A DNA stretch of 64,000 bases from the NCBI RefSeq assembly GCF_020042665.1, contig NZ_CP083376.1, positions 3,508,001 to 3,572,000 of the forward strand. The letters are read 5' to 3'. The notes below the pieces were generated by a model. It was not told where the DNA came from. It saw only the letters and a list, made by a program, of their open reading frames with translations, and ran no database searches. This stretch comes from Pseudoxanthomonas sp. X-1. Its GTDB lineage: Bacteria; Pseudomonadota; Gammaproteobacteria; Xanthomonadales; Xanthomonadaceae. Position numbers and translations under genes: made by a program. Below are positions 1 to 64,000 of this stretch, piece after piece (the first letter of the stretch is position 1; each line of letters starts with the position of its first letter).

Positions 1-756
1 CGAGCGGATCAGGTCCACCCCGGCCACCCCCAGCCCCAGGACCGCGGCGGCGCGCACGGCCACGGCCGCCTCCTCGTCGCTGGCGACGGCCGGATAGGCC
101 TCGCCGCCGCGATGCAGGTTGGAGCGGAAGTCGCCCTCCGGCGCCTGCCGGCGCATGGCGGCCACCACCCGGTCGCCGACCACGAAGCAGCGCAGGTCCG
201 CGCCCTTGGCCTCCTCGACGAACTCCTGCACCACGAAGCTGGCATACAGCCCGCGCAGCGCCTCGACCACCGAGCGCGAGGCCGAGGGCTTCTCGGTCAG
301 CATCACTCCGGCGCCCTGCGCGCCCTCGTTGAGCTTGATCACATGCGGCGGCGGGCCCAGCAGCGCCAGCAGGTCGGCGGTATCGTCGGGGTTGTCGCCG
401 AACACCGTGGCCGGCAGGTCGATCCCGTGGGCGGCCAGCAGCTGGTGCGCGCGCAGCTTGTCGCGCGCGCGCAGGATCGCATCGGAGGGATTGGGCGAAT
501 GGCAGCCCATCAGCTCGAACTGGCGCAGCACCGCGGTGGCGTAGCGGGTGACCGACGCGCCGATGCGCGGAATCACCGCGTCGAACCCCGACAGCGTGGC
601 GCCCTTGTAGCGCAGGTCGAAACGGCCGCGGTCGATGCGCATGTAGCAGCGCAGCGGATCGAGCACGCGCACGGTATGCCCGCGCTGGCGCCCGGCCTCG
701 ACCAGGCGCTTGGTCGAGTACAGCCGCGTGTTGCGGGAGAGGATCGCCAGTTTCAT
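1..756 (-). CDS. rimK: RimK-family ATP-grasp ligase (ribosomal protein S6 glutamate ligase), 3' end missing
   Basis: Reading the minus strand from the ATG at 756 gives 252 residues beginning [20 protein letters not shown] and still open at the window edge, so the C-terminal part (roughly 40-50 residues in this family) lies outside. RimK enzymes are cytoplasmic ATP-grasp ligases that add glutamate to the C-terminus of ribosomal protein S6 or related acceptors. Family features seen are the N-terminal preATP-grasp fold with VIPRIGAS, the [13 protein letters not shown] segment, the nucleotide-binding [16 protein letters not shown] loop, [20 protein letters not shown], and FRSNLHRGG. The end reads [12 protein letters not shown], where the metal-binding region of the ATP-grasp fold begins. 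The next gene on the left is unknown. An alternative would be a LysX-like ligase, but the motifs fit RimK better. Confidence 0.88.
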
Positions 757-1164
757 GCGGCCGCGCGCAGGGATGAAAACGGCGCACAGCATGACACGGC
801 CCGATGGCCGGTCATGCCGCGCGTCGCTGCGGCCTCGTTCGACGGCACAGTCGACCTTGAAGATCGACGTCTGCAGTGCCAGGCGGCGTTGGACCGCAGC
901 GCGCCGGCCAGGGCCGCCATCCCCACCGGTGATCCGGTCGGCTACGGGCCAGGCCGCAAAGCGAAAAAGAGGGGGCCACGGGACGCGCGCCTGATGCCGC
1001 CTGGACCCTGCGACACGCCGCGTCGATGAGGCCTGCGCGGCGGACAAGCGACCGGTCTTCGTCGCGAACATGATGCGCCGCGTCCGCATGCGGCTGAGCC
1101 CGGAGGGGTTGCGAGCCGTCATGGCAGGTCCGAGTATTGGCCTCGCCCTTCGCCGCCCCGCCCC
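757..1164. other. Intergenic stretch, no gene recognised
   Basis: About 400 bases upstream of rimK. Open frames here are antisense-like, arginine/proline-rich translations with no recognisable domain. I see no tRNA, no repeat family member and no convincing terminator. It must contain the rimK promoter, but no clear -35/-10 pair could be picked out. Confidence 0.5.
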
Positions 1165-1395
1165 ATGCCAAGCAAGCCGCCGACACCGTTGCCGTCCCGC
1201 CAGTCCTCAGCCGAGTATCCGGATCAGGCGCTGATCCGGGCCGCGATCGCCGAGGCACACCGGCGCATCAAACGCATGCTGTCCGCGCACTTCAATGACT
1301 TCACGGACAAGCAGCAGCGTCAGGTTCGGGCCTTGCTGGGCGTGGCGTCCACTCCGGCCCGCAAGGCAACGCCGAGGCGCAAACCGCGGACCTAG
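1165..1395 (+). CDS. Small hypothetical protein (76 aa)
   Basis: Not recognised. The 76-residue product starts [20 protein letters not shown], has a predicted helical middle ([20 protein letters not shown]) and a very basic tail ([12 protein letters not shown]). There is no signal peptide or membrane segment. No good Shine-Dalgarno precedes the ATG, and the frame may be open by chance in GC-rich DNA. It converges on the secretion effector to its right; a role as that effector's partner or immunity protein cannot be excluded but nothing in the sequence supports it. Confidence 0.35.
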
Positions 1396-1521
1396 GTCGT
1401 CCGGCCCGGCCAGTCCAAGGCCCTCCCATCGGCCCGGGCCCCTCATCCATCCGCGCTGATGCCCAGGTGCGGAAGGCCGAGAATCAACTCCGCAGATGTT
1501 CCTCTGCACGCGTGCACGATC

Positions 1522-3042
1522 CTACTGATGCGCCGTTCTCTGCAGCGCCTGCGCTTGCGACTGATGCGGGGCCGACAGGGCGTCAGCCGCCGCCGTACTG
1601 AATGCCATGGGCGTCAGGGCTCCCTCGGTCACGGACACCTGCGCCCGCCCCAGCACGGCGCCCCGATTCTCGGCGGCACACAGCAGGGTGCCTTCGGGCC
1701 CGCCTTTGTCGACCATATCGATCCTGCTCATGCCTTGCCGTTTGGACTCCACCGCCAACGCCGCTGCCAGATTCTCGCGATATTCCTGGGTCGGAAGCAC
1801 CTGCCGATTCGGATCCAGGAGGTCGATCTGGCGCATGACCTTGTCGAATCGATGATGGTCGGGATGATGCGGGTCGGAAAGCTGCATAACCGGCCCGGTC
1901 GCCGCGCGAGGATCCTGGAAGTCGATCGCGCCGCCGGCCTTGAGTCGCGAATACACCTCCATCTTGTACTGGTCCCTTCCGACGAACTCCTTGATCGCGT
2001 CGGAAAGTGCCTGCTTGTCGGCCGGACCCATCGCGCCCGTCGCCAAGAAGTGCCTGAACTCACCGGGCCGCTCCGGCTCCTCTTTCAGCGCCTCCTGATA
2101 CTGGCCCTGACCATTGAGCTCGAACTCGTGAGAGGCATTGGCGGCGCGGCTGACCAGGCGCAGATTGCTGGTCTCGTTGAAAGCATCGAGCACATCCGCC
2201 TTCTTCAAGCCCTGGCCGCCCGCGTGCTTGGGTAGCTCCTTGAGGAGTGCCTCGAACGCAATGGCATGATCGATGTCGAACGAGTCGCGGGTACAGAGCT
2301 GCTTGGTGACGGCACACTCGAAGAGCGGCACCTTCATGGTGTCGAAAGGCGCGACCGGGCGGACCACCGACGCTTCACCCCGGTAAGCGTCGCGCAAGGC
2401 GCTTTCGAACCACTTGCCCTGGACAGCGGTATCGAAGGAAAGGTCCTTGCGCGTCATTGCCGGCGTCCAATCCGCCTCAAGCGTGGCGGCCCGCCGCTTC
2501 GCGCCATCGGTTTCCGGATCGAAGGAAGCCCGGGCCGCGGATGGATCGAAGCCGAAGCGCGCTTCGCACCAGGCGCGCCATTCGGCGGACTGGGGGCCAT
2601 GTTGATCATGGACGCGATCCGCCGCGTCGCGCGCGCGGTTGACCGCTGCCGGCAGCAATCGGAGATTGCTCACATCGTTGTAGCCCATCTGGGCCTCGGC
2701 CAGGCTGTGCACGTCCAGCGCCTTGAGATGATCCTTCCACTGCACGATGTGGTCGATGTCCAACGCCTCGGGCGTATGCCAGCTTCCTTCTCTCTCGCTG
2801 TAATACAGCATCACCGGGCGATGTCCGGGCAGCGTGGCAGGCGTCGGGCTCATGTGCACCCTCGCCCAGTCGTTCCGCATGAATTCTTCGGTGGAACTGT
2901 AGAAACCCAGGCCGATGCGCGAGGCGTCCGGATCCCACGCTGCCTGCTGCAATGCGGCCCCATGTTGCGGCGGCTTCAGCCCTTCCCAATCCACGAGCTC
3001 GACCTGCTGTCCGCTCTGGAGCGTGTGCTTTGAAGCGCCCAT
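1522..3042 (-). CDS. Predicted Xanthomonadales type IV secretion effector (X-Tfe) with two HNH-like nuclease motifs
   Basis: The 506-residue protein starts at the ATG at 3042, preceded by AAGGAGAGGGTC, rather than at the longer in-frame start at 3099. Two segments share one pattern: residues 95-98 DIDH with NDVSNLRL at 122-129 and N135, and residues 256-259 DIDH with FNETSNLRL at 289-297 and N302. This D-H...N...N arrangement is that of HNH-fold endonucleases; the second copy is preceded by a C-x6-C pair (CAVTKQLC). Residues about 386-490 resemble the XVIPCD, the C-terminal domain by which Xanthomonas/Stenotrophomonas effectors bind VirD4: LSDPHHPDHHRFDKVMRQID, then GMSRIDMV, TLLCAAENRG, VSV and TPMAFS. 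The tail is glutamine-rich. The known role of such proteins is killing of competing bacteria through the X-T4SS. No T4SS gene lies in this window. Nuclease activity and secretion are inferred. Confidence 0.72.
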   Translation of the reverse strand: MGASKHTLQSGQQVELVDWEGLKPPQHGAALQQAAWDPDASRIGLGFYSSTEEFMRNDWARVHMSPTPATLPGHRPVMLYYSEREGSWHTPEALDIDHIVQWKDHLKALDVHSLAEAQMGYNDVSNLRLLPAAVNRARDAADRVHDQHGPQSAEWRAWCEARFGFDPSAARASFDPETDGAKRRAATLEADWTPAMTRKDLSFDTAVQGKWFESALRDAYRGEASVVRPVAPFDTMKVPLFECAVTKQLCTRDSFDIDHAIAFEALLKELPKHAGGQGLKKADVLDAFNETSNLRLVSRAANASHEFELNGQGQYQEALKEEPERPGEFRHFLATGAMGPADKQALSDAIKEFVGRDQYKMEVYSRLKAGGAIDFQDPRAATGPVMQLSDPHHPDHHRFDKVMRQIDLLDPNRQVLPTQEYRENLAAALAVESKRQGMSRIDMVDKGGPEGTLLCAAENRGAVLGRAQVSVTEGALTPMAFSTAAADALSAPHQSQAQALQRTAHQ

Positions 3043-3430
3043 GACCCTCTCCTTTTGTGGGATTCCTTTCCGGAGCATATAGCGCCCGAAGCACATCAAT
3101 GGGCGGAAGACCCAGGCCTCCGCGTCTCAAAATGTGACTGGACGCTCGAACTGCCGTCGGTCGTCCACGTTCGCTTACACCCGGAGAGACGCTTGGGTGG
3201 CGGGCCATCGAGGCGGAGCGCCCGCGCGCAGCGCGATCGCGCGATACGCCTCGACGACGTGCCGGGTCAACGGGGACCGGCGTTGTCGTTCTCCGCGGCG
3301 CGGCGCCGCTCCGGCCATCGTCACAGCCACTGGCTGACGTTCAGGCCCTGAGAAGGGGCGGCGACGCCATGCTGCATGGGGCGGTAACGCTCCCGGGAAT
3401 AGCGTCGATTCTCAACTCGGGAGACATCCT
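3043..3430. other. Divergent intergenic region between effector and DUF4142 gene
   Basis: This stretch holds the effector's ribosome-binding site (AAGGAGAG just right of 3042) and the 5' regions of both divergent genes. I found no conserved promoter pair, no REP palindrome and no open frame with domain content, so no immunity gene is visible here. Confidence 0.45.
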
Positions 3431-4042
3431 ATGCGCGTCACCTTGCTCAGCACCCTCGTCGTCGCCGCCTTGGCGGCTTGCTCCAACGCAGATAAACCCG
3501 GCACGCCAGACACTACAACCGGACCTGATGCCAGCCAGCAGACGAACAACGAACCAAGACAAGGCGATGGCACGGCTGCGACAGACCTGCAGAAAACCGC
3601 CGCCAGCCCGCTCTCCGATGGCGACTCGGAGGCCCTGGGGGTTCTTTCCGCGATCAATCAGCACGAGATTGCGGCGGGCCAGCAGGCGCAGAGCCGGCAA
3701 CTGCCACCCAAGGTCGCCGCCTACGCGGCGATGATGGTCAAGGACCACTCCGAGAACGACGAACAGATCCAGCAGCTGGGACCGCCGCGCGACTCGGCAC
3801 CCGCCACGGCGCAGAAGACCAAGGGCGAAGCGGAACTTGCCGCGTTGGGCGAGCACAAAGCCGATTACGCCAAGGCCTACGTGGAGGCGATGGTGAAAGG
3901 CCATACCGAGGCGCTCAAGGCCATCGACGACAAGCTCCTGCCTCTGGCGAAGTCGTCGGAGGTAAAACTTCACCTCGAAAAAACGCGTGCCGCTGTGGCC
4001 CAGCACCTCGAAGAAGCCAAAGCGCTTCAGTCGTCCAGCTGA
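3431..4042 (+). CDS. DUF4142 family lipoprotein
   Basis: The 203-residue product starts MRVTLLSTLVVAALAACSNA, a lipoprotein signal with lipobox LAAC and Cys17. A Thr/Gln/Pro-rich linker runs to about residue 60. The DUF4142 domain (about 65-200) follows, a ferritin-like helical bundle with the recurring KVAAYAAMMVKDHSEND and VEAMVKGHTEALKAIDD helices. Function of the family is not established; members are often in envelope stress or stationary-phase contexts. It is transcribed away from the effector gene and converges on ligD. Cell-wall-targeting effectors often have lipoprotein immunity partners, but a nuclease effector would need a cytoplasmic one, so I do not read it as immunity protein. 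Confidence 0.8.
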   Translation: MRVTLLSTLVVAALAACSNADKPGTPDTTTGPDASQQTNNEPRQGDGTAATDLQKTAASPLSDGDSEALGVLSAINQHEIAAGQQAQSRQLPPKVAAYAAMMVKDHSENDEQIQQLGPPRDSAPATAQKTKGEAELAALGEHKADYAKAYVEAMVKGHTEALKAIDDKLLPLAKSSEVKLHLEKTRAAVAQHLEEAKALQSSS

Positions 4043-4183
4043 TCCACGCATGGGGCGCCAGTCCGTTGGCTGGCGCTCCAATGGCTTGCGAAGACAAGCC
4101 CATCGGCCCGTCGCCCTGCCGCGGCGGGGACGGGTCGCACAACGCCTTGGGCGCCTGCCCATCGCTGCCTTCTTACTGAGTCT

Positions 4184-6763
4184 TCAGTCCCGTTCAGCCC
4201 ACCGCGCCAGGTTCTGCTGGATGGTATCGATGCCCTCCCAAGGATCCTTGCGGCGGCGTTTCAACTTCGCCGGCACGTCCTTGATGGTGAAGGCATTGGC
4301 CCGCGTGAGCTTGGGCAACTCGCTCCACGGGATCGGCATCGCGACCGGCGCACCGGGGCGCGCGCGCAGCGAATAGGAGGCCACGGCTGTCGCCCCGCGC
4401 CCGTTGCGCAGGTAGTCCACGAAGATCCGCTTGTTGCGCAGGCGCTTGGTGGCGGTGGCCAGGAACCGGTGTGGCTCCGACTGGGACAGTGCGTCGGCGA
4501 AGCCCTTGGCAAAACGCTTGGTCAGATCCCAGTCGCATCCCGGGTTCAGTGGCACCACGACGTGGAGGCCCTTGCCGCCCGATACGCGCAGGAAGGATTC
4601 CAACTCCAGCTGGGCCAGGAGCTTGCGGATGTCCGTGGCCGCCTTTTTGACCTCCTCGAAGGGCACGTCCGGCCCCGGGTCCAGGTCGAACACCACCCGG
4701 TCGGCGCGATCCGGCTCCTCGGCGCGACTGCCCCAGGGGTGGAATTCCAGGGCGTTGAACTGAACGAGTTCCAGCAGGCTCGCCGCATCGCGCACCACCA
4801 GATAGTGGGCATTGATGCCGCTGTCCTCTTTCAGCCGGACCGAATCGACCAGTTCTAACCCGGCGGTGTGGTGCTTCTGGAAGAAGCAGGGCCGACCGGT
4901 GCCGGCGGGGCAACGGATGATCGACAAGGGCCGGTCGATGACCTCCGGCAGCAGGTGCGGCATCACCGCTTCGTAGTAGTCCCAGACCTGCTGTTTGGTG
5001 ATCTTGTCCTCGGGGAAGAGCACCTTGCCGGGCGACGAGAGCTTGGGCGATGCGCGCTCGGCCGGCGCGCGCTTCTTGCTGGGCTTGTGGGCGCTGGTTG
5101 CCTTGGTGGCGCGTTTCGTCCCCTTGGCCGGGACCGCCGGCGTGGCCGCCTCCTCGGTCGGTCCGCGATCTGAATCCATCAGGTCCGCCACGTCCTTGTC
5201 GCGGCGCACCGTTTTCAGCGAGGCCTGGCGCAACAGCTGCTGCCCGCCAACGCCGCGGTAGAAGACTTCCACGACGAAGCGCGGCGCAAACCAGGTGGCT
5301 GCGCGCAGGTCGGTGTCGTTGGTCGGCACGTGCGCGGTGGGCGTCTTGCTCCCGGCCTTGCCGATCAGCTGGGTCAGTTCCTTGATCAGCGCATCGTTGA
5401 AGCCGGATCCGACCCGGCCGACGTAGAGCCACCCATGCTTGGGATCGGGCTTGGCCAGCAGCAGGGAACCAAAGCCTGTTCGGCTCCCCTTCGGCGCGGT
5501 GTAGCCGACCACGGCGAACTCTTCCGAGGCCAACTGCTTGGTCTTCTTCCAATCCTCGCTCCGGCCCGGGTGGTAGGCCCGGTCCGCGCGCTTGGAGATG
5601 ATGCCTTCGAAGTGGCGCTCGCCGGCCAGCCGATACGCCGCCTCCCCGTCTCCCACGACGTGGGAGCTGAAAGCCAGGTGCCCCGCAGGGCCTGTGTCCA
5701 GCAGTTCCTTGAGCAGCGCCTTGCGCTCCAGCAACGGCGCGTCGGCGACGTCCACCCCGTCGAGGTGCAGCACGTCGAACAGCGCGTAGGCGAGCGCGCC
5801 CTGGCGCTCGCCGGACAAGGTGGCTTGGAGGAGGTTGAAGTCCTCCTTCGTGCCGCTGCCTGCGATGAGCTCGCCGTCCAGCGCGCCGGATCGAAGGCCC
5901 AACGCGGCCACCGCGTCCCTGATCTCGGGGATCTTGGCCGTCCACTCCAGCGCGTTGCGGGACCAGAGGCGCACCTGGCCGTCAGCGATCGTGGCCAGGA
6001 TTCGGTAGCCGTCCCATTTGATTTCGTGGACCCACTGGTCTCCCTTGGGCGGCGACTCGCCCAGCTTGGCCAGCTGGAGCTCGAAGGGGCCATCAGGGGC
6101 CTTCGCCTGCTTGGCGTTGGACAGCGCCGCGGCCTTCTTCGCCCAATCCTTTCGACGGCCCTTCTTCGGCGCTGCAACGGCCTTGAGGCCCTTCTTGCGC
6201 TCTTTGCCACTGCCGGCCCGTTTCAGATCGGCGGCAGGGGCTTGGGTCACGTCCCCGAGCAGGTCGTCGGCTTCCACCGTGCCGGCGAAGGCGTCGTCGT
6301 CCTTGAAGAGCAGCCACTGCGGCTGCCTGGCGGGCTTGCCCGAGCGCACCAGGTGCCAGCCGCCCTTGAGCTTGGTGCCAAACAGTTCGAAGCGCAGGTG
6401 GCCCTTGGCCAGCTGCGCCTCGGGATCTCCAGAAGTCGCCCAAACCCCATGATCGAATTGGGCGACGTGACCACCGCCGTACTCGCCCTTGGGGATCTCC
6501 CCTTCAAACGTGGCGTAGTCCACAGGGTGGTCTTCCACCTCCACGGCCATCCGTTTGACCTTGGGGTCGTAGCTGGGCCCCTTGGGCACGGCCCAGCTTT
6601 TGAGGGCGTCGCCGACCTGAAGCCGGAAGTCGTAATGCCGCCGGCTGGCGTGGTGGAGCTGGACCACGAAGATGGCCCGCTGCCCCTGCGGCAGCGCCTT
6701 CCCGGGCTCGGGTTCCTTGGTCTTGTCGAAGCTCCGCTTCCGACGGTATTCGGTCAGCGACAT
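4184..6763 (-). CDS. ligD: ATP-dependent DNA ligase D (PE-LIG-POL)
   Basis: An 859-residue LigD of bacterial non-homologous end joining. Domain order is 3'-phosphoesterase, ligase, polymerase, as in Pseudomonas LigD. The phosphoesterase (about 30-170) shows VVQLHHASRRHYDFRL, EDHPVDYATFEGEIPKGEYG and WHLVR. After a lysine-rich linker the ligase domain has the adenylation motif HEIKWDGYRI with catalytic Lys249, followed by SKRADRAYHPGRSEDWKKTK. A second basic linker leads to the polymerase (from about 575) with SPGKVLFPEDKITKQQV, VVFDLDPGPDVPFEEV and SGGKGLHVVVPL. The gene lies 15 bases after the DUF3606 gene and behind xth on the same strand, so a DNA-repair operon is likely. No ku gene, its normal partner, is present in the window. 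Confidence 0.96.
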   Translation of the reverse strand: MSLTEYRRKRSFDKTKEPEPGKALPQGQRAIFVVQLHHASRRHYDFRLQVGDALKSWAVPKGPSYDPKVKRMAVEVEDHPVDYATFEGEIPKGEYGGGHVAQFDHGVWATSGDPEAQLAKGHLRFELFGTKLKGGWHLVRSGKPARQPQWLLFKDDDAFAGTVEADDLLGDVTQAPAADLKRAGSGKERKKGLKAVAAPKKGRRKDWAKKAAALSNAKQAKAPDGPFELQLAKLGESPPKGDQWVHEIKWDGYRILATIADGQVRLWSRNALEWTAKIPEIRDAVAALGLRSGALDGELIAGSGTKEDFNLLQATLSGERQGALAYALFDVLHLDGVDVADAPLLERKALLKELLDTGPAGHLAFSSHVVGDGEAAYRLAGERHFEGIISKRADRAYHPGRSEDWKKTKQLASEEFAVVGYTAPKGSRTGFGSLLLAKPDPKHGWLYVGRVGSGFNDALIKELTQLIGKAGSKTPTAHVPTNDTDLRAATWFAPRFVVEVFYRGVGGQQLLRQASLKTVRRDKDVADLMDSDRGPTEEAATPAVPAKGTKRATKATSAHKPSKKRAPAERASPKLSSPGKVLFPEDKITKQQVWDYYEAVMPHLLPEVIDRPLSIIRCPAGTGRPCFFQKHHTAGLELVDSVRLKEDSGINAHYLVVRDAASLLELVQFNALEFHPWGSRAEEPDRADRVVFDLDPGPDVPFEEVKKAATDIRKLLAQLELESFLRVSGGKGLHVVVPLNPGCDWDLTKRFAKGFADALSQSEPHRFLATATKRLRNKRIFVDYLRNGRGATAVASYSLRARPGAPVAMPIPWSELPKLTRANAFTIKDVPAKLKRRRKDPWEGIDTIQQNLARWAERD

Positions 6764-6778
6764 GCCGGAAACCCCGGC

Positions 6779-6955
6779 TTACTTGCCCAGGTACTTGCGC
6801 ACCGCCGCCGAAGTTGGGCCGACCGCCTTCACTGCCTCGCGCAGCTTGTCGGCGGACACGCCGAGGGTCTTGGTCCAATACTGCAGCTCATAGTCCTCAT
6901 TGACGTTGATGCGGTCGCGGTCAGGGGATCCGGTGTTCTTCTTGTCGTCGCTCAT
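6779..6955 (-). CDS. DUF3606 domain protein (58 aa)
   Basis: A 58-residue protein starting MSDDKKNTGSPDRDRINVNE. The start at 6955 is chosen because GGAGG precedes it by a good spacing; a longer in-frame start at 7006 has none. The body, with INVNEDYELQYWTKTLGVS and AVKAVGPTSAAVRKYL, matches the short DUF3606 family, which is of unknown function. It is highly charged with no signal peptide. It sits between xth and ligD on the same strand with gaps of 87 and 15 bases, suggesting co-expression with the repair genes. Confidence 0.8.
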   Translation of the reverse strand: MSDDKKNTGSPDRDRINVNEDYELQYWTKTLGVSADKLREAVKAVGPTSAAVRKYLGK

Positions 6956-7042
6956 CTCGTCCTCCAAGCGGGTTGGATTGGGGCCTGAAAATCGGCGTCG
7001 GCCCAAGACGGTTGTAGCGCCGGCTTCGTCTGCCGGATGTGA

Positions 7043-7834
7043 TCAGACCCTCACGGTCACCCAGGTCGGGGCGTGATCGCTCGCGTGTTCTTCCAGGCGG
7101 ACCCATTGATCCACCCCCGCCTCGACCAAGCCCCCGGCCAGGACGGGATTGAGCAGGAGGTGGTCGATGCGCAGGCCCCGGTCCCGCTCGGCGTGCTGTC
7201 GGAAGTGGTCCCAGAATGTATAGATCCGCTCTTCACCGAAGGCTTCGCGCAGGGCATCCGTCCACCCCTGCGCGACCAGGCGGTCAAATGCCTGCCGGGA
7301 CTCGGGCTGCATCAGGGCATTCTTCTTCCACGACTTCGGGTCGTAAACGTCGAGATCGGTGGGAATGACATTGAAATCGCCCATCAGGGCCACCGGATGC
7401 GGCAAGGCCACCAGGGTCTTCGCGTGCCGTTCCAGCCGCTTCATCCAGGCCAGCTTGTAGTCGAACTTCGGCCCCGGCTGCGGGTTGCCGTTGGGCAGAT
7501 ACAGGCCGGCCACCACCACGCCGTGAACGGCCGCTTCGATGTAACGGCTCTGCTTGTCGCTCGGATCCCCCGGCAAGCCGCGGCGGCTCTCGACGGGTTG
7601 CGCCTGCCTGCCCAGCAACGCCACACCGTTCCAGGACTGCTGCCCGTGCCAGATCGCCCCGTAGCCCGCCGCCTCAAGCGCCTGGGCAGGGAACGCTGCG
7701 TCGGTTGCCTTCAGTTCCTGAAGCGCGACCACGTCGGGCTTGGCTTCCTCCAACCAGTGGAGCAAGTTCGCCAACCGGGTGTTGATGCCGTTGACGTTGA
7801 ACGTCGCCAGTTTCAGGGTCCTTCGTTTTGGCAT
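7043..7834 (-). CDS. xth: Exodeoxyribonuclease III
   Basis: A 263-residue exonuclease III/AP endonuclease of the endonuclease-exonuclease-phosphatase fold. Motifs run in the expected order: ATFNVNGINTRLANL near the N-terminus, VALQELK (metal-binding Glu), LYLPNGNPQPGPKFDYKLAW, LMGDFNVIPTDLDVY, LRIDHLLLNP and the C-terminal SDHAPTW (catalytic Asp-His). Length is standard. The enzyme trims 3' ends and cleaves abasic sites. It is the first of three same-strand genes with DUF3606 and ligD, which links 3'-end cleaning with end joining. Confidence 0.95.
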   Translation of the reverse strand: MPKRRTLKLATFNVNGINTRLANLLHWLEEAKPDVVALQELKATDAAFPAQALEAAGYGAIWHGQQSWNGVALLGRQAQPVESRRGLPGDPSDKQSRYIEAAVHGVVVAGLYLPNGNPQPGPKFDYKLAWMKRLERHAKTLVALPHPVALMGDFNVIPTDLDVYDPKSWKKNALMQPESRQAFDRLVAQGWTDALREAFGEERIYTFWDHFRQHAERDRGLRIDHLLLNPVLAGGLVEAGVDQWVRLEEHASDHAPTWVTVRV

Positions 7835-8657
7835 CGCTATTCCCGCAGGCTTGCCAGCTTGCCGTCGGCGGTGAAGCCACGGACCTGTCCGCTATGGCTG
7901 GCGCGGGACAACCCGCTGTCAGGGTGCGGCTGCATTGAGGCCCCGAAGCAGCGGCGCACGGCACAAAAGCCCGTTCTCCGGGACGCGTTGCGCGCGTCAT
8001 CTAGATCGCACATGTGCGCAATCTCCCAATGAACAGTCAATGGCGAATTCGGAGACCCTGTATATACCGCCGCTTCTTCCTGCGCCCTGACATCACGCTC
8101 ACAGACAATCCCTGTGCCTTGCCGGATCAGACCTCTAGCCTATTTCTCCAGCCACGATACTTCGCGCTCATGCCTCGGAATTCAGGCCCAATGGTCGCGC
8201 GCTCACGCTGCCAGCAGACAGCATCCAGGCATGCGCGGGCGTGAGCGACCTTGATGGTTGAGCCGGGAATGTCGCTCGTCACCGTAAGGAAGATGCGCAG
8301 CGGATAGCGGCTCTGGGCGATGGTGTCAGCCGCCAACGGCTATCGGCGGCGCGCTGAGCGTTCGAGCAACTTCCCGGCGTCGAACGAGGAGGCGAGTGCC
8401 ACGGTCATGCTGACGGCGACTAGGCGCGCATGGCCGCCCCGACGAGCGCCCAAGGCGAACAATGAAGCGCGAGCCGACCGGGCCTCGCAGATCAGCAGGA
8501 ACCAAGAAGCGAACGACAAGCCCCGATGGACGCGTCAGGAGATAGGGCTTGGGCACGAACGATACTTCAGACGATACCTTTGAAGTGGGTATCGCTTACG
8601 GATGTCGCCGCAAAAATTCCCTTTGAAATCAATTGCATGAGGCGCGATCAAGGGAAC
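7835..8657. other. Gene-poor stretch next to tRNA-Gly, composition lower in GC
   Basis: About 820 bases with no recognisable gene. Short open frames on both strands lack domains and ribosome-binding sites. The DNA is visibly less GC-rich than its surroundings. Near the tRNA an inverted repeat, CGATACC at 8572-8578 and GGTATCG at 8588-8594, could fold but has no T-tract. Position directly beyond the 3' end of a tRNA gene is typical of integration scars, but I found no second copy of the tRNA 3' end in the window. Confidence 0.45.
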
Positions 8658-8731
8658 TGGAGCGGGTGAAGGGAATCGAACCCTCGTCAGTAGCTTGGGA
8701 AGCTACAGCTCTACCATTGAGCTACACCCGC
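8658..8731 (-). tRNA. tRNA-Gly (anticodon CCC)
   Basis: On the minus strand a 74-nt cloverleaf is readable: acceptor GCGGGTG pairing with CACCCGC, D-arm GCTC...GAGC, anticodon stem GTAGC/GCTAC around loop TTCCCAA (anticodon CCC), T-arm AGGG TTCGATT CCCT, discriminator T, and an encoded CCA. The 3' end faces the gene-poor region on the left. Confidence 0.95.
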
Positions 8732-8836
8732 GTCGGGTGGGCAGTCTATGCGCTGGCCGGCGGCCGGCGCAACGCCATCAGGCGATGCGCCGCCCGGCGC
8801 GGAGCCGGGCGGCGCGGTCCGGCGGGACCTGATGGA

Positions 8837-10672
8837 TCAGAAGCTGCCGCCCAGGCTGACGAACACGCCCGAGTCGTTGGCGCCGCTCTGGCCGATGGTG
8901 CTGCGCGCGCCGAAGTCGGCGTTGAGGCCGGCGACGTGGCCGCGGGCGCCGACCACGACCACACCGTAGTCCTGGTCGAAGTCCACGCCCGGCACCGCGT
9001 AGCGCATCGCGCCGGGAATGGACTGCAGCGAGGCCCAGGCCTGCGCGGGGCTGTCCTCGAACTCGCGGTTGTAGGTCGCCTGCGCGTACGGGGTCCAGGT
9101 CGGCGAGATGTCGAAGCTGGCGCGCCAGCCGGCGCTGCCGATCAGCGAGTCGAACTTCTGGTTGGGGAAGGACAGCGCGGTCGAGGACAGGTTGTTCTCG
9201 TCGTAGCCGTCGACCTTGATCGTCTGCGAGACCAGGCCCAGCACCGGGCCGGTGTGCCAGCGGCCTTCCTGGTTGAAGTCGAAGCCGGCGTTGATCGCCG
9301 CGGTGAAGTTGCTGCCGTCCGGCGAGCCTTCCTGCTTGCGCGTGGCCGTGCCCAGCTGGATCTGGCGGGTCACATCGAAGCTCAGCCAGGTGTAGCTCAA
9401 CTGCGCGTTGACCCAGGCGCCGCGCCCGGCCCACTGCGCGAAGACACCGGCGGTGGTGTCTTCCTGGTCGAACTTGCCGCTGGAATGGCCGAAGTCCTGC
9501 TTGCCCTTGCCGTAGCCGGCGAAGGCGCCCAGGGTCCAGCCGTCCTGTGCCCAATCGACGCCGAACAGCCCGGCCGGCGTGGTGCCGTCATACAGGTCGC
9601 CGTCCTGCTGGCGCTGGCGGTCGGCCCGCAGGTCGCCCCACCAGCTCCAGCCCTGGGCCTGGCCGGTGGTATCGGCGTGCATGGACACGCGCTCGGCGCG
9701 CGAATAGCCCATCACCGAGGCCGAATGCGGCAGCACGGCGATCTGGCGCGGGCCTTCCAGCACCGACAGCGCGTACTGGCCGAGCAGCTGGTGCGCGGCG
9801 GTGCTCGGATGCACGCCGTCGGCGAACACGTAATCGGTGTTGGCGGTCGGGGTAACGTAGTTGAGCGGGCTGCAGGTCACCGAGGACATCGCGCCGCAGG
9901 CCGTGCCGGTGGCATTGGTGAAGCCGTACGCGGTCGGGTTGCTGGTGACCTCGTCGATCAGGGTGAAGGTGTCCAGCGGAATCACGCGCAGGCCAGAGGC
10001 GGCCAGGCCGTTGAACAGCGCGGTGTTGTAGCCCGTGGCCAGCTGCGTACCGGCGGCCGAAGTGGCCGCGCCGCCCGCGAGGAACTGCGGGGTCTTGCCC
10101 AGGTCCGGAATCGTCGGCACCAGCACGTACTGCGCGCCGGCCGCCTGCAGCCGGCCGATCACGCCCACCTGCGCGGTCACCGCCGAGCCGATGATGGCCT
10201 GGGCCTGCGCCGGGGCCTGGGCCGCGGCGAACAGGTCGTTGGCGCCGCCCCAGACGGTGTACAGCGCCTTGGCATCGGCCACGCCACCGGTGGCGGTCAG
10301 ATAACTGTTCACCTGCGAGACGATCGACGGCGCCGGACCCAGCGCGGTGTTGACCGTGGCGTTGACCCGCGCGCCACCCACGGCGTAATTGGTGCCGCCC
10401 TGGTTATCGCTGGCCGCGTTGGTGCCGTAGAAGTCGGCCACGTACTCGCCCCAGACCAGGCCCGGGTTGGTGGTGAAACGGCCGACGATCGCCGCCGAGG
10501 GGCCGGCGACCTGGATCAGGGCCGGGCGGAAGTGACCCGAGTCGGTCAGGCTGTCGCCGAAGAACACGGTCTGCGAATAGGCCGGCTGCTCGGCCTGCGC
10601 CGGGACAGCGAACGCGGCCAGCGCGACGACCACCGCTGCGGACAGGGTGGACAGGGAACGGGGTGCGGACAT
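8837..10672 (-). CDS. GDSL-family autotransporter esterase/lipase (EstA-like)
   Basis: The start at 10672 (MSAPRSLSTLSAAVVVALAA) follows GGAGGATCGC and gives 611 residues with a signal peptide ending near AQA. The passenger is an SGNH/GDSL hydrolase: block I FFGDSLTDSG (nucleophile Ser41), GGTNYAVGGARV, WGGANDLF, and block V DGVHPSTAAHQLL carrying the catalytic Asp-x2-His. The C-terminal third (from about residue 350) is an autotransporter beta-barrel with alternating aromatic strands, ending in VSLGGSF with a terminal Phe. It should be an outer-membrane-anchored, surface-exposed esterase, as for Pseudomonas EstA. It stands alone, between tRNA-Gly and the divergent trmB group. Confidence 0.93.
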   Translation of the reverse strand: MSAPRSLSTLSAAVVVALAAFAVPAQAEQPAYSQTVFFGDSLTDSGHFRPALIQVAGPSAAIVGRFTTNPGLVWGEYVADFYGTNAASDNQGGTNYAVGGARVNATVNTALGPAPSIVSQVNSYLTATGGVADAKALYTVWGGANDLFAAAQAPAQAQAIIGSAVTAQVGVIGRLQAAGAQYVLVPTIPDLGKTPQFLAGGAATSAAGTQLATGYNTALFNGLAASGLRVIPLDTFTLIDEVTSNPTAYGFTNATGTACGAMSSVTCSPLNYVTPTANTDYVFADGVHPSTAAHQLLGQYALSVLEGPRQIAVLPHSASVMGYSRAERVSMHADTTGQAQGWSWWGDLRADRQRQQDGDLYDGTTPAGLFGVDWAQDGWTLGAFAGYGKGKQDFGHSSGKFDQEDTTAGVFAQWAGRGAWVNAQLSYTWLSFDVTRQIQLGTATRKQEGSPDGSNFTAAINAGFDFNQEGRWHTGPVLGLVSQTIKVDGYDENNLSSTALSFPNQKFDSLIGSAGWRASFDISPTWTPYAQATYNREFEDSPAQAWASLQSIPGAMRYAVPGVDFDQDYGVVVVGARGHVAGLNADFGARSTIGQSGANDSGVFVSLGGSF

Positions 10673-10832
10673 GCGATCCTCCAACGGATCAGAAGAAGAA
10701 CAAGAGTGCGGTGGCCGCCATACGGCGGCGCACTGGCGGCAATGGTTCATCGTGCGCTGCGGCAACTCACGCTGCACTGCGGCATGCGCGTCGCCACGGA
10801 ATGACAGGAAGCCGGCACGCGACGACAAGGGA

Positions 10833-10848
10833 GGTCACGGCCGTGACC
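10833..10848. promoter_or_regulatory. 16-bp perfect palindrome in the estA-like/trmB divergent region
   Basis: GGTCACGG followed by CCGTGACC forms a perfect 16-bp palindrome about 160 bases upstream of the esterase start and 104 bases upstream of the trmB leader ORF. It has no T-tract, so it is more like an operator than a terminator. The binding protein is unknown. The rest of the 10673-10951 gap shows nothing else except the -10-like element described for trmB. Confidence 0.3.
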
Positions 10849-10938
10849 CCGGGAGCGCGCGGATGCCGGGCCTAGGGTCGCTCGAGCCCACGCGCCATTG
10901 TCTGGAAGCGCATCCGCGATCCTGACAGCGAGTTGGGC

Positions 10939-10944
10939 GATAAT
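10939..10944 (+). promoter_or_regulatory. Candidate -10 element of the trmB operon
   Basis: GATAAT ends 7 nt before an ATG at 10952. Transcription from this -10 would begin at or next to that ATG, giving a leaderless message. No good -35 hexamer is seen at the standard distance. Confidence 0.4.
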
Positions 10945-10951
10945 TCGTCTC

Positions 10952-11041
10952 ATGTCGTCCCTCTCCCACCTCTTCACGCCGGCCGGCACCGCGCTGCCCG
11001 GCCGCCGCACCCGCCCTGCGGCAGGACCGATCGGCCGATGA
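10952..11041 (+). CDS. Possible 29-residue leader peptide overlapping the trmB start
   Basis: An ATG at 10952 opens a 29-codon frame ([20 protein letters not shown] and nine more residues) whose TGA overlaps the trmB ATG as ATGA. The ATG lies where transcription from the GATAAT at 10939 should begin. The product has no recognised domain. If translated it would couple ribosome passage to trmB, which lacks its own strong Shine-Dalgarno. It could also be a chance frame. Confidence 0.35.
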
Positions 11042-11772
11042 CCGATCCGTTCTCCAGCCCCGGCGCCAAGGCCCCGGCCAAGCCGTTCACCGTCACCGAA
11101 GGCCGTCGCGAGATCCGCAGCTTCGTGCTGCGCCAGGGGCGCTTCACCGAGGCCCAGCAGCGCGCGTTCGACGTGCAGTGGCCGCGCTTCGGCCTGGACT
11201 ACACCGGCCAGCTGCGCGATTTCGACGCGGTGTTCGGCCGCGCCGCGCCGCGGGTGGTGGAGATCGGCACCGGCAACGGCGATGCGCTGCGCTTCGCGGC
11301 CCGGCAGGACCCGTCGCGCGACTATCTCGGCATCGAGGTGCATGCCCCAGGCGTGGGCCGGCTGCTCAATGCGCTGGAGGCCGACGGCAGCGACCACGTG
11401 CGCGTCTACCACCACGATGCGGTGGAAGTGCTGCGCAACGAGGTCGCCGACGGCAGCCTGGACGAGGTGCGCATCTACTTCCCCGACCCCTGGCACAAGA
11501 AGCGCCACAACAAGCGCCGGCTGGTCCAGCCCGAATTCGCCGCGCTGCTGGTGCGCAAGCTGGCGCCCGGCGGCCGCCTGCACTGCGCCACCGACTGGGA
11601 GGCCTACGCCGAGCATATGTGGGACGTGCTCGACGCCACCCCCGGCCTGCGCAACCGCGCCGGCGCGCGCGGCAGCGTGCCGCGCCCGGACTGGCGCCCG
11701 CAGACCCATTTCGAGACCCGCGGGCAGAAGCTCGGCCACGGCGTCTGGGACCTGCTCTATGACCGCTGCTGA
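11038..11772 (+). CDS. trmB: tRNA (guanine-N7-)-methyltransferase
   Basis: The start at 11038 ([20 protein letters not shown]) gives 244 residues, typical of TrmB. The enzyme methylates G46 in the variable loop of tRNAs using SAM. Seen are the SAM-binding [36 protein letters not shown], the family signature [16 protein letters not shown], and the C-terminal [17 protein letters not shown]. An upstream frame continuing from 10933 is rejected because its extra residues are not family-like. An SLC13 transporter follows 36 bases later and an ACT protein after that, so the three may be co-transcribed. Confidence 0.95.
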
Positions 11773-11808
11773 CGAACCGCCCTCGCCCGCCGGAGCACGC
11801 GCCGCGTA

Positions 11809-13671
11809 ATGGACACCGGCCTGACGCTGACCAACGACATGCGCCTGGTGCTGGGGCTGGTCGGCTTCGTCATGGTGATGTTCCTGTTCGAGCGCATCCG
11901 TGCCGATGTGGTCGCGCTGGTGGTGCTGGTGGTGCTGGGCCTGACCGGCCTGGTCGCGCCGGAGGAGATCTTCGGCGGCTTCTCCGGCAACGCGGTGATG
12001 AGCATCATCGCCACCACCATCCTCGGCGCGGGCCTGGAGCGCACCGGCGCGCTGAACCGGCTGGCGTCCTGGCTGCTGCGGCGCGGACATGGGGTGGAAC
12101 AGCGGCTGCTGCTGCTGACCACGGCCATTGCGGGGCTCAACTCCTCGTTCATGCAGAACCCCTCGGTGATGGCGCTGTACCTGCCGGTAGCAGCGCGCCT
12201 GTCCTCGCGCACCACGCTCAACCTGCAGCGCCTGCTGCTGCCGATCGCCTCGGCCATCGTGATGGGCGGCGCGCTGACCATGGTCGGCAATTCGCCGCTG
12301 ATCCTGCTCAACGACCTGATGATCTCGGCCAACAACAACCTGCCCTCGGGCATGGCCACGCTGGAGCCGCTGCGCATGTTCGCGCCGCTGCCGATCGGCG
12401 TGGCCCTGGTGTTGGCCTCGCTGGCGTACTTCCGCTTCTACGGCGATGCCAAGCTGCAGCGCGAGACCACGCCCTCGGCCACCGCCGCGCCGGCCCGCAC
12501 CGAGAGCTATTTCGCCAGCACCTACGGCATCGAGGGCGAGGTGTTCGAGCTGACCGTCAGCGCCGACAGCGCGCTGGTCGGCATGACCCTGGGGGAGGCC
12601 GAGGCCCTGCACGGCGCCCCGCTGATGCTGGCCCTTCAGACCGGCACCGACACGCGCCTGGCGCCGCCCGCGGACATGCGCATCTGGGTCGGCAGCGTGC
12701 TGGGCGCGATGGGCAAGCGCGCCGAGGTGGCCGACTTCGCGCAGAACCAGTTCCTGCGCATGTCCTCGCGCCTGCGCCACTTCGGCGACCTGTTCAATCC
12801 CAGCCGCGCCGGCATCTCCGAGGCGGTGATCCCGCCGACCTCGCGCTTCATCGGCAAGACCGCCGCCGAGCTGGCGCTGCGCAAGCAGGCTGGGATCAGC
12901 CTGCTGGCAATCAACCGCGACAAGAAGGTGCTGCGCGAGGACGTGCGCAAGGTGCCGCTGCGCGCCGGCGACATGCTGGTGTTCCACAGCATCTGGCAGG
13001 ACCTGGCCGCCGCGGCCAAGGGCGGCGACTTCGTGGTGGTCACCGACTATCCCAAGGGCGAGCAGCGCCCGCACAAGTTCAAGATCGCCATGGCGATTTT
13101 CGCCCTGACCATCATCATCGCGCTGACCTCGCACATCCCGGTGGCGCTGATCCTGATGACCGGCGTGGCCGGCATGCTGCTGACCGGCGTGCTGCGCATG
13201 GACGAGGCCTATGCGGCGATCAACTGGAAGACCGTGTTCCTGATGGCCGGGCTGATCCCGCTGGGCTGGGCGATGGACTCCAGCGGCGCGGCGGCCTGGG
13301 TCGCCGGCCACACCATCGAGCGCCTGCCCGACGGCCTGCCGGTGTGGGTGCTGGAGATCGCCATCGCGCTGCTGACCACGGCCTTCTCGCTGGTGATCAG
13401 CCATGTCGGCGCGACCATCGTGATGGTGCCCATCGCCATCAGCCTGGCGCTGGCGGCCGGCGGCAACCCGACCTCGTTCGCGTTGATCACCGCGCTGTCG
13501 GCGTCCAACAACCTGATGACCGCCTCCAACCCGGTGATCTCCATGGTCACCGGCCCGGCCAACTACACCGCGCGGCAGATGTGGCGCGTGGGCGGGCCGA
13601 TGTCGCTGATCTATACCTGCGTGGTGGTGGCGATGGTCAACCTGATGTCGTGGTGGGCGACCCGTGCCTGA
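11809..13671 (+). CDS. SLC13-family permease with TrkA-C domains
   Basis: A 620-residue inner-membrane transporter of the DASS/SLC13 superfamily. The N-terminal half has membrane helices beginning LVLGLVGFVMVMFLFERI, a hairpin region SFMQNPSVMALYLP and GNSPLILLNDLM. The soluble middle (about 225-405) looks like two RCK-C/TrkA-C domains (EVFELTVSADSALVGMTLGE and RFIGKTAAELALRKQAG), as in bacterial relatives annotated as sulfate or cation/carboxylate transporters. The second membrane half has SHVGATIVMVPIAISLALAA and ITALSASNNLMTASNPV, matching the SLC13 substrate/sodium loops. The substrate cannot be told from sequence; sulfate or dicarboxylates are possible. It follows trmB by 36 bases. Confidence 0.85.
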   Translation: MDTGLTLTNDMRLVLGLVGFVMVMFLFERIRADVVALVVLVVLGLTGLVAPEEIFGGFSGNAVMSIIATTILGAGLERTGALNRLASWLLRRGHGVEQRLLLLTTAIAGLNSSFMQNPSVMALYLPVAARLSSRTTLNLQRLLLPIASAIVMGGALTMVGNSPLILLNDLMISANNNLPSGMATLEPLRMFAPLPIGVALVLASLAYFRFYGDAKLQRETTPSATAAPARTESYFASTYGIEGEVFELTVSADSALVGMTLGEAEALHGAPLMLALQTGTDTRLAPPADMRIWVGSVLGAMGKRAEVADFAQNQFLRMSSRLRHFGDLFNPSRAGISEAVIPPTSRFIGKTAAELALRKQAGISLLAINRDKKVLREDVRKVPLRAGDMLVFHSIWQDLAAAAKGGDFVVVTDYPKGEQRPHKFKIAMAIFALTIIIALTSHIPVALILMTGVAGMLLTGVLRMDEAYAAINWKTVFLMAGLIPLGWAMDSSGAAAWVAGHTIERLPDGLPVWVLEIAIALLTTAFSLVISHVGATIVMVPIAISLALAAGGNPTSFALITALSASNNLMTASNPVISMVTGPANYTARQMWRVGGPMSLIYTCVVVAMVNLMSWWATRA

Positions 13672-13695
13672 GTGCGGTCGCCCGGAGCGCGCGCC

Positions 13696-14076
<381 letters not shown>

Positions 14077-14099
14077 GCCCTGTCCGATCCCGGGCGGTG

Positions 14100-14423
14100 C
14101 TAGGCCAGCACCACCTGCCCGTCGCGCACCTGCACCGGCACCTGGCTCAACGCCTCGCCGCGGCACGGCCCGGACAGACATTGACCACCTTGTAATTCGA
14201 ACGTGGCCCCGTGCGCCGCGCACACCAGATGGCCCTGCTTGGTCAGCAGGAACTTGCCCGGCGCCCAGTCCAGGCGCCGGCCCGCGTGCGGGCAGACGTT
14301 GCGCCAGGCCCGCACCTGCGGCCCCTGGCGGACCAACAGCAGCGATTCGGCGCCGCCTTCGAGCGCGGCTTCCACCTCGACGGGCTGGCCGTCAGCGAGA
14401 CTGTCGAAAGGAATCGGATCCAT
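14100..14423 (-). CDS. Rieske [2Fe-2S] protein
   Basis: A 107-residue soluble Rieske ferredoxin-like protein. Cluster ligands are visible as CPHAGRRL (Cys-x-His) and CAAHGATFELQGG (Cys-x2-His), about 20 residues apart. The C-terminus PVQVRDGQVVLA is family-like. There is no signal peptide or membrane anchor, so it is a small cytoplasmic electron-transfer protein or dioxygenase-associated ferredoxin. No oxygenase neighbour is present, so its partner is unknown. Confidence 0.88.
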   Translation of the reverse strand: MDPIPFDSLADGQPVEVEAALEGGAESLLLVRQGPQVRAWRNVCPHAGRRLDWAPGKFLLTKQGHLVCAAHGATFELQGGQCLSGPCRGEALSQVPVQVRDGQVVLA

Positions 14424-14505
14424 GGGGACTTAACGAAGGTTTCACACGTCTGGCGGGCGGCTCGCCATACTGGCATCCGTTCGCCACACATTCTGTCACG
14501 AGCCC

Positions 14506-14781
14506 ATGATCCGCACCTTCTCCTTCGACTCCCAGCGTCTGCGCAACGCGTTCGCGCCGCGCAAGCCCCGGCATCCGCTGCTGCGCGTGGTCGTCGGCCT
14601 GCTGGGGCTGGCGGTGCTGGCGGTGCTGGTGTTCTTCGGCCTGTTCGTCGGCGCGGCCATGCTGGCCGCCGGCATGGCCTATCGCCTGCTGCGCCCGCGG
14701 GCGCGGACCCACGCGCAGCAGCGCGTGGTTGAAGGCGAATACCAGGTCGTGCGCAAGCAGGCGCTGCCCCTCTCGCACTAA
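14506..14781 (+). CDS. Small single-pass membrane protein (91 aa), function unknown
   Basis: Not recognised. The 91-residue product has a basic N-terminus (RLRNAFAPRKPRHPLLR), one long hydrophobic segment (VVVGLLGLAVLAVLVFFGLF and beyond, about 29-60), then a basic, cytoplasm-like tail. A CATACT -10-like element lies upstream. It is followed by the FAA hydrolase gene with a 58-base gap that contains TTACACT, so that gene may have its own promoter. Confidence 0.6.
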   Translation: MIRTFSFDSQRLRNAFAPRKPRHPLLRVVVGLLGLAVLAVLVFFGLFVGAAMLAAGMAYRLLRPRARTHAQQRVVEGEYQVVRKQALPLSH

Positions 14782-14839
14782 GGGCGCGTCAAGCGCCTTA
14801 CACTCGCGTTCCTCTTTAGCGTGATCGAGGAACGCCCAG

Positions 14840-15547
14840 ATGTCCGATGTGATTCCCGCGCCCGAGCAGGCGCGCGTGCCGGTGCGCGGCGGTGGCACCT
14901 TCCCGGTGCACCGCATCTACTGCGTCGGCCGCAACTTCGCCGACCATGCGCGCGAGATGGGCGCCACCGCGCCGGCCTCGAAGGCCGAACGCGGCCAGCC
15001 GGTCTTCTTCTCCAAGCCGGCCGATGCCATCGTCACTGGCGATCGCACCATCCCCTACCCGCCCGGCACGGCCGACCTGCACCATGAGGTCGAGCTGGTC
15101 GTCGCGCTGGGCCAGGACGCGCCGGCCGGCGTGCTCGAAGGCGAGGCCGGCAACGCGCTGATCTACGGCTATGCCGTGGGCCTGGACCTGACCCGTCGCG
15201 ACCTGCAGGCCGCGGCCAAGAAGGCCGGCCTGCCCTGGGACACCGGCAAGGGCTTCGACCACTCGGCGCCGATCAGCGAGATCGTGCCGGCCGCGCAGGC
15301 CGGGGACCTGCAGGACGCGGTGATCGCGCTGACCGTCAACGATCAGGTGCGCCAGCGCGGCACGCTGCACGACATGATCTGGAACGTGCCGGAGATCCTG
15401 CACGAGCTCTCCAGGCTCTATGCGCTCAAGGCGGGCGACCTGGTGTTCATGGGGACGCCGTCCGGCGTGGGCGCGCTGCAGCGGGGCGACCGCTTCGTGG
15501 CCACGCTCGATGGCGTGGGCGAACTGCGCGGCACGATCGGCGTTTGA
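14840..15547 (+). CDS. Fumarylacetoacetate hydrolase family protein
   Basis: A 235-residue FAH-superfamily hydrolase, similar in length to fumarylpyruvate hydrolases and acylpyruvases. Landmarks are [25 protein letters not shown], the metal-binding [11 protein letters not shown], and [12 protein letters not shown], then [10 protein letters not shown] and [13 protein letters not shown] near the end. GAGGA precedes the ATG at 14840. Members cleave C-C bonds of acylpyruvates in aromatic degradation or decarboxylate oxaloacetate; the substrate here cannot be assigned from context. Confidence 0.9.
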
Positions 15548-15614
15548 CTCCGCGCGCACGTTGGGTCCGGTAACGTTGCCGGACCTTCCCCCGAGCCTTC
15601 AGGAGAGACGAGAG

Positions 15615-16019
15615 ATGGGCATGCTCAGCGAATTCAAGACCTTCGCCATGCGCGGCAACGTGGTGGACCTGGCGGTCGGTGTGGTGATCGGTGCGGCCTT
15701 CGGCAAGATCGTCACCTCGCTGGTGGACAAGATCATCATGCCGCCCATCGGCCTGCTGATCGGCGGCATCGATTTCTCCCGGCTCGCCTGGGTGCTCAAG
15801 CCGGCCACCGTCGGCGCGGACGGCAAGGAGATCCCGGCGGTGGTGATCGGCTACGGTGATTTCCTCAATACGCTGGTGCAGTTCATCATCGTGGCGTTCG
15901 CGATCTTCCTGGTGGTCAAGGCGATCAACCGTCTGGCGCCGAAGAAGGAAGCCGCGCCGGCCGCGACGCCGGAAGACGTGCTGCTGCTGCGCGAGATCCG
16001 CGACTCGCTGAAGAAGTAA
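15615..16019 (+). CDS. mscL: Large-conductance mechanosensitive channel
   Basis: A 134-residue MscL. The N-terminal [20 protein letters not shown] amphipathic helix and first membrane helix ([17 protein letters not shown]), the periplasmic loop, the second helix ([18 protein letters not shown]) and a charged C-terminal coiled-coil ([15 protein letters not shown]) are all present. AGGAG at 15601 precedes the start. It opens on membrane tension to release solutes at osmotic downshock. Confidence 0.97.
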
Positions 16020-16030
16020 TCCCCGGGCGG

Positions 16031-16070
16031 CCGCGAGCGAGGCAAGCCGCGGCTGTTAAGCTCGCGGCTT
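16031..16070 (+). terminator. Alternative hairpins between mscL and the M28 peptidase gene
   Basis: CCGCGAGC (16031-16038) can pair with GCTCGCGG (16060-16067), or AAGCCGCG (16044-16051) with CGCGGCTT (16063-16070). The two stems share the 3' arm so they exclude each other. There is no clear T-tract, so termination is uncertain. Confidence 0.35.
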
Positions 16071-16092
16071 CCCCACTCGCGAGCCTGCCTGC

Positions 16093-17502
16093 ATGCGTCG
16101 TTCGATCCTGTCCTGCGCCCTGTTGCTGTGCGCCGCGCTCCCGCTGCACGCCGCCAGCCCGACCACGATCCCCGACGCCGCGCTCAAGCGCGCCGATGCC
16201 CTGCGCCAGCAGGCGCTGGCCGACGACACCGGCTGGAAAGTCGTCGAATCGCTGACCACCGAAGTCGGGCCGCGCCTGGCCGGCAGCGAGGCCGATGCGC
16301 GTGCGGTGGCGTGGGCGCAGGCCAAGTTCAAGCAGCTCGGCTTCGACAAGGTCTGGACCGAGCCGGTGACCTTCCCCAAGTGGGAGCGCCGCGGCGAACA
16401 CGCGCAGGTGCTGGGCGCCAACGCGCAGCCGCTGCTGGTGACCGCGCTGGGCGGCAGCGCCGGCGGCACGGTCGAAGGCGAGATCGTGCGCTTCGCCGAC
16501 CTGGACGCGCTGCAGGCCGCGCCGGCCGGATCACTGGCGGGCAAGATCGCCTTCGTCGACTTCCAGATGCACAAGAAGCAGGACGGCGGCGACTACCGCT
16601 ATGGCGGTGGCATCCGCGGGCGTGGCCCGTCGGAGGCGATCAAGAAGGGCGCGGTCGGCTTCCTGATGCGCTCGGCCGGCACCACGCCGCATCGCGTGGT
16701 CAATACCGGCATCACCCGCTACGAGGACGGGTTGACGCCGATCCCGGCGGCGGCGGTGTCGATTCCCGACGCCGACCAGCTGGCGCGCCTGGTCGCGCGC
16801 GGCCCGGTCAAGGTGCGCCTGGCGCTGGACTGCGGCTGGGACGGCCAGGCCACCAGCTACAACGTGATCGGCCAGATCACCGGGCGCAGCAAGCCCGGCG
16901 AAATCGTGCTGACCGGCGGGCATCTGGATTCGTGGGATCTGGGCACGGGCGCCATCGACGATGCGGCCGGCATCGGCATCTCCATGGCGGCCGCCAGGCT
17001 CGCCGGCCAGCTGCGCCCGGCGCGCACGCTTCGCGTGGTCGCCTTCGCCAACGAGGAGCAGGGCCTGTACGGCGGCCGCGCCTACGCGCAGGCGCACGCC
17101 AAGGAGATCGCCCAGCACGTCATCGCCGCCGAGAGCGACTTCGGCGCCGGGCACATCTATGGCTTCAGCAGCAATGCCGATGCGCATGCCAAGGGCGCGA
17201 TCGAGACGATCGCCGCCGCGCTCAAGCCGCTGGACGTGGCTTACCTGCCGGGCCAGGGCGATCCGGAATCGGACATCGGCCCCATGGCCCAGCTCGGCAT
17301 GCGCTGGGCGTGGCTGGGCCATGACGGCACCGACTACTTCGACCTGCACCACAACGCGGACGACACGCTGGACAAGATCGATCCGAAGGTCCTGGCGCAG
17401 AACGTGGCCGCCTATGCGGTGTTCCTGTACCTGGCGGCGGAAGCGAAGGGCGATTTCGGCAGTGCGCCGGTGCCGGCGGGAGCGAACAAGGAAGCGCACT
17501 GA
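16093..17502 (+). CDS. Secreted M28-family zinc aminopeptidase
   Basis: A 469-residue protein with a signal peptide (MRRSILSCALLLCAALPLHA). The catalytic M28 domain supplies the two-zinc site: GGHLDSWDLGTGAIDDAAG (His and bridging Asp), FANEEQGLYGG (catalytic and ligand Glu), ESDFGAG (Asp) and DGTDYFDLHHNADDTLD (His). A PA-like insert (about 115-255) sits before it. The family hydrolyses N-terminal residues from peptides and would act in the periplasm or outside the cell. Xanthomonads carry several paralogues. It is followed by a REP-rich gap. Confidence 0.92.
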   Translation: MRRSILSCALLLCAALPLHAASPTTIPDAALKRADALRQQALADDTGWKVVESLTTEVGPRLAGSEADARAVAWAQAKFKQLGFDKVWTEPVTFPKWERRGEHAQVLGANAQPLLVTALGGSAGGTVEGEIVRFADLDALQAAPAGSLAGKIAFVDFQMHKKQDGGDYRYGGGIRGRGPSEAIKKGAVGFLMRSAGTTPHRVVNTGITRYEDGLTPIPAAAVSIPDADQLARLVARGPVKVRLALDCGWDGQATSYNVIGQITGRSKPGEIVLTGGHLDSWDLGTGAIDDAAGIGISMAAARLAGQLRPARTLRVVAFANEEQGLYGGRAYAQAHAKEIAQHVIAAESDFGAGHIYGFSSNADAHAKGAIETIAAALKPLDVAYLPGQGDPESDIGPMAQLGMRWAWLGHDGTDYFDLHHNADDTLDKIDPKVLAQNVAAYAVFLYLAAEAKGDFGSAPVPAGANKEAH

Positions 17503-17576
17503 GTCTCGGGTTCGCTACTTGCCGTAGCGCTCGACTGCGCACACCCAAAGCCGCCGCCGATAGCCCCCTACCGGCA

Positions 17577-17594
17577 TTCCCGCGCACGCGGGAA
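17577..17594. repeat. REP palindrome, TTCCCGCG type
   Basis: TTCCCGCG-CA-CGCGGGAA, a perfect 8-bp-arm palindrome downstream of the M28 gene. Related palindromes occur near 39188, 51954, 58278, 58359 and 58428, all intergenic. Confidence 0.75.
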
Positions 17595-17663
17595 CCCATG
17601 GACGTTCGCTTTTCCGGCAAGCAGCGCTATTCCCCGCAAACGCGAGGACGAGCGATAGACCCT

Positions 17664-17689
17664 GTGGGAGCCGCCATGACGGCTCCCAC
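17664..17689. repeat. REP-like palindrome, GTGGGAGCC type
   Basis: A 26-bp imperfect palindrome, GTGGGAGCCG-CCATGA-CGGCTCCCAC. The same arms recur in the larger hairpins at 26537 and 55474. It lies in the gap between the convergent M28 and rlmB-like genes. Confidence 0.75.
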
Positions 17690-17764
17690 CAAGCATCATC
17701 GAAGTCGATCAGCACTAAACACGCCTGACGGCATACGCCCTACTACCGCCTGCCCAACCGCGTA

Positions 17765-18619
17765 TCAACCGCCTCGCGCGTGCCCGCTTGCCCACTGCGC
17801 CAGCAGCACCGCGGTGGCGGCGGCGACGTTGAGGCTCTCCACGCGGCCGGTGCCGGGGATGGACAGGGCCAGATCGCAGGCCTTGGCCAGGCCGCGGTCC
17901 ATGCCTTCGCCTTCGGCGCCCATCACGTAGACCAGCCGCTGCGGCAGCCGCGCGGCGAACAGGTCGTCACCGCCATGCACCAGCGTGGCGGCCAGGCCGA
18001 AGCCTGCGGCGCGCAGCGGCGCGAACGCATCCGCCGCCGCACCGGCCTGCACCAGCGTCACCGCTTCGGCGCCGCCTTCGGCCACGCGCGCGGCGGCGCC
18101 GGACAGGGCCAGCGGCGAATCCTGCGGCAGCAGCACGCCGGCCACGCCGAAGTGCGCGGCCGAGCGCAGGATCGCGCCGAAGTTGTGTGGGTTGCCCACC
18201 CCGTCCAGCCACAGCGCCAGCGCCGGGCCGGCGGGCAGTGCCGCGAGCCAGTCCGTCAACGACAGCGGCGCGCGCCGCAGCACATCGGCCACGACGCCCT
18301 CGTGGTGGCTGCTGGCGGCGAGCTTGTCCAGGTCGCCCTCCTCGACCACGCGGTAGCCCACGCGGTTGGCCACGCACCAGGCCAGGATCGGCTTGAGCGC
18401 CGGCACGCGCGCCTGGGTCAGATAGAGCTTGCGCAGGGCCTCGGGCCGCGCGCCAAACAGCGCGCGCACCGCGTTGAGGCCGTACAGGCGCACCTCCTCG
18501 CCGCGCCGCGCGGGGCGCGCATGCGGCTGCGGCGCCTCGTGTGGCGCCCGCTCGGCATCGCGCGCCGTGCGGGCGACCGGCGGGCGGCGCGGGGGCAGCT
18601 TCTGCCAGGGACCGGTCAT
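17765..18619 (-). CDS. TrmH/RlmB-family 2'-O-ribose RNA methyltransferase
   Basis: Starting at the ATG at 18619 ([20 protein letters not shown]) the protein has 284 residues. A basic, disordered N-terminus leads to a substrate-binding domain (RLYGLNAVRALFGARPEALR) and the SPOUT catalytic domain with its three motifs: WLDGVGNPHNFGAILRSAAH, VYVMGAEGEGM, and IPGTGRVESLNVAAATAVLL. Such enzymes methylate 23S rRNA G2251 (RlmB) or tRNA. I assign it to this group rather than firmly to rlmB, since xanthomonads encode several paralogues and the long N-terminal extension is unusual. Confidence 0.88.
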   Translation of the reverse strand: MTGPWQKLPPRRPPVARTARDAERAPHEAPQPHARPARRGEEVRLYGLNAVRALFGARPEALRKLYLTQARVPALKPILAWCVANRVGYRVVEEGDLDKLAASSHHEGVVADVLRRAPLSLTDWLAALPAGPALALWLDGVGNPHNFGAILRSAAHFGVAGVLLPQDSPLALSGAAARVAEGGAEAVTLVQAGAAADAFAPLRAAGFGLAATLVHGGDDLFAARLPQRLVYVMGAEGEGMDRGLAKACDLALSIPGTGRVESLNVAAATAVLLAQWASGHARGG

Positions 18620-18867
18620 GCGGGCACCGGTGGGAAAGAGGAGAACGACGATTTCATGGGGCGTCCGCCGGGGCACGGCGGTGGCTGCAGATGGATGCGT
18701 ACCTTACCCGAAGCGTTGGCCGGGCCTGCTTTTCGCGGCGCGGGGTGCCTGGTGGCTTCAGGCCGCTGTTCTTGCACGCTTCAAGCCCGCCGTGGCTACA
18801 CAGGCGAAGAGGTGGGTCGCCTGCGGAAGCCCATCGCCGCTATCGCGGCTGCCACCCCGACCCTCGG

Positions 18868-20853
18868 TCAGCCCAGGCCGAGGTGGACCAGGACGCGCTC
18901 GGCCATCTGGTCGGTGGATTCCTCGGCGGCGTGCAGGTGCAGTTCCGGTGCCTCGGGGGCCTCGTAGGGCGAGTCGATGCCGGTGAAGTTGGGGATCTTG
19001 CCGGCGCGCGCCTTGGCGTACAGGCCCTTGACGTCGCGCGCCTCGGCCACGGCCAGCGGCACATCGACGAACACCTCGACGAACTCGCCCGGCGCGAAGC
19101 GTTCGCGCGCCATGCGCCGCTCGGCGCGGAACGGCGAGATGAAGCTCACCAGCACGATCAGCCCGGCGTCGGCCATCAGCCGCGCGACCTCGGCCACGCG
19201 CCGGATGTTCTCCACGCGGTCCTCGTCGGTGAAGCCCAGGTCGCGATTCAGGCCATGGCGCACGTTGTCGCCGTCGAGCAGGAAGGTGTGGTGGCCCGAG
19301 GCGTGCAGCCGCTTCTCGACGCGGTTGGCGATGGTGGACTTGCCGGCGCCGGACAGGCCGGTGAACCACAGCACGCGCGGGGTCTGGCCCTTGATCCGCG
19401 CCCGCGCGGCCTTGTCCACGTCCAGATGCTGCCAGTGCACGTTGCCGGCGCGGCGCAGGGCGAAGTCCAGCGTACCCGCGCCGACGGTGGCGTTGGTCTG
19501 GCGATCGATCAGGATGAAGCCGCCCAGCGCGCGGTTGCGCGCATACGGCTCGAAGGCGATCGGCGCGTCCAGCGACAGGTTGCACACGCCGACTTCATTG
19601 AGTTCCAGGCGCTTGGCGGCCAGCGCCTCCTGGGTGTTCACGTCGATGCGGTGCTTGATCTCGCTGACGCTGGCCGGCACGGTGCGCGCGCCGATCTGCA
19701 GCCAGTACGGGCGGCCCGGCAGCAGCGGCGCATCGTCCATCCACAGCAGGTGCGCGGCGAACTGGTCGGATACCTCCGGCGGATCGCCGGCGGCGGCGAT
19801 CACGTCGCCGCGGCTGATGTCGATCTCGTCGGCCAGGGTCAACGTCACCGCCTGCCCGGCGCGGGCCAATGCCACATCGCCATTGGCGTCCAGCACCCTG
19901 GCCACGGTCGAACGGCGCGCCGAGGGCAGCACCACCACCGCCTCGCCCGGGCGCACCTCACCGGCGGCGATGGTGCCGGCGAAGCCGCGGAAGTTCGCGT
20001 TCGGGCGGTTGACGTACTGCACCGGCAGGCGCAGGCCGAGCGTCTCCGTCGCGTCGTCCAGGGTCAGCGTGTCCAGGTGTTCGAGCAGGCTGGGTCCGGC
20101 ATACCAGGGCGTGCGCGACGAGCGGCTGGACAGGTTGTCGCCTTCCAGCGCCGAGAGCGGGATCGCCTGCACCTGCGCGATGCCCAGCTGCGCGGCCAGC
20201 GCCTGGTAGTCGCGCGCGATGGCGTCGAACACGGCCTGGTCGAAGTCGACCAGATCCATCTTGTTCACCGCCAGCACCACGTGCCGCAGGCCCAGCAGCG
20301 AGACGATGTAGCTGTGCCGGCGCGTCTGGGTCTGCAGGCCCTTGCGCGCATCGACCAGCACCACGGCCACGTCGGCGGTGGAGGCGCCGGTGGCCATGTT
20401 GCGCGTGTACTGCGCGTGGCCGGGGCAGTCGGCCACGATGTACTTGCGCCGCTCGGTATCGAAGTAGCGGTAGGCCACGTCGATGGTGATGCCCTGCTCG
20501 CGCTCGGCGGCCAGGCCGTCGAGCAGCAGCGCATAGTCGATGCGCGCGCCCTGCGTGCCGTGGCGGCGGCTGTCGCTTTCCAGCGCGGCCAGCTGGTCGT
20601 CGAACAACCGCTTGCTGTCGTGCAGCAGGCGCCCGATCAGCGTGCTCTTGCCATCGTCCACGCTGCCGCAGGTGATGAAGCGCAGCAGCGGCTTGGATTC
20701 GTGCTGCCGCAGGTAGGCTTTGACGGCTGCGCCGTCGGGATTGGGGATTCGGGATTCGGGATTGGCAACGGCGCTTCCTCCCTTTGCCGCATCCGCCGGC
20801 AGGCCCCGCTTCTGCGAATCCCCAATCCCCAATCCCGAATCCCTGCCTTCCAT
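18868..20853 (-). CDS. cysN: Bifunctional sulfate adenylyltransferase subunit 1 / adenylylsulfate kinase
   Basis: A 661-residue CysN-CysC fusion. The GTPase part has P-loop GSVDDGKST (63-71), [12 protein letters not shown] and NKMDL; beta-barrel domains follow; the C-terminal APS kinase has P-loop GLSGAGKST (about 495-503) and GDNVRHGLN. With CysD it makes APS from sulfate and ATP driven by GTP, then phosphorylates it to PAPS. The ATG at 20853 overlaps the cysD stop as TGATG. Residues 5-40, between that ATG and the conserved [18 protein letters not shown], are encoded by a heptamer-repeat element at 20737-20843. No ATG or GTG lies between, only a TTG at codon 8, so the element appears to be translated as an N-terminal extension. 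Confidence 0.95.
20737..20843. repeat. Heptamer-repeat element inside the 5' end of cysN
   Basis: Four GGGATTG/C units at 20737-20764 and four inverted G/CAATCCC units at 20816-20843 flank a 51-bp core. A 14-bp perfect stem is possible between 20751-20764 and 20830-20843. It resembles the element between cysJ and cysI. Here it lies between the cysN start codon and the conserved part of the protein, and the reading frame stays open through it. Confidence 0.85.
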
Positions 20854-21764
20854 CAGAAATACCCTTCCAGCTTCTTCTGCTCCATCGACGCGCCCGGGTC
20901 CTGGTCGATCACGCGGCCCTGGCGTTCGGAGCTGGTGGCCACCAGCATCTCGGCGATGATCTTCTCCAGGGTGTCGGCCTGCGACTCGATCGCGCCGGTC
21001 AGCGGGTAGCAGCCCAGCGTGCGGAAGCGCACCGACTTCAGCTGCGGCACTTCGCCCTCGCGCAGCGGCAGGCGTTCGTCGTCGACCATGATCAGCGCCC
21101 CGTCGCGTTCAACGACCGGGCGCTCGGCGGCGAAGTACAGCGGCACCACCGGGATGCGCTCGCGGTAGATGTAGAGCCAGATGTCCAGCTCGGTCCAGTT
21201 GCTCAAGGGGAAGGCGCGTACGCTCTCGCCGGGGTGAATGCGGGCGTTGTAGAGGTTCCACAGCTCGGGGCGCTGGTGCTTGGGATCCCAGCGGTGCCTG
21301 TCGTTGCGGAAAGAGAACACGCGTTCCTTGGCCCGCGCCTTCTCCTCGTCGCGACGCGCGCCGCCGATGGCCGCGTCGAACCTGTGCTGGTCCAGCGCCT
21401 GCTTCAGGCCCTGGGTCTTCATGATGTCGGTATGGACCGTGGCGCCGTGGCTGAACGGACCGACGTTCTGCGCCACGCCATCCGGGTTGATGTGCACGCG
21501 CAGCTCGACGCCGGTCTCGGCGGCGCGACGGTCGCGGAAGGCGATCATCTCGCGGAACTTCCAGCGCGTGTCCACGTGCAGCAGCGGGATCGGCGGCACC
21601 GCCGGGGCGAAGGCCTTGAGCAGCAGGTGCAGCAGCACCGAGGAATCCTTGCCGACCGAATACAGCATCACCGGGTTGCGGAACGCGGCGGCCACCTCGC
21701 GCAGGATGTGGAGGCTCTCGGCCTCCAGGCGGTCGAGATGGGACAGGGTGGGCACAGCGCTCAT
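20853..21764 (-). CDS. cysD: Sulfate adenylyltransferase subunit 2
   Basis: A 303-residue CysD starting [20 protein letters not shown] at 21764; the frame is open further upstream but the extra residues are proline-rich and unlike the family. The PP-loop ATP-pyrophosphatase motif [12 protein letters not shown] is present, as are [32 protein letters not shown] and the C-terminal [14 protein letters not shown] and [11 protein letters not shown]. It adenylylates sulfate together with CysN. It overlaps cysN by the TGATG junction and is divergent from cysJ. Confidence 0.96.
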
Positions 21765-21840
21765 CGGCTCGGATGGAGAGGAACGGGGCCCGGACGCAGC
21801 GGGGACCGGGCTCGGACGGTGGGGCGGCAGTATTGGCACC

Positions 21841-21863
21841 GCTTATTCCCGGACGAAATAAGC
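21841..21863. promoter_or_regulatory. Candidate LysR-type (CysB) operator between cysD and cysJ
   Basis: GCTTATT-N9-AATAAGC, a perfect inverted repeat with the T-N11-A geometry of LysR regulators, lies in the 191-base divergent region. A further CATAAGC (21870-21876) and ATAACCCT (21879-21886) follow. ATAAGC and ATAACCCT are also found, in either orientation, in the cysB-cysG divergent region. CysB is the natural candidate; this is inference. Confidence 0.55.
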
Positions 21864-21955
21864 ACGGAGCATAAGCCCATAACCCTGCATCCTTTCAGCC
21901 ATGTGACGGCGGCGCCTAGCATCGAGGCTCCCACACGCCGCTCTACGGAATCGCG

Positions 21956-23818
21956 ATGTCCGCTGTACCCCCCGCGCTGGCTGCCGGCCCCTTGCCCGAC
22001 GACCGCAAGGCGCTGCTGGCACGGGTGGTCGATGGCCTGGACAGCGCCTCGCTGTGGTGGCTGTCCGGCTTCACCGCCGGCCTGGCCCAGGCCGCGCACC
22101 CGGCGCCCCACCTGGCCCTGCTGCAGGGCGCGGCCGCCAGCGCGGCGGCGCCCGCTACGGGGACAGGCGAGCGGGCCACCGTGCTGTACGGCAGCCAGAC
22201 CGGCAATGCCAAGCGCGCCGCCGAGGCCCTGGCCGCCGCGCTGGAAGGCGCCGGCCTGGCCGTGCGCCTGGTGCGCACCGACGCCTATGCCACGCGCGAA
22301 CTGGCCGCCGAGCGCCTGCTCTACCTGGTGATCAGCACCCAGGGCGAGGGCGATCCGCCGGACGATGCGATCGGATTCAGCGAATTCCTACTCGGCCGCC
22401 GCGCGCCCAGGCTGCCGGAGCTGAAGTTCGCCGTGCTTGGCCTGGGCGACTCGAGCTATGCCGACTTCTGCGGCATCTCCCGGCGCCTGGACGCGCGCCT
22501 GGCCGAGCTGGGCGCCATCCGCCTGCTGCCGGCCGGCGAGGCCGACCTGGACATCGACACCGTCGCCCAGCCCTGGCGCGAGCAGGCCCTGGAGCAGGCC
22601 CGCAAGGTCCTCAAGACCGCCCCGGCCGCGCCCAGCGCCAAGGTCACCCCGCTCCGCCCGGCGCCGGCGGCCCAGGCGGTCTCGCCCAGCGCGCCGTTCC
22701 AGGCCGAGGTGCTGGCCAACCAGCCCATCGCCGGCCGCGACTTCAAGGGCCCGGCCTTCGGCCGCCACGGCGCGCCGGACAAGCAGGTGCGCCACATCGA
22801 GCTGTCGCTGGAAGGCAGCGGCCTGAGCTACGAGCCCGGCGATGCGCTGGGCATCGTGCACCGCAATCCCGACGCGCTGGTCGAGCCCCTGCTGGCGGCG
22901 CTCAAGCTGGACGGCGACGCCGCCCACCATGTCGATGGCACCCAGCGCAGCGTGCGCGAGTGGCTGGCCGGGCATCGTGAGCTGAGCAAGCTCTCGCGCC
23001 CGTTCCTGGCCGCGCACGCGCGCCTGGCCGGCGCGCGCGAGCTGGAAGACCTGCTCGCCCCCGGCAACGCCGACCTCTCCGCCCTGCTCTCCAGCCACCA
23101 GGTGATCGACGTGCTGCGCCGCTGGCCGGTGGACTGGAACGTGGGCGAGTTGCTGGCCGCGCTGCGGCCGCTGGCGCCGCGCCTGTATTCCATCGCCTCC
23201 AGCCGCAAGCGCGTGGGCGAGGAGGTCCACCTGACCGTGGACGTGCTGGGCTACCACGCGCACGGCCACGCGCACAGCGGCTCGGCCAGCGGCTTCCTGG
23301 CCGGGCTGGCCGAAGGCGACCGCGCGCCGGTCTACATCGAAGCCAACGACCGCTTCCGCGTGCCGGCGGACGGCGCGCGCGACATCCTCATGGTCGGCCC
23401 CGGCACCGGCGTGGCGCCGTTCCGCGCCTTCGTGCAGGAGCGGGCCGAGACCGGTGCGAGCGGCCGCAACTGGCTGTTCTTCGGCGCGCAGCACTTCAAC
23501 AGCGGTTTCCTCTACCAGAGCGAATGGCAGGACGCGCTCAAGCGCGGCGAGCTGGACCGGCTGGACCTGGCGTTCTCGCGCGACCAGGCCGACAAGCTGT
23601 ACGTGCAGCACCGGCTGCGCGAACGCGGCCGCGAGGTCTTCGACTGGCTGCAGTCCGGCGCGCACTTCTACGTGTGCGGCTCGATCGCCATGGGCAAGGA
23701 CGTGCACGCCGCCCTGAGCGACATCGTCGCCGAACACGGCGCCCTGGACGCCGATGCCGCGCACGACTACCTCACCACGCTGCAGACGGAGGGGCGGTAT
23801 GCGCGCGATGTCTATTAG
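21956..23818 (+). CDS. cysJ: Sulfite reductase (NADPH) flavoprotein alpha subunit
   Basis: A 620-residue CysJ. After an N-terminal region the flavodoxin-like FMN domain starts at about residue 73 with [20 protein letters not shown] and has [20 protein letters not shown] and [13 protein letters not shown]. The ferredoxin-reductase half has [20 protein letters not shown] (FAD), [16 protein letters not shown] (NADPH), [15 protein letters not shown] and a C-terminal tyrosine region. It passes electrons from NADPH to the CysI hemoprotein. It heads the cysJ-cysI-cysH operon; its last codons overlap a possible upstream start for cysI. Confidence 0.97.
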
Positions 23819-23821
23819 GAC

Positions 23822-23920
23822 GGGGACTGGGGATTCGGGATTGGGGATGCGATGTCCGCAGCCGCCCGCTCGCCCTTGCCTTTGCCAATCCCCAATCCCC
23901 AATCCCGAATCCCCAATCCC
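23822..23920. repeat. Heptamer-repeat hairpin element at the cysJ-cysI junction
   Basis: GGGGATTC/GGGATTG units at 23822-23848 and five inverted C/GAATCCC units at 23886-23920 flank a short core. Bases 23829-23846 and 23897-23914 form a perfect 18-bp inverted repeat. It ends one base before the conventional cysI ATG, so C-rich repeat occupies the Shine-Dalgarno position. Confidence 0.88.
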
Positions 23921-23921
23921 C

Positions 23922-25634
23922 ATGCATTCAGTAGAAGACATCAAGGCCGAGAGCCGCCGCCTGCGCGGCAGCCTGCTCGAGAGCCTGGCCGACCCGGTCA
24001 CCGGCGCGCTGCGCGAGGACGACCAGACGCTGATCAAGTACCACGGCAGCTATCAGCAGGACGACCGCGACCTGCGCGACGAGCGCCGGCGGCAGAAGCT
24101 CGAGCCCGCCTACCAGTTCATGATCCGCACGCGCACTCCGGGCGGGGTCATCACCCCGGCGCAGTGGCTGAAGCTGGACGCCATCGCCACCCGCTACGGC
24201 AACCACTCGCTGCGCGTGACCACGCGCCAGGCCTTCCAGTTCCATGGCGTCATCAAGCGCGAGCTGAAGGCTACGATGCAGGCCATCAACGCCGCGCTGA
24301 TCGACACGCTGGCCGCCTGCGGCGACGTCAACCGCAACGTGCAGGTCGCGGCCAACCCGCTGCTGTCCGAGGCGCATGCCACCCTGTACGCCGATGCGGC
24401 GGCGACCTCCGAGCGCCTGCTGCCCAACACCCGCGCCTACTACGAGATCTGGCTGGACGAGGAGAAGGTGGCCGGCGCAGGCGAGGAGGCCGAGCCGATC
24501 TACGGCGACAAGTACCTGCCGCGCAAGTTCAAGATCGGCTTCGCGCTGCCGCCGATCAACGATGTCGATGTATTCGCCAACGATCTGGGCTTCATCGGTG
24601 TGACCGATGAAGCCGGCCGGATCGTCGGCTACAACGTCAGCCTGGGCGGCGGCATGGGTGCGACCCATGGCGATCCGGAGACCTGGCCACGGGTGGCCGA
24701 CGTGGCCGGCTTCATCCCGCGCGAGCGGCTGCTGGACGTGGCGACCGCCGTGGTCACCACCCAGCGCGATTACGGCAACCGCGCGGTGCGCAAGCGCGCG
24801 CGCTTCAAGTACACCATCGACGACCACGGCCTGGACTTCATCAAGGCGCAGATCGAGCAGCGTGCCGGCATCGCCTTCGCGCCGGCGCGGCCATTCGCGT
24901 TCGAGCACAACGGCGATCGCTACGGCTGGACCCAGGGCGGCGACGGCCGCTGGCATCTGACCCTGTCGCTGGGCGCTGGGCGCATCGCCGATGTCGGCGC
25001 CGCCACCCAGCTCACCGGGCTGCGCGAGATCGCGCTGCGGCTGCAGGACGCGGGTGCCGGCGAGTTGCGCATGACCTCCAACCAGAACCTGGTCATCTCC
25101 AATCTCGACGACGCGCTGAAGGCGGAGGTGGACGCGCTGGTGTCGGCCCATGGCCTGGACGCCGGCAACGCGCTGCCGACCGCGCTCGCGCGCAAGGCCA
25201 TGGCCTGCGTCGCCCTGCCCACCTGTGGCCTGGCCATGGCCGAAGCCGAGCGCTATCTGCCCGACTTCACCGGCAAGCTGCAGCCGCTGCTGGAGAAGCA
25301 CGGCCTGGCCCAGGCACCGATCGTGCTGCGCATCTCCGGCTGCCCGAACGGCTGCTCGCGGCCGTACCTGGCCGAGATCGCCCTGGTCGGCAAGGCGCCG
25401 GGCCGCTACAACCTGATGCTGGGCGGCGATCATCGCGGCCAGCGCCTCAACACGCTGTACCGCGAGAACATCACCGAGGAGGAGATCCTCGGCGCGCTCG
25501 ACCCCTTGTTCGGCCGCTATGCCGCCGAACGCGACGACGCCGAAGGCTTCGGCGACTTCCTCCATCGCGCCGGCGAGATCGGCCTGCCGCCCTATCCCAC
25601 CCATCGTGCCATTCCCGTGGAGCTGCACGCATGA
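23922..25634 (+). CDS. cysI: Sulfite reductase hemoprotein beta subunit
   Basis: A 570-residue CysI from ATG 23922 ([20 protein letters not shown]). Siroheme/Fe4S4 ligands are [16 protein letters not shown] (Cys-x5-Cys) and [17 protein letters not shown] (Cys-x3-Cys); sulfite-binding basic regions such as [19 protein letters not shown] are present. It reduces sulfite to sulfide with six electrons from CysJ. The conventional start has no Shine-Dalgarno. The same frame is open upstream to ATG 23799, which has GGAGG six bases before it and overlaps the end of cysJ, so translation may start there (or at ATG 23808) and run through the repeat, adding about 40 residues. The stop overlaps the cysH start as ATGA. 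Confidence 0.95.
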
Positions 25635-26368
25635 CCGCCCTGCCCGCCAACGACGATCCGCACCTGGACTCCGGTTCGCCCGCCATCGACCTGGACGCGG
25701 CCAACGCCGCACTCGAGGCGATGGACGCGCCGGCGCGCGTGGCCTGGGCGCTGGCCCATGGCCCAGCGCAGGCAGCGCTGTCCTCCAGCTTCGGCGCGCA
25801 GTCGGCCGTGGCCCTGCACCTGCTGACCCAGCAGCTGCCGGACATCCCGGTGATCCTGGTGGACACCGGGTATCTGTTCCCGGAGACCTACCGCTTCGCC
25901 GATGCGCTGATCGAGCGGCTCAAGCTCAACATCCAGATCTTCCGCCCGCTGGTCAGCCGCGCCTGGATGGAGGCGCGCCACGGCCGCCTGTGGGAACAGG
26001 GCGTGGTCGGTATCGAGCAGTACAACAACCTGCGCAAGGTCGAGCCGATGCGCCGGGCGCTGGACGAGCTGGACGTGGGCACCTGGTTCACCGGCCTGCG
26101 CCGCCAGCAGTCGACCAGCCGCGCCGCCACGCCGATCGTGCAGCTGCGCGGTGCGCGCTGGAAGGTCAGCCCGATCGCCGACTGGACCGACCGCGACGTG
26201 TGGCAGTACATGAAGCAGCACGACCTGCCCTATCACCCGCTGTGGGAAGAGGGCTACGTGTCCATCGGCGACTTCCACACCACCCGCCGCTGGGAACCCG
26301 GCATGCGCGAGGAAGACACCCGCTTCTTCGGCCTCAAGCGCGAGTGCGGGATCCACGAGGACATCTGA
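25631..26368 (+). CDS. cysH: Phosphoadenylyl-sulfate (PAPS) reductase
   Basis: A 245-residue CysH of the PP-loop family. Visible are [53 protein letters not shown] and the C-terminal catalytic [10 protein letters not shown] with the thioredoxin-linked cysteine. The paired cysteines that bind Fe-S in APS reductases are absent, which agrees with PAPS as substrate and with the CysC domain fused to CysN. It starts inside the cysI stop (ATGA), implying translational coupling. Confidence 0.96.
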
Positions 26369-26761
26369 GCGCTGTGCGCTTCCACCCACTCCCTTTGGCC
26401 GCGGGCCAACGGAAATTCGAAGTCGCGGCTAGCGACTGAGGGGGAGGGGTCGCTCTTCGCGAGGAAGGCAAAAGCAGAAGCCCCCCCCTCCCAGCCTCCC
26501 CCTTCGCTGCGCGAAAGCGGAGGGGCTGAGCGCTTGGTGGGAGCCGCCATGGCGGCGATGGGGCTTCACCGGTAGAGCCCCTCGCCGCCATGGCGGCTCC
26601 CACGACAGCGCCGACCAGCGCCAGCGCTTGCTGCGCCACATCCTGCGGGCGCAGCTGTGCCACTGGCCTTGGACCCGGGCGATGCGCTAGAACTGTCGGA
26701 CCGGCCCCGGAGGGAGGCTGGCCCCGCCACGCGCGCCCGCGCCTACCGCCTCCCGCCCGCC
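26369..26761. other. Intergenic stretch with repeats after cysH
   Basis: This gap contains a G/C-rich low-complexity segment (26435-26526) ending in the imperfect hairpin CCTTCGC-TGC-GCGAAAGCGG, a motif type also present at 52032-52050, and then the long REP hairpin listed separately. The last 100 bases should hold the promoter of the APC permease gene, with TAGAAC at 26688 as a weak -10 candidate. Confidence 0.5.
26537..26603. repeat. Long compound REP hairpin
   Basis: Perfect 20-bp inverted arms, GTGGGAGCCGCCATGGCGGC at 26537-26556 and its complement at 26584-26603, enclose a 27-base loop that itself contains GGGGCT...AGCCCC. The right half is nearly the same as the repeat at 55474-55524. 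Confidence 0.85.
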
Positions 26762-28153
26762 ATGACCGACGTCGCCTCCGATTCCCACGACCAGGCCCTG
26801 GCCCGCCTGGGCTACCGGCCCGAGCTGCGCCGCAGGCTCGGCCTGGACGATCTGCTGGTCTACGGCCTGGTGTGCATGGTGCCGACCGCGCCGTTCGCCA
26901 TCTTCGGCGGGGTGTTCGACGTCAGCCACGGCATGGTGCCGCTGGTCTACCTGGTGGGCTTCGGCGCGATGCTGTTCACCGCGCTGAGCTACCAGCAGAT
27001 GGCGCAGGCCTTTCCGGTCGCCGGGTCGGTCTACGCCTACGTGGGGCGCGGCCTGCATGAGAGCGCCGGGTTCCTGGCCGGCTGGGCGATCCTGCTGGAC
27101 TATCTGCTCGTCCCCACCCTGCTCTACGTGATCGGCGCCAACGCCATGGCCAGCGTGTTTCCCGGCCTCCCGCAGCAGGCCTGGATCGTGTTCTTCGTCG
27201 TGCTCAACACGGCGGTGAACCTGCGCCGCGTGGAGACCACGGCGCGCGCCAACCTGGTGTTCCTGGGCGTGCAGCTGGTGGTGCTGGCGGTGTTCGCCGT
27301 GCTGGCGGCGCTGGCGATCCAGCGCGGCGCCTACGGGGCGCACTGGAGCCTGCGCCCGCTGTACGACCCGGCCGCGTTCTCGCTGCCGATGCTGTTCGGC
27401 GCGCTGTCGATGGCGGTGCTGTCCTTCCTCGGCTTCGATGCGATCTCCACGCTGACCGAGGAGAGCCGCGGCGGCGCGCGCGCGGTCGGCCGCGCCACCG
27501 TGGTGTCGCTGGCGATGGTGGCGGCGCTGTTCGTGCTGCAGACCTGGCTGGCGGCGCTGCTGCTGCCCGAGCTGCGCCGCTTCCCCGACGAAGCGGCGTC
27601 CAACAACGCCTTCTTCGAGGTCGGCCGGCGCGTGGCCGGGCCGTGGATGCAGATCGTGATCGCGCTGACCGTGGCCGTCGGCGCGGCGCTGGCCAACGCG
27701 CTGGTGTCGCAGGCGGCGACCTCGCGACTGCTGTTCGCGATGGCGCGCGACGGCCAGCTGCCGCGCTTCCTGCGCAAGGTGCATGCAGGCAGCGGCGTGC
27801 CGCGCCGGGCGATCCTGCTGGTGGCGGGCCTGAGCCTGGTGCTGGGGCTGCTGTTCCTGGGCAAGATCGCGCTGCTGGCCACGGTGTGCAACTTCGGTGC
27901 GTTGACGGCCTTCGCGCTGCTGCACGTGGCGGTGGCCTGGCATTTCCGCCGGTCCGGACGCTGGCTGATGCATGGGGTGGTGCCGCTGGTTGGCGGGCTG
28001 ATCCTGCTGTACGTGCTCTACAACGCCGACCGCCTGGCGCAGATCGGTGGCCTGGCCTGGCTGGCGGCCGGGGTGGTGGTGGCGCTGGTGCTGCGCCGGC
28101 GCGGGCGTTCGCTGCAGTTGGCCTTGGACCGGACTTCGCCGCCCGGGTCCTGA
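26762..28153 (+). CDS. APC-superfamily amino acid permease
   Basis: A 463-residue inner-membrane permease from ATG 26762. About 12 hydrophobic helices are readable. APC features are LGLDDLLVYGLVCMVPTAPF near the first helix, LSYQQMAQAFPVAGSVYAYV, and LSFLGFDAISTLTEESRGG in helix 6. The substrate is probably an amino acid or amine; nothing nearby fixes it. The acyl-CoA synthetase gene follows 74 bases later on the same strand. Confidence 0.88.
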   Translation: MTDVASDSHDQALARLGYRPELRRRLGLDDLLVYGLVCMVPTAPFAIFGGVFDVSHGMVPLVYLVGFGAMLFTALSYQQMAQAFPVAGSVYAYVGRGLHESAGFLAGWAILLDYLLVPTLLYVIGANAMASVFPGLPQQAWIVFFVVLNTAVNLRRVETTARANLVFLGVQLVVLAVFAVLAALAIQRGAYGAHWSLRPLYDPAAFSLPMLFGALSMAVLSFLGFDAISTLTEESRGGARAVGRATVVSLAMVAALFVLQTWLAALLLPELRRFPDEAASNNAFFEVGRRVAGPWMQIVIALTVAVGAALANALVSQAATSRLLFAMARDGQLPRFLRKVHAGSGVPRRAILLVAGLSLVLGLLFLGKIALLATVCNFGALTAFALLHVAVAWHFRRSGRWLMHGVVPLVGGLILLYVLYNADRLAQIGGLAWLAAGVVVALVLRRRGRSLQLALDRTSPPGS

Positions 28154-28227
28154 GGCGCCGCGGCGCGGCGTCATGGCCGCGACCGACGCGCTAGAGTTGG
28201 GCCCCATCGCCCGACACGACGCACCGC

Positions 28228-29847
28228 ATGGACCGCCCGATCCGCGACTACTTCGAACACGTCCGCACGCTCGACTTCGTGCCGACGCCGGGGCCGCGCA
28301 ACGCCTGGCAGACCTGCGTCGGCGCGCACCTGGGCGCGCAGCGCGAGGCGCTGTGCTGGGTGGACACCGAGCGCGTGGTACGGCGCTATACCTTCGAACA
28401 GCTCGACGCCTGGTCGGCGCAGTTCGCCCAATGGCTGCGCGCGCACGGAACCGGACCGGGACAGGTGGTGGCCGGGCTGCTGCCGCGGCGGCTGGAGCTG
28501 CTGATCGTCGTGCTGGGCACCTGGCGCGCCGGCGCGGTCTACCAGCCGCTGTTCACGGCGTTCGGGCCCAAGGCGCTGGAACACCGGCTGGCGGCCAGCG
28601 GCGCTCGGCTGGTGGTGTGCTCGGCCGAGCAGCGCCCCAAGCTGGATGAGGTGACCGACGCGCCACCCATCCTGACGCTGGGCAGCGGCGACGACGAAGA
28701 CTTCTGGGCCGCACTGGAAGGCCAGCCGCAGGCCTTCGCCCCCGTCCCGCGCCGGCGCGAGGACCCGTGCATGATCATGTTCACCTCGGGCACCACCGGT
28801 GCGGCCAAGGCGCTGCGCGTGCCGCTGCACGCACTCGATGCCATCGCCACCTACATGCGCGACGCGGTGGACCTGCGGCCCGATGACGTGCTGTGGAACA
28901 TCGCCGACCCCGGCTGGGCCTACGGGCTGTACTACGGCATCGCCGGGCCGCTGGCGCTGGGCCATTCGGTGACCTTCCACGAGGGCCCGTTCACCGTGGA
29001 CAGCTGCTACCGCACCCTCGCCGAGCTGGGCGTGACCAACCTGATGGGCGCGCCCACCGCCTATCGCATGCTGATGGCGGCCGGCGATGCCGCCGCCGCG
29101 CCGGTCAAGGGCCGGCTGCGCGTGGTCAGCAGTGCCGGCGAGCCGCTCAATCCCGAGGTGATCCGCTGGTTCGACCAGGCGCTGGGCACGGTCATCCACG
29201 ATCACTACGGTCAGACCGAGACCGGCATGACCCTGTGCAACCACCACGCGCTGGCCCATCCGGTGCAGCCGGGCAGCGCCGGTTTTCCGTTGCCCGGCTA
29301 TCGCCTGGAGGTGCTGGACGAGCACGGCCAGCCGCAGCCGGTCGGCGTGCCGGGGATGCTGGCGGTGCACGTCGAGGACTCGCCGGCGCTGTTCTTCCGC
29401 GGCTACGAGAACGCCGAGACGCAGCCGTTCAAGGACGGCTGGTACCTCACCGGCGACACGGTCGAGCGCAACGCCGATGGCTCCATCGCCTTCGTCGGCC
29501 GCAGCGACGATGTGATCACCTCCAGCGGCTACCGGATCGGGCCGTTCGACGTGGAGAGCTGTCTGCTCGAGCATCCCGACGTGGTCGAGGCCGCGGCGGT
29601 GGGCAAACCGGATCCGGAGCGCTTCGAACGGGTCAAGGCCTACGTGGTGCTGCGCGCGGGCGCCGCCGGCGACGACGCGCTGGCCGCCTCGCTGGCCCAG
29701 CACGTCAAGACGCGGCTGTCGGCGCACGCCTACCCGCGCGAGATCGCCTTCGTCGCCGACCTGCCGAAGACGCCCAGCGGCAAGATCCAGCGCTTCCTGC
29801 TGCGCAACCAGGCGCGGGCGGAAGCCGAGGCGGCGTCATCGGCGTGA
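28228..29847 (+). CDS. AMP-binding acyl-CoA synthetase
   Basis: A 539-residue ANL-superfamily ligase, probably an acetyl- or medium-chain acyl-CoA synthetase. Motifs in order are the P-loop MFTSGTTGAAKALRVP, LWNIADPGWAYGLYYGI, SSAGEPLNPEVIRWF, HDHYGQTETGMTL, WYLTGDTVERNADG, GRSDDVITSSGYRIGPFDVE and the C-terminal PKTPSGKIQRFLLR with the catalytic lysine. It activates a carboxylic acid to the adenylate, then the CoA thioester. The chain length is not predictable from these motifs. It has no fused carrier domain. Confidence 0.9.
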   Translation: MDRPIRDYFEHVRTLDFVPTPGPRNAWQTCVGAHLGAQREALCWVDTERVVRRYTFEQLDAWSAQFAQWLRAHGTGPGQVVAGLLPRRLELLIVVLGTWRAGAVYQPLFTAFGPKALEHRLAASGARLVVCSAEQRPKLDEVTDAPPILTLGSGDDEDFWAALEGQPQAFAPVPRRREDPCMIMFTSGTTGAAKALRVPLHALDAIATYMRDAVDLRPDDVLWNIADPGWAYGLYYGIAGPLALGHSVTFHEGPFTVDSCYRTLAELGVTNLMGAPTAYRMLMAAGDAAAAPVKGRLRVVSSAGEPLNPEVIRWFDQALGTVIHDHYGQTETGMTLCNHHALAHPVQPGSAGFPLPGYRLEVLDEHGQPQPVGVPGMLAVHVEDSPALFFRGYENAETQPFKDGWYLTGDTVERNADGSIAFVGRSDDVITSSGYRIGPFDVESCLLEHPDVVEAAAVGKPDPERFERVKAYVVLRAGAAGDDALAASLAQHVKTRLSAHAYPREIAFVADLPKTPSGKIQRFLLRNQARAEAEAASSA

Positions 29848-29893
29848 GGCGCGCGAGGCGCGAGACACCGTTGCCCAACGCCCGGACCAGCCG

Positions 29894-30244
29894 CTAGTCG
29901 TCAACCACCACCACCGGCGTCAGCGGCACCTTCTCGCCACAGGCCAGGCACTTGCGATAACGATGACCGTGCTTGTGGCGGGGCCGCGAAAGCAGTCCGC
30001 CGCACGGGCAGCGTCCCTGCTCCATGCCCCGCAGCCACAGGTACAGGCGCCAGCTGGCCAGCGACGCCCAGACCAGCCCCAGCGCCATGCCGGTAAGGGC
30101 CAGCAGCGAGCCGATCTGGCGTGCCGCGGCGGCCCCGATCAGCGCCTCCTGGTGCTCGACCACGAACGACAACACCCAGCCGGCGGCCACCAGCACCGGC
30201 GCCGGTGCATACAGCCGCGCCACCATCCGCGAAAATCGCCTCAT
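29894..30244 (-). CDS. Small membrane protein with C-terminal zinc ribbon
   Basis: Not recognised as a named family. The 116-residue product from ATG 30244 (MRRFSRMVARLYAPAPVLVA) has two hydrophobic segments (APVLVAAGWVLSFVV and LLALTGMALGLVWASL) and ends in a four-cysteine ribbon, CPCGG...CLAC, with histidines between (RPRHKHGHRYRK). An ATG at 30343 would add a basic, unlikely extension. It is the last gene of the minus-strand copper cluster, 55 bases after the PCuAC gene, so a metal-related role is possible but unproven. Confidence 0.65.
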   Translation of the reverse strand: MRRFSRMVARLYAPAPVLVAAGWVLSFVVEHQEALIGAAAARQIGSLLALTGMALGLVWASLASWRLYLWLRGMEQGRCPCGGLLSRPRHKHGHRYRKCLACGEKVPLTPVVVVDD

Positions 30245-30299
30245 CCCGCCCCCTGTCCGTCGCGACGCGATCCGCGCCGCCATCGGCGAGCTTATCCGC

Positions 30300-30773
30300 T
30301 CACATATGCATGCCGTGCATGTCCGCCGCCGGGGCCGTCGCATCGATCGGCCGCACCTGCAGCCGCACCGTCTGCGCCGGCGCGCGGGCGAAGCGCAGGA
30401 CCACCTCGATCGCCTGTCCGGCGAGCAGCGGCTGGCGCGGACCGATCAGCATCAGGTGCGCGCCCGAGGGCGCCAGCGCCACCGTCGCGCCCGCCGGCAG
30501 GTCCAGCCCGTCGAGCCGGCGCATGCGCATCACGCCGCCGTCCATGCGGCTCTCGTGGATCTCCACCCGCGCCGCCATCGGCGAACTCACCAACAGCAGC
30601 CGGTCGGCCTCGGCGCCCGCGTTGACCAGGGTCAGGTAACCGGCGGCGCTGGGCGCCTGCGGCGGCGTGGCCCGCGTCCACGCCTCCCGCACCTGGATGG
30701 TCGAGCTCGAACCGGCCGCCTGCGCCAGCGTGGCCAGCAGCAGCATCGCCGCGGTGATGATGGTCTTGCCCAT
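30300..30773 (-). CDS. Periplasmic copper chaperone PCuAC
   Basis: A 157-residue protein with a signal peptide (MGKTIITAAMLLLATLAQA). The PCuAC domain has the Cu(I) ligand set: VEIHESRMDGGVMRMRRLDG and APSGAHLMLIGPRQPL, matching the H-M-x10-M-x21-H-x-M type motif. The C-terminus DMHGMHM is an added Met/His tail seen in many members. PCuAC hands copper to cytochrome oxidase assembly or to other periplasmic targets. It follows the PepSY gene in the copper cluster. Confidence 0.93.
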   Translation of the reverse strand: MGKTIITAAMLLLATLAQAAGSSSTIQVREAWTRATPPQAPSAAGYLTLVNAGAEADRLLLVSSPMAARVEIHESRMDGGVMRMRRLDGLDLPAGATVALAPSGAHLMLIGPRQPLLAGQAIEVVLRFARAPAQTVRLQVRPIDATAPAADMHGMHM

Positions 30774-30848
30774 AAGCCTTGCCCTCTCCTTCAAGGTTGA
30801 ACGACGTCTTGCCCGTGGCCAACGCGCCGGCCGCCGCCGGCTGTTATC

Positions 30849-32321
30849 TCATGCGCGCCGCAGCCGCTGGCGAGGCTGCACCCAGCCCAGGTCCACCGCG
30901 AGCATCACCAGCCACGAGACGCCCACCAGCGGGAACAGCACCCCGCCCACCGCCAGCATGCCCGCCACGACCTTCAGCGTCCGCGGCCGCGCCGGCAGCG
31001 GCGGCACGCCCAGCCCGCCGCGCGGACGCCGCTTCCACCACATCACCGTGGCGCTGAGGCACAGCGCCAGCGTGCAGGCGCAGGCCAGCACCAGCAGCAC
31101 CCGATTGGCATTGCCGAACTCGTCGCCCATGTGCACGTTGATGCCCCACTCCAGCGCCTTGGCCACCGGGCCGTAGTCGGCGTAGCGCATGTCCAGCAGC
31201 GTCCGGCCGCTGTACTGGTCCAGGTGAATCACCCGCTGCTGGTCCAGCACGCCGTTGTAGAGCGAGGCGGTGTAGACCCCGCGCGCACCCTGCGGCATCG
31301 ACACGCTGTAGCCGGCGCCGATCCCGCGCGCGTCGAACGCCGCCACGGCGCGATCCAGCCCGATCGCGCCCGGCTGCGCCGCGCTGGCGTGGCCGGCACC
31401 ATGCCCGGCGTGCTCCATGCCGGGCATGTCGGCCATGGCCGCGTGGGCGGCCGACTGCGGCACGCGCGCCTGCTGCAGCGACCAGGCTTGGTCGGCGCTG
31501 TCGGCCACGCGCGCCTGCGACATGGGCAACTGCACGCGTAGGCCGGCCGGATAGCCGAAGTTGTGGCCGTTGACCAGCTTGTTGACCTGCGCGCCCCATA
31601 GCCATGACCAGGGCATGCCCGACAGGGCCAGGAACAGCACCGCCGCCCCCGCGCATATGCCGACCACCGCATGAAGGTCGCGCCAGAACAGGCGCTGCGA
31701 CGGCCTGCCACGCACCGTGAGCACGCCGCCCAGCTTGCGTCCGTGCTCAGGGAGGGCCGGACGCTTGCTGGGGATGCGCACGATGCGGCGCGGCCACCAC
31801 AGGTAGACGCCGGTCACCACCAGCACGATGGCCCAGCCCGCGGCCAGTTCCACCAGCGCGCTCGCCCGGCCGCCGAGCAGGTCCAGGCTGTGCAGGCGGC
31901 GCAGCGTCCAGCCGAAGGTGCCGCGATCGGCCAGGCTGCCCAGCACGCGCGCGTGCACCGGATCGACGTACACCACCCGACGCGCGCCGCCGGCGGTCGC
32001 GATGCCGACCTCCGCCGAGGCATCGGCGCTGGCCGGCGTGGTGTAGCGGAACACCTGACCCGGCTGCGCGGCCAGGGCGGCCTGCACGATGCGCTGCGGC
32101 GTGGCCACCCGCTCGCCGGGCGCCGCCGGCGCGACCACCAGCAGGTGGTGATGCACCAGCCGGTCCAGCGGCTTGTGGTAGACAAAGCCCGCTCCGGTCA
32201 GCGCCAGCCAGGCCAGCAGCGGCAGCACCAGCAGGCCGGCGTAGAAGTGCCACCGCCAGATGGCGCGATAGAGGGTGCCGGCTATCGGTGCGTGCAACGG
32301 CGCAGCTGCCACGGTGGCCAT
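30849..32321 (-). CDS. PepSY-associated membrane protein, His/Met-rich
   Basis: A 490-residue inner-membrane protein of the PepSY_TM (PiuB-like) family. Helices are at the N-terminus (HFYAGLLVLPLLAWLALTGA), at LVELAAGWAIVLVVTGVYLW, at AVVGICAGAAVLFLALSGMP, and near the C-terminus. Two periplasmic PepSY regions lie between. A segment around residues 295-320, MADMPGMEHAGHGAGH, is rich in His and Met and is likely a copper-binding loop. Related proteins are reductases working with TonB receptors. The ATG overlaps the stop of the upstream receptor (TGATG), so the two are translationally coupled. Confidence 0.88.
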   Translation of the reverse strand: MATVAAAPLHAPIAGTLYRAIWRWHFYAGLLVLPLLAWLALTGAGFVYHKPLDRLVHHHLLVVAPAAPGERVATPQRIVQAALAAQPGQVFRYTTPASADASAEVGIATAGGARRVVYVDPVHARVLGSLADRGTFGWTLRRLHSLDLLGGRASALVELAAGWAIVLVVTGVYLWWPRRIVRIPSKRPALPEHGRKLGGVLTVRGRPSQRLFWRDLHAVVGICAGAAVLFLALSGMPWSWLWGAQVNKLVNGHNFGYPAGLRVQLPMSQARVADSADQAWSLQQARVPQSAAHAAMADMPGMEHAGHGAGHASAAQPGAIGLDRAVAAFDARGIGAGYSVSMPQGARGVYTASLYNGVLDQQRVIHLDQYSGRTLLDMRYADYGPVAKALEWGINVHMGDEFGNANRVLLVLACACTLALCLSATVMWWKRRPRGGLGVPPLPARPRTLKVVAGMLAVGGVLFPLVGVSWLVMLAVDLGWVQPRQRLRRA

Positions 32322-34360
32322 CAGAAGCTCCAGTTCCAGCTGGCGTACAGCCCGCGCCCGTCGCCGGGCGAGAAGCCGTACACGCCGCCGTCGTACCAGG
32401 CGTAGACGTAGAAGCGATCGGTGAGGTTCTTCAGCTGCAGCGAAAACGCGTTGCGCGCATCCAGCGTCCAGCTGGCGCCGAGGTTGGCCAGGGCATAGCC
32501 GCCGTAGCGACCCAGCGTGTTGGTGCGTTCGAGATGGTAATCGCCCTGGCCGTTACCCCAGGCGCTGAGCCTGAGCCGCTCCCCGACCTGCCAGTCCACA
32601 CCGGCCGAGGCCAGCCAGTGCGGCACGTTCTCGATGTCGCGTCCCTCGGTCTGCAGCACGTCGGGGGCGGCACGCGCCACCGTCGCCCTCTGCCGCGAGT
32701 AGGCCAGCCATGCGTTCCAGCGCGCGTCCGGCCGCAGGTTCACCTGCGCGTCCCAGCCGTGGCGGAAGGTGCGCCCGACATTGACCACGTCGCTGCCGGT
32801 CCCGATCGCGCCCAGCACCGTGGCGACCTCGCCGTCGGCGCGCTGCTCCCAGTACGCCACGCGTCCGCTCAGCCATGCGAGCGGCACGAACTTCAGCCCC
32901 GCTTCCCAGCCGGTGTTGAGGGACGGGCCCAGGTCGTGGACCGTGGTGCGGTAGGCGCCATCGCCGGCGCCGATCTGGAAGCTGCGCCCCCAGTTGGCGT
33001 AGGCGGTCCAGGCATCGCCGAGCGCGTAGGACGCGCTGACCTTGGGCTGGCGGATCGTGCCGTAGCCATAGGCGTCGTAGCGTCGCCCGGTGAGGCGATC
33101 GTCCAGGTGGCCATCGACCCGGTCGATGCGATAGGCCGGCACCAGCTTCAAGCCCGCCAGCGGCTGCAGGACGGCCTGCACGTAGGCGCCGTGGGTTCGC
33201 AGCGTGTAGTCCCAGTCGCGCGTGCGCGCCAGGCGCTGACGCGCGGCGGTGCGCCAGCGCCGCGCGGTGTTGTCCTGCCATTGCGCGTCCACGCCGGTCT
33301 CCACGGCCAGCACGCGGCCCGGCGTCCAGGTGGCCGTGGCGATAGCGCCGCGCTGGGTCTCGTCGTTGTCGCGCTCCTGCTGGCTGCCGGCCTGGGAGAA
33401 GCGCACGTAGCGCGCATTGGTGTAGCGGTTGACGTAGGCCTTGCCGCTCCAGGTCCAGTCGCTGCCGATCAGGCCATCCAGATGCAGCGCGGTCTGCGTG
33501 GTCTGGCGCTCGCCGGCATCGGCCGCCGCATAGGCCACCGCATCGCGCGGCGCCACACGCGCCTGCAGATAGGTGGGGAAGTAGCCGGGCTCCTGCGCAT
33601 GGTTGTGGTAGTAGCGCGTGGTGAGCAGCGCGCTCCAGTCGCCCTCGGGCGCGTTGAAGCCCCACTTGCCGGCGAAGTTGCGTTTGACGGCCCTGGCATG
33701 GTCGCGATACCCCTCCGAATCGCGCCAGCCGAGGAAGTAGTTCTGCGTCCACGGCCCGGTCTCGAAGCCCTTGGACAGCTGCACCTCGCGCGTGCCGAAG
33801 CTGCCGGCGGTGACGCTCAGATGCCCCTCGTCGCCGCCCACGCGCGTGACCAGGTTCACGTCGCCGGCGATGGCGTTGAGTCCGTAGCGCGCATCGTTGG
33901 TGCCGCGCACGACGTCGATGGCGGCGATGTCCCCCGACATCACCGAGTCCAGGTAAGGCATGGCGCCGGCGTTGTCGTTGCTGGGGATGCCGTCGATCAG
34001 CAGCTTGACCGCGTTGATGCGCCCTTCGCCGTTGAACCCGCGGAAGGAGAACCGGCCGGCCTCGGTGCCCATGCGGAACGGCGTCAGCTGCATGCCCGGC
34101 ACCTTGGCGAACAGCTCCCAGCTGTTGTCCACGTGCTGGTCCTGGACCTGATCGGCGCCGATCACATCGACCGAACTGAGCACCTTGCGCGCGGGCAAGG
34201 CACCGCGCTGCCGTGCATGGGCCTCGACCTTGCCCAGGGTCAGCACGGCGTCGGCGTCATCGGGGCGGGCCGCCTGCGCGGCGGCGGGCGGCGCGGACAG
34301 CGCGCAGGCCGACAGGGCCAGGCCGACCGTCGTGGAAAGACGCGAGGGAAAACATTTCAT
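32321..34360 (-). CDS. TonB-dependent receptor, copper cluster
   Basis: A 679-residue outer-membrane receptor from ATG 34360, which has AAGGA upstream. Signal peptide MKCFPSRLSTTVGLALSACA is followed by a plug (VLSSVDVIGADQVQDQHVDN, FSFRGFNGEGRINAVKLLID, MSGDIAAIDVVRGTNDARYG) and a 22-strand barrel ending in GLYASWNWSF. The plug lacks a Met/His-rich patch. It could import a metal-chelate; position between OprC-like receptor and PepSY protein suggests copper or another metal chelate. The frame is open upstream into the neighbouring gene but those residues are not receptor-like. Confidence 0.9.
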   Translation of the reverse strand: MKCFPSRLSTTVGLALSACALSAPPAAAQAARPDDADAVLTLGKVEAHARQRGALPARKVLSSVDVIGADQVQDQHVDNSWELFAKVPGMQLTPFRMGTEAGRFSFRGFNGEGRINAVKLLIDGIPSNDNAGAMPYLDSVMSGDIAAIDVVRGTNDARYGLNAIAGDVNLVTRVGGDEGHLSVTAGSFGTREVQLSKGFETGPWTQNYFLGWRDSEGYRDHARAVKRNFAGKWGFNAPEGDWSALLTTRYYHNHAQEPGYFPTYLQARVAPRDAVAYAAADAGERQTTQTALHLDGLIGSDWTWSGKAYVNRYTNARYVRFSQAGSQQERDNDETQRGAIATATWTPGRVLAVETGVDAQWQDNTARRWRTAARQRLARTRDWDYTLRTHGAYVQAVLQPLAGLKLVPAYRIDRVDGHLDDRLTGRRYDAYGYGTIRQPKVSASYALGDAWTAYANWGRSFQIGAGDGAYRTTVHDLGPSLNTGWEAGLKFVPLAWLSGRVAYWEQRADGEVATVLGAIGTGSDVVNVGRTFRHGWDAQVNLRPDARWNAWLAYSRQRATVARAAPDVLQTEGRDIENVPHWLASAGVDWQVGERLRLSAWGNGQGDYHLERTNTLGRYGGYALANLGASWTLDARNAFSLQLKNLTDRFYVYAWYDGGVYGFSPGDGRGLYASWNWSF

Positions 34361-34440
34361 TCTTCGATCCTTCTGGATTCGCGCGACGCGGGCAGGCCCG
34401 CGCCGCTGGAGCGCGCCGCCGACGGGCGGCCGCGCGCTGC

Positions 34441-36549
34441 TCAGTACCTGAAGCCCAGCCGCACCCAGGCGGTGCGGCCGGGCTCGTGGATGCGCACCGG
34501 ATCGGCGGGGAAGCCGAAGTCCGCGCTGCCGGACAGGTTGAGGTGCTCGGCGTAGTCGCGGTCGAACACGTTGTCCACGCCGGCGGTGAGCTGCCAGGCG
34601 TCGCTGAAGCGATAGCCGGCGTTGAGCGCGAGGGTGGCGAAGCCCGCGCTCGGCCCCAGGTCGCGCCCGACGACATTGCCCTGGCCCTCGCTGACCCGGT
34701 CCTGGCGCGCGACCGCGCGCAGCAGCGCGCCGGCCGACCAGCGCCGGCCTTCCCAGGAGGCGGTCACACGCGCTTCCAGCGGCGGCATCTGCGGCAGCGC
34801 GCGGCCGTCGCTGCGGTTCGCGCCCCAGGCCCAGGCCAGGGTGCCGCCGAGCTTCCAGCCGTCGGCCGGGCGCAGTTCGAGGCCGGCCTCGGCGCCATGG
34901 ATGTCGGCGTCGACGTTGCCCACCTGCGAGCTGGGCCCCATCATCCCGCCCGCGCTGTAGGTGAACAGCAGATAGTCGTCGATGCGGCCCACATAGGCCG
35001 AGACCCAGGCATCCACGCGCACGCTCCTGTACTGCGCGCCGATGTCCAGCTGCGTGGTCTTCTCCGGCCGCAGCGCGGCGAAGGCGTTGACCGCGCCCAC
35101 GGGCCCGCGGTCGGCGGAGAACAGTTCCCAGTAGTCGGGCATGCGCTCGACATGGCCCAGCCCGGCATACCAGGTCAGCGGCAGATCGCCCGCATCGGCC
35201 TCGAAGCGGGCGAAGCCCGAGGTCAGCGTCTGCCGACGGATCTGGCCGAAGGTCGGGCTGGGCATCGCACCGCCCATGCCCATCCCTGATCCCGGGCCAT
35301 CGTCCATCGCCATGCCGCTGGCCTGCGCGCGCAGATCCTTGACCGACGCCCGGTCCAGGCGCGCGCCGACGATCACCCGCTGCGTCTTGCTTAGATGCAG
35401 GGTCAGTTCGGAGAACACGCCTTGGTTGCCCAGATTGGCATCGCGCTGCCAGGCCTCGTAAGGCATGCGGTCCATCGCGTTGCGGCTGCGGTGGCGACTG
35501 GCCTGCCAGTCCACACCGGCCACCAGACCGGCACGATCCCAGGCCCATTCCGAGGCGATCCGTCCGCCGCTGGTGCGGCGGTCGACGTTGGCCGCCATCG
35601 GCATCGGCATGGCCGAGTGGGGGTTGGGCGTGCGCAGGCTGTAGTTGTCCATGATGTGGTCGGCATCGTTGGCGTAGACGCTGGCCTTGATCGACTCCCA
35701 GGCGCCGGGCAGGTCGGTCTGCTCGAAGCGCGCGCCAACGCTGGTGCGGCGGAACTGGCGCCCGTCCATGCCGCGCCCGGCATAGCGCGCCAGGCCATCG
35801 CCGACGCCGGCGTTGACCTCCAGCACCGTGTCGGGATCGGGCGTCCAGCCGATGGCCGCGTCGGTGTTCCACTTGCGCCACTTCGAGGGCACCACGTCGC
35901 CGGCGCCGTCCTTGTAGTCGTCCGACGCCGAACGGCTGGCGGTCACCCGCGCATAGCCGTGCGTGTCGCCGCCGGTCACGGCCAGGTTCTGGTCGTTGCG
36001 GCTACGCGAACCGCCCAGCGCGCTGCCCTGGGCCTGCAGCGTGGGCCGCTCGAAGTGCGGCGTGTCGCGCTCGAAGCGCACCGTGCCGGCCGAGGCGCCC
36101 GGCCCCCACAGCACGGTCTGCGGGCCCTTGACGATGGTCAGGCGGTCGTAGGTCTCCGGCGAGACATAGCTCAGCGGATTGTCCATGCGCGCCGGGCAGG
36201 CGCCGGGCAGGGCGCCGTCGTTGGTCAGCACGTTCAGGCGCGAACCGAACATCCCGCGCAGCACCGGGTCGCCATTGGTGCCGCCGTTGCGGATGGCGGT
36301 GAAGCCGGGAATGGTCTTGAGGTAATCGGCGCCATCGCTGGCCGGCACCGGCTGGCGCGGCAGCCGCGGATCGGTGGTCCAGGTCAGCGGCGTGGACGGC
36401 CGCACGGCGGTGACCACCAGCGGCGCGAAGGTGTGGGCGTCGTCGGCCGGATCGACATCGGCGGCCAACACGCAAGGGGACGACAGGACGCACGCCAGCG
36501 CGCACGCCAGGCGCGACGGCACGGCCGTCGCGGAGCGGGAGACAGACAT
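34441..36549 (-). CDS. TonB-dependent copper receptor (OprC/NosA-like)
   Basis: A 702-residue receptor from ATG 36549 (GGAG upstream). Signal peptide MSVSRSATAVPSRLACALAC; plug with YLKTIPGFTAIRNGGTNGDP, VLRGMFGSRLNVLTNDG and the paired cysteine region GACPARMDNPLSYVSPETYD, characteristic of the OprC copper-receptor group; barrel ending VRLGFRY. Met-rich loops (HSAMPMPMAANVD and GMAMDDGPGSGMGMGGAM) are consistent with Cu(I) binding. It is 63 bases after the DUF2946 gene and 80 bases before the second receptor. Copper import is inferred from family. Confidence 0.92.
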   Translation of the reverse strand: MSVSRSATAVPSRLACALACVLSSPCVLAADVDPADDAHTFAPLVVTAVRPSTPLTWTTDPRLPRQPVPASDGADYLKTIPGFTAIRNGGTNGDPVLRGMFGSRLNVLTNDGALPGACPARMDNPLSYVSPETYDRLTIVKGPQTVLWGPGASAGTVRFERDTPHFERPTLQAQGSALGGSRSRNDQNLAVTGGDTHGYARVTASRSASDDYKDGAGDVVPSKWRKWNTDAAIGWTPDPDTVLEVNAGVGDGLARYAGRGMDGRQFRRTSVGARFEQTDLPGAWESIKASVYANDADHIMDNYSLRTPNPHSAMPMPMAANVDRRTSGGRIASEWAWDRAGLVAGVDWQASRHRSRNAMDRMPYEAWQRDANLGNQGVFSELTLHLSKTQRVIVGARLDRASVKDLRAQASGMAMDDGPGSGMGMGGAMPSPTFGQIRRQTLTSGFARFEADAGDLPLTWYAGLGHVERMPDYWELFSADRGPVGAVNAFAALRPEKTTQLDIGAQYRSVRVDAWVSAYVGRIDDYLLFTYSAGGMMGPSSQVGNVDADIHGAEAGLELRPADGWKLGGTLAWAWGANRSDGRALPQMPPLEARVTASWEGRRWSAGALLRAVARQDRVSEGQGNVVGRDLGPSAGFATLALNAGYRFSDAWQLTAGVDNVFDRDYAEHLNLSGSADFGFPADPVRIHEPGRTAWVRLGFRY

Positions 36550-36612
36550 CGGGGCACTCCAGGCAACACGGATCGCCACCCGCGCAGGCCAGGCCCGCGC
36601 GGATGGGTCGGA

Positions 36613-37083
36613 TCAGGCGACCAGGGTGTGCGGAGGACCGCGCGCGGCGTGGGCCGGCCAGGGCAGGGCCTGGCGCGGCGGGGCCCGGTGTTCGGGCAAC
36701 AGCGAGGGCGCCGCCTGCAGCAGCGGCAGCAACAGCAGGATCAGGACGAAGGGCAGCAGCCGCGCGGCCAGCAGGCAGTAGTCGCAGGCCATGCCGTCAT
36801 GGTGATCGGCCGGCATGCCGTCGGGCGCGGCGTGCCCCATGGCGGCCATGTCCATCGCCAGGCCCGGCGCGTGGTCGCCGTGGCCGGCCGGCTGCGACGC
36901 GGCGCCGGCCAGGTCGACCAGGCGCAGACCGCCGCTGGTGCACAGCGCGGCCAGCGCGCGCAGCGGCTCGGCCTGGTCCTGTCCCTGCAGCCAGCGGCTG
37001 ACCACCGGCGCCACGACCATCAGCAGCGCGCCCAGCAGGGCAAGCCGATGCATCAGTCCGAGGAAGCGGCGGTGGCGCAGCAT
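36613..37083 (-). CDS. DUF2946 family protein
   Basis: A 156-residue protein from ATG 37083 with an N-terminal membrane helix (LALLGALLMVVAPVVSRWL), a His/Met-rich stretch (HGDHAPGLAMDMAAMGHA), the family signature HHDGMACDYCLLAARLLP, and a second hydrophobic segment. DUF2946 genes are typically next to copper receptors and chaperones. It is the first gene of the minus-strand copper cluster and is divergent from the GAF kinase with 140 bases between starts. Confidence 0.85.
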   Translation of the reverse strand: MLRHRRFLGLMHRLALLGALLMVVAPVVSRWLQGQDQAEPLRALAALCTSGGLRLVDLAGAASQPAGHGDHAPGLAMDMAAMGHAAPDGMPADHHDGMACDYCLLAARLLPFVLILLLLPLLQAAPSLLPEHRAPPRQALPWPAHAARGPPHTLVA

Positions 37084-37223
37084 GGCCCGCATTCTAGTGG
37101 GTGCCGCGCCGGTGCGCGCAGGCACGCGGATGTGTAGAGGCCTTCACGGGTGCGGCGCGACGGCGGCCTACTCTTGCGCGCTGCGCCGCGGCGCAGCGCG
37201 CCCGCCAGGAAACCTTCCTCCGC

Positions 37224-38444
37224 ATGTCAGCCGTCATCCCGCCCCCGCGCGACACATCGCCCCTCGATTGCGCCGCGTCCACCGCGCCGCTTGCGGTCAA
37301 CGAGACCCTGCGGCTGGAGACGCTGCACGCCTACGCGATCCTGGACACCCCGCGCGAGGCCGCCTTCGACGACATCACCAGCCTGGCCGCGCTGATCTGC
37401 AATGCGCCGATGGCGCTGATCAGCCTGGTCGACGCCGACCGCCAGTGGTTCAAGAGCGAGGTCGGCATGGGCGCGCAGCAGACCCCGCTGCACTCGTCCA
37501 TCTGCGCCCACGCGATCCTGGAGGACGAGGTGCTGGTGGTCGAGGACACGCTGGCCGAGCCGCGCTTCGCCTGCAATCCGCTGGTCAGCGGCGAGCCCTA
37601 CCTGCGCTTCTACGCCGGCGCGGTGCTGCGCAGCTCCGACGGCCTGCCGCTGGGCTCGCTGTGCGTGCTGGACACCATGCCCCGCACCATCGCACCGCGC
37701 CAGCTCGAGGCCCTGCAGGCGCTCGCGCGCCAGACCATGGCCCTGATGGAACTGCGCCGCACCCTGGCCCTGGCGCAGGAAGCCAACCATTACCGCGCCC
37801 GGCTGATGGCCATCGCCGGCCACGACCTCAAGGCGCCGCTGCGCAGCGCCGGCTACGCGCTGGAAAAGCTGCGCCGCACCCTGCCCGGCGATGCCCCCGC
37901 CCTGCCCGCGCTGGACGACGCGCGCGCCGCACTGGGTCAGATCGGCCGCGGCTTCGACCAGCTGGCCAGCCTGGCGATCGCCGGCGGCGATGACGCCCGC
38001 CCCGACCTGATCGACCTGCCGCTGCAGGACGTGATCGACGACATCCTGGCCACCTGGCGCCGCCCGGCGCAGCAGCGCGGCCTGCGCCTGCGCAACGTGC
38101 CCACCGCCCTGCGCGTGCGCAGCCACCGCACCCTGCTGTCCACGCTGCTGGGCAACCTGCTCGGCAACGCGGTCAAGTACACGGACACCGGTTCGGTGCT
38201 GATCGGCTGCCGCCGCCTGGGCGACCGCGTGTCGGTCGAGGTGCTCGACACCGGCGTGGGCATGGACGCGCACGACGCGCGCGAGATCTTCAGCGCCTTC
38301 CGCCAGGCCGATCCGCATGGCGAGGGACTGGGCCTGGGACTGTGGATCGTCAGCCGGACCGCGCAGACCCTGGGGTATCCGGTGGAGGTGCAGACGCGCA
38401 AGGGGCGCGGGAGCCGCTTTCGGGTCGTGTTGCCGCTGGCCTGA
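37224..38444 (+). CDS. GAF-domain sensor histidine kinase
   Basis: A 406-residue cytoplasmic kinase from ATG 37224 (MSAVIPPPRDTSPLDCAAST). The GAF domain (about 25-170) begins ETLRLETLHAYAILDTPREA and contains WFKSEVGMGAQQTPLHSSIC, a pattern common in small GAF proteins. The HisKA H-box is IAGHDLKAPLRSAGYAL and the ATPase part has N-box LLGNLLGNAVKYTDTG, G1 DTGVGMD and G2 GEGLGLGLWIVS. No membrane helix and no adjacent response regulator, so it is an orphan kinase by position. It is divergent from the copper cluster. Confidence 0.92.
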   Translation: MSAVIPPPRDTSPLDCAASTAPLAVNETLRLETLHAYAILDTPREAAFDDITSLAALICNAPMALISLVDADRQWFKSEVGMGAQQTPLHSSICAHAILEDEVLVVEDTLAEPRFACNPLVSGEPYLRFYAGAVLRSSDGLPLGSLCVLDTMPRTIAPRQLEALQALARQTMALMELRRTLALAQEANHYRARLMAIAGHDLKAPLRSAGYALEKLRRTLPGDAPALPALDDARAALGQIGRGFDQLASLAIAGGDDARPDLIDLPLQDVIDDILATWRRPAQQRGLRLRNVPTALRVRSHRTLLSTLLGNLLGNAVKYTDTGSVLIGCRRLGDRVSVEVLDTGVGMDAHDAREIFSAFRQADPHGEGLGLGLWIVSRTAQTLGYPVEVQTRKGRGSRFRVVLPLA

Positions 38445-38457
38445 GACGAGGTTCCAG

Positions 38458-38976
38458 ATGGTCCGCCTGCATGCTCCTCGCCGCCCTGCCCTGGCCGCCG
38501 CGTTCCTCGGCCTTGCACTGACGACCGCATCGCTCTGGGGCCAGACCCCGGGGCTCACCGCGTCGGCAACTCCGCGAGCGCTTCCGGATGTCGCGCTGCC
38601 ACCGGAGCTGGATCGCGTGCTTCGCGACTACGAGCGCGCATGGCGCGCGGGCGATGCCGCGGCGCTCGCCAGACTGTTCACCGAGGACGGATTCGTTCTG
38701 CAGAGCAACCGCCCGCCCGCTCGGGGCTGGCGCGACATCGAGGCGGCCTATGCCGGGCAAGGCGGCAGTCCGCTGCGCCTGCGCGCGCTCGCCTTCGCCG
38801 CGGAGGGAACGACCGGCTACATCATCGGCGCCTACGGCTATGGCGATGCGCCTGGCGACACGGGCAAGTTCACGCTGACCCTGCGCCGGGCGGCCGGTGG
38901 ACCGTGGCGGATCTTCTCGGACATGGACAACGCGGGTGCGGCGCCGCCCGGGAGCCGGCCCGATACGGCGCCGTGA
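38458..38976 (+). CDS. Exported SnoaL/DUF4440-like (NTF2-fold) protein
   Basis: A 172-residue protein with a signal peptide (MVRLHAPRRPALAAAFLGLA). The mature part has an NTF2-like fold: VLRDYERAWRAGDAAALARL, FTEDGFVLQSNRPPARGWRD, IEAAYAG, and GKFTLTLRRAAGGPWRIFSD. Such domains bind small molecules or act in ketosteroid-isomerase-like reactions; the substrate is unknown. It follows the kinase by 13 bases and may share its transcript. Confidence 0.8.
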   Translation: MVRLHAPRRPALAAAFLGLALTTASLWGQTPGLTASATPRALPDVALPPELDRVLRDYERAWRAGDAAALARLFTEDGFVLQSNRPPARGWRDIEAAYAGQGGSPLRLRALAFAAEGTTGYIIGAYGYGDAPGDTGKFTLTLRRAAGGPWRIFSDMDNAGAAPPGSRPDTAP

Positions 38977-39187
38977 ACGGTCCGTCGGAAGGGCTGGAGA
39001 TGCGCGCTCCCTGACCGTCCGTGCATCGCCACGCCGAGGAAGAACACGCTCTGGCGACCTGCCCCCGCCCGAAAGGAAATCCGCCAACGCCACGCCACCT
39101 TGCGTGCCATCGCGCGCGCCTGGCCCCTCGCCGTGCCTTGCGGGGACCCGAGCGCGACAGCACGGGCGAAGAGTGAAGTCCCTGGAG

Positions 39188-39203
39188 TCCCGCTTTCGCG
39201 GGA
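39188..39203. repeat. REP palindrome, TCCCGC type
   Basis: TCCCGC-TTTC-GCGGGA followed by ATGACG, in the gap between the NTF2-like gene and cysB (converging stops). It shares arms and the trailing GAATGACG with the copy at 51954. Confidence 0.7.
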
Positions 39204-39240
39204 ATGACGACCTGGAGGTAGCGCGCGCCCGCGCGGCCCC

Positions 39241-40224
39241 TCAGCTGGTGATGGTCTGGGTCAACGCTTCCCACGTCGGCGGCACCGGCCAATCCGCCTC
39301 GCGGTTGCCGTCCATCACCTGCCGCAGGTCGCGCTTGTCGATCTGCGGCGCCAGCACATGCACCAGATCCAGGGCGTAGTCGCGCAGCACCCGCTCGCGC
39401 GGGAGCACCGCCCAGGCGATGCACTCGCTGATCTCCGGCGGCGCCGGCCAGGCGCGCAGGTCGGCGTCGCCGGCGTTGACCGCCATCTCGGCCAGCAGGC
39501 CCACGCCCATGCCGGTACGCACGTAGGTCTTGATCAGGTCCGCATCCAGCGCGGTGAGCGCGATGTTGGGCTCCAGGCCGGCCTGCACGAAGGCGCGCTG
39601 CAGCGACGAGCCGGGCCGGGTGGAGGATTCGTAGCTGATCAGCGGCTGGCCGGAGAGCGCGGCCAGATCGGGCGCGGCGCCCTTGCGGTCCAGCGCGTGC
39701 CCGCGCGGCACCACCACCAGGCGGCGCCAGCGGTACAGCGGCACCGCCAGGCCGGCCGCCGGCGTATCGCCGGAGGTGCTGATCACTGCCATGTCGGCAT
39801 CGCCCTGGCCCAGCAGGTCCAGCGCGTCGGCCTCGGCGGCCTGCTGCAGGTGCACGCTGACCTGCGGATAGGCGCGCTTGATCTGCGCCACCGCGTGCGG
39901 CAGCACGAAGCGCGACTGGGTGTGGGTGGTGGCCAGCACCAGCTGGCCCTGGCTCTCGCGACGCTGGTTGGCCGCGTAGGTGCGGATGTTGTTGGCCTCG
40001 GACAGCACGGCGCGCGCGCGCTGGATGACTTCCACGCCGGCCGGCGTCACCGATTCAAGACTGCGGCCCTTGCGCACGAACAGCAGGAAGCCCAGCTCGT
40101 CCTCCAGCTGCTTGAGCTGCTTGGACAGGCCCGGCTGGGTGGCGTGCACGCGCGCGGCCGCCAGGGTGATGTTGAAGTCGGCGTCGGCGATGGCGACCAG
40201 ATAGCGGAGCTGGGTCAGGGTCAT
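39241..40224 (-). CDS. cysB: LysR-family regulator CysB
   Basis: A 327-residue regulator from ATG 40224 (MTLTQLRYLVAIADADFNIT). The winged HTH is TLAAARVHATQPGLSKQLKQ and LEDELGFLLFVRKGRSLESV; the effector domain has TTHTQSRFVLPHAVAQIKRA, which aligns with the sulfate/acetylserine-binding segment of CysB/Cbl, then QGDADMAVISTSGD. CysB activates sulfate assimilation genes when N- or O-acetylserine signals sulfur shortage. It is divergent from cysG-cysK with a LysR-type palindrome between them. A longer in-frame start at 40329 is rejected. Confidence 0.92.
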   Translation of the reverse strand: MTLTQLRYLVAIADADFNITLAAARVHATQPGLSKQLKQLEDELGFLLFVRKGRSLESVTPAGVEVIQRARAVLSEANNIRTYAANQRRESQGQLVLATTHTQSRFVLPHAVAQIKRAYPQVSVHLQQAAEADALDLLGQGDADMAVISTSGDTPAAGLAVPLYRWRRLVVVPRGHALDRKGAAPDLAALSGQPLISYESSTRPGSSLQRAFVQAGLEPNIALTALDADLIKTYVRTGMGVGLLAEMAVNAGDADLRAWPAPPEISECIAWAVLPRERVLRDYALDLVHVLAPQIDKRDLRQVMDGNREADWPVPPTWEALTQTITS

Positions 40225-40293
40225 CTGCGGAAGATCGCTGGCAAGGTACGGCGCGTGGGGAGATGAATGTACGTGTTCCGGCCGGCAGCGCTT

Positions 40294-40308
40294 ATAACGT
40301 AGGGTTAT
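40294..40308. promoter_or_regulatory. Candidate LysR-type operator between cysB and cysG
   Basis: ATAAC-GTAGG-GTTAT is an inverted repeat with exact T-N11-A spacing, preceded by GC so that GCTTAT is also present, with ATAAGC again at 40341. The complement contains ATAACCCT, which occurs in the cysD-cysJ region too. A CysB autoregulatory and cysG-activating site is the simplest reading. Confidence 0.55.
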
Positions 40309-40385
40309 CTGAACGCAGCGGCAAGTCATTTCCGATGGTCATAAGCGGCGCGTAGCGTCGTGCTCCTCTCGACCCGGACCCGCCC

Positions 40386-41837
40386 GTGAGCGCTGCGCTG
40401 TTTCCCCTGTTCGCCGACCTGCGTGGCCGCGCCGTCCGCGTGGTCGGCGGCGGTGCGGTGGCCGAGCGCAAGGTCGAGGCCCTGCTCCATGCCGGCGCCC
40501 TCCCCCACGTGGGCGCACCGACGCTGACCCCGCGCCTGGCGCAATGGGCCGAGCAGGCGCGCATCGCCTGGCAGCCAGGCAGCTTCAGGCCGGACTGGCT
40601 GGACGGGATGTGGCTGGTGATCGCGGCCACCGACGAGGGCGAGGTCAACCGGGCCGTCGCCGCCGAAGCCGCATCGCGCCGCTTGCTCGCCAACGTGGTC
40701 GACGACGCCGAGCTGTCCAGCTTCCAGGTGCCGGCCCTGGTCGAGCGCGGCGCCCTGCAGATCGCCATTTCCAGCGGCGGCCATGCGCCGATGGTGGCGC
40801 GCCACATCCGCCGGCAGCTGGAGACGCTGCTGGACGACTCCTGGGGGTCGCTGGTTGCCCTGCTCGGCCGGCAGCGCGCCCGCATCCGCGCCCGCTTCCC
40901 CGAGATGGGCGCGCGCCGCCGCTTCTTCGAGCAGCTGCTCGCCGGCGCCGTCCCGCGCCTGCTGCGCCAGCGCCAGGACGCGGCCGCCGAGACCGAGCTG
41001 CAGCGCGTGCTGTCCAGCGCCGCCCAGGCCCCCGCCGGCACCGTCACGCTGGTCGGCGCCGGCCCGGGCGATGCCGGCCTGCTCACGCTCAACGCGCTGC
41101 GCGCGATGAACGAGGCCGACGTGATCCTGCACGACCGCCTGGTCAGCGCCGAGGTGCTGGCGATGGCGCGTCGCGACGCCACCCGCATCGAGGTCGGCAA
41201 GTCCGCCCAGGGCCACAGCACGCACCAGGACCAGATCCACGCGCTGATGCTCGAGCACGCCCGCGCCGGACGGCGCGTGGTGCGGCTCAAGGGCGGCGAT
41301 CCGTTCGTGTTCGGCCGCGGCGGCGAGGAGCTGGAATTCCTCAAGGCCCACGGCATCGCCTTCGAGGTGGTGCCGGGCATCACCGCCGCGCTGGCCTGCG
41401 CGGCGTATTCGGGCATCCCGCTGACCCACCGCGACCATGCGCAAGGCCTGCGCCTGGTGACCGCGCACTGCCGCGACTCCCTGGATACGCTGGACTGGCA
41501 GGCGCTGGCGCAGGAACGCCAGACCCTGGCGGTCTACATGGGCGTGGCCGGGCTGGAAGCCTTCCGCGAGCGCCTCATCGCCCACGGGCGCGCCGCCGCC
41601 ACGCCGTTCGCGCTGGTCGAGAACGGCTCGCGCCGCACGCAGCGCGTGATCACCGGCACCCTGGCCGACCTGCCCGAGACCGCGCGCCACCACCAGGTGC
41701 GCTCGCCGGCTTTGCTGATCCTGGGCGAGGTCGCCGCGCTGGCGCACACGCTGCACTGGCACGGCGATGCGCCACTGCCGGCGCCCGCACCACATTCCGA
41801 CAACACCGACGCGCCCACGCTGTCGCGCGCCGCCTGA
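40386..41837 (+). CDS. cysG: Siroheme synthase (trifunctional)
   Basis: A 483-residue CysG, starting at a GTG. The N-terminal precorrin-2 dehydrogenase/ferrochelatase has [20 protein letters not shown] (NAD site), [20 protein letters not shown] and [19 protein letters not shown]. The C-terminal uroporphyrinogen-III methyltransferase (from about 218) has [49 protein letters not shown] and [20 protein letters not shown]. It makes siroheme for CysI. Only a weak ribosome-binding site precedes the GTG. cysK follows after 33 bases. Confidence 0.96.
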
Positions 41838-41870
41838 TCCCACGCTTCGCAACGAAAGAGACCTCTTCGC

Positions 41871-42830
41871 ATGGCCATCTACGACAACATCCTGGATACC
41901 ATCGGCCGCACCCCGGTGGTCAAGCTCCATCGCCTCGCGCCGGCGCACGCCACCGTGTATGCGAAGGTCGAGTCGTTCAATCCCGGCGGCTCGGTCAAGG
42001 ACCGCCTGGCCTTGGCGATCATCCTCGACGCCGAGGCCCGCGGCCTGATCAAGCCCGGCGACACCGTGGTCGAGGCCACCTCGGGCAACACCGGCGTGGC
42101 GCTGGCGATGGTCTGCGCGGCGCGCGGCTACAAGTTCGTGGCCACGATGGTGGAGACCTTCTCCATCGAGCGCCGCAAGCTGATGCGCGCCTACGGCGCC
42201 AAGGTCATCCTCACCCCGGCCGCCGAGCGCGGCAGCGGCATGGTGCGCAAGGCCAGGGAACTGGCCGAGCAGCACGGCTGGTTCCTGGCCAGCCAGTTCG
42301 CCAATCCGGCCAACCCGGCCTATCACCGCAACACCACCGGGCCCGAGATCCTGCGCGACTTCGCCGGCCAGCGCCTGGACTTCTTCGTCACCGGCTGGGG
42401 CACCGGCGGCACCCTGACTGGCGTGGGCGAAGTGCTCAAGGTCGCGCGCCCGGACACCAGGATCATCGCCACCGAGCCGGCCGGCGCGGCGCTGCTGAAG
42501 GGCGATGAGTGGAAGCCGCACAAGATCCAGGGCTGGACCCCGGACTTCGTGCCGGAAGTGCTCAACCGCGAGGTCTACGACGAGCTGTACACCGTCACCG
42601 ACGAGCGCGCGATCGAGACCTCGCGCCGGCTGGCGGCCGAGGAAGGCATCTTCGTCGGCATCTCCGCCGGCGCCACCCTGGCCACCGCGCTGGAAGTGGC
42701 CGAGAAGGCCGTGCCGGGCTCGGTGATCCTGGCGATGCTGCCGGACACCGGCGAGCGCTACTTCTCCACGCCGCTGTTCGCCGACATCAACGAAGGCAGC
42801 GACGACGACTGGCTGGCCGGGCTGCCCTGA
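41871..42830 (+). CDS. cysK: Cysteine synthase A (O-acetylserine sulfhydrylase)
   Basis: A 319-residue PLP enzyme. FNPGGSVKDRLALAI holds the PLP lysine, TSGNTGVALAMVCAARGYKF the substrate loop, GWGTGGTLTGVGEVL the phosphate-binding glycine loop, and GISAGATLATALEVAEK the C-terminal part. It joins sulfide and O-acetylserine to give cysteine, the last step of the pathway encoded in this window. GAAAGAGA precedes the ATG. A strong hairpin terminator follows. Confidence 0.96.
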   Translation: MAIYDNILDTIGRTPVVKLHRLAPAHATVYAKVESFNPGGSVKDRLALAIILDAEARGLIKPGDTVVEATSGNTGVALAMVCAARGYKFVATMVETFSIERRKLMRAYGAKVILTPAAERGSGMVRKARELAEQHGWFLASQFANPANPAYHRNTTGPEILRDFAGQRLDFFVTGWGTGGTLTGVGEVLKVARPDTRIIATEPAGAALLKGDEWKPHKIQGWTPDFVPEVLNREVYDELYTVTDERAIETSRRLAAEEGIFVGISAGATLATALEVAEKAVPGSVILAMLPDTGERYFSTPLFADINEGSDDDWLAGLP

Positions 42831-42858
42831 GCCCGGCGCTCAGCGTCAGGAATGCACG

Positions 42859-42883
42859 AACGGGCCGCTCAATGCGGCCCGTT
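42859..42883. terminator. Bidirectional hairpin terminator between cysK and the GDPD gene
   Basis: AACGGGCCGC (42859-42868) and GCGGCCCGTT (42874-42883) form a perfect 10-bp stem with loop TCAAT. The loop contains the GDPD stop codon on the minus strand (TCA at 42869-42871). T-rich ends on either side are short. Confidence 0.7.
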
Positions 42884-43789
42884 GTCCGTGGTCGGCACGT
42901 AGGCCTTGAGCGTCTGCGCCGCGCACTTGGGATGGTTGGTCACCAGCACGTCGGCGTAGTGGGCATCGATGTAGTCGACGTAGGCCTTGCAGCCCTGCTT
43001 GGCGACCTTGGCGTTCAAGGCCGCGTTGTCCTCGGCCTCGCCGTCGATCACGTCGGTCACCAGCACCGCGCCGGCGGTCTTGGCGTAGCCGAAGACCTTG
43101 TTCTTCGAATCCTGCGGCACGTACATCGCCAGCGGCCGGCCAGCGGCGATGCGCTTGTAGTAGTTCGCGTCGGACTGGGTCTTGATCAGCACCGCCACCA
43201 GGGCGCCGTCGGCGTTGGCCAGCGCCTCGGCGGCCGCGCCGCGCTCGAAGGTCAGCAGGATCACGCGGTTCTGCAGCTTGCGCTCGCGCAGCAGCGGCGC
43301 GAGCGTGGCGACCCGGGTGTTCTTCAGGTCGATCATCAGGATCACGTCGGGCACACCGGCGGCCCAGTCCAGGACCTTGGTCAGGCGCGGCAGCGCCTCG
43401 TCGGTCGGCTTGCCGTGACCGTCCTTGAGCCTGACCGCGTCCAGCGCCTGGCTGGTCTGCGCCTTGATCGGGCCGGTGCCGGTGGTGGTGCGGTCCAGGG
43501 TGTCGTCGTGCAGCAGGTAGAGCACGCCGTCCTGGCTGGCGGCCAGGTCCATCTCCACGCCGATCTGGTGGTTGGCCACCTGCTGCATCTGCACCAGGCT
43601 GTTCTCGGCGCCGTCGGCGCTAGCGCGGCCGCGATGGGCCACGATCAGCGGGCGCTGGCTCAGCCGCATCTGCGGCACCTCGGCGCCCTGGCGGCGGCTC
43701 TGCGCCAGCGCGGGCGCGGCCATCAGCAGGGCCAGCACGGTCAGCGACAGGGCGCGCAGGGGACGGGGGGATGCGAGGTTGGCAGGCAT
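42869..43789 (-). CDS. Exported glycerophosphodiester phosphodiesterase
   Basis: A 306-residue GDPD with a signal peptide (LRALSLTVLALLMAAPALAQ). Catalytic features: IVAHRGRASADGAENSLVQM (His, Arg, Glu), VEMDLAASQDGVLYLLHDDT (Glu, Asp, His-Asp) and ILMIDLKNT. It hydrolyses glycerophosphodiesters to glycerol-3-phosphate and an alcohol in the periplasm or outside. AAGGAG lies across the end of the nucleoside permease gene five bases away, so it is the coupled last gene of the purine operon. Confidence 0.9.
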   Translation of the reverse strand: MPANLASPRPLRALSLTVLALLMAAPALAQSRRQGAEVPQMRLSQRPLIVAHRGRASADGAENSLVQMQQVANHQIGVEMDLAASQDGVLYLLHDDTLDRTTTGTGPIKAQTSQALDAVRLKDGHGKPTDEALPRLTKVLDWAAGVPDVILMIDLKNTRVATLAPLLRERKLQNRVILLTFERGAAAEALANADGALVAVLIKTQSDANYYKRIAAGRPLAMYVPQDSKNKVFGYAKTAGAVLVTDVIDGEAEDNAALNAKVAKQGCKAYVDYIDAHYADVLVTNHPKCAAQTLKAYVPTTDNGPH

Positions 43790-43793
43790 GGTG

Positions 43794-44813
43794 TCACTCC
43801 TTCGGCACGCCGTGCGACCACGCCTCCCAGTGCGTCAGGATGGCCTCGGTCAACGCATGCCCGACTCGGTAGGCGTTGTGGGTCGATGGCAGGAAGCCAC
43901 CGGACTTGGCCGACAGCGAGACGCCCACGTCCTGTCCTGGCGCCTCGCGGTCGAAATTGGAGGCCGTGCGCAGCAGGGCGATGCGGTCGAACTGCAGCCT
44001 GCCCGCCTCGGCTCCCCGCTTGAGCGCGGTCAGGGTGGCATTGTCCTCCATCTGGGTGATGCAGTAGCGACCGCGCCCGCCGGTGGTCAGCTGCACGTAA
44101 GCCTCCATCGCCGCGGCGATGAGGCTGCCGTGCCAGTAGGTGTCGCTGGTCAGGCTGTCGCAGATGCTCACCGCCGGCGCGGCGCGCGCGGCCGGCTGCG
44201 GATACTGCAGGCGATAGGCCGCGGCCGCGTCGCTGTCTTCCAGCGCCACGCCGGCGCTCAGGGCGTAGGCCTTCCGCAGCAGGGTCTCGTCGAGCTGGAA
44301 CACCTCGGTCCCGGTGCGGTGCTCGACCTGCTGCCCGGGCGCGTTGGCGCCGAGCATCAGCAGGTTGGACGACCAGCCGGCCGGCTGCTGGCGCGGGTCG
44401 ACCGCGCGCATCAGCCCGCCATCGATGGCCAAGCGGGCCCAGTGCGCCGAGCCCAGCGTGCCCTGCTCCGGCGCGACGCCGCCGATGCCGGCGATCAGGA
44501 CATAGGTGCGGCGCAGGTCGAAGCGCGGCGAGGCCACCAGCGCGGCGACCGAACTGGCCGCATTGGCCAGGCCCATGTCGGTGGTCATCAGGCACAGCCC
44601 GGCGGGCGTGCAGTCCACGGTCGGATACCTGGGCGACAGGCCCGGCACGGGCACCTGCGTCTGGAAGCGCTCGGCCTCGCGCCAGGGCGCTGCCTCCGGC
44701 GCGAACATGGTGATCACCAGCACCTTGGGCGCCAGCGGCTTCTGCGCGAACGCCGGCGTGGCGCACAGGCAAAGCAGCGCCGGCAGCAGGAACTTGCTCA
44801 GGGAACGGAACAT
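43794..44813 (-). CDS. Purine nucleoside permease (NUP family), exported
   Basis: A 339-residue protein from ATG 44813 with a signal peptide (MFRSLSKFLLPALLCLCATP). The mature protein has family segments KVLVITMFAPEAAPWREAER, TDMGLANAASSVAALVASPR, VLIAGIGGVAPEQGTLGSAH and SDTYWHGSLIAAAMEAYVQL, ending SGGFLPSTHNAYRVGHALTE. NUP (first described from Candida) relates to the nucleoside phosphorylase fold; the bacterial members are soluble exported proteins, so binding or phosphorolysis of nucleosides is as likely as transport. It lies in the operon between the TonB receptor and GDPD. Confidence 0.85.
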   Translation of the reverse strand: MFRSLSKFLLPALLCLCATPAFAQKPLAPKVLVITMFAPEAAPWREAERFQTQVPVPGLSPRYPTVDCTPAGLCLMTTDMGLANAASSVAALVASPRFDLRRTYVLIAGIGGVAPEQGTLGSAHWARLAIDGGLMRAVDPRQQPAGWSSNLLMLGANAPGQQVEHRTGTEVFQLDETLLRKAYALSAGVALEDSDAAAAYRLQYPQPAARAAPAVSICDSLTSDTYWHGSLIAAAMEAYVQLTTGGRGRYCITQMEDNATLTALKRGAEAGRLQFDRIALLRTASNFDREAPGQDVGVSLSAKSGGFLPSTHNAYRVGHALTEAILTHWEAWSHGVPKE

Positions 44814-45070
44814 GCGGGCTCCGGTGTGAGGGATGACGGGAAGGACGCCCGGACCGCACAAGCGGCTCCGAACGTCAAAAGTGGACGCGACAGCCTCATG
44901 CGCGGCCACCGCGTGGGGCAATCAGCAGATGTCGGGCGCGTGGGATGGCCCCGCGCCAAGCCTACCGCCCCGCACGCGGGGCGACAGACGCGAGGTCCGC
45001 GGGGCCAGGCCCCGCGGACGATGGCGCGCGCAGCGCGGACCCTCGTCCGCGGCCGCGCGATCCGGCGGTG

Positions 45071-47437
45071 TTACAGGTCGAACGAACCGCCCACCGTCAC
45101 CATGAAGGTGCGGTCCTGCAGCAGCTGGTAGGTATCGGTGCCGACCGAGCGGTAGGTCGTCACGCTGGAGGCCCAGGTGAAGGCCTTGCGGTTGGCCACG
45201 TTCCACAGGTTGACCTTGATGTAGGGCTTCTTCAGCCAGCCCGCATCGGCGAAGTTCCATCCGCCATTGAGGTTGATCGTGGTGTAGCCGCCGGCATGGG
45301 CGCGGTTTTCCCAGTCGGCGTAGATGCCGCCCAGGACATTGGCGTTGGCGCTGGCCCAGAACGGCCCCTGGTCGTAGTTCACCGCGACGTAGCCCACGTT
45401 CTTGGGCGCGTTGATCATGGTCTTGCCGTCGGTGTCGTAGGTGACGCCGGCCACGGTCAGGTCGCTCTTCATCTCCGACTTGTTGTAGGCGTAGGAGGCG
45501 TAGGCGGACCAGTTGTCGTCGAACTTGTAGCTGACCTCGCCATTGATGCCGGTCACGTCGACCTTGTCCAGCGTGGTGTAGACCGAGGCCTTGCTGACCG
45601 GGTCGGTGCCGCTGACCTGCTTGTCCTTGAACTTGCTGCTGTAGATGTCGACCATCGCGCTGACCTGGTCGCCGTAGAAGCGCCAGCCCAGGTCGGCCGT
45701 CCAGGAGGACTCGGGCTTGGGCTTGATCGTGCCGCTGGGCTGGGCCAGCGCCGCGGCCGCGGCCTTGCTGTAGAAGTAGTTCAGCGCGGCGGTGTTGATC
45801 GGGGCGCGATAGGCCTGGCCGATGCCGAAGTAGAACTGGTTGCGCTCGTCGAGCTGGAACTTGACGCCGCCGGTCGGGGTGAACTTGTTGTACTTGGCCT
45901 CGCCCTCGCCGGTCACCTCGCCCAGGCTGGTACCGGTGGTCGCGATGCCCGAGTCCGGCAGATTGGTGTACCAGCCCTTGCGGTTGACCCAGGTGTAGGC
46001 GCCGCCCAGCGTCACGGTCCACTGGTCGTTGGGCGTCCAGGTGTTGGTCGCGAACAGGCGCTTGGTGTCGGTGATCGAGTAGGAACGGTAGGTCTGCAGG
46101 GCGCTGCCGTTGGGATAGGTCAGCATGTCCTCGTTGTCCTGGCCCCACAGGTTGGACGGGTCGCCGTCGATGCTGGTGGGCATCAGGTTGCGGCTCTGCT
46201 GGTTGCGCGGACGCTCGTAGAGCGCGCCGAACTCCAGGCTGTCGTTGAGGCCGAAGTCCTGCTTGAACTTGACGTGGATACCGGGGCGGTAGGTGTCGGA
46301 GGTGAACATCTGATAGACCGGCACATTGGTATCGCGCGTGTCGCCGTCCTTGTTGGCGTCGATGCCGCCGTAGGCCGATTCGTTCTGGGTGGTCCCGCTG
46401 CCGCCACCGCCGTAGCCGTAGACCATGTACGGCACCACCGACAGGTGCAGCGAGTCGGTCAGGGTGAACTCGCCGTCCAGGCTGGCGATCCAGCTGCGGA
46501 ACGGGTTGGTCTGCATCCAGGCGTAGGCGCCGGGCGCGGCCGGGTTGTAGTTGCCGTCGTAGCCGAAGTGGTAGTTCTGGTGGGCCTGGGCCTTGGTGAC
46601 GTTGCGGTAGTTGTTCTTGAACTCGCGGTTGTACTGCAGCGAGCCGGTGATCGAGTTGTCCTCGTCGATGGTCCACACCGACTTGGCGTCGACCTTGGTC
46701 ACCAGCGACTTGCCGGTGCCGCGCCATAGGCTGGTCTCGTTGTTGGAGTAGGAGATCCACGAGCGCAGCGGGCCGGTGTCGCCGGTGTTGTAGCGCAGGA
46801 AGGTGCGGTGGTAGCCGTTGCTGCCCGCGCTCTGGCTGAAATCCAGGCCGGCTTGCGCCGTCGGGTCGACGGTCACCCAGGCGATGTTGCCGCCGGCCGC
46901 GCCGATCACCGGCGAGGTCACGCTGGGATAGCCCTGCTCGACGGTGATGTCGCCCATGTTCTCGGTATCGCCGTACTCGGTGGCGTACATCTTGTAGTTG
47001 CCCGAGTCGTTGATCGGCACGCCGTTGACGGTCACGCCCACCTCATCGGGCGGATAGCCGCGCACGGAGAACTGGCCATCGTTGAGGCCGGTCACGTCGT
47101 TGGTGGCCGAGGTCGCGCCCGGGATGCTGGACAGCATCTGGGTGAAGTTGGCGCCGGGCGCGGCCTTGAGGATGGCCTCGCGGCCGATGGTGGACACGGC
47201 CTTGGGCGCGTCCTGGACCTGCATGTTGCCGCCGCCCAGCGACAGCGAGGTGCCGGTGACCTTGACCGCGTCGAGCTGGCGCGCGCGCTGGGTGGCGTTG
47301 GAATTGGTGGTATTGGAGGTGGTGGTGACGCTGCTGCGCTGCCCTGCGTCGGTGCCGGTGGCGTCCTGGGCGAAGGCGGCGCCGGCGGTCGCGTACAACG
47401 CGGCCGTGACGGCAAGGGAAAGGAGCGCTTTGTTCAT
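45071..47437 (-). CDS. TonB-dependent receptor, purine operon
   Basis: A 788-residue receptor from ATG 47437; signal peptide MNKALLSLAVTAALYATAGA. The plug contains GREAILKAAPGANFTQMLSS, FSVRGYPPDEVGVTVNGVPI and YGDTENMGDITVEQGYPSVT; the barrel ends in MVTVGGSFDL. No STN signalling domain is present. Its place between nucleoside hydrolase and NUP genes suggests it takes up nucleosides or nucleotides across the outer membrane; this is inferred from context alone. Confidence 0.9.
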   Translation of the reverse strand: MNKALLSLAVTAALYATAGAAFAQDATGTDAGQRSSVTTTSNTTNSNATQRARQLDAVKVTGTSLSLGGGNMQVQDAPKAVSTIGREAILKAAPGANFTQMLSSIPGATSATNDVTGLNDGQFSVRGYPPDEVGVTVNGVPINDSGNYKMYATEYGDTENMGDITVEQGYPSVTSPVIGAAGGNIAWVTVDPTAQAGLDFSQSAGSNGYHRTFLRYNTGDTGPLRSWISYSNNETSLWRGTGKSLVTKVDAKSVWTIDEDNSITGSLQYNREFKNNYRNVTKAQAHQNYHFGYDGNYNPAAPGAYAWMQTNPFRSWIASLDGEFTLTDSLHLSVVPYMVYGYGGGGSGTTQNESAYGGIDANKDGDTRDTNVPVYQMFTSDTYRPGIHVKFKQDFGLNDSLEFGALYERPRNQQSRNLMPTSIDGDPSNLWGQDNEDMLTYPNGSALQTYRSYSITDTKRLFATNTWTPNDQWTVTLGGAYTWVNRKGWYTNLPDSGIATTGTSLGEVTGEGEAKYNKFTPTGGVKFQLDERNQFYFGIGQAYRAPINTAALNYFYSKAAAAALAQPSGTIKPKPESSWTADLGWRFYGDQVSAMVDIYSSKFKDKQVSGTDPVSKASVYTTLDKVDVTGINGEVSYKFDDNWSAYASYAYNKSEMKSDLTVAGVTYDTDGKTMINAPKNVGYVAVNYDQGPFWASANANVLGGIYADWENRAHAGGYTTINLNGGWNFADAGWLKKPYIKVNLWNVANRKAFTWASSVTTYRSVGTDTYQLLQDRTFMVTVGGSFDL

Positions 47438-47553
47438 GTGGGGATTGCCTGTGTGGGTGAGGGTTCGAGCCAGGACATCGCCGCGCCGGCGCACGCACGC
47501 GCCGGCTGGCGTCCGGGCCGCGTCCGTGGCCCGACCGCTTGCAACTCCGGAAA

Positions 47554-48693
47554 TCAGGGCACGGCCGTGCCGACCGCGCGCGGCTGGGGCCGGGTGAGCA
47601 GGCGCGTCATCAGCGCCTCGAACCGCGGCACATCAATGCTGCGCACGACGGTCTGGCGCTGTTCGCCCAGGCCCGGCGCGTACGGCGGGCTCCAGGACAG
47701 GATGTCGCCATAGCCGGCGCCACGGTCGAGGTTGGTATCGACCATCAGTTCGTCGGATGCGGTGATCAGCGAGGGGTCCAGCCACACCGCCACGGCCAGT
47801 TCGTCCCACAGCGGGAAGCCGGTCTGGCGCGAGGCCAGCGCGCGGGCGATCGGCGTGTCGGCCGCGCGCATGCGCCCCAGGAGGTCCGGGGTGACCTCGG
47901 TGGCGGTGGACGGGTCGACCGGCACCATCACGATCTTCTTCCACGGCGCGCGCATGACGATGCTGGCGGCCTCGGGATCGAAGCGGATGTTGAACTCGCG
48001 CCGCGGCGTGTTGACGAACTCGCGCGCGAACTGCCGCGCCGCCTCGCTGTCGCGGGTCTGCCTGGGCTCCAGGCTGCCGCCCATGTAGACCAGTTCCTTG
48101 GCCAGGCTGGCGAACTGCGGGTCCAGGCGCTGGGCCAGCGCCAGGTTGGTCAGCGGCCCGGTGGCGAGGATGGTCACCTGCCCCGGATGCGCGCGCACCA
48201 TGCGCAGCAGGAACAGCGCCGCCGGTTCATCGCTGGCCTTGACCACGCTGGGATTGCCGAGCTTCAGATCGCGCACCACCTCGGGGCCGTGGTAATCCGG
48301 ATCGGCCTGGAAGTTGTCCTCGACCCAGTGCTTCATCCACACGCCCTTCCACACCAGCCTGCCGTACAGCGCTTCCCAGCGCTCGGTCTGCGCTTCGGTG
48401 TTGACCAGCGGATCGATCGCGCCCTGCACCGCCGGCACCTCGGGATGGCCGGTGATCTCCAGCATGCGCCGCGCATGCGCGGTGGCCTGGGTGGCCCAGG
48501 CGTTGCCGCTGACCGTGGTGATGCCCAGCACCTCCACGTCGGGCGCCTGCAGCGCCATCACCTGCGCCGGGGCGAAGCCGTCCAGGTCGTCGTCGAGGAT
48601 CACCAGCCGCTTCTGTCCCGCCCACGCCGACGCACTCGCGGCCAGCGACAGCAGCAGCGCGCCGCGCGCCAACACGCGTGCGAGGCGGCTCAT
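47554..48693 (-). CDS. Exported nucleoside hydrolase (inosine/uridine-preferring family)
   Basis: A 379-residue protein from ATG 48693 with a signal peptide (RVLARGALLLSLAASASAWA). The calcium-binding N-terminal motif VILDDDLDGFAPAQVMALQA matches the DTDxxxDD-type loop of nucleoside hydrolases, and VLGITTVSGNAWATQATAHA, ILATGPLTNLALAQRLDP, VYMGGSLEPR and NIRFDPEAASIVM follow the family. It hydrolyses the N-glycosidic bond giving base and ribose. The start overlaps the adenosine deaminase stop as ATGA. An export signal is unusual for this normally cytoplasmic family. Confidence 0.9.
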   Translation of the reverse strand: MSRLARVLARGALLLSLAASASAWAGQKRLVILDDDLDGFAPAQVMALQAPDVEVLGITTVSGNAWATQATAHARRMLEITGHPEVPAVQGAIDPLVNTEAQTERWEALYGRLVWKGVWMKHWVEDNFQADPDYHGPEVVRDLKLGNPSVVKASDEPAALFLLRMVRAHPGQVTILATGPLTNLALAQRLDPQFASLAKELVYMGGSLEPRQTRDSEAARQFAREFVNTPRREFNIRFDPEAASIVMRAPWKKIVMVPVDPSTATEVTPDLLGRMRAADTPIARALASRQTGFPLWDELAVAVWLDPSLITASDELMVDTNLDRGAGYGDILSWSPPYAPGLGEQRQTVVRSIDVPRFEALMTRLLTRPQPRAVGTAVP

Positions 48694-50237
48694 CGGCGCG
48701 CCTCGGCCAGCTGCTGGGTTTCGAAGGCGACGAAGTCGCGCTCCAGCTGCCACTGCAGACGCGCCTTCTCGCTGCCCTCGAGCAGCGCCTTGCAGCGCGC
48801 CGCCTCGCTGCCGGACGCCAGCGAGGCGGCGCAAGCGGCCGCAGGCGTGCGGCCATCCGCATCCCACAGGCTCTGGCCCGGCGCGAAGGAATAGGTCAGC
48901 CCGTTGCGCGCAACCTGCTTGAGCGTGGCGTAATCCAGGCCCTGCTCGGCCACGGCGCGCTGGTATTCGTGGGTCATGTCGCTGCGCGAGACGCCCTCGT
49001 CGTCCGTGGACAGCACCACCGGCACGCCCGCGGCCAGGTACATCGGCAGCGGATGGTCGCTGCCCTTGACCCCGAGGATCACGTCGTTGCTGGTCAGGTT
49101 GATCTCCACCGCCACGTGCTGGGCCTTCATCTGCCGCAGCAGTCCGGCGGCATCGTCCTCGTAGCCGATGTCCACGCCGTGGCCGATGCGCCTGGCACCG
49201 GCGGCCACCGCATCGCGGATGTGGAAGCGCAGGTCCGCCGGCGGCACCAGGCCCAGGCTGAGTTCGCCCGCGTGCAGGGTCAGCGGCACTTGCGGGTAGC
49301 GCGCGGACAGCAGCTTGAACATCGCCATGTGCAGGCGGTAGTCGCGCAGCGCGACCGGGTTGTCCTCCGGCGCGACGATGTTGACCCCGGCGTAGCGCTG
49401 CGGATCGGCCTGCACCACCGCATAGCCCATCAGCATCTGTCCGAACACCACCGGCGCCGGCAGCGTGCGCAGCGCGTACGGCACGTAGCGATAGCGCACG
49501 CCGCAGCCGATGCTGGCATCGGCCTGCCCGCAGCGCAGCAGCTGGGCCACGCGCGCATCGAGCGCGGCGGTGTCGGCCCTGGCCGCCTCGACCAGGGCCG
49601 GCAGCTGCGCCTGCAGCGGCGCCAGGTTTGCGGCCAGGTCGTCGGTGTTCCATTCCAGCGCGCCGGCGCGCTTGCCGAGCTCGGCCGACTGCGCGGGATT
49701 GGCGATCAGTTCGACGTAGCTCACGCGGTCGCGGGCGGCCTGCTCCAGCGTCGCGGCGATCGCGTCGGGGCGCCGCGCCTGCGAACTGCCGAAGCGGCCG
49801 AAGGTGCTGAAGAACTGGTCGTGTCCCGAGGCCGCCGCGTTGCCCTGCACGAAGTTGCGCATCGACAGCGCATCGACCGTGGCGGAGAAGAACGCCGCAT
49901 CGCGCGCGGCCAGGCCGCGTGCCGGCACCGCGCCCTCGCCGCACGGCGGCGGCAGCAGCTGATGGGTATCGCGGGCGATGCAGCCCTGGTCCTCGTCGGC
50001 CCAGCGCAGGAAATCCTCGGCGTAGTTGCTGCCACCCACATGGTTGTGCAGGTCCGCGCCCTTGGGCATGGCCTGCAGGAAGGCGCGCAGCTGCGGGCCG
50101 TTGCCCGCCACGCGCTGCATCAGCGCGGCCACCTTCGCCTCGCGCGCAGCGGCCGCGCCGCCGCCATCGGCCGCCCAGGCCTGGCCGACCAGCGCCACAC
50201 AGGCGATCACGCCCCAGATTGTTCGACTTCCCACCAC
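48690..50237 (-). CDS. Exported adenosine deaminase
   Basis: A 515-residue deaminase. The start is uncertain: no ATG lies before the signal peptide; GTG codons at 50243, 50237 and 50234 are possible and 50237 has AAGGGGAG with 8-nt spacing. The export signal is VVGSRTIWGVIACVALVGQA. Metal and catalytic motifs: MPKGADLHNHVGGS (His-x-His), LTLHAGELSLG, ARRIGHGVDIGYEDD and VVLSTDDEGVSRSDMTHEY. It converts adenosine to inosine, most likely in the periplasm. At over 480 mature residues it is longer than cytoplasmic Add, closer to secreted ADGF-type enzymes. It is coupled to the nucleoside hydrolase. Confidence 0.9.
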   Translation of the reverse strand: MVGSRTIWGVIACVALVGQAWAADGGGAAAAREAKVAALMQRVAGNGPQLRAFLQAMPKGADLHNHVGGSNYAEDFLRWADEDQGCIARDTHQLLPPPCGEGAVPARGLAARDAAFFSATVDALSMRNFVQGNAAASGHDQFFSTFGRFGSSQARRPDAIAATLEQAARDRVSYVELIANPAQSAELGKRAGALEWNTDDLAANLAPLQAQLPALVEAARADTAALDARVAQLLRCGQADASIGCGVRYRYVPYALRTLPAPVVFGQMLMGYAVVQADPQRYAGVNIVAPEDNPVALRDYRLHMAMFKLLSARYPQVPLTLHAGELSLGLVPPADLRFHIRDAVAAGARRIGHGVDIGYEDDAAGLLRQMKAQHVAVEINLTSNDVILGVKGSDHPLPMYLAAGVPVVLSTDDEGVSRSDMTHEYQRAVAEQGLDYATLKQVARNGLTYSFAPGQSLWDADGRTPAAACAASLASGSEAARCKALLEGSEKARLQWQLERDFVAFETQQLAEARR

Positions 50238-50292
50238 GTGCACGACTCCCCTTGCCAAAACGTCTTGCGAAATCCCCACCGCCCGCGTCGCG

Positions 50293-51594
50293 CTACAGCG
50301 CGTAACGCAGCACGAACAGCGCCGCGACCACCCAGGTCGCCACGTGCACGCCGCGCCAGCGCCCGGTGCCGAGCTTGAGCAGTGCATAGCTGACGAAGCC
50401 CAGCGCCAGGCCGTTGGCGATGGAATAGGTGAAGGGCATGCCCAGCGCCGCCAGGCTGGCCGGCATGGCCTCGGTGACATCGCTCCAGTCCAGGTGGACC
50501 AGCTCGCGCAGCATCAGCCCGGCCACGTAGATCAGCGCCGGCGCGGTCGCATAGGCCGGCACCATCGCGGCCAGCGGCGAGAACAGCAGCGCCAGCAGGA
50601 ACAGCGCCGCCACCGTCAGCGCGGTCAACCCGGTGCGGCCGCCGGCCTGCACGCCGGCGGCGCTTTCCACGTAGGCGGTGGTGCTGGAGGTGCCCAGCAG
50701 CGAGCCGGCCAGGATCGCGGTGCTGTCGGCCACCAGCGCGCGGTCGAAGCGCCTGCGCTGGTCCGGGCGATCCAGCAGCCCGGCGCGCTGGGCCACGCCG
50801 GCCAGCGTGCCGGTGGCGTCGAACATCTCCACCAGCAGGAACACCAGCAGCACGTGCAGCAGCGCGGCCACGCCGCCGTGCTGGCTCAGCGCGCCGGCGA
50901 TGTCCAGTTTCAGGAAGGTCGGCGCCAGGCTCGGCGGCCACGCCATCAGCCCGGCGTAATGCACCTTGCCCAGGGCCAGGCCGGCGGCGGTCACCACCAG
51001 GATGCCGATCAGGATCGCCCCGCGCACCCGCAGCGCGTCCAGGATGCCGATCAGCATCAGCCCGGCCAGCGCCAGCAGCGGCTCGGCCTGGTGCAGGTCG
51101 CCCAGGGTCACCAGCGTGGCAGGGCTGTCCACCACCAGGCCCGCGCCCTGCAGGCCGATGAAGGCCAGGAACAGGCCGATGCCTGCGGCGATGCCGCTGC
51201 GCAGCGACAGCGGGATGCCATCGACCAGCCAGCGCCGCGCGCCGGTCAGGGTCAGCAGCACGAACAGGCAGCCGGACAGGAACACCAGCCCCAGCGCCTG
51301 CGGCCAGGGGTAGCCCATCGTGCCGACCACGGTGAAGGCGAAGAACGCGTTGAGTCCCATGCCGGGCGCCAGGCCGATCGGCCAGTTGGCCAGCAGCCCC
51401 ATCAGCGCCGATCCCAGCGCCGCGGCCAGGCAGGTGGCGACGAACACCGCGCCCTTGTCCATGCCCGCCGCGCCGAGGATGTCCGGGTTGACGAAGACGA
51501 TGTAGGCCATCGTCAGGAAGGTCGTGGCCCCGGCCAGCAGTTCGGTGCGCACCGTGCTGCCGTTGCCGGCCAGATCGAAGCCGCGGCCCCTCAT
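50293..51594 (-). CDS. NCS2-family purine permease (AzgA/PbuG-type)
   Basis: A 433-residue inner-membrane permease from ATG 51594 (MRGRGFDLAGNGSTVRTELL). Signature regions are LAGATTFLTMAYIVFVNPDI, IGLAPGMGLNAFFAFTVVGT, LLVFLLVEMFDATGTLAGVA and LLGTSSTTAYVESAAGVQAG, all typical of hypoxanthine/guanine/adenine permeases. It heads the purine operon and would bring in the base released outside the cytoplasm. Upstream lies a 527-base non-coding stretch. Confidence 0.92.
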   Translation of the reverse strand: MRGRGFDLAGNGSTVRTELLAGATTFLTMAYIVFVNPDILGAAGMDKGAVFVATCLAAALGSALMGLLANWPIGLAPGMGLNAFFAFTVVGTMGYPWPQALGLVFLSGCLFVLLTLTGARRWLVDGIPLSLRSGIAAGIGLFLAFIGLQGAGLVVDSPATLVTLGDLHQAEPLLALAGLMLIGILDALRVRGAILIGILVVTAAGLALGKVHYAGLMAWPPSLAPTFLKLDIAGALSQHGGVAALLHVLLVFLLVEMFDATGTLAGVAQRAGLLDRPDQRRRFDRALVADSTAILAGSLLGTSSTTAYVESAAGVQAGGRTGLTALTVAALFLLALLFSPLAAMVPAYATAPALIYVAGLMLRELVHLDWSDVTEAMPASLAALGMPFTYSIANGLALGFVSYALLKLGTGRWRGVHVATWVVAALFVLRYAL

Positions 51595-52121
51595 CGGCGG
51601 GCGCCCCGTGCGGGAGCGGGCGACGAGGCAATGGCGGCGGGCTGCAATCGGGGCATGAGCGGTCCGGTGGCGGAGGGTGTGCGGCTTGGGCGGCATCGCG
51701 ACGCGGACGCTGCACGGCGCGGATCACGGCACGGGCGGTATTCCCGCGCTGGACCCGGCGCGCGGCCGGCCAGCCGATGCTGCAGAGCAACACGATCTTT
51801 TCACACGGAACTTACAGATTTGCAAGCCATCGAACGTCACGGTGTGTGACCGATGGGCGATATTTCCGCCTTATCTGGAGCGGCGGGTGGGGTCGCCCCT
51901 GCCGCGAGGGCCGAAGGTCGGCGCCTCTCTCGCATCCGGCGAAAGTCCCTGGATCCCGCGTTCGCGGGAATGACGGGAGGGAGTTCTTCGCGGCTTCCCC
52001 GGCTGCTTCCATGCCGCAGGATCCGCCCCCTCCCTTCGCGCGGCGAAGGGAAGGGCTGGGGAGGGGTTGGCTTTCAGGCTTGGGGCTGCGGGCGAACCCT
52101 GAGCGCCAGCCTCCCGCCCCC
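51595..52121. other. Non-coding stretch between purine operon and phosphodiesterase gene
   Basis: It contains the likely purine operon promoter region (AT-richer segment 51785-51850), a REP palindrome at 51954-51969 and a hairpin CCCTTCGC-GCG-GCGAAGGG at 52032-52050. No domain-bearing open frame is seen. Confidence 0.5.
51954..51969. repeat. REP palindrome, TCCCGCG type
   Basis: TCCCGCG-TT-CGCGGGA followed by ATGACGG. Perfect 7-bp arms. Confidence 0.75.
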
Positions 52122-53141
52122 TCAGGGCAGCGGCAGCGTCTGCCCCTGGTCCGGCAACACGAACGCGACGCCCTGGCGGTTGCCCGCCTCCAGCTCGGCC
52201 CGCACCAGCGCGCGCGGATCGCGCCCCCGCACCAGGCTCGGCTTGATGTGTCCCACCAGCACCGGCAGTCCCTTCAGCGGCGCGGAGCCCCCGGCCGCGG
52301 CGGCCAGCGCGTCCAGCTCGCGCAGCAGCCAGGCCGGGGTGAGATGGCCGAATAGCTGCGCATCGGGCACGTCGTCCGGGAACGAGGCCTCGATCAGCAT
52401 CCCCTTGAGCGCGTGCCGGCGCACCAGCGGCGCCAGCACCTGCCAGATGTCCGCCAGCCGATGCTGGCCGCCGGACAGCGCATCGGGCCCGGTATCGCCG
52501 AAGTAGGCGAAGTAGGCATCGCCGCTGCGCACCAGCAGCATAGTCGAGGTCAGGCGGTCGTGCCAGAGCGGATAGGCGCAGGCCGACAGCGCGGTGCCGG
52601 GCACATCGAACCACTGCCCCGGCACGGCCTCGGTCAGTGCGTAGCGGCCCAGCGCCGGCGCCGGCCCGCGGTCGGCGAAGTTGGGCCAGGCCTGCCAGTT
52701 GAAGTAGTCGGCGCTCAGCGTCTCCAGCGTCGGCGCCAGCCCGTAGATCGGCTTGTGGCCGGCGTCGTCGGTGGCCGCGACCAGCAGCCCGCCGACATGG
52801 TCCAGATGCGCATGGCTGACGAAGGTGCCGGCGATCAGGTTGCGCAGGACATTCCCCTGCGGCGTGAGCCCGGCGGCCGGCAACGCATCGGCGAACGCAC
52901 CCTGCCGCAGCGCGCGGGCGATGCCCGGCAGCACGGTGCCGGCATCCAGCGCCAGATAGCGCGTGTCGCCCTTGGCGCGGATCAGATAGGACGACAGGTT
53001 GCCCTCGTCCAGCCCGCCCTCGACCCCAAGCGCCACCAGCTCGAATCCCGCGTCCTTCGGCGCGGCCAGCGCGAGGCTGGCCGGCAGTACCAGCGCCAGC
53101 AGGCCAATGCGGAAGAGCGTACGAAGACGGGCGATGGACAT
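52122..53141 (-). CDS. Class II cyclic-nucleotide phosphodiesterase (metallo-beta-lactamase fold), exported
   Basis: A 339-residue protein from ATG 53141 with a signal peptide (LFRIGLLALVLPASLALAAP). The zinc site is SHAHLDHVGGL, followed by YPLWHDRLTSTMLL, AYFAYFGDTGPDAL, GMLIEASFPDD, GHLTPAWLLREL and LVGHIKPSLV, the order seen in PDEase_II proteins such as yeast PDE1 and Vibrio periplasmic CpdP. It should convert cyclic AMP/GMP to the 5'-nucleotide in the periplasm. It is separate from the purine operon but same strand and functionally adjacent. Confidence 0.88.
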   Translation of the reverse strand: MSIARLRTLFRIGLLALVLPASLALAAPKDAGFELVALGVEGGLDEGNLSSYLIRAKGDTRYLALDAGTVLPGIARALRQGAFADALPAAGLTPQGNVLRNLIAGTFVSHAHLDHVGGLLVAATDDAGHKPIYGLAPTLETLSADYFNWQAWPNFADRGPAPALGRYALTEAVPGQWFDVPGTALSACAYPLWHDRLTSTMLLVRSGDAYFAYFGDTGPDALSGGQHRLADIWQVLAPLVRRHALKGMLIEASFPDDVPDAQLFGHLTPAWLLRELDALAAAAGGSAPLKGLPVLVGHIKPSLVRGRDPRALVRAELEAGNRQGVAFVLPDQGQTLPLP

Positions 53142-53237
53142 CGGCAAACCCTGGCAGGTGGGGCGGCCAGTCTACGGGCGCTTTCCCGCAGGCCGCGGGC
53201 TAAGATGTCGCCCCGGACACAAGGACGATCACGCGGC

Positions 53238-53744
53238 GTGCTGGAAGAACACACCCTGGAAGGCGCTGCGCGCCCCTCGAACACGCCGCTGCTGGTCCGC
53301 CTGACCTCGCCGGTGCACTTCCTGCTCGCCTTCGGTGTCGCCGCGCTGGCCCAGCGCGTGTTGGCCCTGCCGCTGCCGCAGGATGGCGCATTGCTCGCGA
53401 TGCAGTGGGCGGGCTCGCTGCTGGCCCTGGCCGCGCTGGGCCTGTCGCTGTGGTGCTTCGCGCTGTTCGCCACGCGCCGCACCACCCTCCTGCCCGGCAG
53501 CCAGCCCTCGTCCCTGGTGGAGCGCGGACCCTACCGCCTCACCCGCAACCCGATGTACGTCAGCCTGCTGGGCAGCTATGTCGGCCTGGCTGGCTATCTG
53601 GTCGTGCCCTGGGCACTGGTCCTGCTGCCGCTGCCGTGGCTGGCGCTGCAGCGGGTGGTGATCCCGTTCGAGGAAGCGCGCCTGCGCGCCGAGTTCGGCG
53701 GCGCCTACGAGCGCTACTGCGCGCGCGTGCGGCGCTGGCTGTAG
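53238..53744 (+). CDS. Isoprenylcysteine methyltransferase-like (PEMT/ICMT) membrane protein
   Basis: A 168-residue integral membrane protein; the start is probably the GTG at 53238 (VLEEHTLEGAARPSNTPLLV), with AAGGA 12 bases upstream. Four hydrophobic segments are seen. The C-terminal half has the SAM-binding signature of the family: SLVERGPYRLTRNPMYVSLL, GYLVVPWALVLLPLPWLALQ and FEEARLRAEFGGAYERYCAR. Members methylate isoprenylcysteine, phospholipids or unknown acceptors; the bacterial acceptor is unknown. coaE follows 11 bases later. Confidence 0.82.
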   Translation: MLEEHTLEGAARPSNTPLLVRLTSPVHFLLAFGVAALAQRVLALPLPQDGALLAMQWAGSLLALAALGLSLWCFALFATRRTTLLPGSQPSSLVERGPYRLTRNPMYVSLLGSYVGLAGYLVVPWALVLLPLPWLALQRVVIPFEEARLRAEFGGAYERYCARVRRWL

Positions 53745-53755
53745 CCTTTGCCGCC

Positions 53756-54367
53756 ATGAGCCAGACCTGCATCGGCCTCACCGGCGGCATCGCCTCGGGC
53801 AAGAGCGCGCTCGAACGCGCCTTCACCGCGCGCGGCATCGTGGTGGCCGACGCCGACCGCATCGCGCGCGAGGTGGTCGAACCCGGCACGCCGGCGCTGG
53901 CCGCCATCGTGGCGCAGTTCGGCGCGGAGGTGCTCGACGCGCAGGCCGGGCTGGACCGCGCGGCGATGCGCCGGCGCGTGTTCGAGGACGACGGCGCGCG
54001 CCAGGCGCTGGAAGCCATCGTCCATCCGGCCGTGCGCGCGGCGCTGGAGGCGCGGTGCCGCGCCGCCGCCAGTCCCTATGCGGTGGCGATGATCCCGCTG
54101 CTGGCCGAAGGCGGCGGCCGCGAGCGCTACCCGTGGCTGCAACGCATCTGCGTGGTCACCGCGCCGCTGGCGGTGCGCATGGCGCGGCTGCTGTCGCGCG
54201 ACGGCATCGATCAGGCGCTGGCGCAGCGCATGATCGATGCCCAGGCCAGCGACGCCCAGCGCCTGGCCATCGCCGACGACATCGTGCGCAACGACGGCAG
54301 CCTGGAGGACATCGACCGGGCCGTGGCCGAACTGGACGCGCGCTACCGCCTGCTCGCCGGCGCCTGA
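53756..54367 (+). CDS. coaE: Dephospho-CoA kinase
   Basis: A 203-residue CoaE. P-loop IGLTGGIASGKSALERAF, then VVADADRIAREVVEPG, AIVHPAVRAALEAR, AMIPLLAEGGGRERYPWLQR and VRMARLLSRDGIDQALAQRM. It phosphorylates dephospho-CoA in the last step of CoA synthesis. In many xanthomonads coaE follows pilD; here the upstream gene is a membrane methyltransferase. It converges on the Nudix gene with 16 bases between stops. Confidence 0.95.
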   Translation: MSQTCIGLTGGIASGKSALERAFTARGIVVADADRIAREVVEPGTPALAAIVAQFGAEVLDAQAGLDRAAMRRRVFEDDGARQALEAIVHPAVRAALEARCRAAASPYAVAMIPLLAEGGGRERYPWLQRICVVTAPLAVRMARLLSRDGIDQALAQRMIDAQASDAQRLAIADDIVRNDGSLEDIDRAVAELDARYRLLAGA

Positions 54368-54383
54368 GCGCCGCACAAGGAAT

Positions 54384-55343
54384 TCAGCCCGAGGGCCACA
54401 GCCCGCGCAGGGCGGCGATGCCCTGCGCGCCGTGCTGGTGCGCCTGCGTCATGTCGTCCACGCCGAGCCCGCCGGTGGCGTAGATCGGCAGCGAGACCAG
54501 CTCGCGCAGGGAGGCGAAGGCGTCCCAGTCCAGCGCGGGCGTCATGTCGGTGGCGCGTATGGGGCCCAGGGTGACGAAGTCGCAGCCCAGCGCCTCGGCG
54601 CGCCGCAGATGCTCGGCCGTCCGGCACGAGGCGGCCAGGCGCACGCTCGCGGCCACCGGGCGCGCGTCGATGCGCATCAGCTGTTCGGTGCGCAGGTGCA
54701 GGCCCACACCCAGATCGCGCGCCAGCTTGGCCGCGCCCTCCAGCAGCACCTCGGCGCCGGCGGCGCGGCACCTGGCCACGGCGGCGGCGGCCAGGGTCGG
54801 CCAACCCGCATCGGCCTCCAGACTGCGCGCGCGCAGCCGCACGCGGCGGATGCCGCCGGCCAGCGCGGCCTCCAGGCCGGCCAGCCAGGCGTCGGCGTCG
54901 GCGCCGGGCTCGGGCGTGACCAGATAGCGGTCCGGCTGCTGCAGCACCGCCACCACCGGCTTGTCGGCGGCCGGCATCGGATAGCGCTGCAGCTTGTCCT
55001 GCGCCACCCAGGCCAGGGCCTGGCCCTCGACGCCGCGCGGCACGCCCTTCCACGTGGTCACCCGGCGCACATCCAGCAACAGGCGCTTGTCCGGATACAG
55101 GTGCGGCACGCGCATGATCGGCGCGCCGACCTGCACGGTGATGCCCAGCTCTTCCTGCAGCTCGCGCACCAGCGTTTCCTCGGTGGACTCGCCCGGCTCG
55201 CGCTTGCCGCCGGGGAACTCCCACAGCCCGGCCAGATCGCGCCCGTCGCCGCGCCGGGCCAGCAGCAGGCGGCCGCGCGCATCGGTGATGGCGGCGGCCA
55301 CGACATGGATGAAGCGCAGCGGTGCGGGCTCGGTGGTGGACAC
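54384..55343 (-). CDS. Nudix hydrolase fused to thiamine-phosphate-synthase-like domain (MutT-TenI type)
   Basis: About 319 residues from a GTG at 55343 (start uncertain; no strong ribosome-binding site and no early ATG). The N-terminal MutT-like domain has the Nudix box GGKREPGESTEETLVRELQE followed by ELGI. The C-terminal half (from about 170) is a TIM-barrel resembling ThiE/TenI, with RIDARPVAASVRLAASCRTA, CDFVTLGPI and LPIYATGGLGVDDM. MutT removes oxidised dGTP; the role of the ThiE-like part is not established in this fusion, and the true ThiE is encoded at 62565. The fusion is common in gammaproteobacteria. Confidence 0.88.
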   Translation of the reverse strand: MSTTEPAPLRFIHVVAAAITDARGRLLLARRGDGRDLAGLWEFPGGKREPGESTEETLVRELQEELGITVQVGAPIMRVPHLYPDKRLLLDVRRVTTWKGVPRGVEGQALAWVAQDKLQRYPMPAADKPVVAVLQQPDRYLVTPEPGADADAWLAGLEAALAGGIRRVRLRARSLEADAGWPTLAAAAVARCRAAGAEVLLEGAAKLARDLGVGLHLRTEQLMRIDARPVAASVRLAASCRTAEHLRRAEALGCDFVTLGPIRATDMTPALDWDAFASLRELVSLPIYATGGLGVDDMTQAHQHGAQGIAALRGLWPSG

Positions 55344-55473
55344 GGGCGGTGCGGGATCGTCAGGGGGAGGGTGCGCACTCGGACCCGGCAGCCGCCAACC
55401 GCGCGGCCACCGCACCGATCATGCGGGAACGCCCCCATGGTACCGGACGAGCGGCCGTGGGCGCCGCCCTAGT

Positions 55474-55524
55474 GGCGATGGGGCTTTACTGGGAGAGCCT
55501 CATCGCCGCCATGGCGGCTCCCAC
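55474..55524. repeat. REP-like hairpin, GTGGGAGCC family
   Basis: GGCGATGGGGCT (55474-55485) pairs with AGCCTCATCGCC (55496-55507) with one mismatch, followed by GCCGCCATGGCGGCTCCCAC at 55505-55524. The right half repeats 26584-26603 exactly. Confidence 0.8.
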
Positions 55525-55540
55525 ATTGCCCCCGCAACGC

Positions 55541-56524
55541 TCAGTGCTTGTCCGGCACGCGCTCGTAATTGGACAGGGCCAGTTCGAGCAGGGCCTTGGC
55601 CTGTTCGCGCAGCACCGGCGGGGCGACGATCTCGGCATCCGAGCCGTAGTGCAGCACGTCCATCAGCAGCTCGCGCGAGGCGCTGTAGGGCACCTTCAAC
55701 TCGTAGCGGCCGTCGGGCAGGAAACGGCCCTCCTGACGCGCATGCCACTGCTCGTCGGCGACCCAGCGCGCGGCCTTGGGGCTGAACACGATCGTCGCCC
55801 AGCCCTTGGGCTCGCCGGAGAAAATGCCGTAGCTGGAGGCCAGGTGCTGGCTCAGCTCGTCCTTGCCCATTTCCACCGCCGCCTCGTCCAGCGCGCGGGC
55901 GTTGCTGATGCGGTCCACCGCGAAGCTGCGCAGCGCTTCGCGGCCGTGGTCCCAGGCGTCCAGGTACCAGTTGTCGCGGTAGTGGGTGATGCGCTGGGGC
56001 GAGACCACGCGGCGGGTGCGCTCGTCGGTGGAACGGGCGCGGTACTCGAAGCTCAGCTGGCGTCGCTCCAGCACGGTGCTGGCCACGCAGCGGAAGGCGG
56101 CCTCGTCCAGGCGCCGGCCGCGGTGCGGGATCACCCGCACGCGTTCGACCGGCCAGCGCTGGGCGCCGGCGTGGTCGGCCAGCAGGCCTTCCAGGCGCTT
56201 CTGCAGCGGCGCCAGCGCGCCGGCCAGCACCCCGCCGCCGGTGCGCAGCAGCAGCTGCTGCGAGGCGACCAGCGCGTAGAGCTCGTCGGAGCTGAGCCAC
56301 AGCCCCGGCAGCTCGAAGCGGTCGCTCTGCCCGGCCGCATAGCGGAAGCCGGCCTCGCCGTCGCCTTCCACCGGGGCCATCAGCGCATCGCGCAGATAGG
56401 CCAGGTCGCGGTAGACGGTGGCGCGCGAGCACCCCAGCTCGTCCTGCAGGCGCTTGACGGTGACCGGGTAGCGCGCGCCCTTGAGGATGCGATGCAGCGC
56501 GGTGATGCGTTCGATCTTGTCCAT
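55541..56524 (-). CDS. HTH/WYL-domain transcriptional regulator (YafY-like)
   Basis: A 327-residue regulator from ATG 56524. The N-terminal winged HTH is MDKIERITALHRILKGARYP and LQDELGCSRATVYRDLAYLR. The WYL domain (from about 140) has RQLSFEYRARSTDERTRRVV and HYRDNWYLDAWDHGREALRS with the W-Y-L core, and FAVDRISNARAL. A C-terminal WCX extension runs to the end. WYL proteins sense nucleotides or ssDNA and regulate repair, defence or metabolism. No target is evident here. The gene is divergent from the lipoprotein at 56651. Confidence 0.9.
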   Translation of the reverse strand: MDKIERITALHRILKGARYPVTVKRLQDELGCSRATVYRDLAYLRDALMAPVEGDGEAGFRYAAGQSDRFELPGLWLSSDELYALVASQQLLLRTGGGVLAGALAPLQKRLEGLLADHAGAQRWPVERVRVIPHRGRRLDEAAFRCVASTVLERRQLSFEYRARSTDERTRRVVSPQRITHYRDNWYLDAWDHGREALRSFAVDRISNARALDEAAVEMGKDELSQHLASSYGIFSGEPKGWATIVFSPKAARWVADEQWHARQEGRFLPDGRYELKVPYSASRELLMDVLHYGSDAEIVAPPVLREQAKALLELALSNYERVPDKH

Positions 56525-56650
56525 GCGGCCGATTATGGCCGAGCATGGCATCAAGAAAGCGACGCAGGCGCGCTTCAGCCGCCCGCGCGCAGTCTGGCGG
56601 CGACGGCCTCGAGTCCCCGCCCTGCCCCACCGCCGGAGTCCGCAAGTCCC

Positions 56651-57262
56651 ATGTTTCGTCCCGCCGTCCCCGTCCTGGCCTGCCTGCTGCTGGCCGCCTG
56701 CGGCCGATCGCCGCAACCGGCCACCGCCTCCGCGCAGGCCGCCGGCACGCCGCTGCAACAGGTCACCGCGTCGATGCAGGCCTTCCAGGACGCGCGCAGT
56801 TTCCACGCCGAGATGCACCTGCAGGGCGCGCGCGAGGCCCACGACACGCTGGATTTCGTCGCCCCGGACCGCTACCGCCTGCAGATGCCCATCGGCACCC
56901 AGGTAATCGTCGGCGACGTGCTGTACCTGCAGTCGCAGGGCCGCACCGAGAAGCTGCGGTTGCCGGAAGGCATGGTGGCGCAGTGGCGCGATCCGATGCG
57001 CGTGCGCGAGAGCCGCGGCCAGCTGCGCGTGCGCGAGGCCGGCGTCAGCCAGATCGACGGCGTGCAGGCGCGGCAGTACGAAGTGACCAACGGCCCGGCG
57101 CAGGCGCCGGTGCAGTTCACCTACTGGATCGGCCCGGACGGCCTGCCGCTGCAGCTGCGCCACAGCGGCCTCTCCCAGCAACAGCCCTACACCATGACCG
57201 TGCGCTACAGCCGCTTCAACGACCCGGCCATCGTCATCGATACGCCGGTGTCCACGCCCTGA
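56651..57262 (+). CDS. LolA-like lipoprotein, function unknown
   Basis: A 203-residue protein with lipoprotein signal MFRPAVPVLACLLLAACGRS (lipobox LLAAC). The mature part, with VTASMQAFQDARSFHAEMHL, VIVGDVLYLQSQGRTEKLRL, GVQARQYEVTN and FTYWIGPDGLPLQLRHSG, has the half-barrel pattern of the LolA/LppX/YceI-like lipid-binding superfamily. It probably sits in the envelope and binds a lipid or other hydrophobic ligand. No partner is recognisable nearby. Confidence 0.72.
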   Translation: MFRPAVPVLACLLLAACGRSPQPATASAQAAGTPLQQVTASMQAFQDARSFHAEMHLQGAREAHDTLDFVAPDRYRLQMPIGTQVIVGDVLYLQSQGRTEKLRLPEGMVAQWRDPMRVRESRGQLRVREAGVSQIDGVQARQYEVTNGPAQAPVQFTYWIGPDGLPLQLRHSGLSQQQPYTMTVRYSRFNDPAIVIDTPVSTP

Positions 57263-57325
57263 GGGCCTCGCCCGCCCCGGTTTGCCTAGCGTCTGTCGCC
57301 GGCCGCGGCAAGCCCGCGCATTACG

Positions 57326-57353
57326 TTGACATTCAACGTCGCGAAAAGACACT
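57326..57353 (+). promoter_or_regulatory. Candidate promoter of the DUF481 gene
   Basis: A perfect -35 hexamer TTGACA at 57326-57331 lies inside the palindrome ACGTTGA-CAT-TCAACGT (57323-57339). A weak -10, GACACT, lies 16 bases downstream at 57348-57353, in the loop/arm of a second inverted repeat CGCGAAA...TTTCGCG (57340-57359). Confidence 0.4.
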
Positions 57354-57364
57354 TTCGCGCCGAG

Positions 57365-57386
57365 GGCCGGGGATACCGGCCTTTTT
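57365..57386 (+). terminator. Terminator-like hairpin upstream of the DUF481 start
   Basis: GGCCGG-GGATA-CCGGCC followed by five T. It lies 36 bases before the DUF481 ATG and 103 bases after the lipoprotein stop. It may terminate the lipoprotein transcript or attenuate the DUF481 gene. Confidence 0.6.
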
Positions 57387-57421
57387 GCTATCCGCGCGTC
57401 CCACCCCACACGGAGATCCCC

Positions 57422-58174
57422 ATGCCCCGACGCCTTTCCTGCGCCCTGTTGCTCGCCCTCGCGGCGCCGCTGCCCGCCCTGGCCGGTAATCTGGTCGACA
57501 CGCCCAGCCTGGCCAAGATCGACAACAACACCGGCTGGACCGGCAACGGCGAACTGGGCCTGGCCATCTCCAAGGGCAACACCGACAACGAGACCTTCGT
57601 CGGCAAGGCCAACCTGGCCTACAGCGACGACACCTGGAAGCACGCCTTCGGCGTGGCCGGCCAGTACGCCAAGGACGATGGCGAGGAGACCGCGCGCCGC
57701 TACGAGCTGTTCGGCACCAGCGGCCGCCGCCTGAGCGAGCGCAGCTACATCTGGGGCTCGGTGCGCAACGAGCGCGACCACTACACCAGCTACGAGTACC
57801 AGTGGACCACCGCCATCGGTTACGGCTACGAGGCGATCAAGAACGACACCCAGCACCTGACCTTCGAGATCGGTCCGGGTTACCGCTGGTCCAAGGACCA
57901 GGGCGTGCAGGTCCACCACAACGAGACCATCGGCCGCGGCATGATCGACTACGGCTACAAGCTGACGTCGAACACCTCGCTGGTGGACACCCTGCTGGTC
58001 GAATCGGGCAGCGACAACACCTTCATCAAGAACCTGTTCGGCCTGCAGGTGGCGATGTCCGAACGCCTGGCGCTGAAGGCCGGGCTGGAGACGCGCCACA
58101 ACACCGAGGTCGATCCGGACACCAAGAAGACCGACAACCTGACCACGGTCAACATCGTCTACAACTTCAAGTAA
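57422..58174 (+). CDS. DUF481 family outer-membrane protein (YdiY-like)
   Basis: A 250-residue protein from ATG 57422 with a signal peptide (MPRRLSCALLLALAAPLPAL). The mature protein begins TGWTGNGELGLAISKGNTDN and repeats amphipathic beta-strands, FEIGPGYRWSKDQGVQVHHN and LALKAGLETRHNTEVDPDTK, closing with VNIVYNFK, an aromatic-rich end. DUF481 proteins, including E. coli YdiY, are small outer-membrane barrels of unknown function, some acid- or salt-induced. A strong terminator follows. Confidence 0.88.
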   Translation: MPRRLSCALLLALAAPLPALAGNLVDTPSLAKIDNNTGWTGNGELGLAISKGNTDNETFVGKANLAYSDDTWKHAFGVAGQYAKDDGEETARRYELFGTSGRRLSERSYIWGSVRNERDHYTSYEYQWTTAIGYGYEAIKNDTQHLTFEIGPGYRWSKDQGVQVHHNETIGRGMIDYGYKLTSNTSLVDTLLVESGSDNTFIKNLFGLQVAMSERLALKAGLETRHNTEVDPDTKKTDNLTTVNIVYNFK

Positions 58175-58196
58175 GCCGCGCACCGTCGCGATCAAG

Positions 58197-58229
58197 GCCC
58201 CCGCCGCGGCGACATGGCGGGGGCTTTTT
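58197..58229 (+). terminator. Rho-independent terminator after the DUF481 gene
   Basis: GCCCCCGCC (58197-58205) and GGCGGGGGC (58216-58224) form a perfect 9-bp stem followed by TTTTT. Confidence 0.92.
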
Positions 58230-58277
58230 GCGTTGAAGCCCGGGTGCATCGAAGACGCGGGACACCCCTCCCGTCAT

Positions 58278-58293
58278 TCCCGCGAACGCGGGA
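58278..58293. repeat. REP palindrome 1 of cluster
   Basis: TCCCGCG-AA-CGCGGGA, perfect 7-bp arms. Confidence 0.75.
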
Positions 58294-58358
58294 GGCGTTT
58301 CTCGGCAGACCATGTCTGACCATCCAGCGCCTTCGGCCCTCGCAGCAAAGCCGCTGGG

Positions 58359-58376
58359 TTCCCGCTCGCGCGGGAA
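58359..58376. repeat. REP palindrome 2 of cluster
   Basis: TTCCCGC-TCGC-GCGGGAA, perfect 7-bp arms, followed by CGACG. Confidence 0.75.
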
Positions 58377-58427
58377 CGACGCTTAGAGGCTTGCCCGCGT
58401 CCCAGCACTGCCAACTCAAAGCTCGCC

Positions 58428-58446
58428 ATCCCGCGAACGCGGGGAT
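58428..58446. repeat. REP palindrome 3 of cluster
   Basis: ATCCCGCG-AA-CGCGGGGAT, one extra G in the right arm. Confidence 0.72.
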
Positions 58447-58619
58447 CCATGGACGTCCATGCAGGTCGCGCAACGTCCTTGGGGGCTCGCTTTCGCCGGA
58501 ACGACGATGCCTGCTGGGCGTGCTCGAGGGACGCGCTAGCCCCTTGTTCTCGAACCACGATGCTGCCGGTGGTCGACGCAGCGCAGAGTCGACCTGGCAC
58601 CGACGAGCACCCGGACGCT

Positions 58620-59540
58620 TCAGGCATCCAGCTCCGCCAGCAGCGCATCGGCGCCGTTGGCCAGCAGCGCCTGGGCGACCTGGTGGCCGAGGTTCTCGGG
58701 CGTGAGATCGGCCGATGCGGCTTCGGCGTGCACCAGCGTGCCGGCCTGCGCCGAGCCCACCAGGCCGCGCAGGCGCATGCCGCTGGCCGATTCCTCGGCG
58801 AACGCGCCGACCGGCACGTGGCAGCTGCCGTGCAGGGCGCGGTTCATGGCGCGCTCGGCCTCCACGCAGCGGCGCGTGGGCACATGGTCCAGGGCGGCGA
58901 ACAGCGCCAGCACCCGCGGTGCGTCGCCGCGGCATTCGACCGCGATGGCGCCCTGCGCCGGCGCCGGCAGCCACTCCGGCGCGGCCAGGCGCGCGGCAAT
59001 GCGCTTATCGAAGCCCAGCCGCAGCAGGCCGGCGCAGGCCAGGATGATGGCGTCGTAGCTGCCGGCGTCGAGCCTGGCCAGGCGGGTGTTGATGTTGCCG
59101 CGCAGATCGACGAGTTCCAGGTCCGGCCGCAGCGCGCGCAGCTGCGCCTGGCGCCGCAGCGAGGACGTTCCCACGCGCGCACCGTGCGGCAGCGCGTCCA
59201 ATCGCCGATAGGCGTTGGAGACGAAGGCATCGGCCGGATCGGCGCGCTCCAGGATGGCCGGCAGCACGAACGGGCCGTCCAGTTCCATCGGCACGTCCTT
59301 GAGCGAATGCACTGCACAGTCGGCGCGGTCGTCGAGCATGGCCAGCTCCAGCTCCTTCAGGAACAGGCCCTTGCCGCCGATCGCCGCCAGCGAGCGGTCC
59401 AGCACCTCGTCGCCGCGCGTGCTCAGGGGCACCAGTTCGACGTCCAGGCCCGGATGGGCCAGGCGCAGCTGGTGGGCGACGTGTTCGCTCTGCCAAAGGG
59501 CGAGCGCGCTCTTGCGGGTGGCGATGCGCAGCGATCTCAT
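58620..59540 (-). CDS. hemC: Hydroxymethylbilane synthase (porphobilinogen deaminase)
   Basis: A 306-residue HemC. It begins [20 protein letters not shown] and has [91 protein letters not shown] and the cofactor-attachment cysteine in [14 protein letters not shown]. It polymerises four porphobilinogens on the way to heme and siroheme. A GATAAT at 59547-59552 (minus strand) lies six bases before the ATG, with no Shine-Dalgarno, so the message could be leaderless. A 21-copy GGGGATT array begins 22 bases upstream. It follows the algZ/algR pair as in pseudomonads. Confidence 0.96.
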
Positions 59541-59561
59541 CTGGGCATTATCGCCGCAAGT

Positions 59562-59708
59562 GGGGATTGGGGATTGGGGATTGGGGATTGGGGATTGGGG
59601 ATTGGGGATTGGGGATTGGGGATTGGGGATTGGGGATTGGGGATTGGGGATTGGGGATTGGGGATTGGGGATTGGGGATTGGGGATTGAGGATTGAGGAT
59701 TGGGGATT
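59562..59708. repeat. Tandem array of 21 GGGGATT heptamers upstream of hemC
   Basis: Exactly 147 bp, 21 units of 7 bp; units 19 and 20 are GAGGATT, the others GGGGATT. The G-rich strand is the plus strand, i.e. the template strand for hemC. Four-G runs every 7 bases could form G-quadruplexes. It lies between algR-like and hemC on the hemC promoter side. Confidence 0.97.
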
Positions 59709-59792
59709 GCCGTTGTTTTCGCGGCCGCAAGGATGGCGCGCACAGGCGGATCGCTTTTCGCTGATCCAGCCCCGTGACCCCTCGCCCCACGC

Positions 59793-60533
59793 CTACAGCG
59801 ACTTGACCGTCTCGCGCAGGCCGGGCACGCAGCGACGGCTGACCTCCAGCGGCGCCGCCGCATGGCGCAGCACGGCCTGGACCTTGCCGTCGTCGACCCG
59901 GCGCAGCTCCATCAGCTCGTGGCGGGCGACCAGGCAGTTGCGGTGGATGCGCACGAAGCGGCTGGCGAATTCTTCCTCCAGCGACTTGAGCGATTCCTCG
60001 ATCAGATCCTCGCCGCGCGCGTGGTGCACCACCACGTACTTCTCCTCGGCCTGCAGATAGTGGATGTCGTCCAGCGGGATTAGCCGCAGGCTGCCGCGCA
60101 GGCGCGCGCACAGATGCGTGCGCGCCTGCCGCTGCGCGGCGCTGGGCGCCGGCGCGCTGCTGCGGCCGGCGACGAAGGTGCGCGCGCGCTCCAGCGCCGA
60201 GGCCAGCCGCTCGACGCGGACCGGCTTCATCAGGTAGTCGATCGCGGCCGCCTCGAACGCCGACAGCGCGTGCGCGTCGTAGGCGGTGCAGAACACCACC
60301 GCCGGACGCGGATCGAACGCGGCCAGATGACGTGCCGCCTCCAGGCCATCGACGCCGGGCATGGAGATGTCCAGCAGCACCAGATCCGGGCGCAGCTCGG
60401 CCACGGCCTGCAGCGTGGCCAGCCCATCGCCGACTTCGGCCACCACCTCGGTGCCGGGCTGCTCGGCCAGCAGCGTGCGCAGGCGCTCGCGGGCCAGCGG
60501 TTCGTCGTCTGCGATCACCACCGTCAGGGGCAT
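59793..60533 (-). CDS. LytTR-family response regulator (AlgR-like)
   Basis: A 246-residue regulator from ATG 60533 (GAGG upstream; a GTG six bases earlier is also possible). The receiver has [20 protein letters not shown], the phosphoacceptor in [29 protein letters not shown] and DYLMKPVR. The C-terminal LytTR DNA-binding domain has [40 protein letters not shown]. It pairs with the AlgZ-like kinase directly upstream. Such systems control pili, exopolysaccharide or virulence in relatives; the target is not shown here. Confidence 0.92.
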
Positions 60534-60540
60534 GCGCACC

Positions 60541-61593
60541 TCAGGTCAGGGGAATGGCGAGCTCGCAGGCATAGTAGCCCTGCGCCCAGAAGCCCGTCAC
60601 CCGCGCGCCGGGCCCGAAGCGATACGCCAGGCGATGGGCGATGTTGCGCTGGGCGTGGCCGGCGCCGCGTCCCACCGCCGGCACCGGCACGCTGCCGGGC
60701 TCGGGCGCGGGATTGCGCACGACGATGCGCAGCGTCCTGTGCTCCACGCCCAGGGCGATGTCGATGGTGCCGCCCTGCGGCAGGCGCGAGACGCCGTGCA
60801 GCACGGCGTTCTCCACCATCGGCTGCAGCACCAGGCGCGGCAATACCAGGTCCCAGGGCAGCGGCTCGGTGCGCTCCCAGCGCACGGACAGGCGCTCCCC
60901 CAGGCGCAGCGATTCGATCGACAGATAGCGTTCGGCCAGTTCGACTTCCTGGGCCAGGGTCGAGTTGTCCTCGCCGGCGCCCAGCGCGGCGCGGAACAGA
61001 TCGGACAGGTCCAGCACCGCGCGTTCGGCCACCTGCGGCGCGCTGTGCAGCAGGCCGGCGATGAGGTTCATGCTGTTGAACAGGAAATGCGGGCGGATGC
61101 GCGCCTGCAGCGCGTCGGCCTCGGCGCGCGCGCTGGCCTGCACCTGTGCGGCCCAGCGGTCGCTGACGTAGAAGTAGCGCAGCGCCAGCGCGCCGATCAG
61201 CACCACCATTCCCGCGCTGCCCAGGGTGAAGCGCCAGAAGCCCACCGCCAGTGCGCCGTCAGGCAGGCCGATGGTGGAATACAGCACCGCCAGCGCGCTG
61301 GCCGACAGCAGTCCCACCACGCCGGCCACGGCCAGCGCCACGACCGCGCCCAGCCGCGGCGGCAGGCGCGTCAGCTGCGGACGCAGCAGGCACAGCAGCG
61401 CCGTCGCCGCGATCGCCTGCCACAGCGCGAAGGCACTGATCGAGGCGAAGTGCTGGATGCTCCACGCGCCGCTGCGGTCCGGCGCCAGCGCCAGCACGAC
61501 GACCACCAGTTCGGCCAGGCCCAGGATGACCGTCAGCCGCGGCAGCGTGCACAGCTCGGGCAACCACCCCTGCGCGGCGGGCGCGGTCGCCAT
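60541..61593 (-). CDS. LytS/AlgZ-family sensor histidine kinase
   Basis: A 350-residue kinase of the His_kinase/LytS family. Four or five membrane helices occupy residues 20-140 (LTVILGLAELVVVVLALAPD and following). The H-box is ARIRPHFLFNSMNLIAGLLH with the phosphorylated His followed by Phe; LVLQPMVENAVLHGVSRLPQ is the N-box; the G-box is degenerate (GRGAGHAQRNIAHRL), so ATP binding or catalysis may be atypical as in AlgZ. It ends seven bases before the regulator ATG and begins three bases after the esterase stop. Confidence 0.9.
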   Translation of the reverse strand: MATAPAAQGWLPELCTLPRLTVILGLAELVVVVLALAPDRSGAWSIQHFASISAFALWQAIAATALLCLLRPQLTRLPPRLGAVVALAVAGVVGLLSASALAVLYSTIGLPDGALAVGFWRFTLGSAGMVVLIGALALRYFYVSDRWAAQVQASARAEADALQARIRPHFLFNSMNLIAGLLHSAPQVAERAVLDLSDLFRAALGAGEDNSTLAQEVELAERYLSIESLRLGERLSVRWERTEPLPWDLVLPRLVLQPMVENAVLHGVSRLPQGGTIDIALGVEHRTLRIVVRNPAPEPGSVPVPAVGRGAGHAQRNIAHRLAYRFGPGARVTGFWAQGYYACELAIPLT

Positions 61594-61596
61594 GCT

Positions 61597-62265
61597 TCAG
61601 CCGAAGCGCCGCGACATCCAGTCGCCGAGGTCGCGGATTTCCTCCGCGCTGACCGAATGCGGCATCGGATAGTCGTGCCAGTCCACCTGGAAGCCGGCGG
61701 CGGTGAGCGCCTGCGCGCTGCGCTGGCCGAAGGCCGGCAGCACCACCGGGTCGGACGTGCCATGGCCCATGAAGATCGGCTGGGCCTTGGCGGCGTCGCT
61801 GGCGAATTCAGGCAGCTGGTCCGCGCCCGGCAGGTAGGTGGACAGCGCGATCAGGCCGGCCAGCGGCACGCGTCGGCGCACGCCGGCCGCCAGCGTGATC
61901 GCCCCTCCCTGCGAGAACCCGGCCAGCAGCACGTTGGCGGGCGCGATGCCGCGTTCGCCCTCGCGCGCCAGCAGCGCCTCGACCTGGTCGATGGACTGCG
62001 CCACGCCGGCGGCGTCGGCGCGGGTGGCGAAATCCATCCCCGCGATGTCGTACCAGGCGCGCATGCGCAGGCCGTTGTTGATCGTGACCGGCCGCACCGG
62101 CGCATGCGGGAACACGAAGCGCAGCGCCGGCCAGCCCGGGCGCACCAGTTCGGGCACGATCGGCGCGAAGTCGTTGCCGTCGGCGCCCAGGCCATGCAGC
62201 CACAGCACGCTCCAGGTCGGCTGGGGGCCGGTCTGCAGTTCGACGGCGTCGAGGAATTCGGTCAT
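61597..62265 (-). CDS. Carboxylesterase/phospholipase-family alpha/beta hydrolase
   Basis: A 222-residue soluble esterase. Oxyanion-hole strand VLWLHGLGADGNDFAPIVPE, nucleophile elbow LLAGFSQGGAITLAAG, acid FMGHGTSDPVV and catalytic His in YPMPHSVSAEEI are all present. Family members hydrolyse short acyl esters or lysophospholipids, or act as acyl-protein thioesterases. It lies between rubredoxin and algZ-like genes on the same strand. Confidence 0.92.
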   Translation of the reverse strand: MTEFLDAVELQTGPQPTWSVLWLHGLGADGNDFAPIVPELVRPGWPALRFVFPHAPVRPVTINNGLRMRAWYDIAGMDFATRADAAGVAQSIDQVEALLAREGERGIAPANVLLAGFSQGGAITLAAGVRRRVPLAGLIALSTYLPGADQLPEFASDAAKAQPIFMGHGTSDPVVLPAFGQRSAQALTAAGFQVDWHDYPMPHSVSAEEIRDLGDWMSRRFG

Positions 62266-62308
62266 GGGTCTTCTCGTTGCGGGGGGGGCGCCGGGAAGCG
62301 CCGGAGCT

Positions 62309-62500
62309 TCAGTCCAGCTCGACCATCTCGAAATCGTCCTTGGTCACGCCGCAGTCGGGGCAGGTCCAGGTGTCCGGCACGTCCTCCCAGCGCGTGCCCG
62401 GCGCGATGCCCTCCTCGGGCAGGCCTTCGGCCTCGCGGTAGATGAATCCGCAGACCACGCACATCCAGTTGCGGTAGGTGGTGGCGTCGTGCTCGGGCAT
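62309..62500 (-). CDS. Rubredoxin
   Basis: A 63-residue rubredoxin from ATG 62500. The FeS4 ligands are MCVVCGFIYREAEGLPEE and TCPDCGVTKDDFEMVE (two Cys-x2-Cys-Gly). It carries single electrons in the cytoplasm; the partner is unknown. It is divergent from thiE, sharing a 64-base region with GATAAT/ATTATC at 62503-62508, and is the first gene upstream of the esterase. Confidence 0.96.
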   Translation of the reverse strand: MPEHDATTYRNWMCVVCGFIYREAEGLPEEGIAPGTRWEDVPDTWTCPDCGVTKDDFEMVELD

Positions 62501-62564
62501 CGGATAATCGCAGTTCCTTGGGCGCCCCATTGTCACACAGCCGCCCGCGCGCACCGGAGTCGCC

Positions 62565-63188
62565 ATGCCTGCTTTCCTTCCCCGTGGCCTGTACCTGCTC
62601 ACCCCCGACCTGGACGATGACGCGCTGCTGCTGGCGCGCGTGCGCCCGCTGCTGGACAGCGGCGCGGTCACCTGGCTGCAGTACCGCAACAAATCGGTGG
62701 GCGATACCCAGCGCGCCCGCCAGGCCGCGGCCCTGCTGCCGCTATGCCGGGCCGCGGGCGTGCCGCTGATCATCAATGACGATGCCGCGCTGGCGGTCGA
62801 ACTCGGCGCGGCCGGCCTTCACCGAGAGGATGCCACCACGCCGCTGGCCGAACTGCGCGCCACGCTCGGCCCGGACGCACTGCTCGGCGCCTCGTGCTAC
62901 GACCAGCCGGCGCTGGCCTACGAGGCCGTGGAGGAAGGCGCCAGCTATGTCAGCTTCGGCGCGTTCTTCGCCAGCCGCAGCAAGCCCGGCCCGAACCGCG
63001 CGACCACGGCGGTGTTCGACGCCAGCGCCGGCCTGGGCGTGCCGCGCGTGGCGATCGGCGGGCTAACTTCCGACAACGCCGGGCCGATCGTCGCCGCCGG
63101 CGCCGACCTGGTGGCGACGATCGGCGGCGTGTTCGATGCGCCCGATCCGGTGGCCACGGCGCGCGCGCTGCGGGCGCTGTTCGACTAG
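62565..63188 (+). CDS. thiE: Thiamine-phosphate synthase
   Basis: A 207-residue ThiE TIM barrel. LPRGLYLLTPDLDDDALLLA, VTWLQYRNKSVGDTQRARQA (pyrophosphate-binding), VPLIINDDAALAVELGAAGL, YVSFGAFFASRSKPG and VAIGGLTSDNAGPIVAAGAD follow the family order. The usual HLGQ-D loop reads HREDATTP, a minor divergence. It couples HMP-PP and thiazole phosphate. No other thi gene is in the window. Confidence 0.94.
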   Translation: MPAFLPRGLYLLTPDLDDDALLLARVRPLLDSGAVTWLQYRNKSVGDTQRARQAAALLPLCRAAGVPLIINDDAALAVELGAAGLHREDATTPLAELRATLGPDALLGASCYDQPALAYEAVEEGASYVSFGAFFASRSKPGPNRATTAVFDASAGLGVPRVAIGGLTSDNAGPIVAAGADLVATIGGVFDAPDPVATARALRALFD

Positions 63189-63216
63189 CGCCCGCGCGGT
63201 CGCCGCGGCCGGCCGC

Positions 63217-64000
63217 TCAATCGAGCGCGGCCTTGACCGCGGCCGGGTCGGCCAGCGACTGCACCGTCTCGATCAGGCGCACGGTGTTGCCGCCGAGGAT
63301 GGCGCGGACCTGCTCGTCCTTGTAGCCGGCGTCCAGCAGCGCCTGCACCACCTTGGGCAGCGCGGTGATGTCCTCGTAGCCGGCCACGCCACCGCCGCCA
63401 TCCCAGTCCGCGCCCAGGCCGACGTGCTGCCAGCCGGCCACCTCGATGATGTGCAGCAGGTGGCGCATGTAGTCGTCGAAGCTGGCCTTCTTGATCTTGT
63501 ACTTGGCGTCCAGGGCGGCGATCTGCGCCATCGCCTGCTTGCGCGCGTCGGCATCGAGCCCGCGCCGACCGCCGAAGGACTGGTAGATCTTGCCCAGCTC
63601 GGCGCGGTACTCCGGGGTGGCCCCGGTGTCGATGAGGTAGCCGCCCAGCGAATTGACCTGGATCACGCCGCCGTGCGCGGCCAGCACCTTCAGGCGCTTG
63701 TCGTCCAGGTTGCGCGGATGCGGGTACACATCCCAAGCGCCGCTGTGGGACAGGATGATCGGCGCCTTGGACAGGGCGATCATCTGGTCGAACACCTCCG
63801 GCGAGGCATGCGAGTGGTCCAGGATGATGCCGAGCTTGTTGGCCTCGACGATCATCTGCCGGCCCTTCTCGGTCAGGCCCTCGCGCGCGGTCACCACGCC
63901 CGGCGCGGTGCCGGCCGAATCGGCGAAGTCGTTGTGGCTGCCGTGCACCAGCGAGAGCATGCGCAGGCCGGCCTTGTAGTAGTAGCTCAGCAGCGTGGGA
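63217..64000 (-). CDS. Membrane dipeptidase, peptidase M19 (partial, N-terminus outside)
   Basis: The C-terminal 260 residues of an M19 dipeptidase run from the window edge to a stop at 63217. In frame with LSYYYKAGLRMLSLVHGSHN they show ILDHSHASPEVFDQMIALSK and IILSHSGAWDVYPHPRNLDD (zinc-ligand histidines), VGLGADWDGGGGVAGYEDIT and LGGNTVRLIETV. M19 enzymes hydrolyse dipeptides, including D-amino-acid-containing ones, and in gram-negative bacteria they are usually exported lipoproteins or periplasmic. The signal sequence lies beyond the window. Confidence 0.92.
   Translation of the reverse strand, partial: PTLLSYYYKAGLRMLSLVHGSHNDFADSAGTAPGVVTAREGLTEKGRQMIVEANKLGIILDHSHASPEVFDQMIALSKAPIILSHSGAWDVYPHPRNLDDKRLKVLAAHGGVIQVNSLGGYLIDTGATPEYRAELGKIYQSFGGRRGLDADARKQAMAQIAALDAKYKIKKASFDDYMRHLLHIIEVAGWQHVGLGADWDGGGGVAGYEDITALPKVVQALLDAGYKDEQVRAILGGNTVRLIETVQSLADPAAVKAALD

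What the first reader, a model, noticed from the sequence alone, without database searches (positions are those of the whole stretch)
1522..3042. X-T4SS effector candidate with an internally duplicated HNH-like nuclease motif
Two segments about 160 residues apart both read DIDH followed by [YF]N[DE]xSNLRL and a later Asn. This suggests duplication of one HNH-like domain, fused to a C-terminal XVIPCD-like secretion signal. Tandem nuclease cores in one X-Tfe are not something I recall as described.
Basis: partly seen in the sequence, partly recalled or inferred. Interest (0 to 1): 0.72.

Follow-up and report, generated by a model that had tools for sequence, protein, structure and literature searches.

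The report
Twin-core nuclease-like T4SS effector
This bacterial gene encodes a probable weapon protein that carries two ancient copies of the same DNA-cutting-enzyme core plus a tag for injection into other cells, so one molecule might cut twice.

Summary
The minus-strand gene 1522-3042 (506 aa) has DIDH...[YF]N[DE]xSNLRL...N twice, 161 residues apart. It is a true duplication of a unit of about 107 residues: half 1 against half 2 as profiles gives probability 99.2, E 3e-19. The C-terminus is a clear XVIPCD. In 42 of 42 sequences (window plus 41 relatives, some close to each other) both DxDH...N...N...N sets are intact. First and second cores separate on one branch (support 100/99), so the duplication is older than the sampled family. 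AlphaFold predicts one rigid 312-residue unit (pTM 0.85). The unit is found in Lysobacter-type genomes, mostly with XVIPCD, twice at the start of roughly 3000-residue ORFs (one scanned: C80 protease next to it). A small same-strand ORF lies upstream in only 2 of 21 loci. The family is not wholly new: GH-E X-Tfes are listed in a 2019 review; the twin-core architecture I did not find described. Catalysis is inferred: Pfam points to HNH/EndoVII (GH-E, borderline for this protein), but Foldseek showed no HNH structure. This strain's X-like T4SS locus lacks detectable VirB8-VirB10.

The parts
1522..3042 (-). whole gene, 506 aa twin-core X-Tfe candidate
2107..3042 (-). twin-core unit, residues 1-312
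   Evidence: AlphaFold mean pLDDT 91.9, pTM 0.85 on its own; conserved as a block in 41 relatives
2632..2952 (-). first repeat, residues 31-137; motif D95-x-D97-H98, N122, N126, N135
   Evidence: profile-profile match to second repeat, E 3.4e-19; the named residues 42 of 42
2131..2484 (-). second repeat, residues 187-304; motif D256-x-D258-H259, N289, N293, N302 (H305 and E308 follow)
   Evidence: GH-E Pfam match at residues 251-308
1879..2106 (-). linker, residues 313-388, low confidence in part, with a helix 340-369
   Evidence: AlphaFold model of the whole protein
1585..1878 (-). XVIPCD secretion signal, residues 389-486
   Evidence: PF20410 E 1.4e-12; Foldseek match of the whole model to XVIPCD structure 7mu9, E 1.4e-4; phmmer to 7mu9 over residues 387-469, E 0.015

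Best explanation
An antibacterial-type X-T4SS effector whose N-terminal 312 residues are a metal-dependent HNH/EndoVII-superfamily nuclease made of two tandem, anciently duplicated cores that pack into one rigid unit; the C-terminal XVIPCD hands it to the VirD4 coupling protein for injection. Shown here: the duplication, conservation of both motif sets, the XVIPCD. Predicted: one rigid unit. Inferred: both cores are catalytic, the target is nucleic acid in the recipient's cytoplasm, and the two active sites act on one DNA molecule, perhaps one per strand, as homodimeric HNH/EndoVII enzymes do (recalled knowledge).
For: XVIPCD Pfam hit, and in 28 of 29 sequences scanned, window included (the one without must be the L062 row, which holds only the first 365 residues of a giant ORF). 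GH-E hit in 42 of 42 units at E<=1, best 1.3e-14. Halves homologous, E 3.4e-19, against 20 shuffled controls. DxDH + N + N + N intact in both cores in 42 of 42. One ancient duplication. Similar order of strands and helices in both repeats and pTM 0.85. The unit also heads a 3083-residue ORF next to a C80 protease domain, as expected of an exchangeable toxin module. A tested nuclease X-Tfe, TfdA, is a DNase of the GHH branch of the same superfamily (PMC11253643, section 8 read).
Against: Foldseek against the PDB showed no HNH nuclease for either model, among 50 of 82 and 50 of 51 rows displayed; the twin-core model had no hit at E<=0.001. Profile search of PDB sequences found only chance-level ribosomal proteins. 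For this protein the GH-E match is borderline, and the whole-genome GH-E search did not report it in the window's own genome at E<=0.001. The GH of GH-E is DH in both cores of all 42. No immunity candidate upstream in the window and in 18 of 20 relatives' loci, unlike 5 of 10 other XVIPCD genes of this genome (judged by eye); a potent cytosolic nuclease would be expected to need one. VirB8, VirB9 and VirB10 of an X-type T4SS were not found in this genome, so delivery from this strain is doubtful.
Confidence: 0.6

Rival explanations
1. Only one core (most likely the second) is catalytic; the first is a conserved structural or substrate-binding copy.
For: GH-E hits all 42 whole units but the first half alone in only 11 of 42; the second core alone has the invariant H305 and E308 after the last Asn.
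Against: The motif positions of the first core are invariant in 42 of 42; a dead copy usually loses ligands in some members.
Confidence: 0.25
2. Not a lethal nuclease: an effector that binds or modulates a target in the recipient, as LqqE1 and LtaE of Lysobacter enzymogenes are reported to do, so that no immunity gene is needed (the last step is my inference).
For: No small ORF upstream in 19 of 21 loci; Lysobacter T4SS effectors with modulatory roles exist (LqqE1: PMC10504337 passages; LtaE: PMC11253431 start of abstract, and PMC13162877 passages).
Against: Two invariant metal-nuclease-like motif sets and GH-E matches.
Confidence: 0.12
3. A nuclease that is aimed at a target the producer does not have (for instance eukaryotic prey), or that is held inactive until delivered; this explains missing immunity. 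Not exclusive with the best explanation as to the enzyme.
For: The same missing-immunity data; the same unit sits next to a C80 protease domain in a 3083-residue ORF.
Against: The XVIPCD effectors in the papers I read act between bacteria; nothing here shows a eukaryotic target.
Confidence: 0.12

Closest known systems
X-Tfe effectors with a GH-E (PF14410) domain, listed in PMC6536674 Fig. 5 legend
   Same: GH-E match and XVIPCD; the figure covers ten strains including two Lysobacter; probably the same family (inference: in 247 sampled genomes of the family, 36 of 39 GH-E hits fall in twin-core ORFs, one search compared by hand)
   Different: I saw the legend and section text, not the drawing: which species carries GH-E, and whether two cores are drawn, I could not see; no such statement was in the text read
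TfdA (Stenotrophomonas maltophilia 20845), XVIPCD DNase (PMC11253643)
   Same: HNH/EndoVII-superfamily nuclease with XVIPCD
   Different: GHH motif, one nuclease domain described, 899 aa, has a cognate immunity protein
Tox-GH-E and Tox-DHNNK polymorphic toxin nucleases (PMC3482391, Table 2 passages)
   Same: HNH/EndoVII fold in the paper; the DH, N, N, N pattern of DHNNK is met by both cores
   Different: GH is DH here; no invariant K was seen; two cores in one chain
X-Tfe XAC3266 (AHH nuclease domain, Xanthomonas citri; PMC6536674 section 14)
   Same: predicted nuclease X-Tfe
   Different: AHH branch; cognate X-Tfi XAC3267 known

Membership tests
X-Tfe (X-T4SS effector) | C-terminal XVIPCD | tested here: met
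   PF20410 48.5 bits, cut-off 24.9; structure match 7mu9
X-Tfe (X-T4SS effector) | glutamine-rich C-terminal end | tested here: met
   read by eye: five Gln in the last 14 residues; a weak feature, no statistics made
X-Tfe (X-T4SS effector) | cognate X-Tfi gene, usually upstream | tested here: not met
   none in the window; small same-strand ORF within 300 bp upstream in 2 of 21 loci, the one scanned being PepSY (L070)
X-Tfe (X-T4SS effector) | producer encodes an X-T4SS | tested here: inconclusive
   VirD4, VirB4, VirB6 families and an N0-like lipoprotein at G000 3227-3237 kb; VirB8/9/10 families only in three other T4SS clusters
X-Tfe (X-T4SS effector) | VirD4-dependent secretion | not testable with these tools
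   needs experiment
GH-E (PF14410) nuclease | match over the curated cut-off | tested here: inconclusive
   26.6 bits for residues 1-345 but 24.9 for the whole protein, cut-off 25.0; own genome without a hit at E<=0.001; 42 of 42 units match at E<=1
GH-E (PF14410) nuclease | GH motif (PMC3482391 Table 2: GH, E, N, E) | tested here: not met
   DH in both cores in 42 of 42; N and a later Glu (E308) are present in core 2
HNH/EndoVII superfamily | beta-beta-alpha metal fold | tested here: inconclusive
   strand and helix order repeated in the model, but no HNH structure among the Foldseek rows shown
HNH/EndoVII superfamily | divalent-metal nuclease activity | not testable with these tools
   needs experiment
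Tox-DHNNK | DH, N, N, N, K | tested here: inconclusive
   DH and three Asn invariant in both cores; no invariant Lys in the list; no model of this family was scanned

The most novel reading that the evidence does not exclude
A single-chain, pseudo-dimeric HNH-type nuclease effector: the duplication fixes two active sites at a set distance so that one injected molecule makes a double-strand cut, and a family of such effectors is carried without detectable adjacent immunity genes, so producers must be protected in some other way.
Probability: 0.3. Interest if true: 0.72.

Novelty: new variant of a known kind. Interest (0 to 1): 0.5.

Why it matters
T4SS effectors are thought to enter a cell in small numbers (general knowledge); an enzyme with both strand-cutting sites in one chain would need no dimerisation inside the victim. 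The strict retention of two active-site-like sets, and the apparent lack of adjacent immunity genes, give directly testable questions about how X-T4SS nucleases kill and how producers avoid harm.

Tried and rejected
Rejected: chance resemblance of the two motifs (shuffled-column controls); recent or repeated independent duplication (tree). Not found: phage or plasmid copies (no tblastn match among 50,697 phage and 72,556 plasmid records; in viral contigs 58 stretches matched a pattern, none confirmed); an antiphage-defence match (only SspE, 9.3 bits, E 0.087); NCBIfam matches; members outside the family in the samples searched (2 of 369 genomes of the class, the window's own and one whose matched ORF is a 197-aa protein with one core by eye; 1 of 398 genomes of the phylum, the window's own). 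PHROGs was not searched. The first scan of genome contigs with the single protein found nothing; the scan with the alignment gave 21 loci.

Looked for and not found: a single-core XVIPCD relative. The one candidate seen, G138 2826554-2827342, aligned over the XVIPCD and without the DIDH core. The three GH-E hits outside the twin-core set (L088, L089, L090) show one core by eye.

Literature: searches. XVIPCD occurs in 12 held papers. Of these I saw passages of six (PMC6536674, PMC11253643, PMC10989847, PMC10933484, PMC10441968, PMC6759196), with whole sections of two of them; a term search in a seventh (PMC10432156) returned no passage. The other five were seen as listing with the start of the abstract. 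Figures and supplementary files were not seen, and most subscription papers are missing, so 'not described' is limited to this.

Not answered: whether the two sites face one DNA; model coordinates were not among the files that scripts can read.

Full report
What is there. The minus-strand ORF 1522-3042 encodes 506 aa. Pfam finds an XVIPCD at 389-486 (48.5 bits, cut-off 24.9) and a GH-E nuclease match at 251-308 at the cut-off (24.9 of 25.0; 26.6 when residues 1-345 are scanned alone). The first core has no Pfam match above threshold in this protein.

The duplication is real. tblastn of residues 1-345 over the fetched loci gave 42 distinct ORFs, the window included; some are close to each other. 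Splitting their alignment (A1) after residue 170 and comparing the halves as profiles gave probability 99.2, E 3.4e-19, over residues 31-137 against 187-304, while 20 column-shuffled versions of the second half reached at most probability 1.36. So the repeated unit is longer than the two motifs: it starts with a W...R.GL.F segment, goes through the DxDH hairpin, and ends after NLR...N. Over 61 aligned positions the first and second repeats are 34% identical in the window and 41% on average over the 42.

Both motif sets are kept. D95, D97, H98, N122, N126, N135 and D256, D258, H259, N289, N293, N302 are identical in 42 of 42; the second core also has invariant H305 and E308. A tree of the 84 repeats places all first and all second repeats on two sides of one branch with support 100/99 (122 columns, and the program warns of few columns and of long branches that meet, so inner forks are unsure). 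The duplication is therefore older than the split of the sampled members. In the family-level search, matches to the unit (not only to the XVIPCD) came from 28 of 297 genomes in three genera; in the window's own genus the window's genome is the only carrier among the 18 same-genus genomes listed (counted by hand, whose tables are cut at the weak end).

Structure. AlphaFold on 29 sequences gave mean pLDDT 82.9 and pTM 0.58 for the whole protein and 91.9 and 0.85 for residues 1-312 alone, which suggests one rigid twin-core unit and a loosely attached XVIPCD. The strand-helix order is much the same in both repeats. Foldseek of the whole model against the PDB gave three chains at E<=0.001: the XVIPCD structure 7mu9, and two chains of 7r6s, named a putative bacteriophage protein of Stenotrophomonas maltophilia, whose aligned range was not shown; I take it to be the XVIPCD effector TfcB from memory. 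The twin-core model had no match at E<=0.001. So the HNH assignment rests on sequence profiles and motif pattern, not on a structural match.

Delivery contexts. XVIPCD is found in 28 of 29 sequences of the second alignment. Two relatives, both with the unit at the very N-terminus, are ORFs of 3083 and 2917 residues; the first carries a Peptidase_C80 domain directly after the unit (the second was not scanned). Named relatives from public genomes are Lysobacter species and Lysobacteraceae or Lysobacterales isolates and MAGs (21 loci). Five fetched regions carry two or three twin-core genes side by side (L044, L045, L046, L047, L050).

Immunity. X-Tfi genes are usually upstream (PMC6536674 section 14). 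With a codon-usage score trained on the window, 5 of 10 other XVIPCD genes of this genome show a same-strand ORF of 206-252 aa within 71 bp upstream with a lipoprotein-like start (L138, L140, L142, L143, L145; my reading). Of the other five, two called effector ORFs are short (L137, L139), two look miscalled (L141 on the wrong strand, L146 probably in a wrong frame), and in L144 the nearest such ORF is about 620 bp away. The same score found a same-strand ORF of 45-300 aa within 300 bp upstream in 2 of 21 twin-core loci (L070, PepSY, and L071, not scanned) and none in the window; downstream in 4 of 21 (L055, score 26.8; L058, L068, L073, scores under 8) (one place per locus; L062, the giant ORF, was left out). 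No neighbour cluster spans more than 4 of the 22 loci compared. This is a gene-finder result, so very small or oddly composed genes can be missed.

Secretion machine of this strain. The complete single-contig genome has 11 XVIPCD matches, the window's included, three T4SS clusters that I read as Trb-type conjugative systems, and one X-like locus at 3227-3237 kb with VirD4, VirB4 and VirB6 families and a lipoprotein with an N0-like domain (TcpQ match below cut-off; VirB7 by recollection). VirB10, VirB9 and VirB8 profiles matched only the three other clusters, whereas VirB10 was found once in each of 8 of 8 relatives tested, two of them of the same genus; I did not check the type of those systems, though in G158 the hit lies about 9 and 13 kb from two XVIPCD matches. 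VirB11, VirB1 and VirB2 were not searched. The window's effector may thus be stranded in this strain.

Mechanism and novelty. Most likely this is a nuclease effector with two working HNH-type cores in one chain; that both cut, and that they cut one duplex, is inference. GH-E X-Tfes are already listed (PMC6536674 Fig. 5 legend), and TfdA shows that a related superfamily branch is a lethal DNase (PMC11253643 section 8). The twin-core design and the missing adjacent immunity genes were not found described in the searches listed under Tried and rejected. I rate it a new variant of a known kind.

Noticed in passing
G000:C1 3227000-3237000 (L087), outside the window: X-like T4SS locus with VirD4, N0-like lipoprotein, VirB4 and VirB6-family genes, but VirB8, VirB9 and VirB10 families were found in this genome only in three other T4SS clusters, although 11 XVIPCD matches remain.
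   Followed up: partly
L042 2041-11286 (minus) and L043 2063-10813 (minus): ORFs of about 3000 residues that begin with the twin-core unit; in L042 it is followed by a Peptidase_C80 domain: a second carrier for the same module.
   Followed up: partly
L044, L045, L046, L047, L050: Two or three twin-core effector genes side by side in the same orientation.
   Followed up: no
L090 1498-2592 (minus): ORF with a GH-E match and one DIDH motif and no XVIPCD seen by eye (ORF reaches nearly to the locus end); a possible relative of the ancestral single core.
   Followed up: no
window 1-756 (-), 3431-4042 (+), 4184-6763 (-), 7043-7834 (-): Neighbours by Pfam: RimK-type ATP-grasp protein, DUF4142 protein, DNA ligase D, and an Exo_endo_phos endonuclease; ordinary chromosomal genes.
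   Followed up: yes
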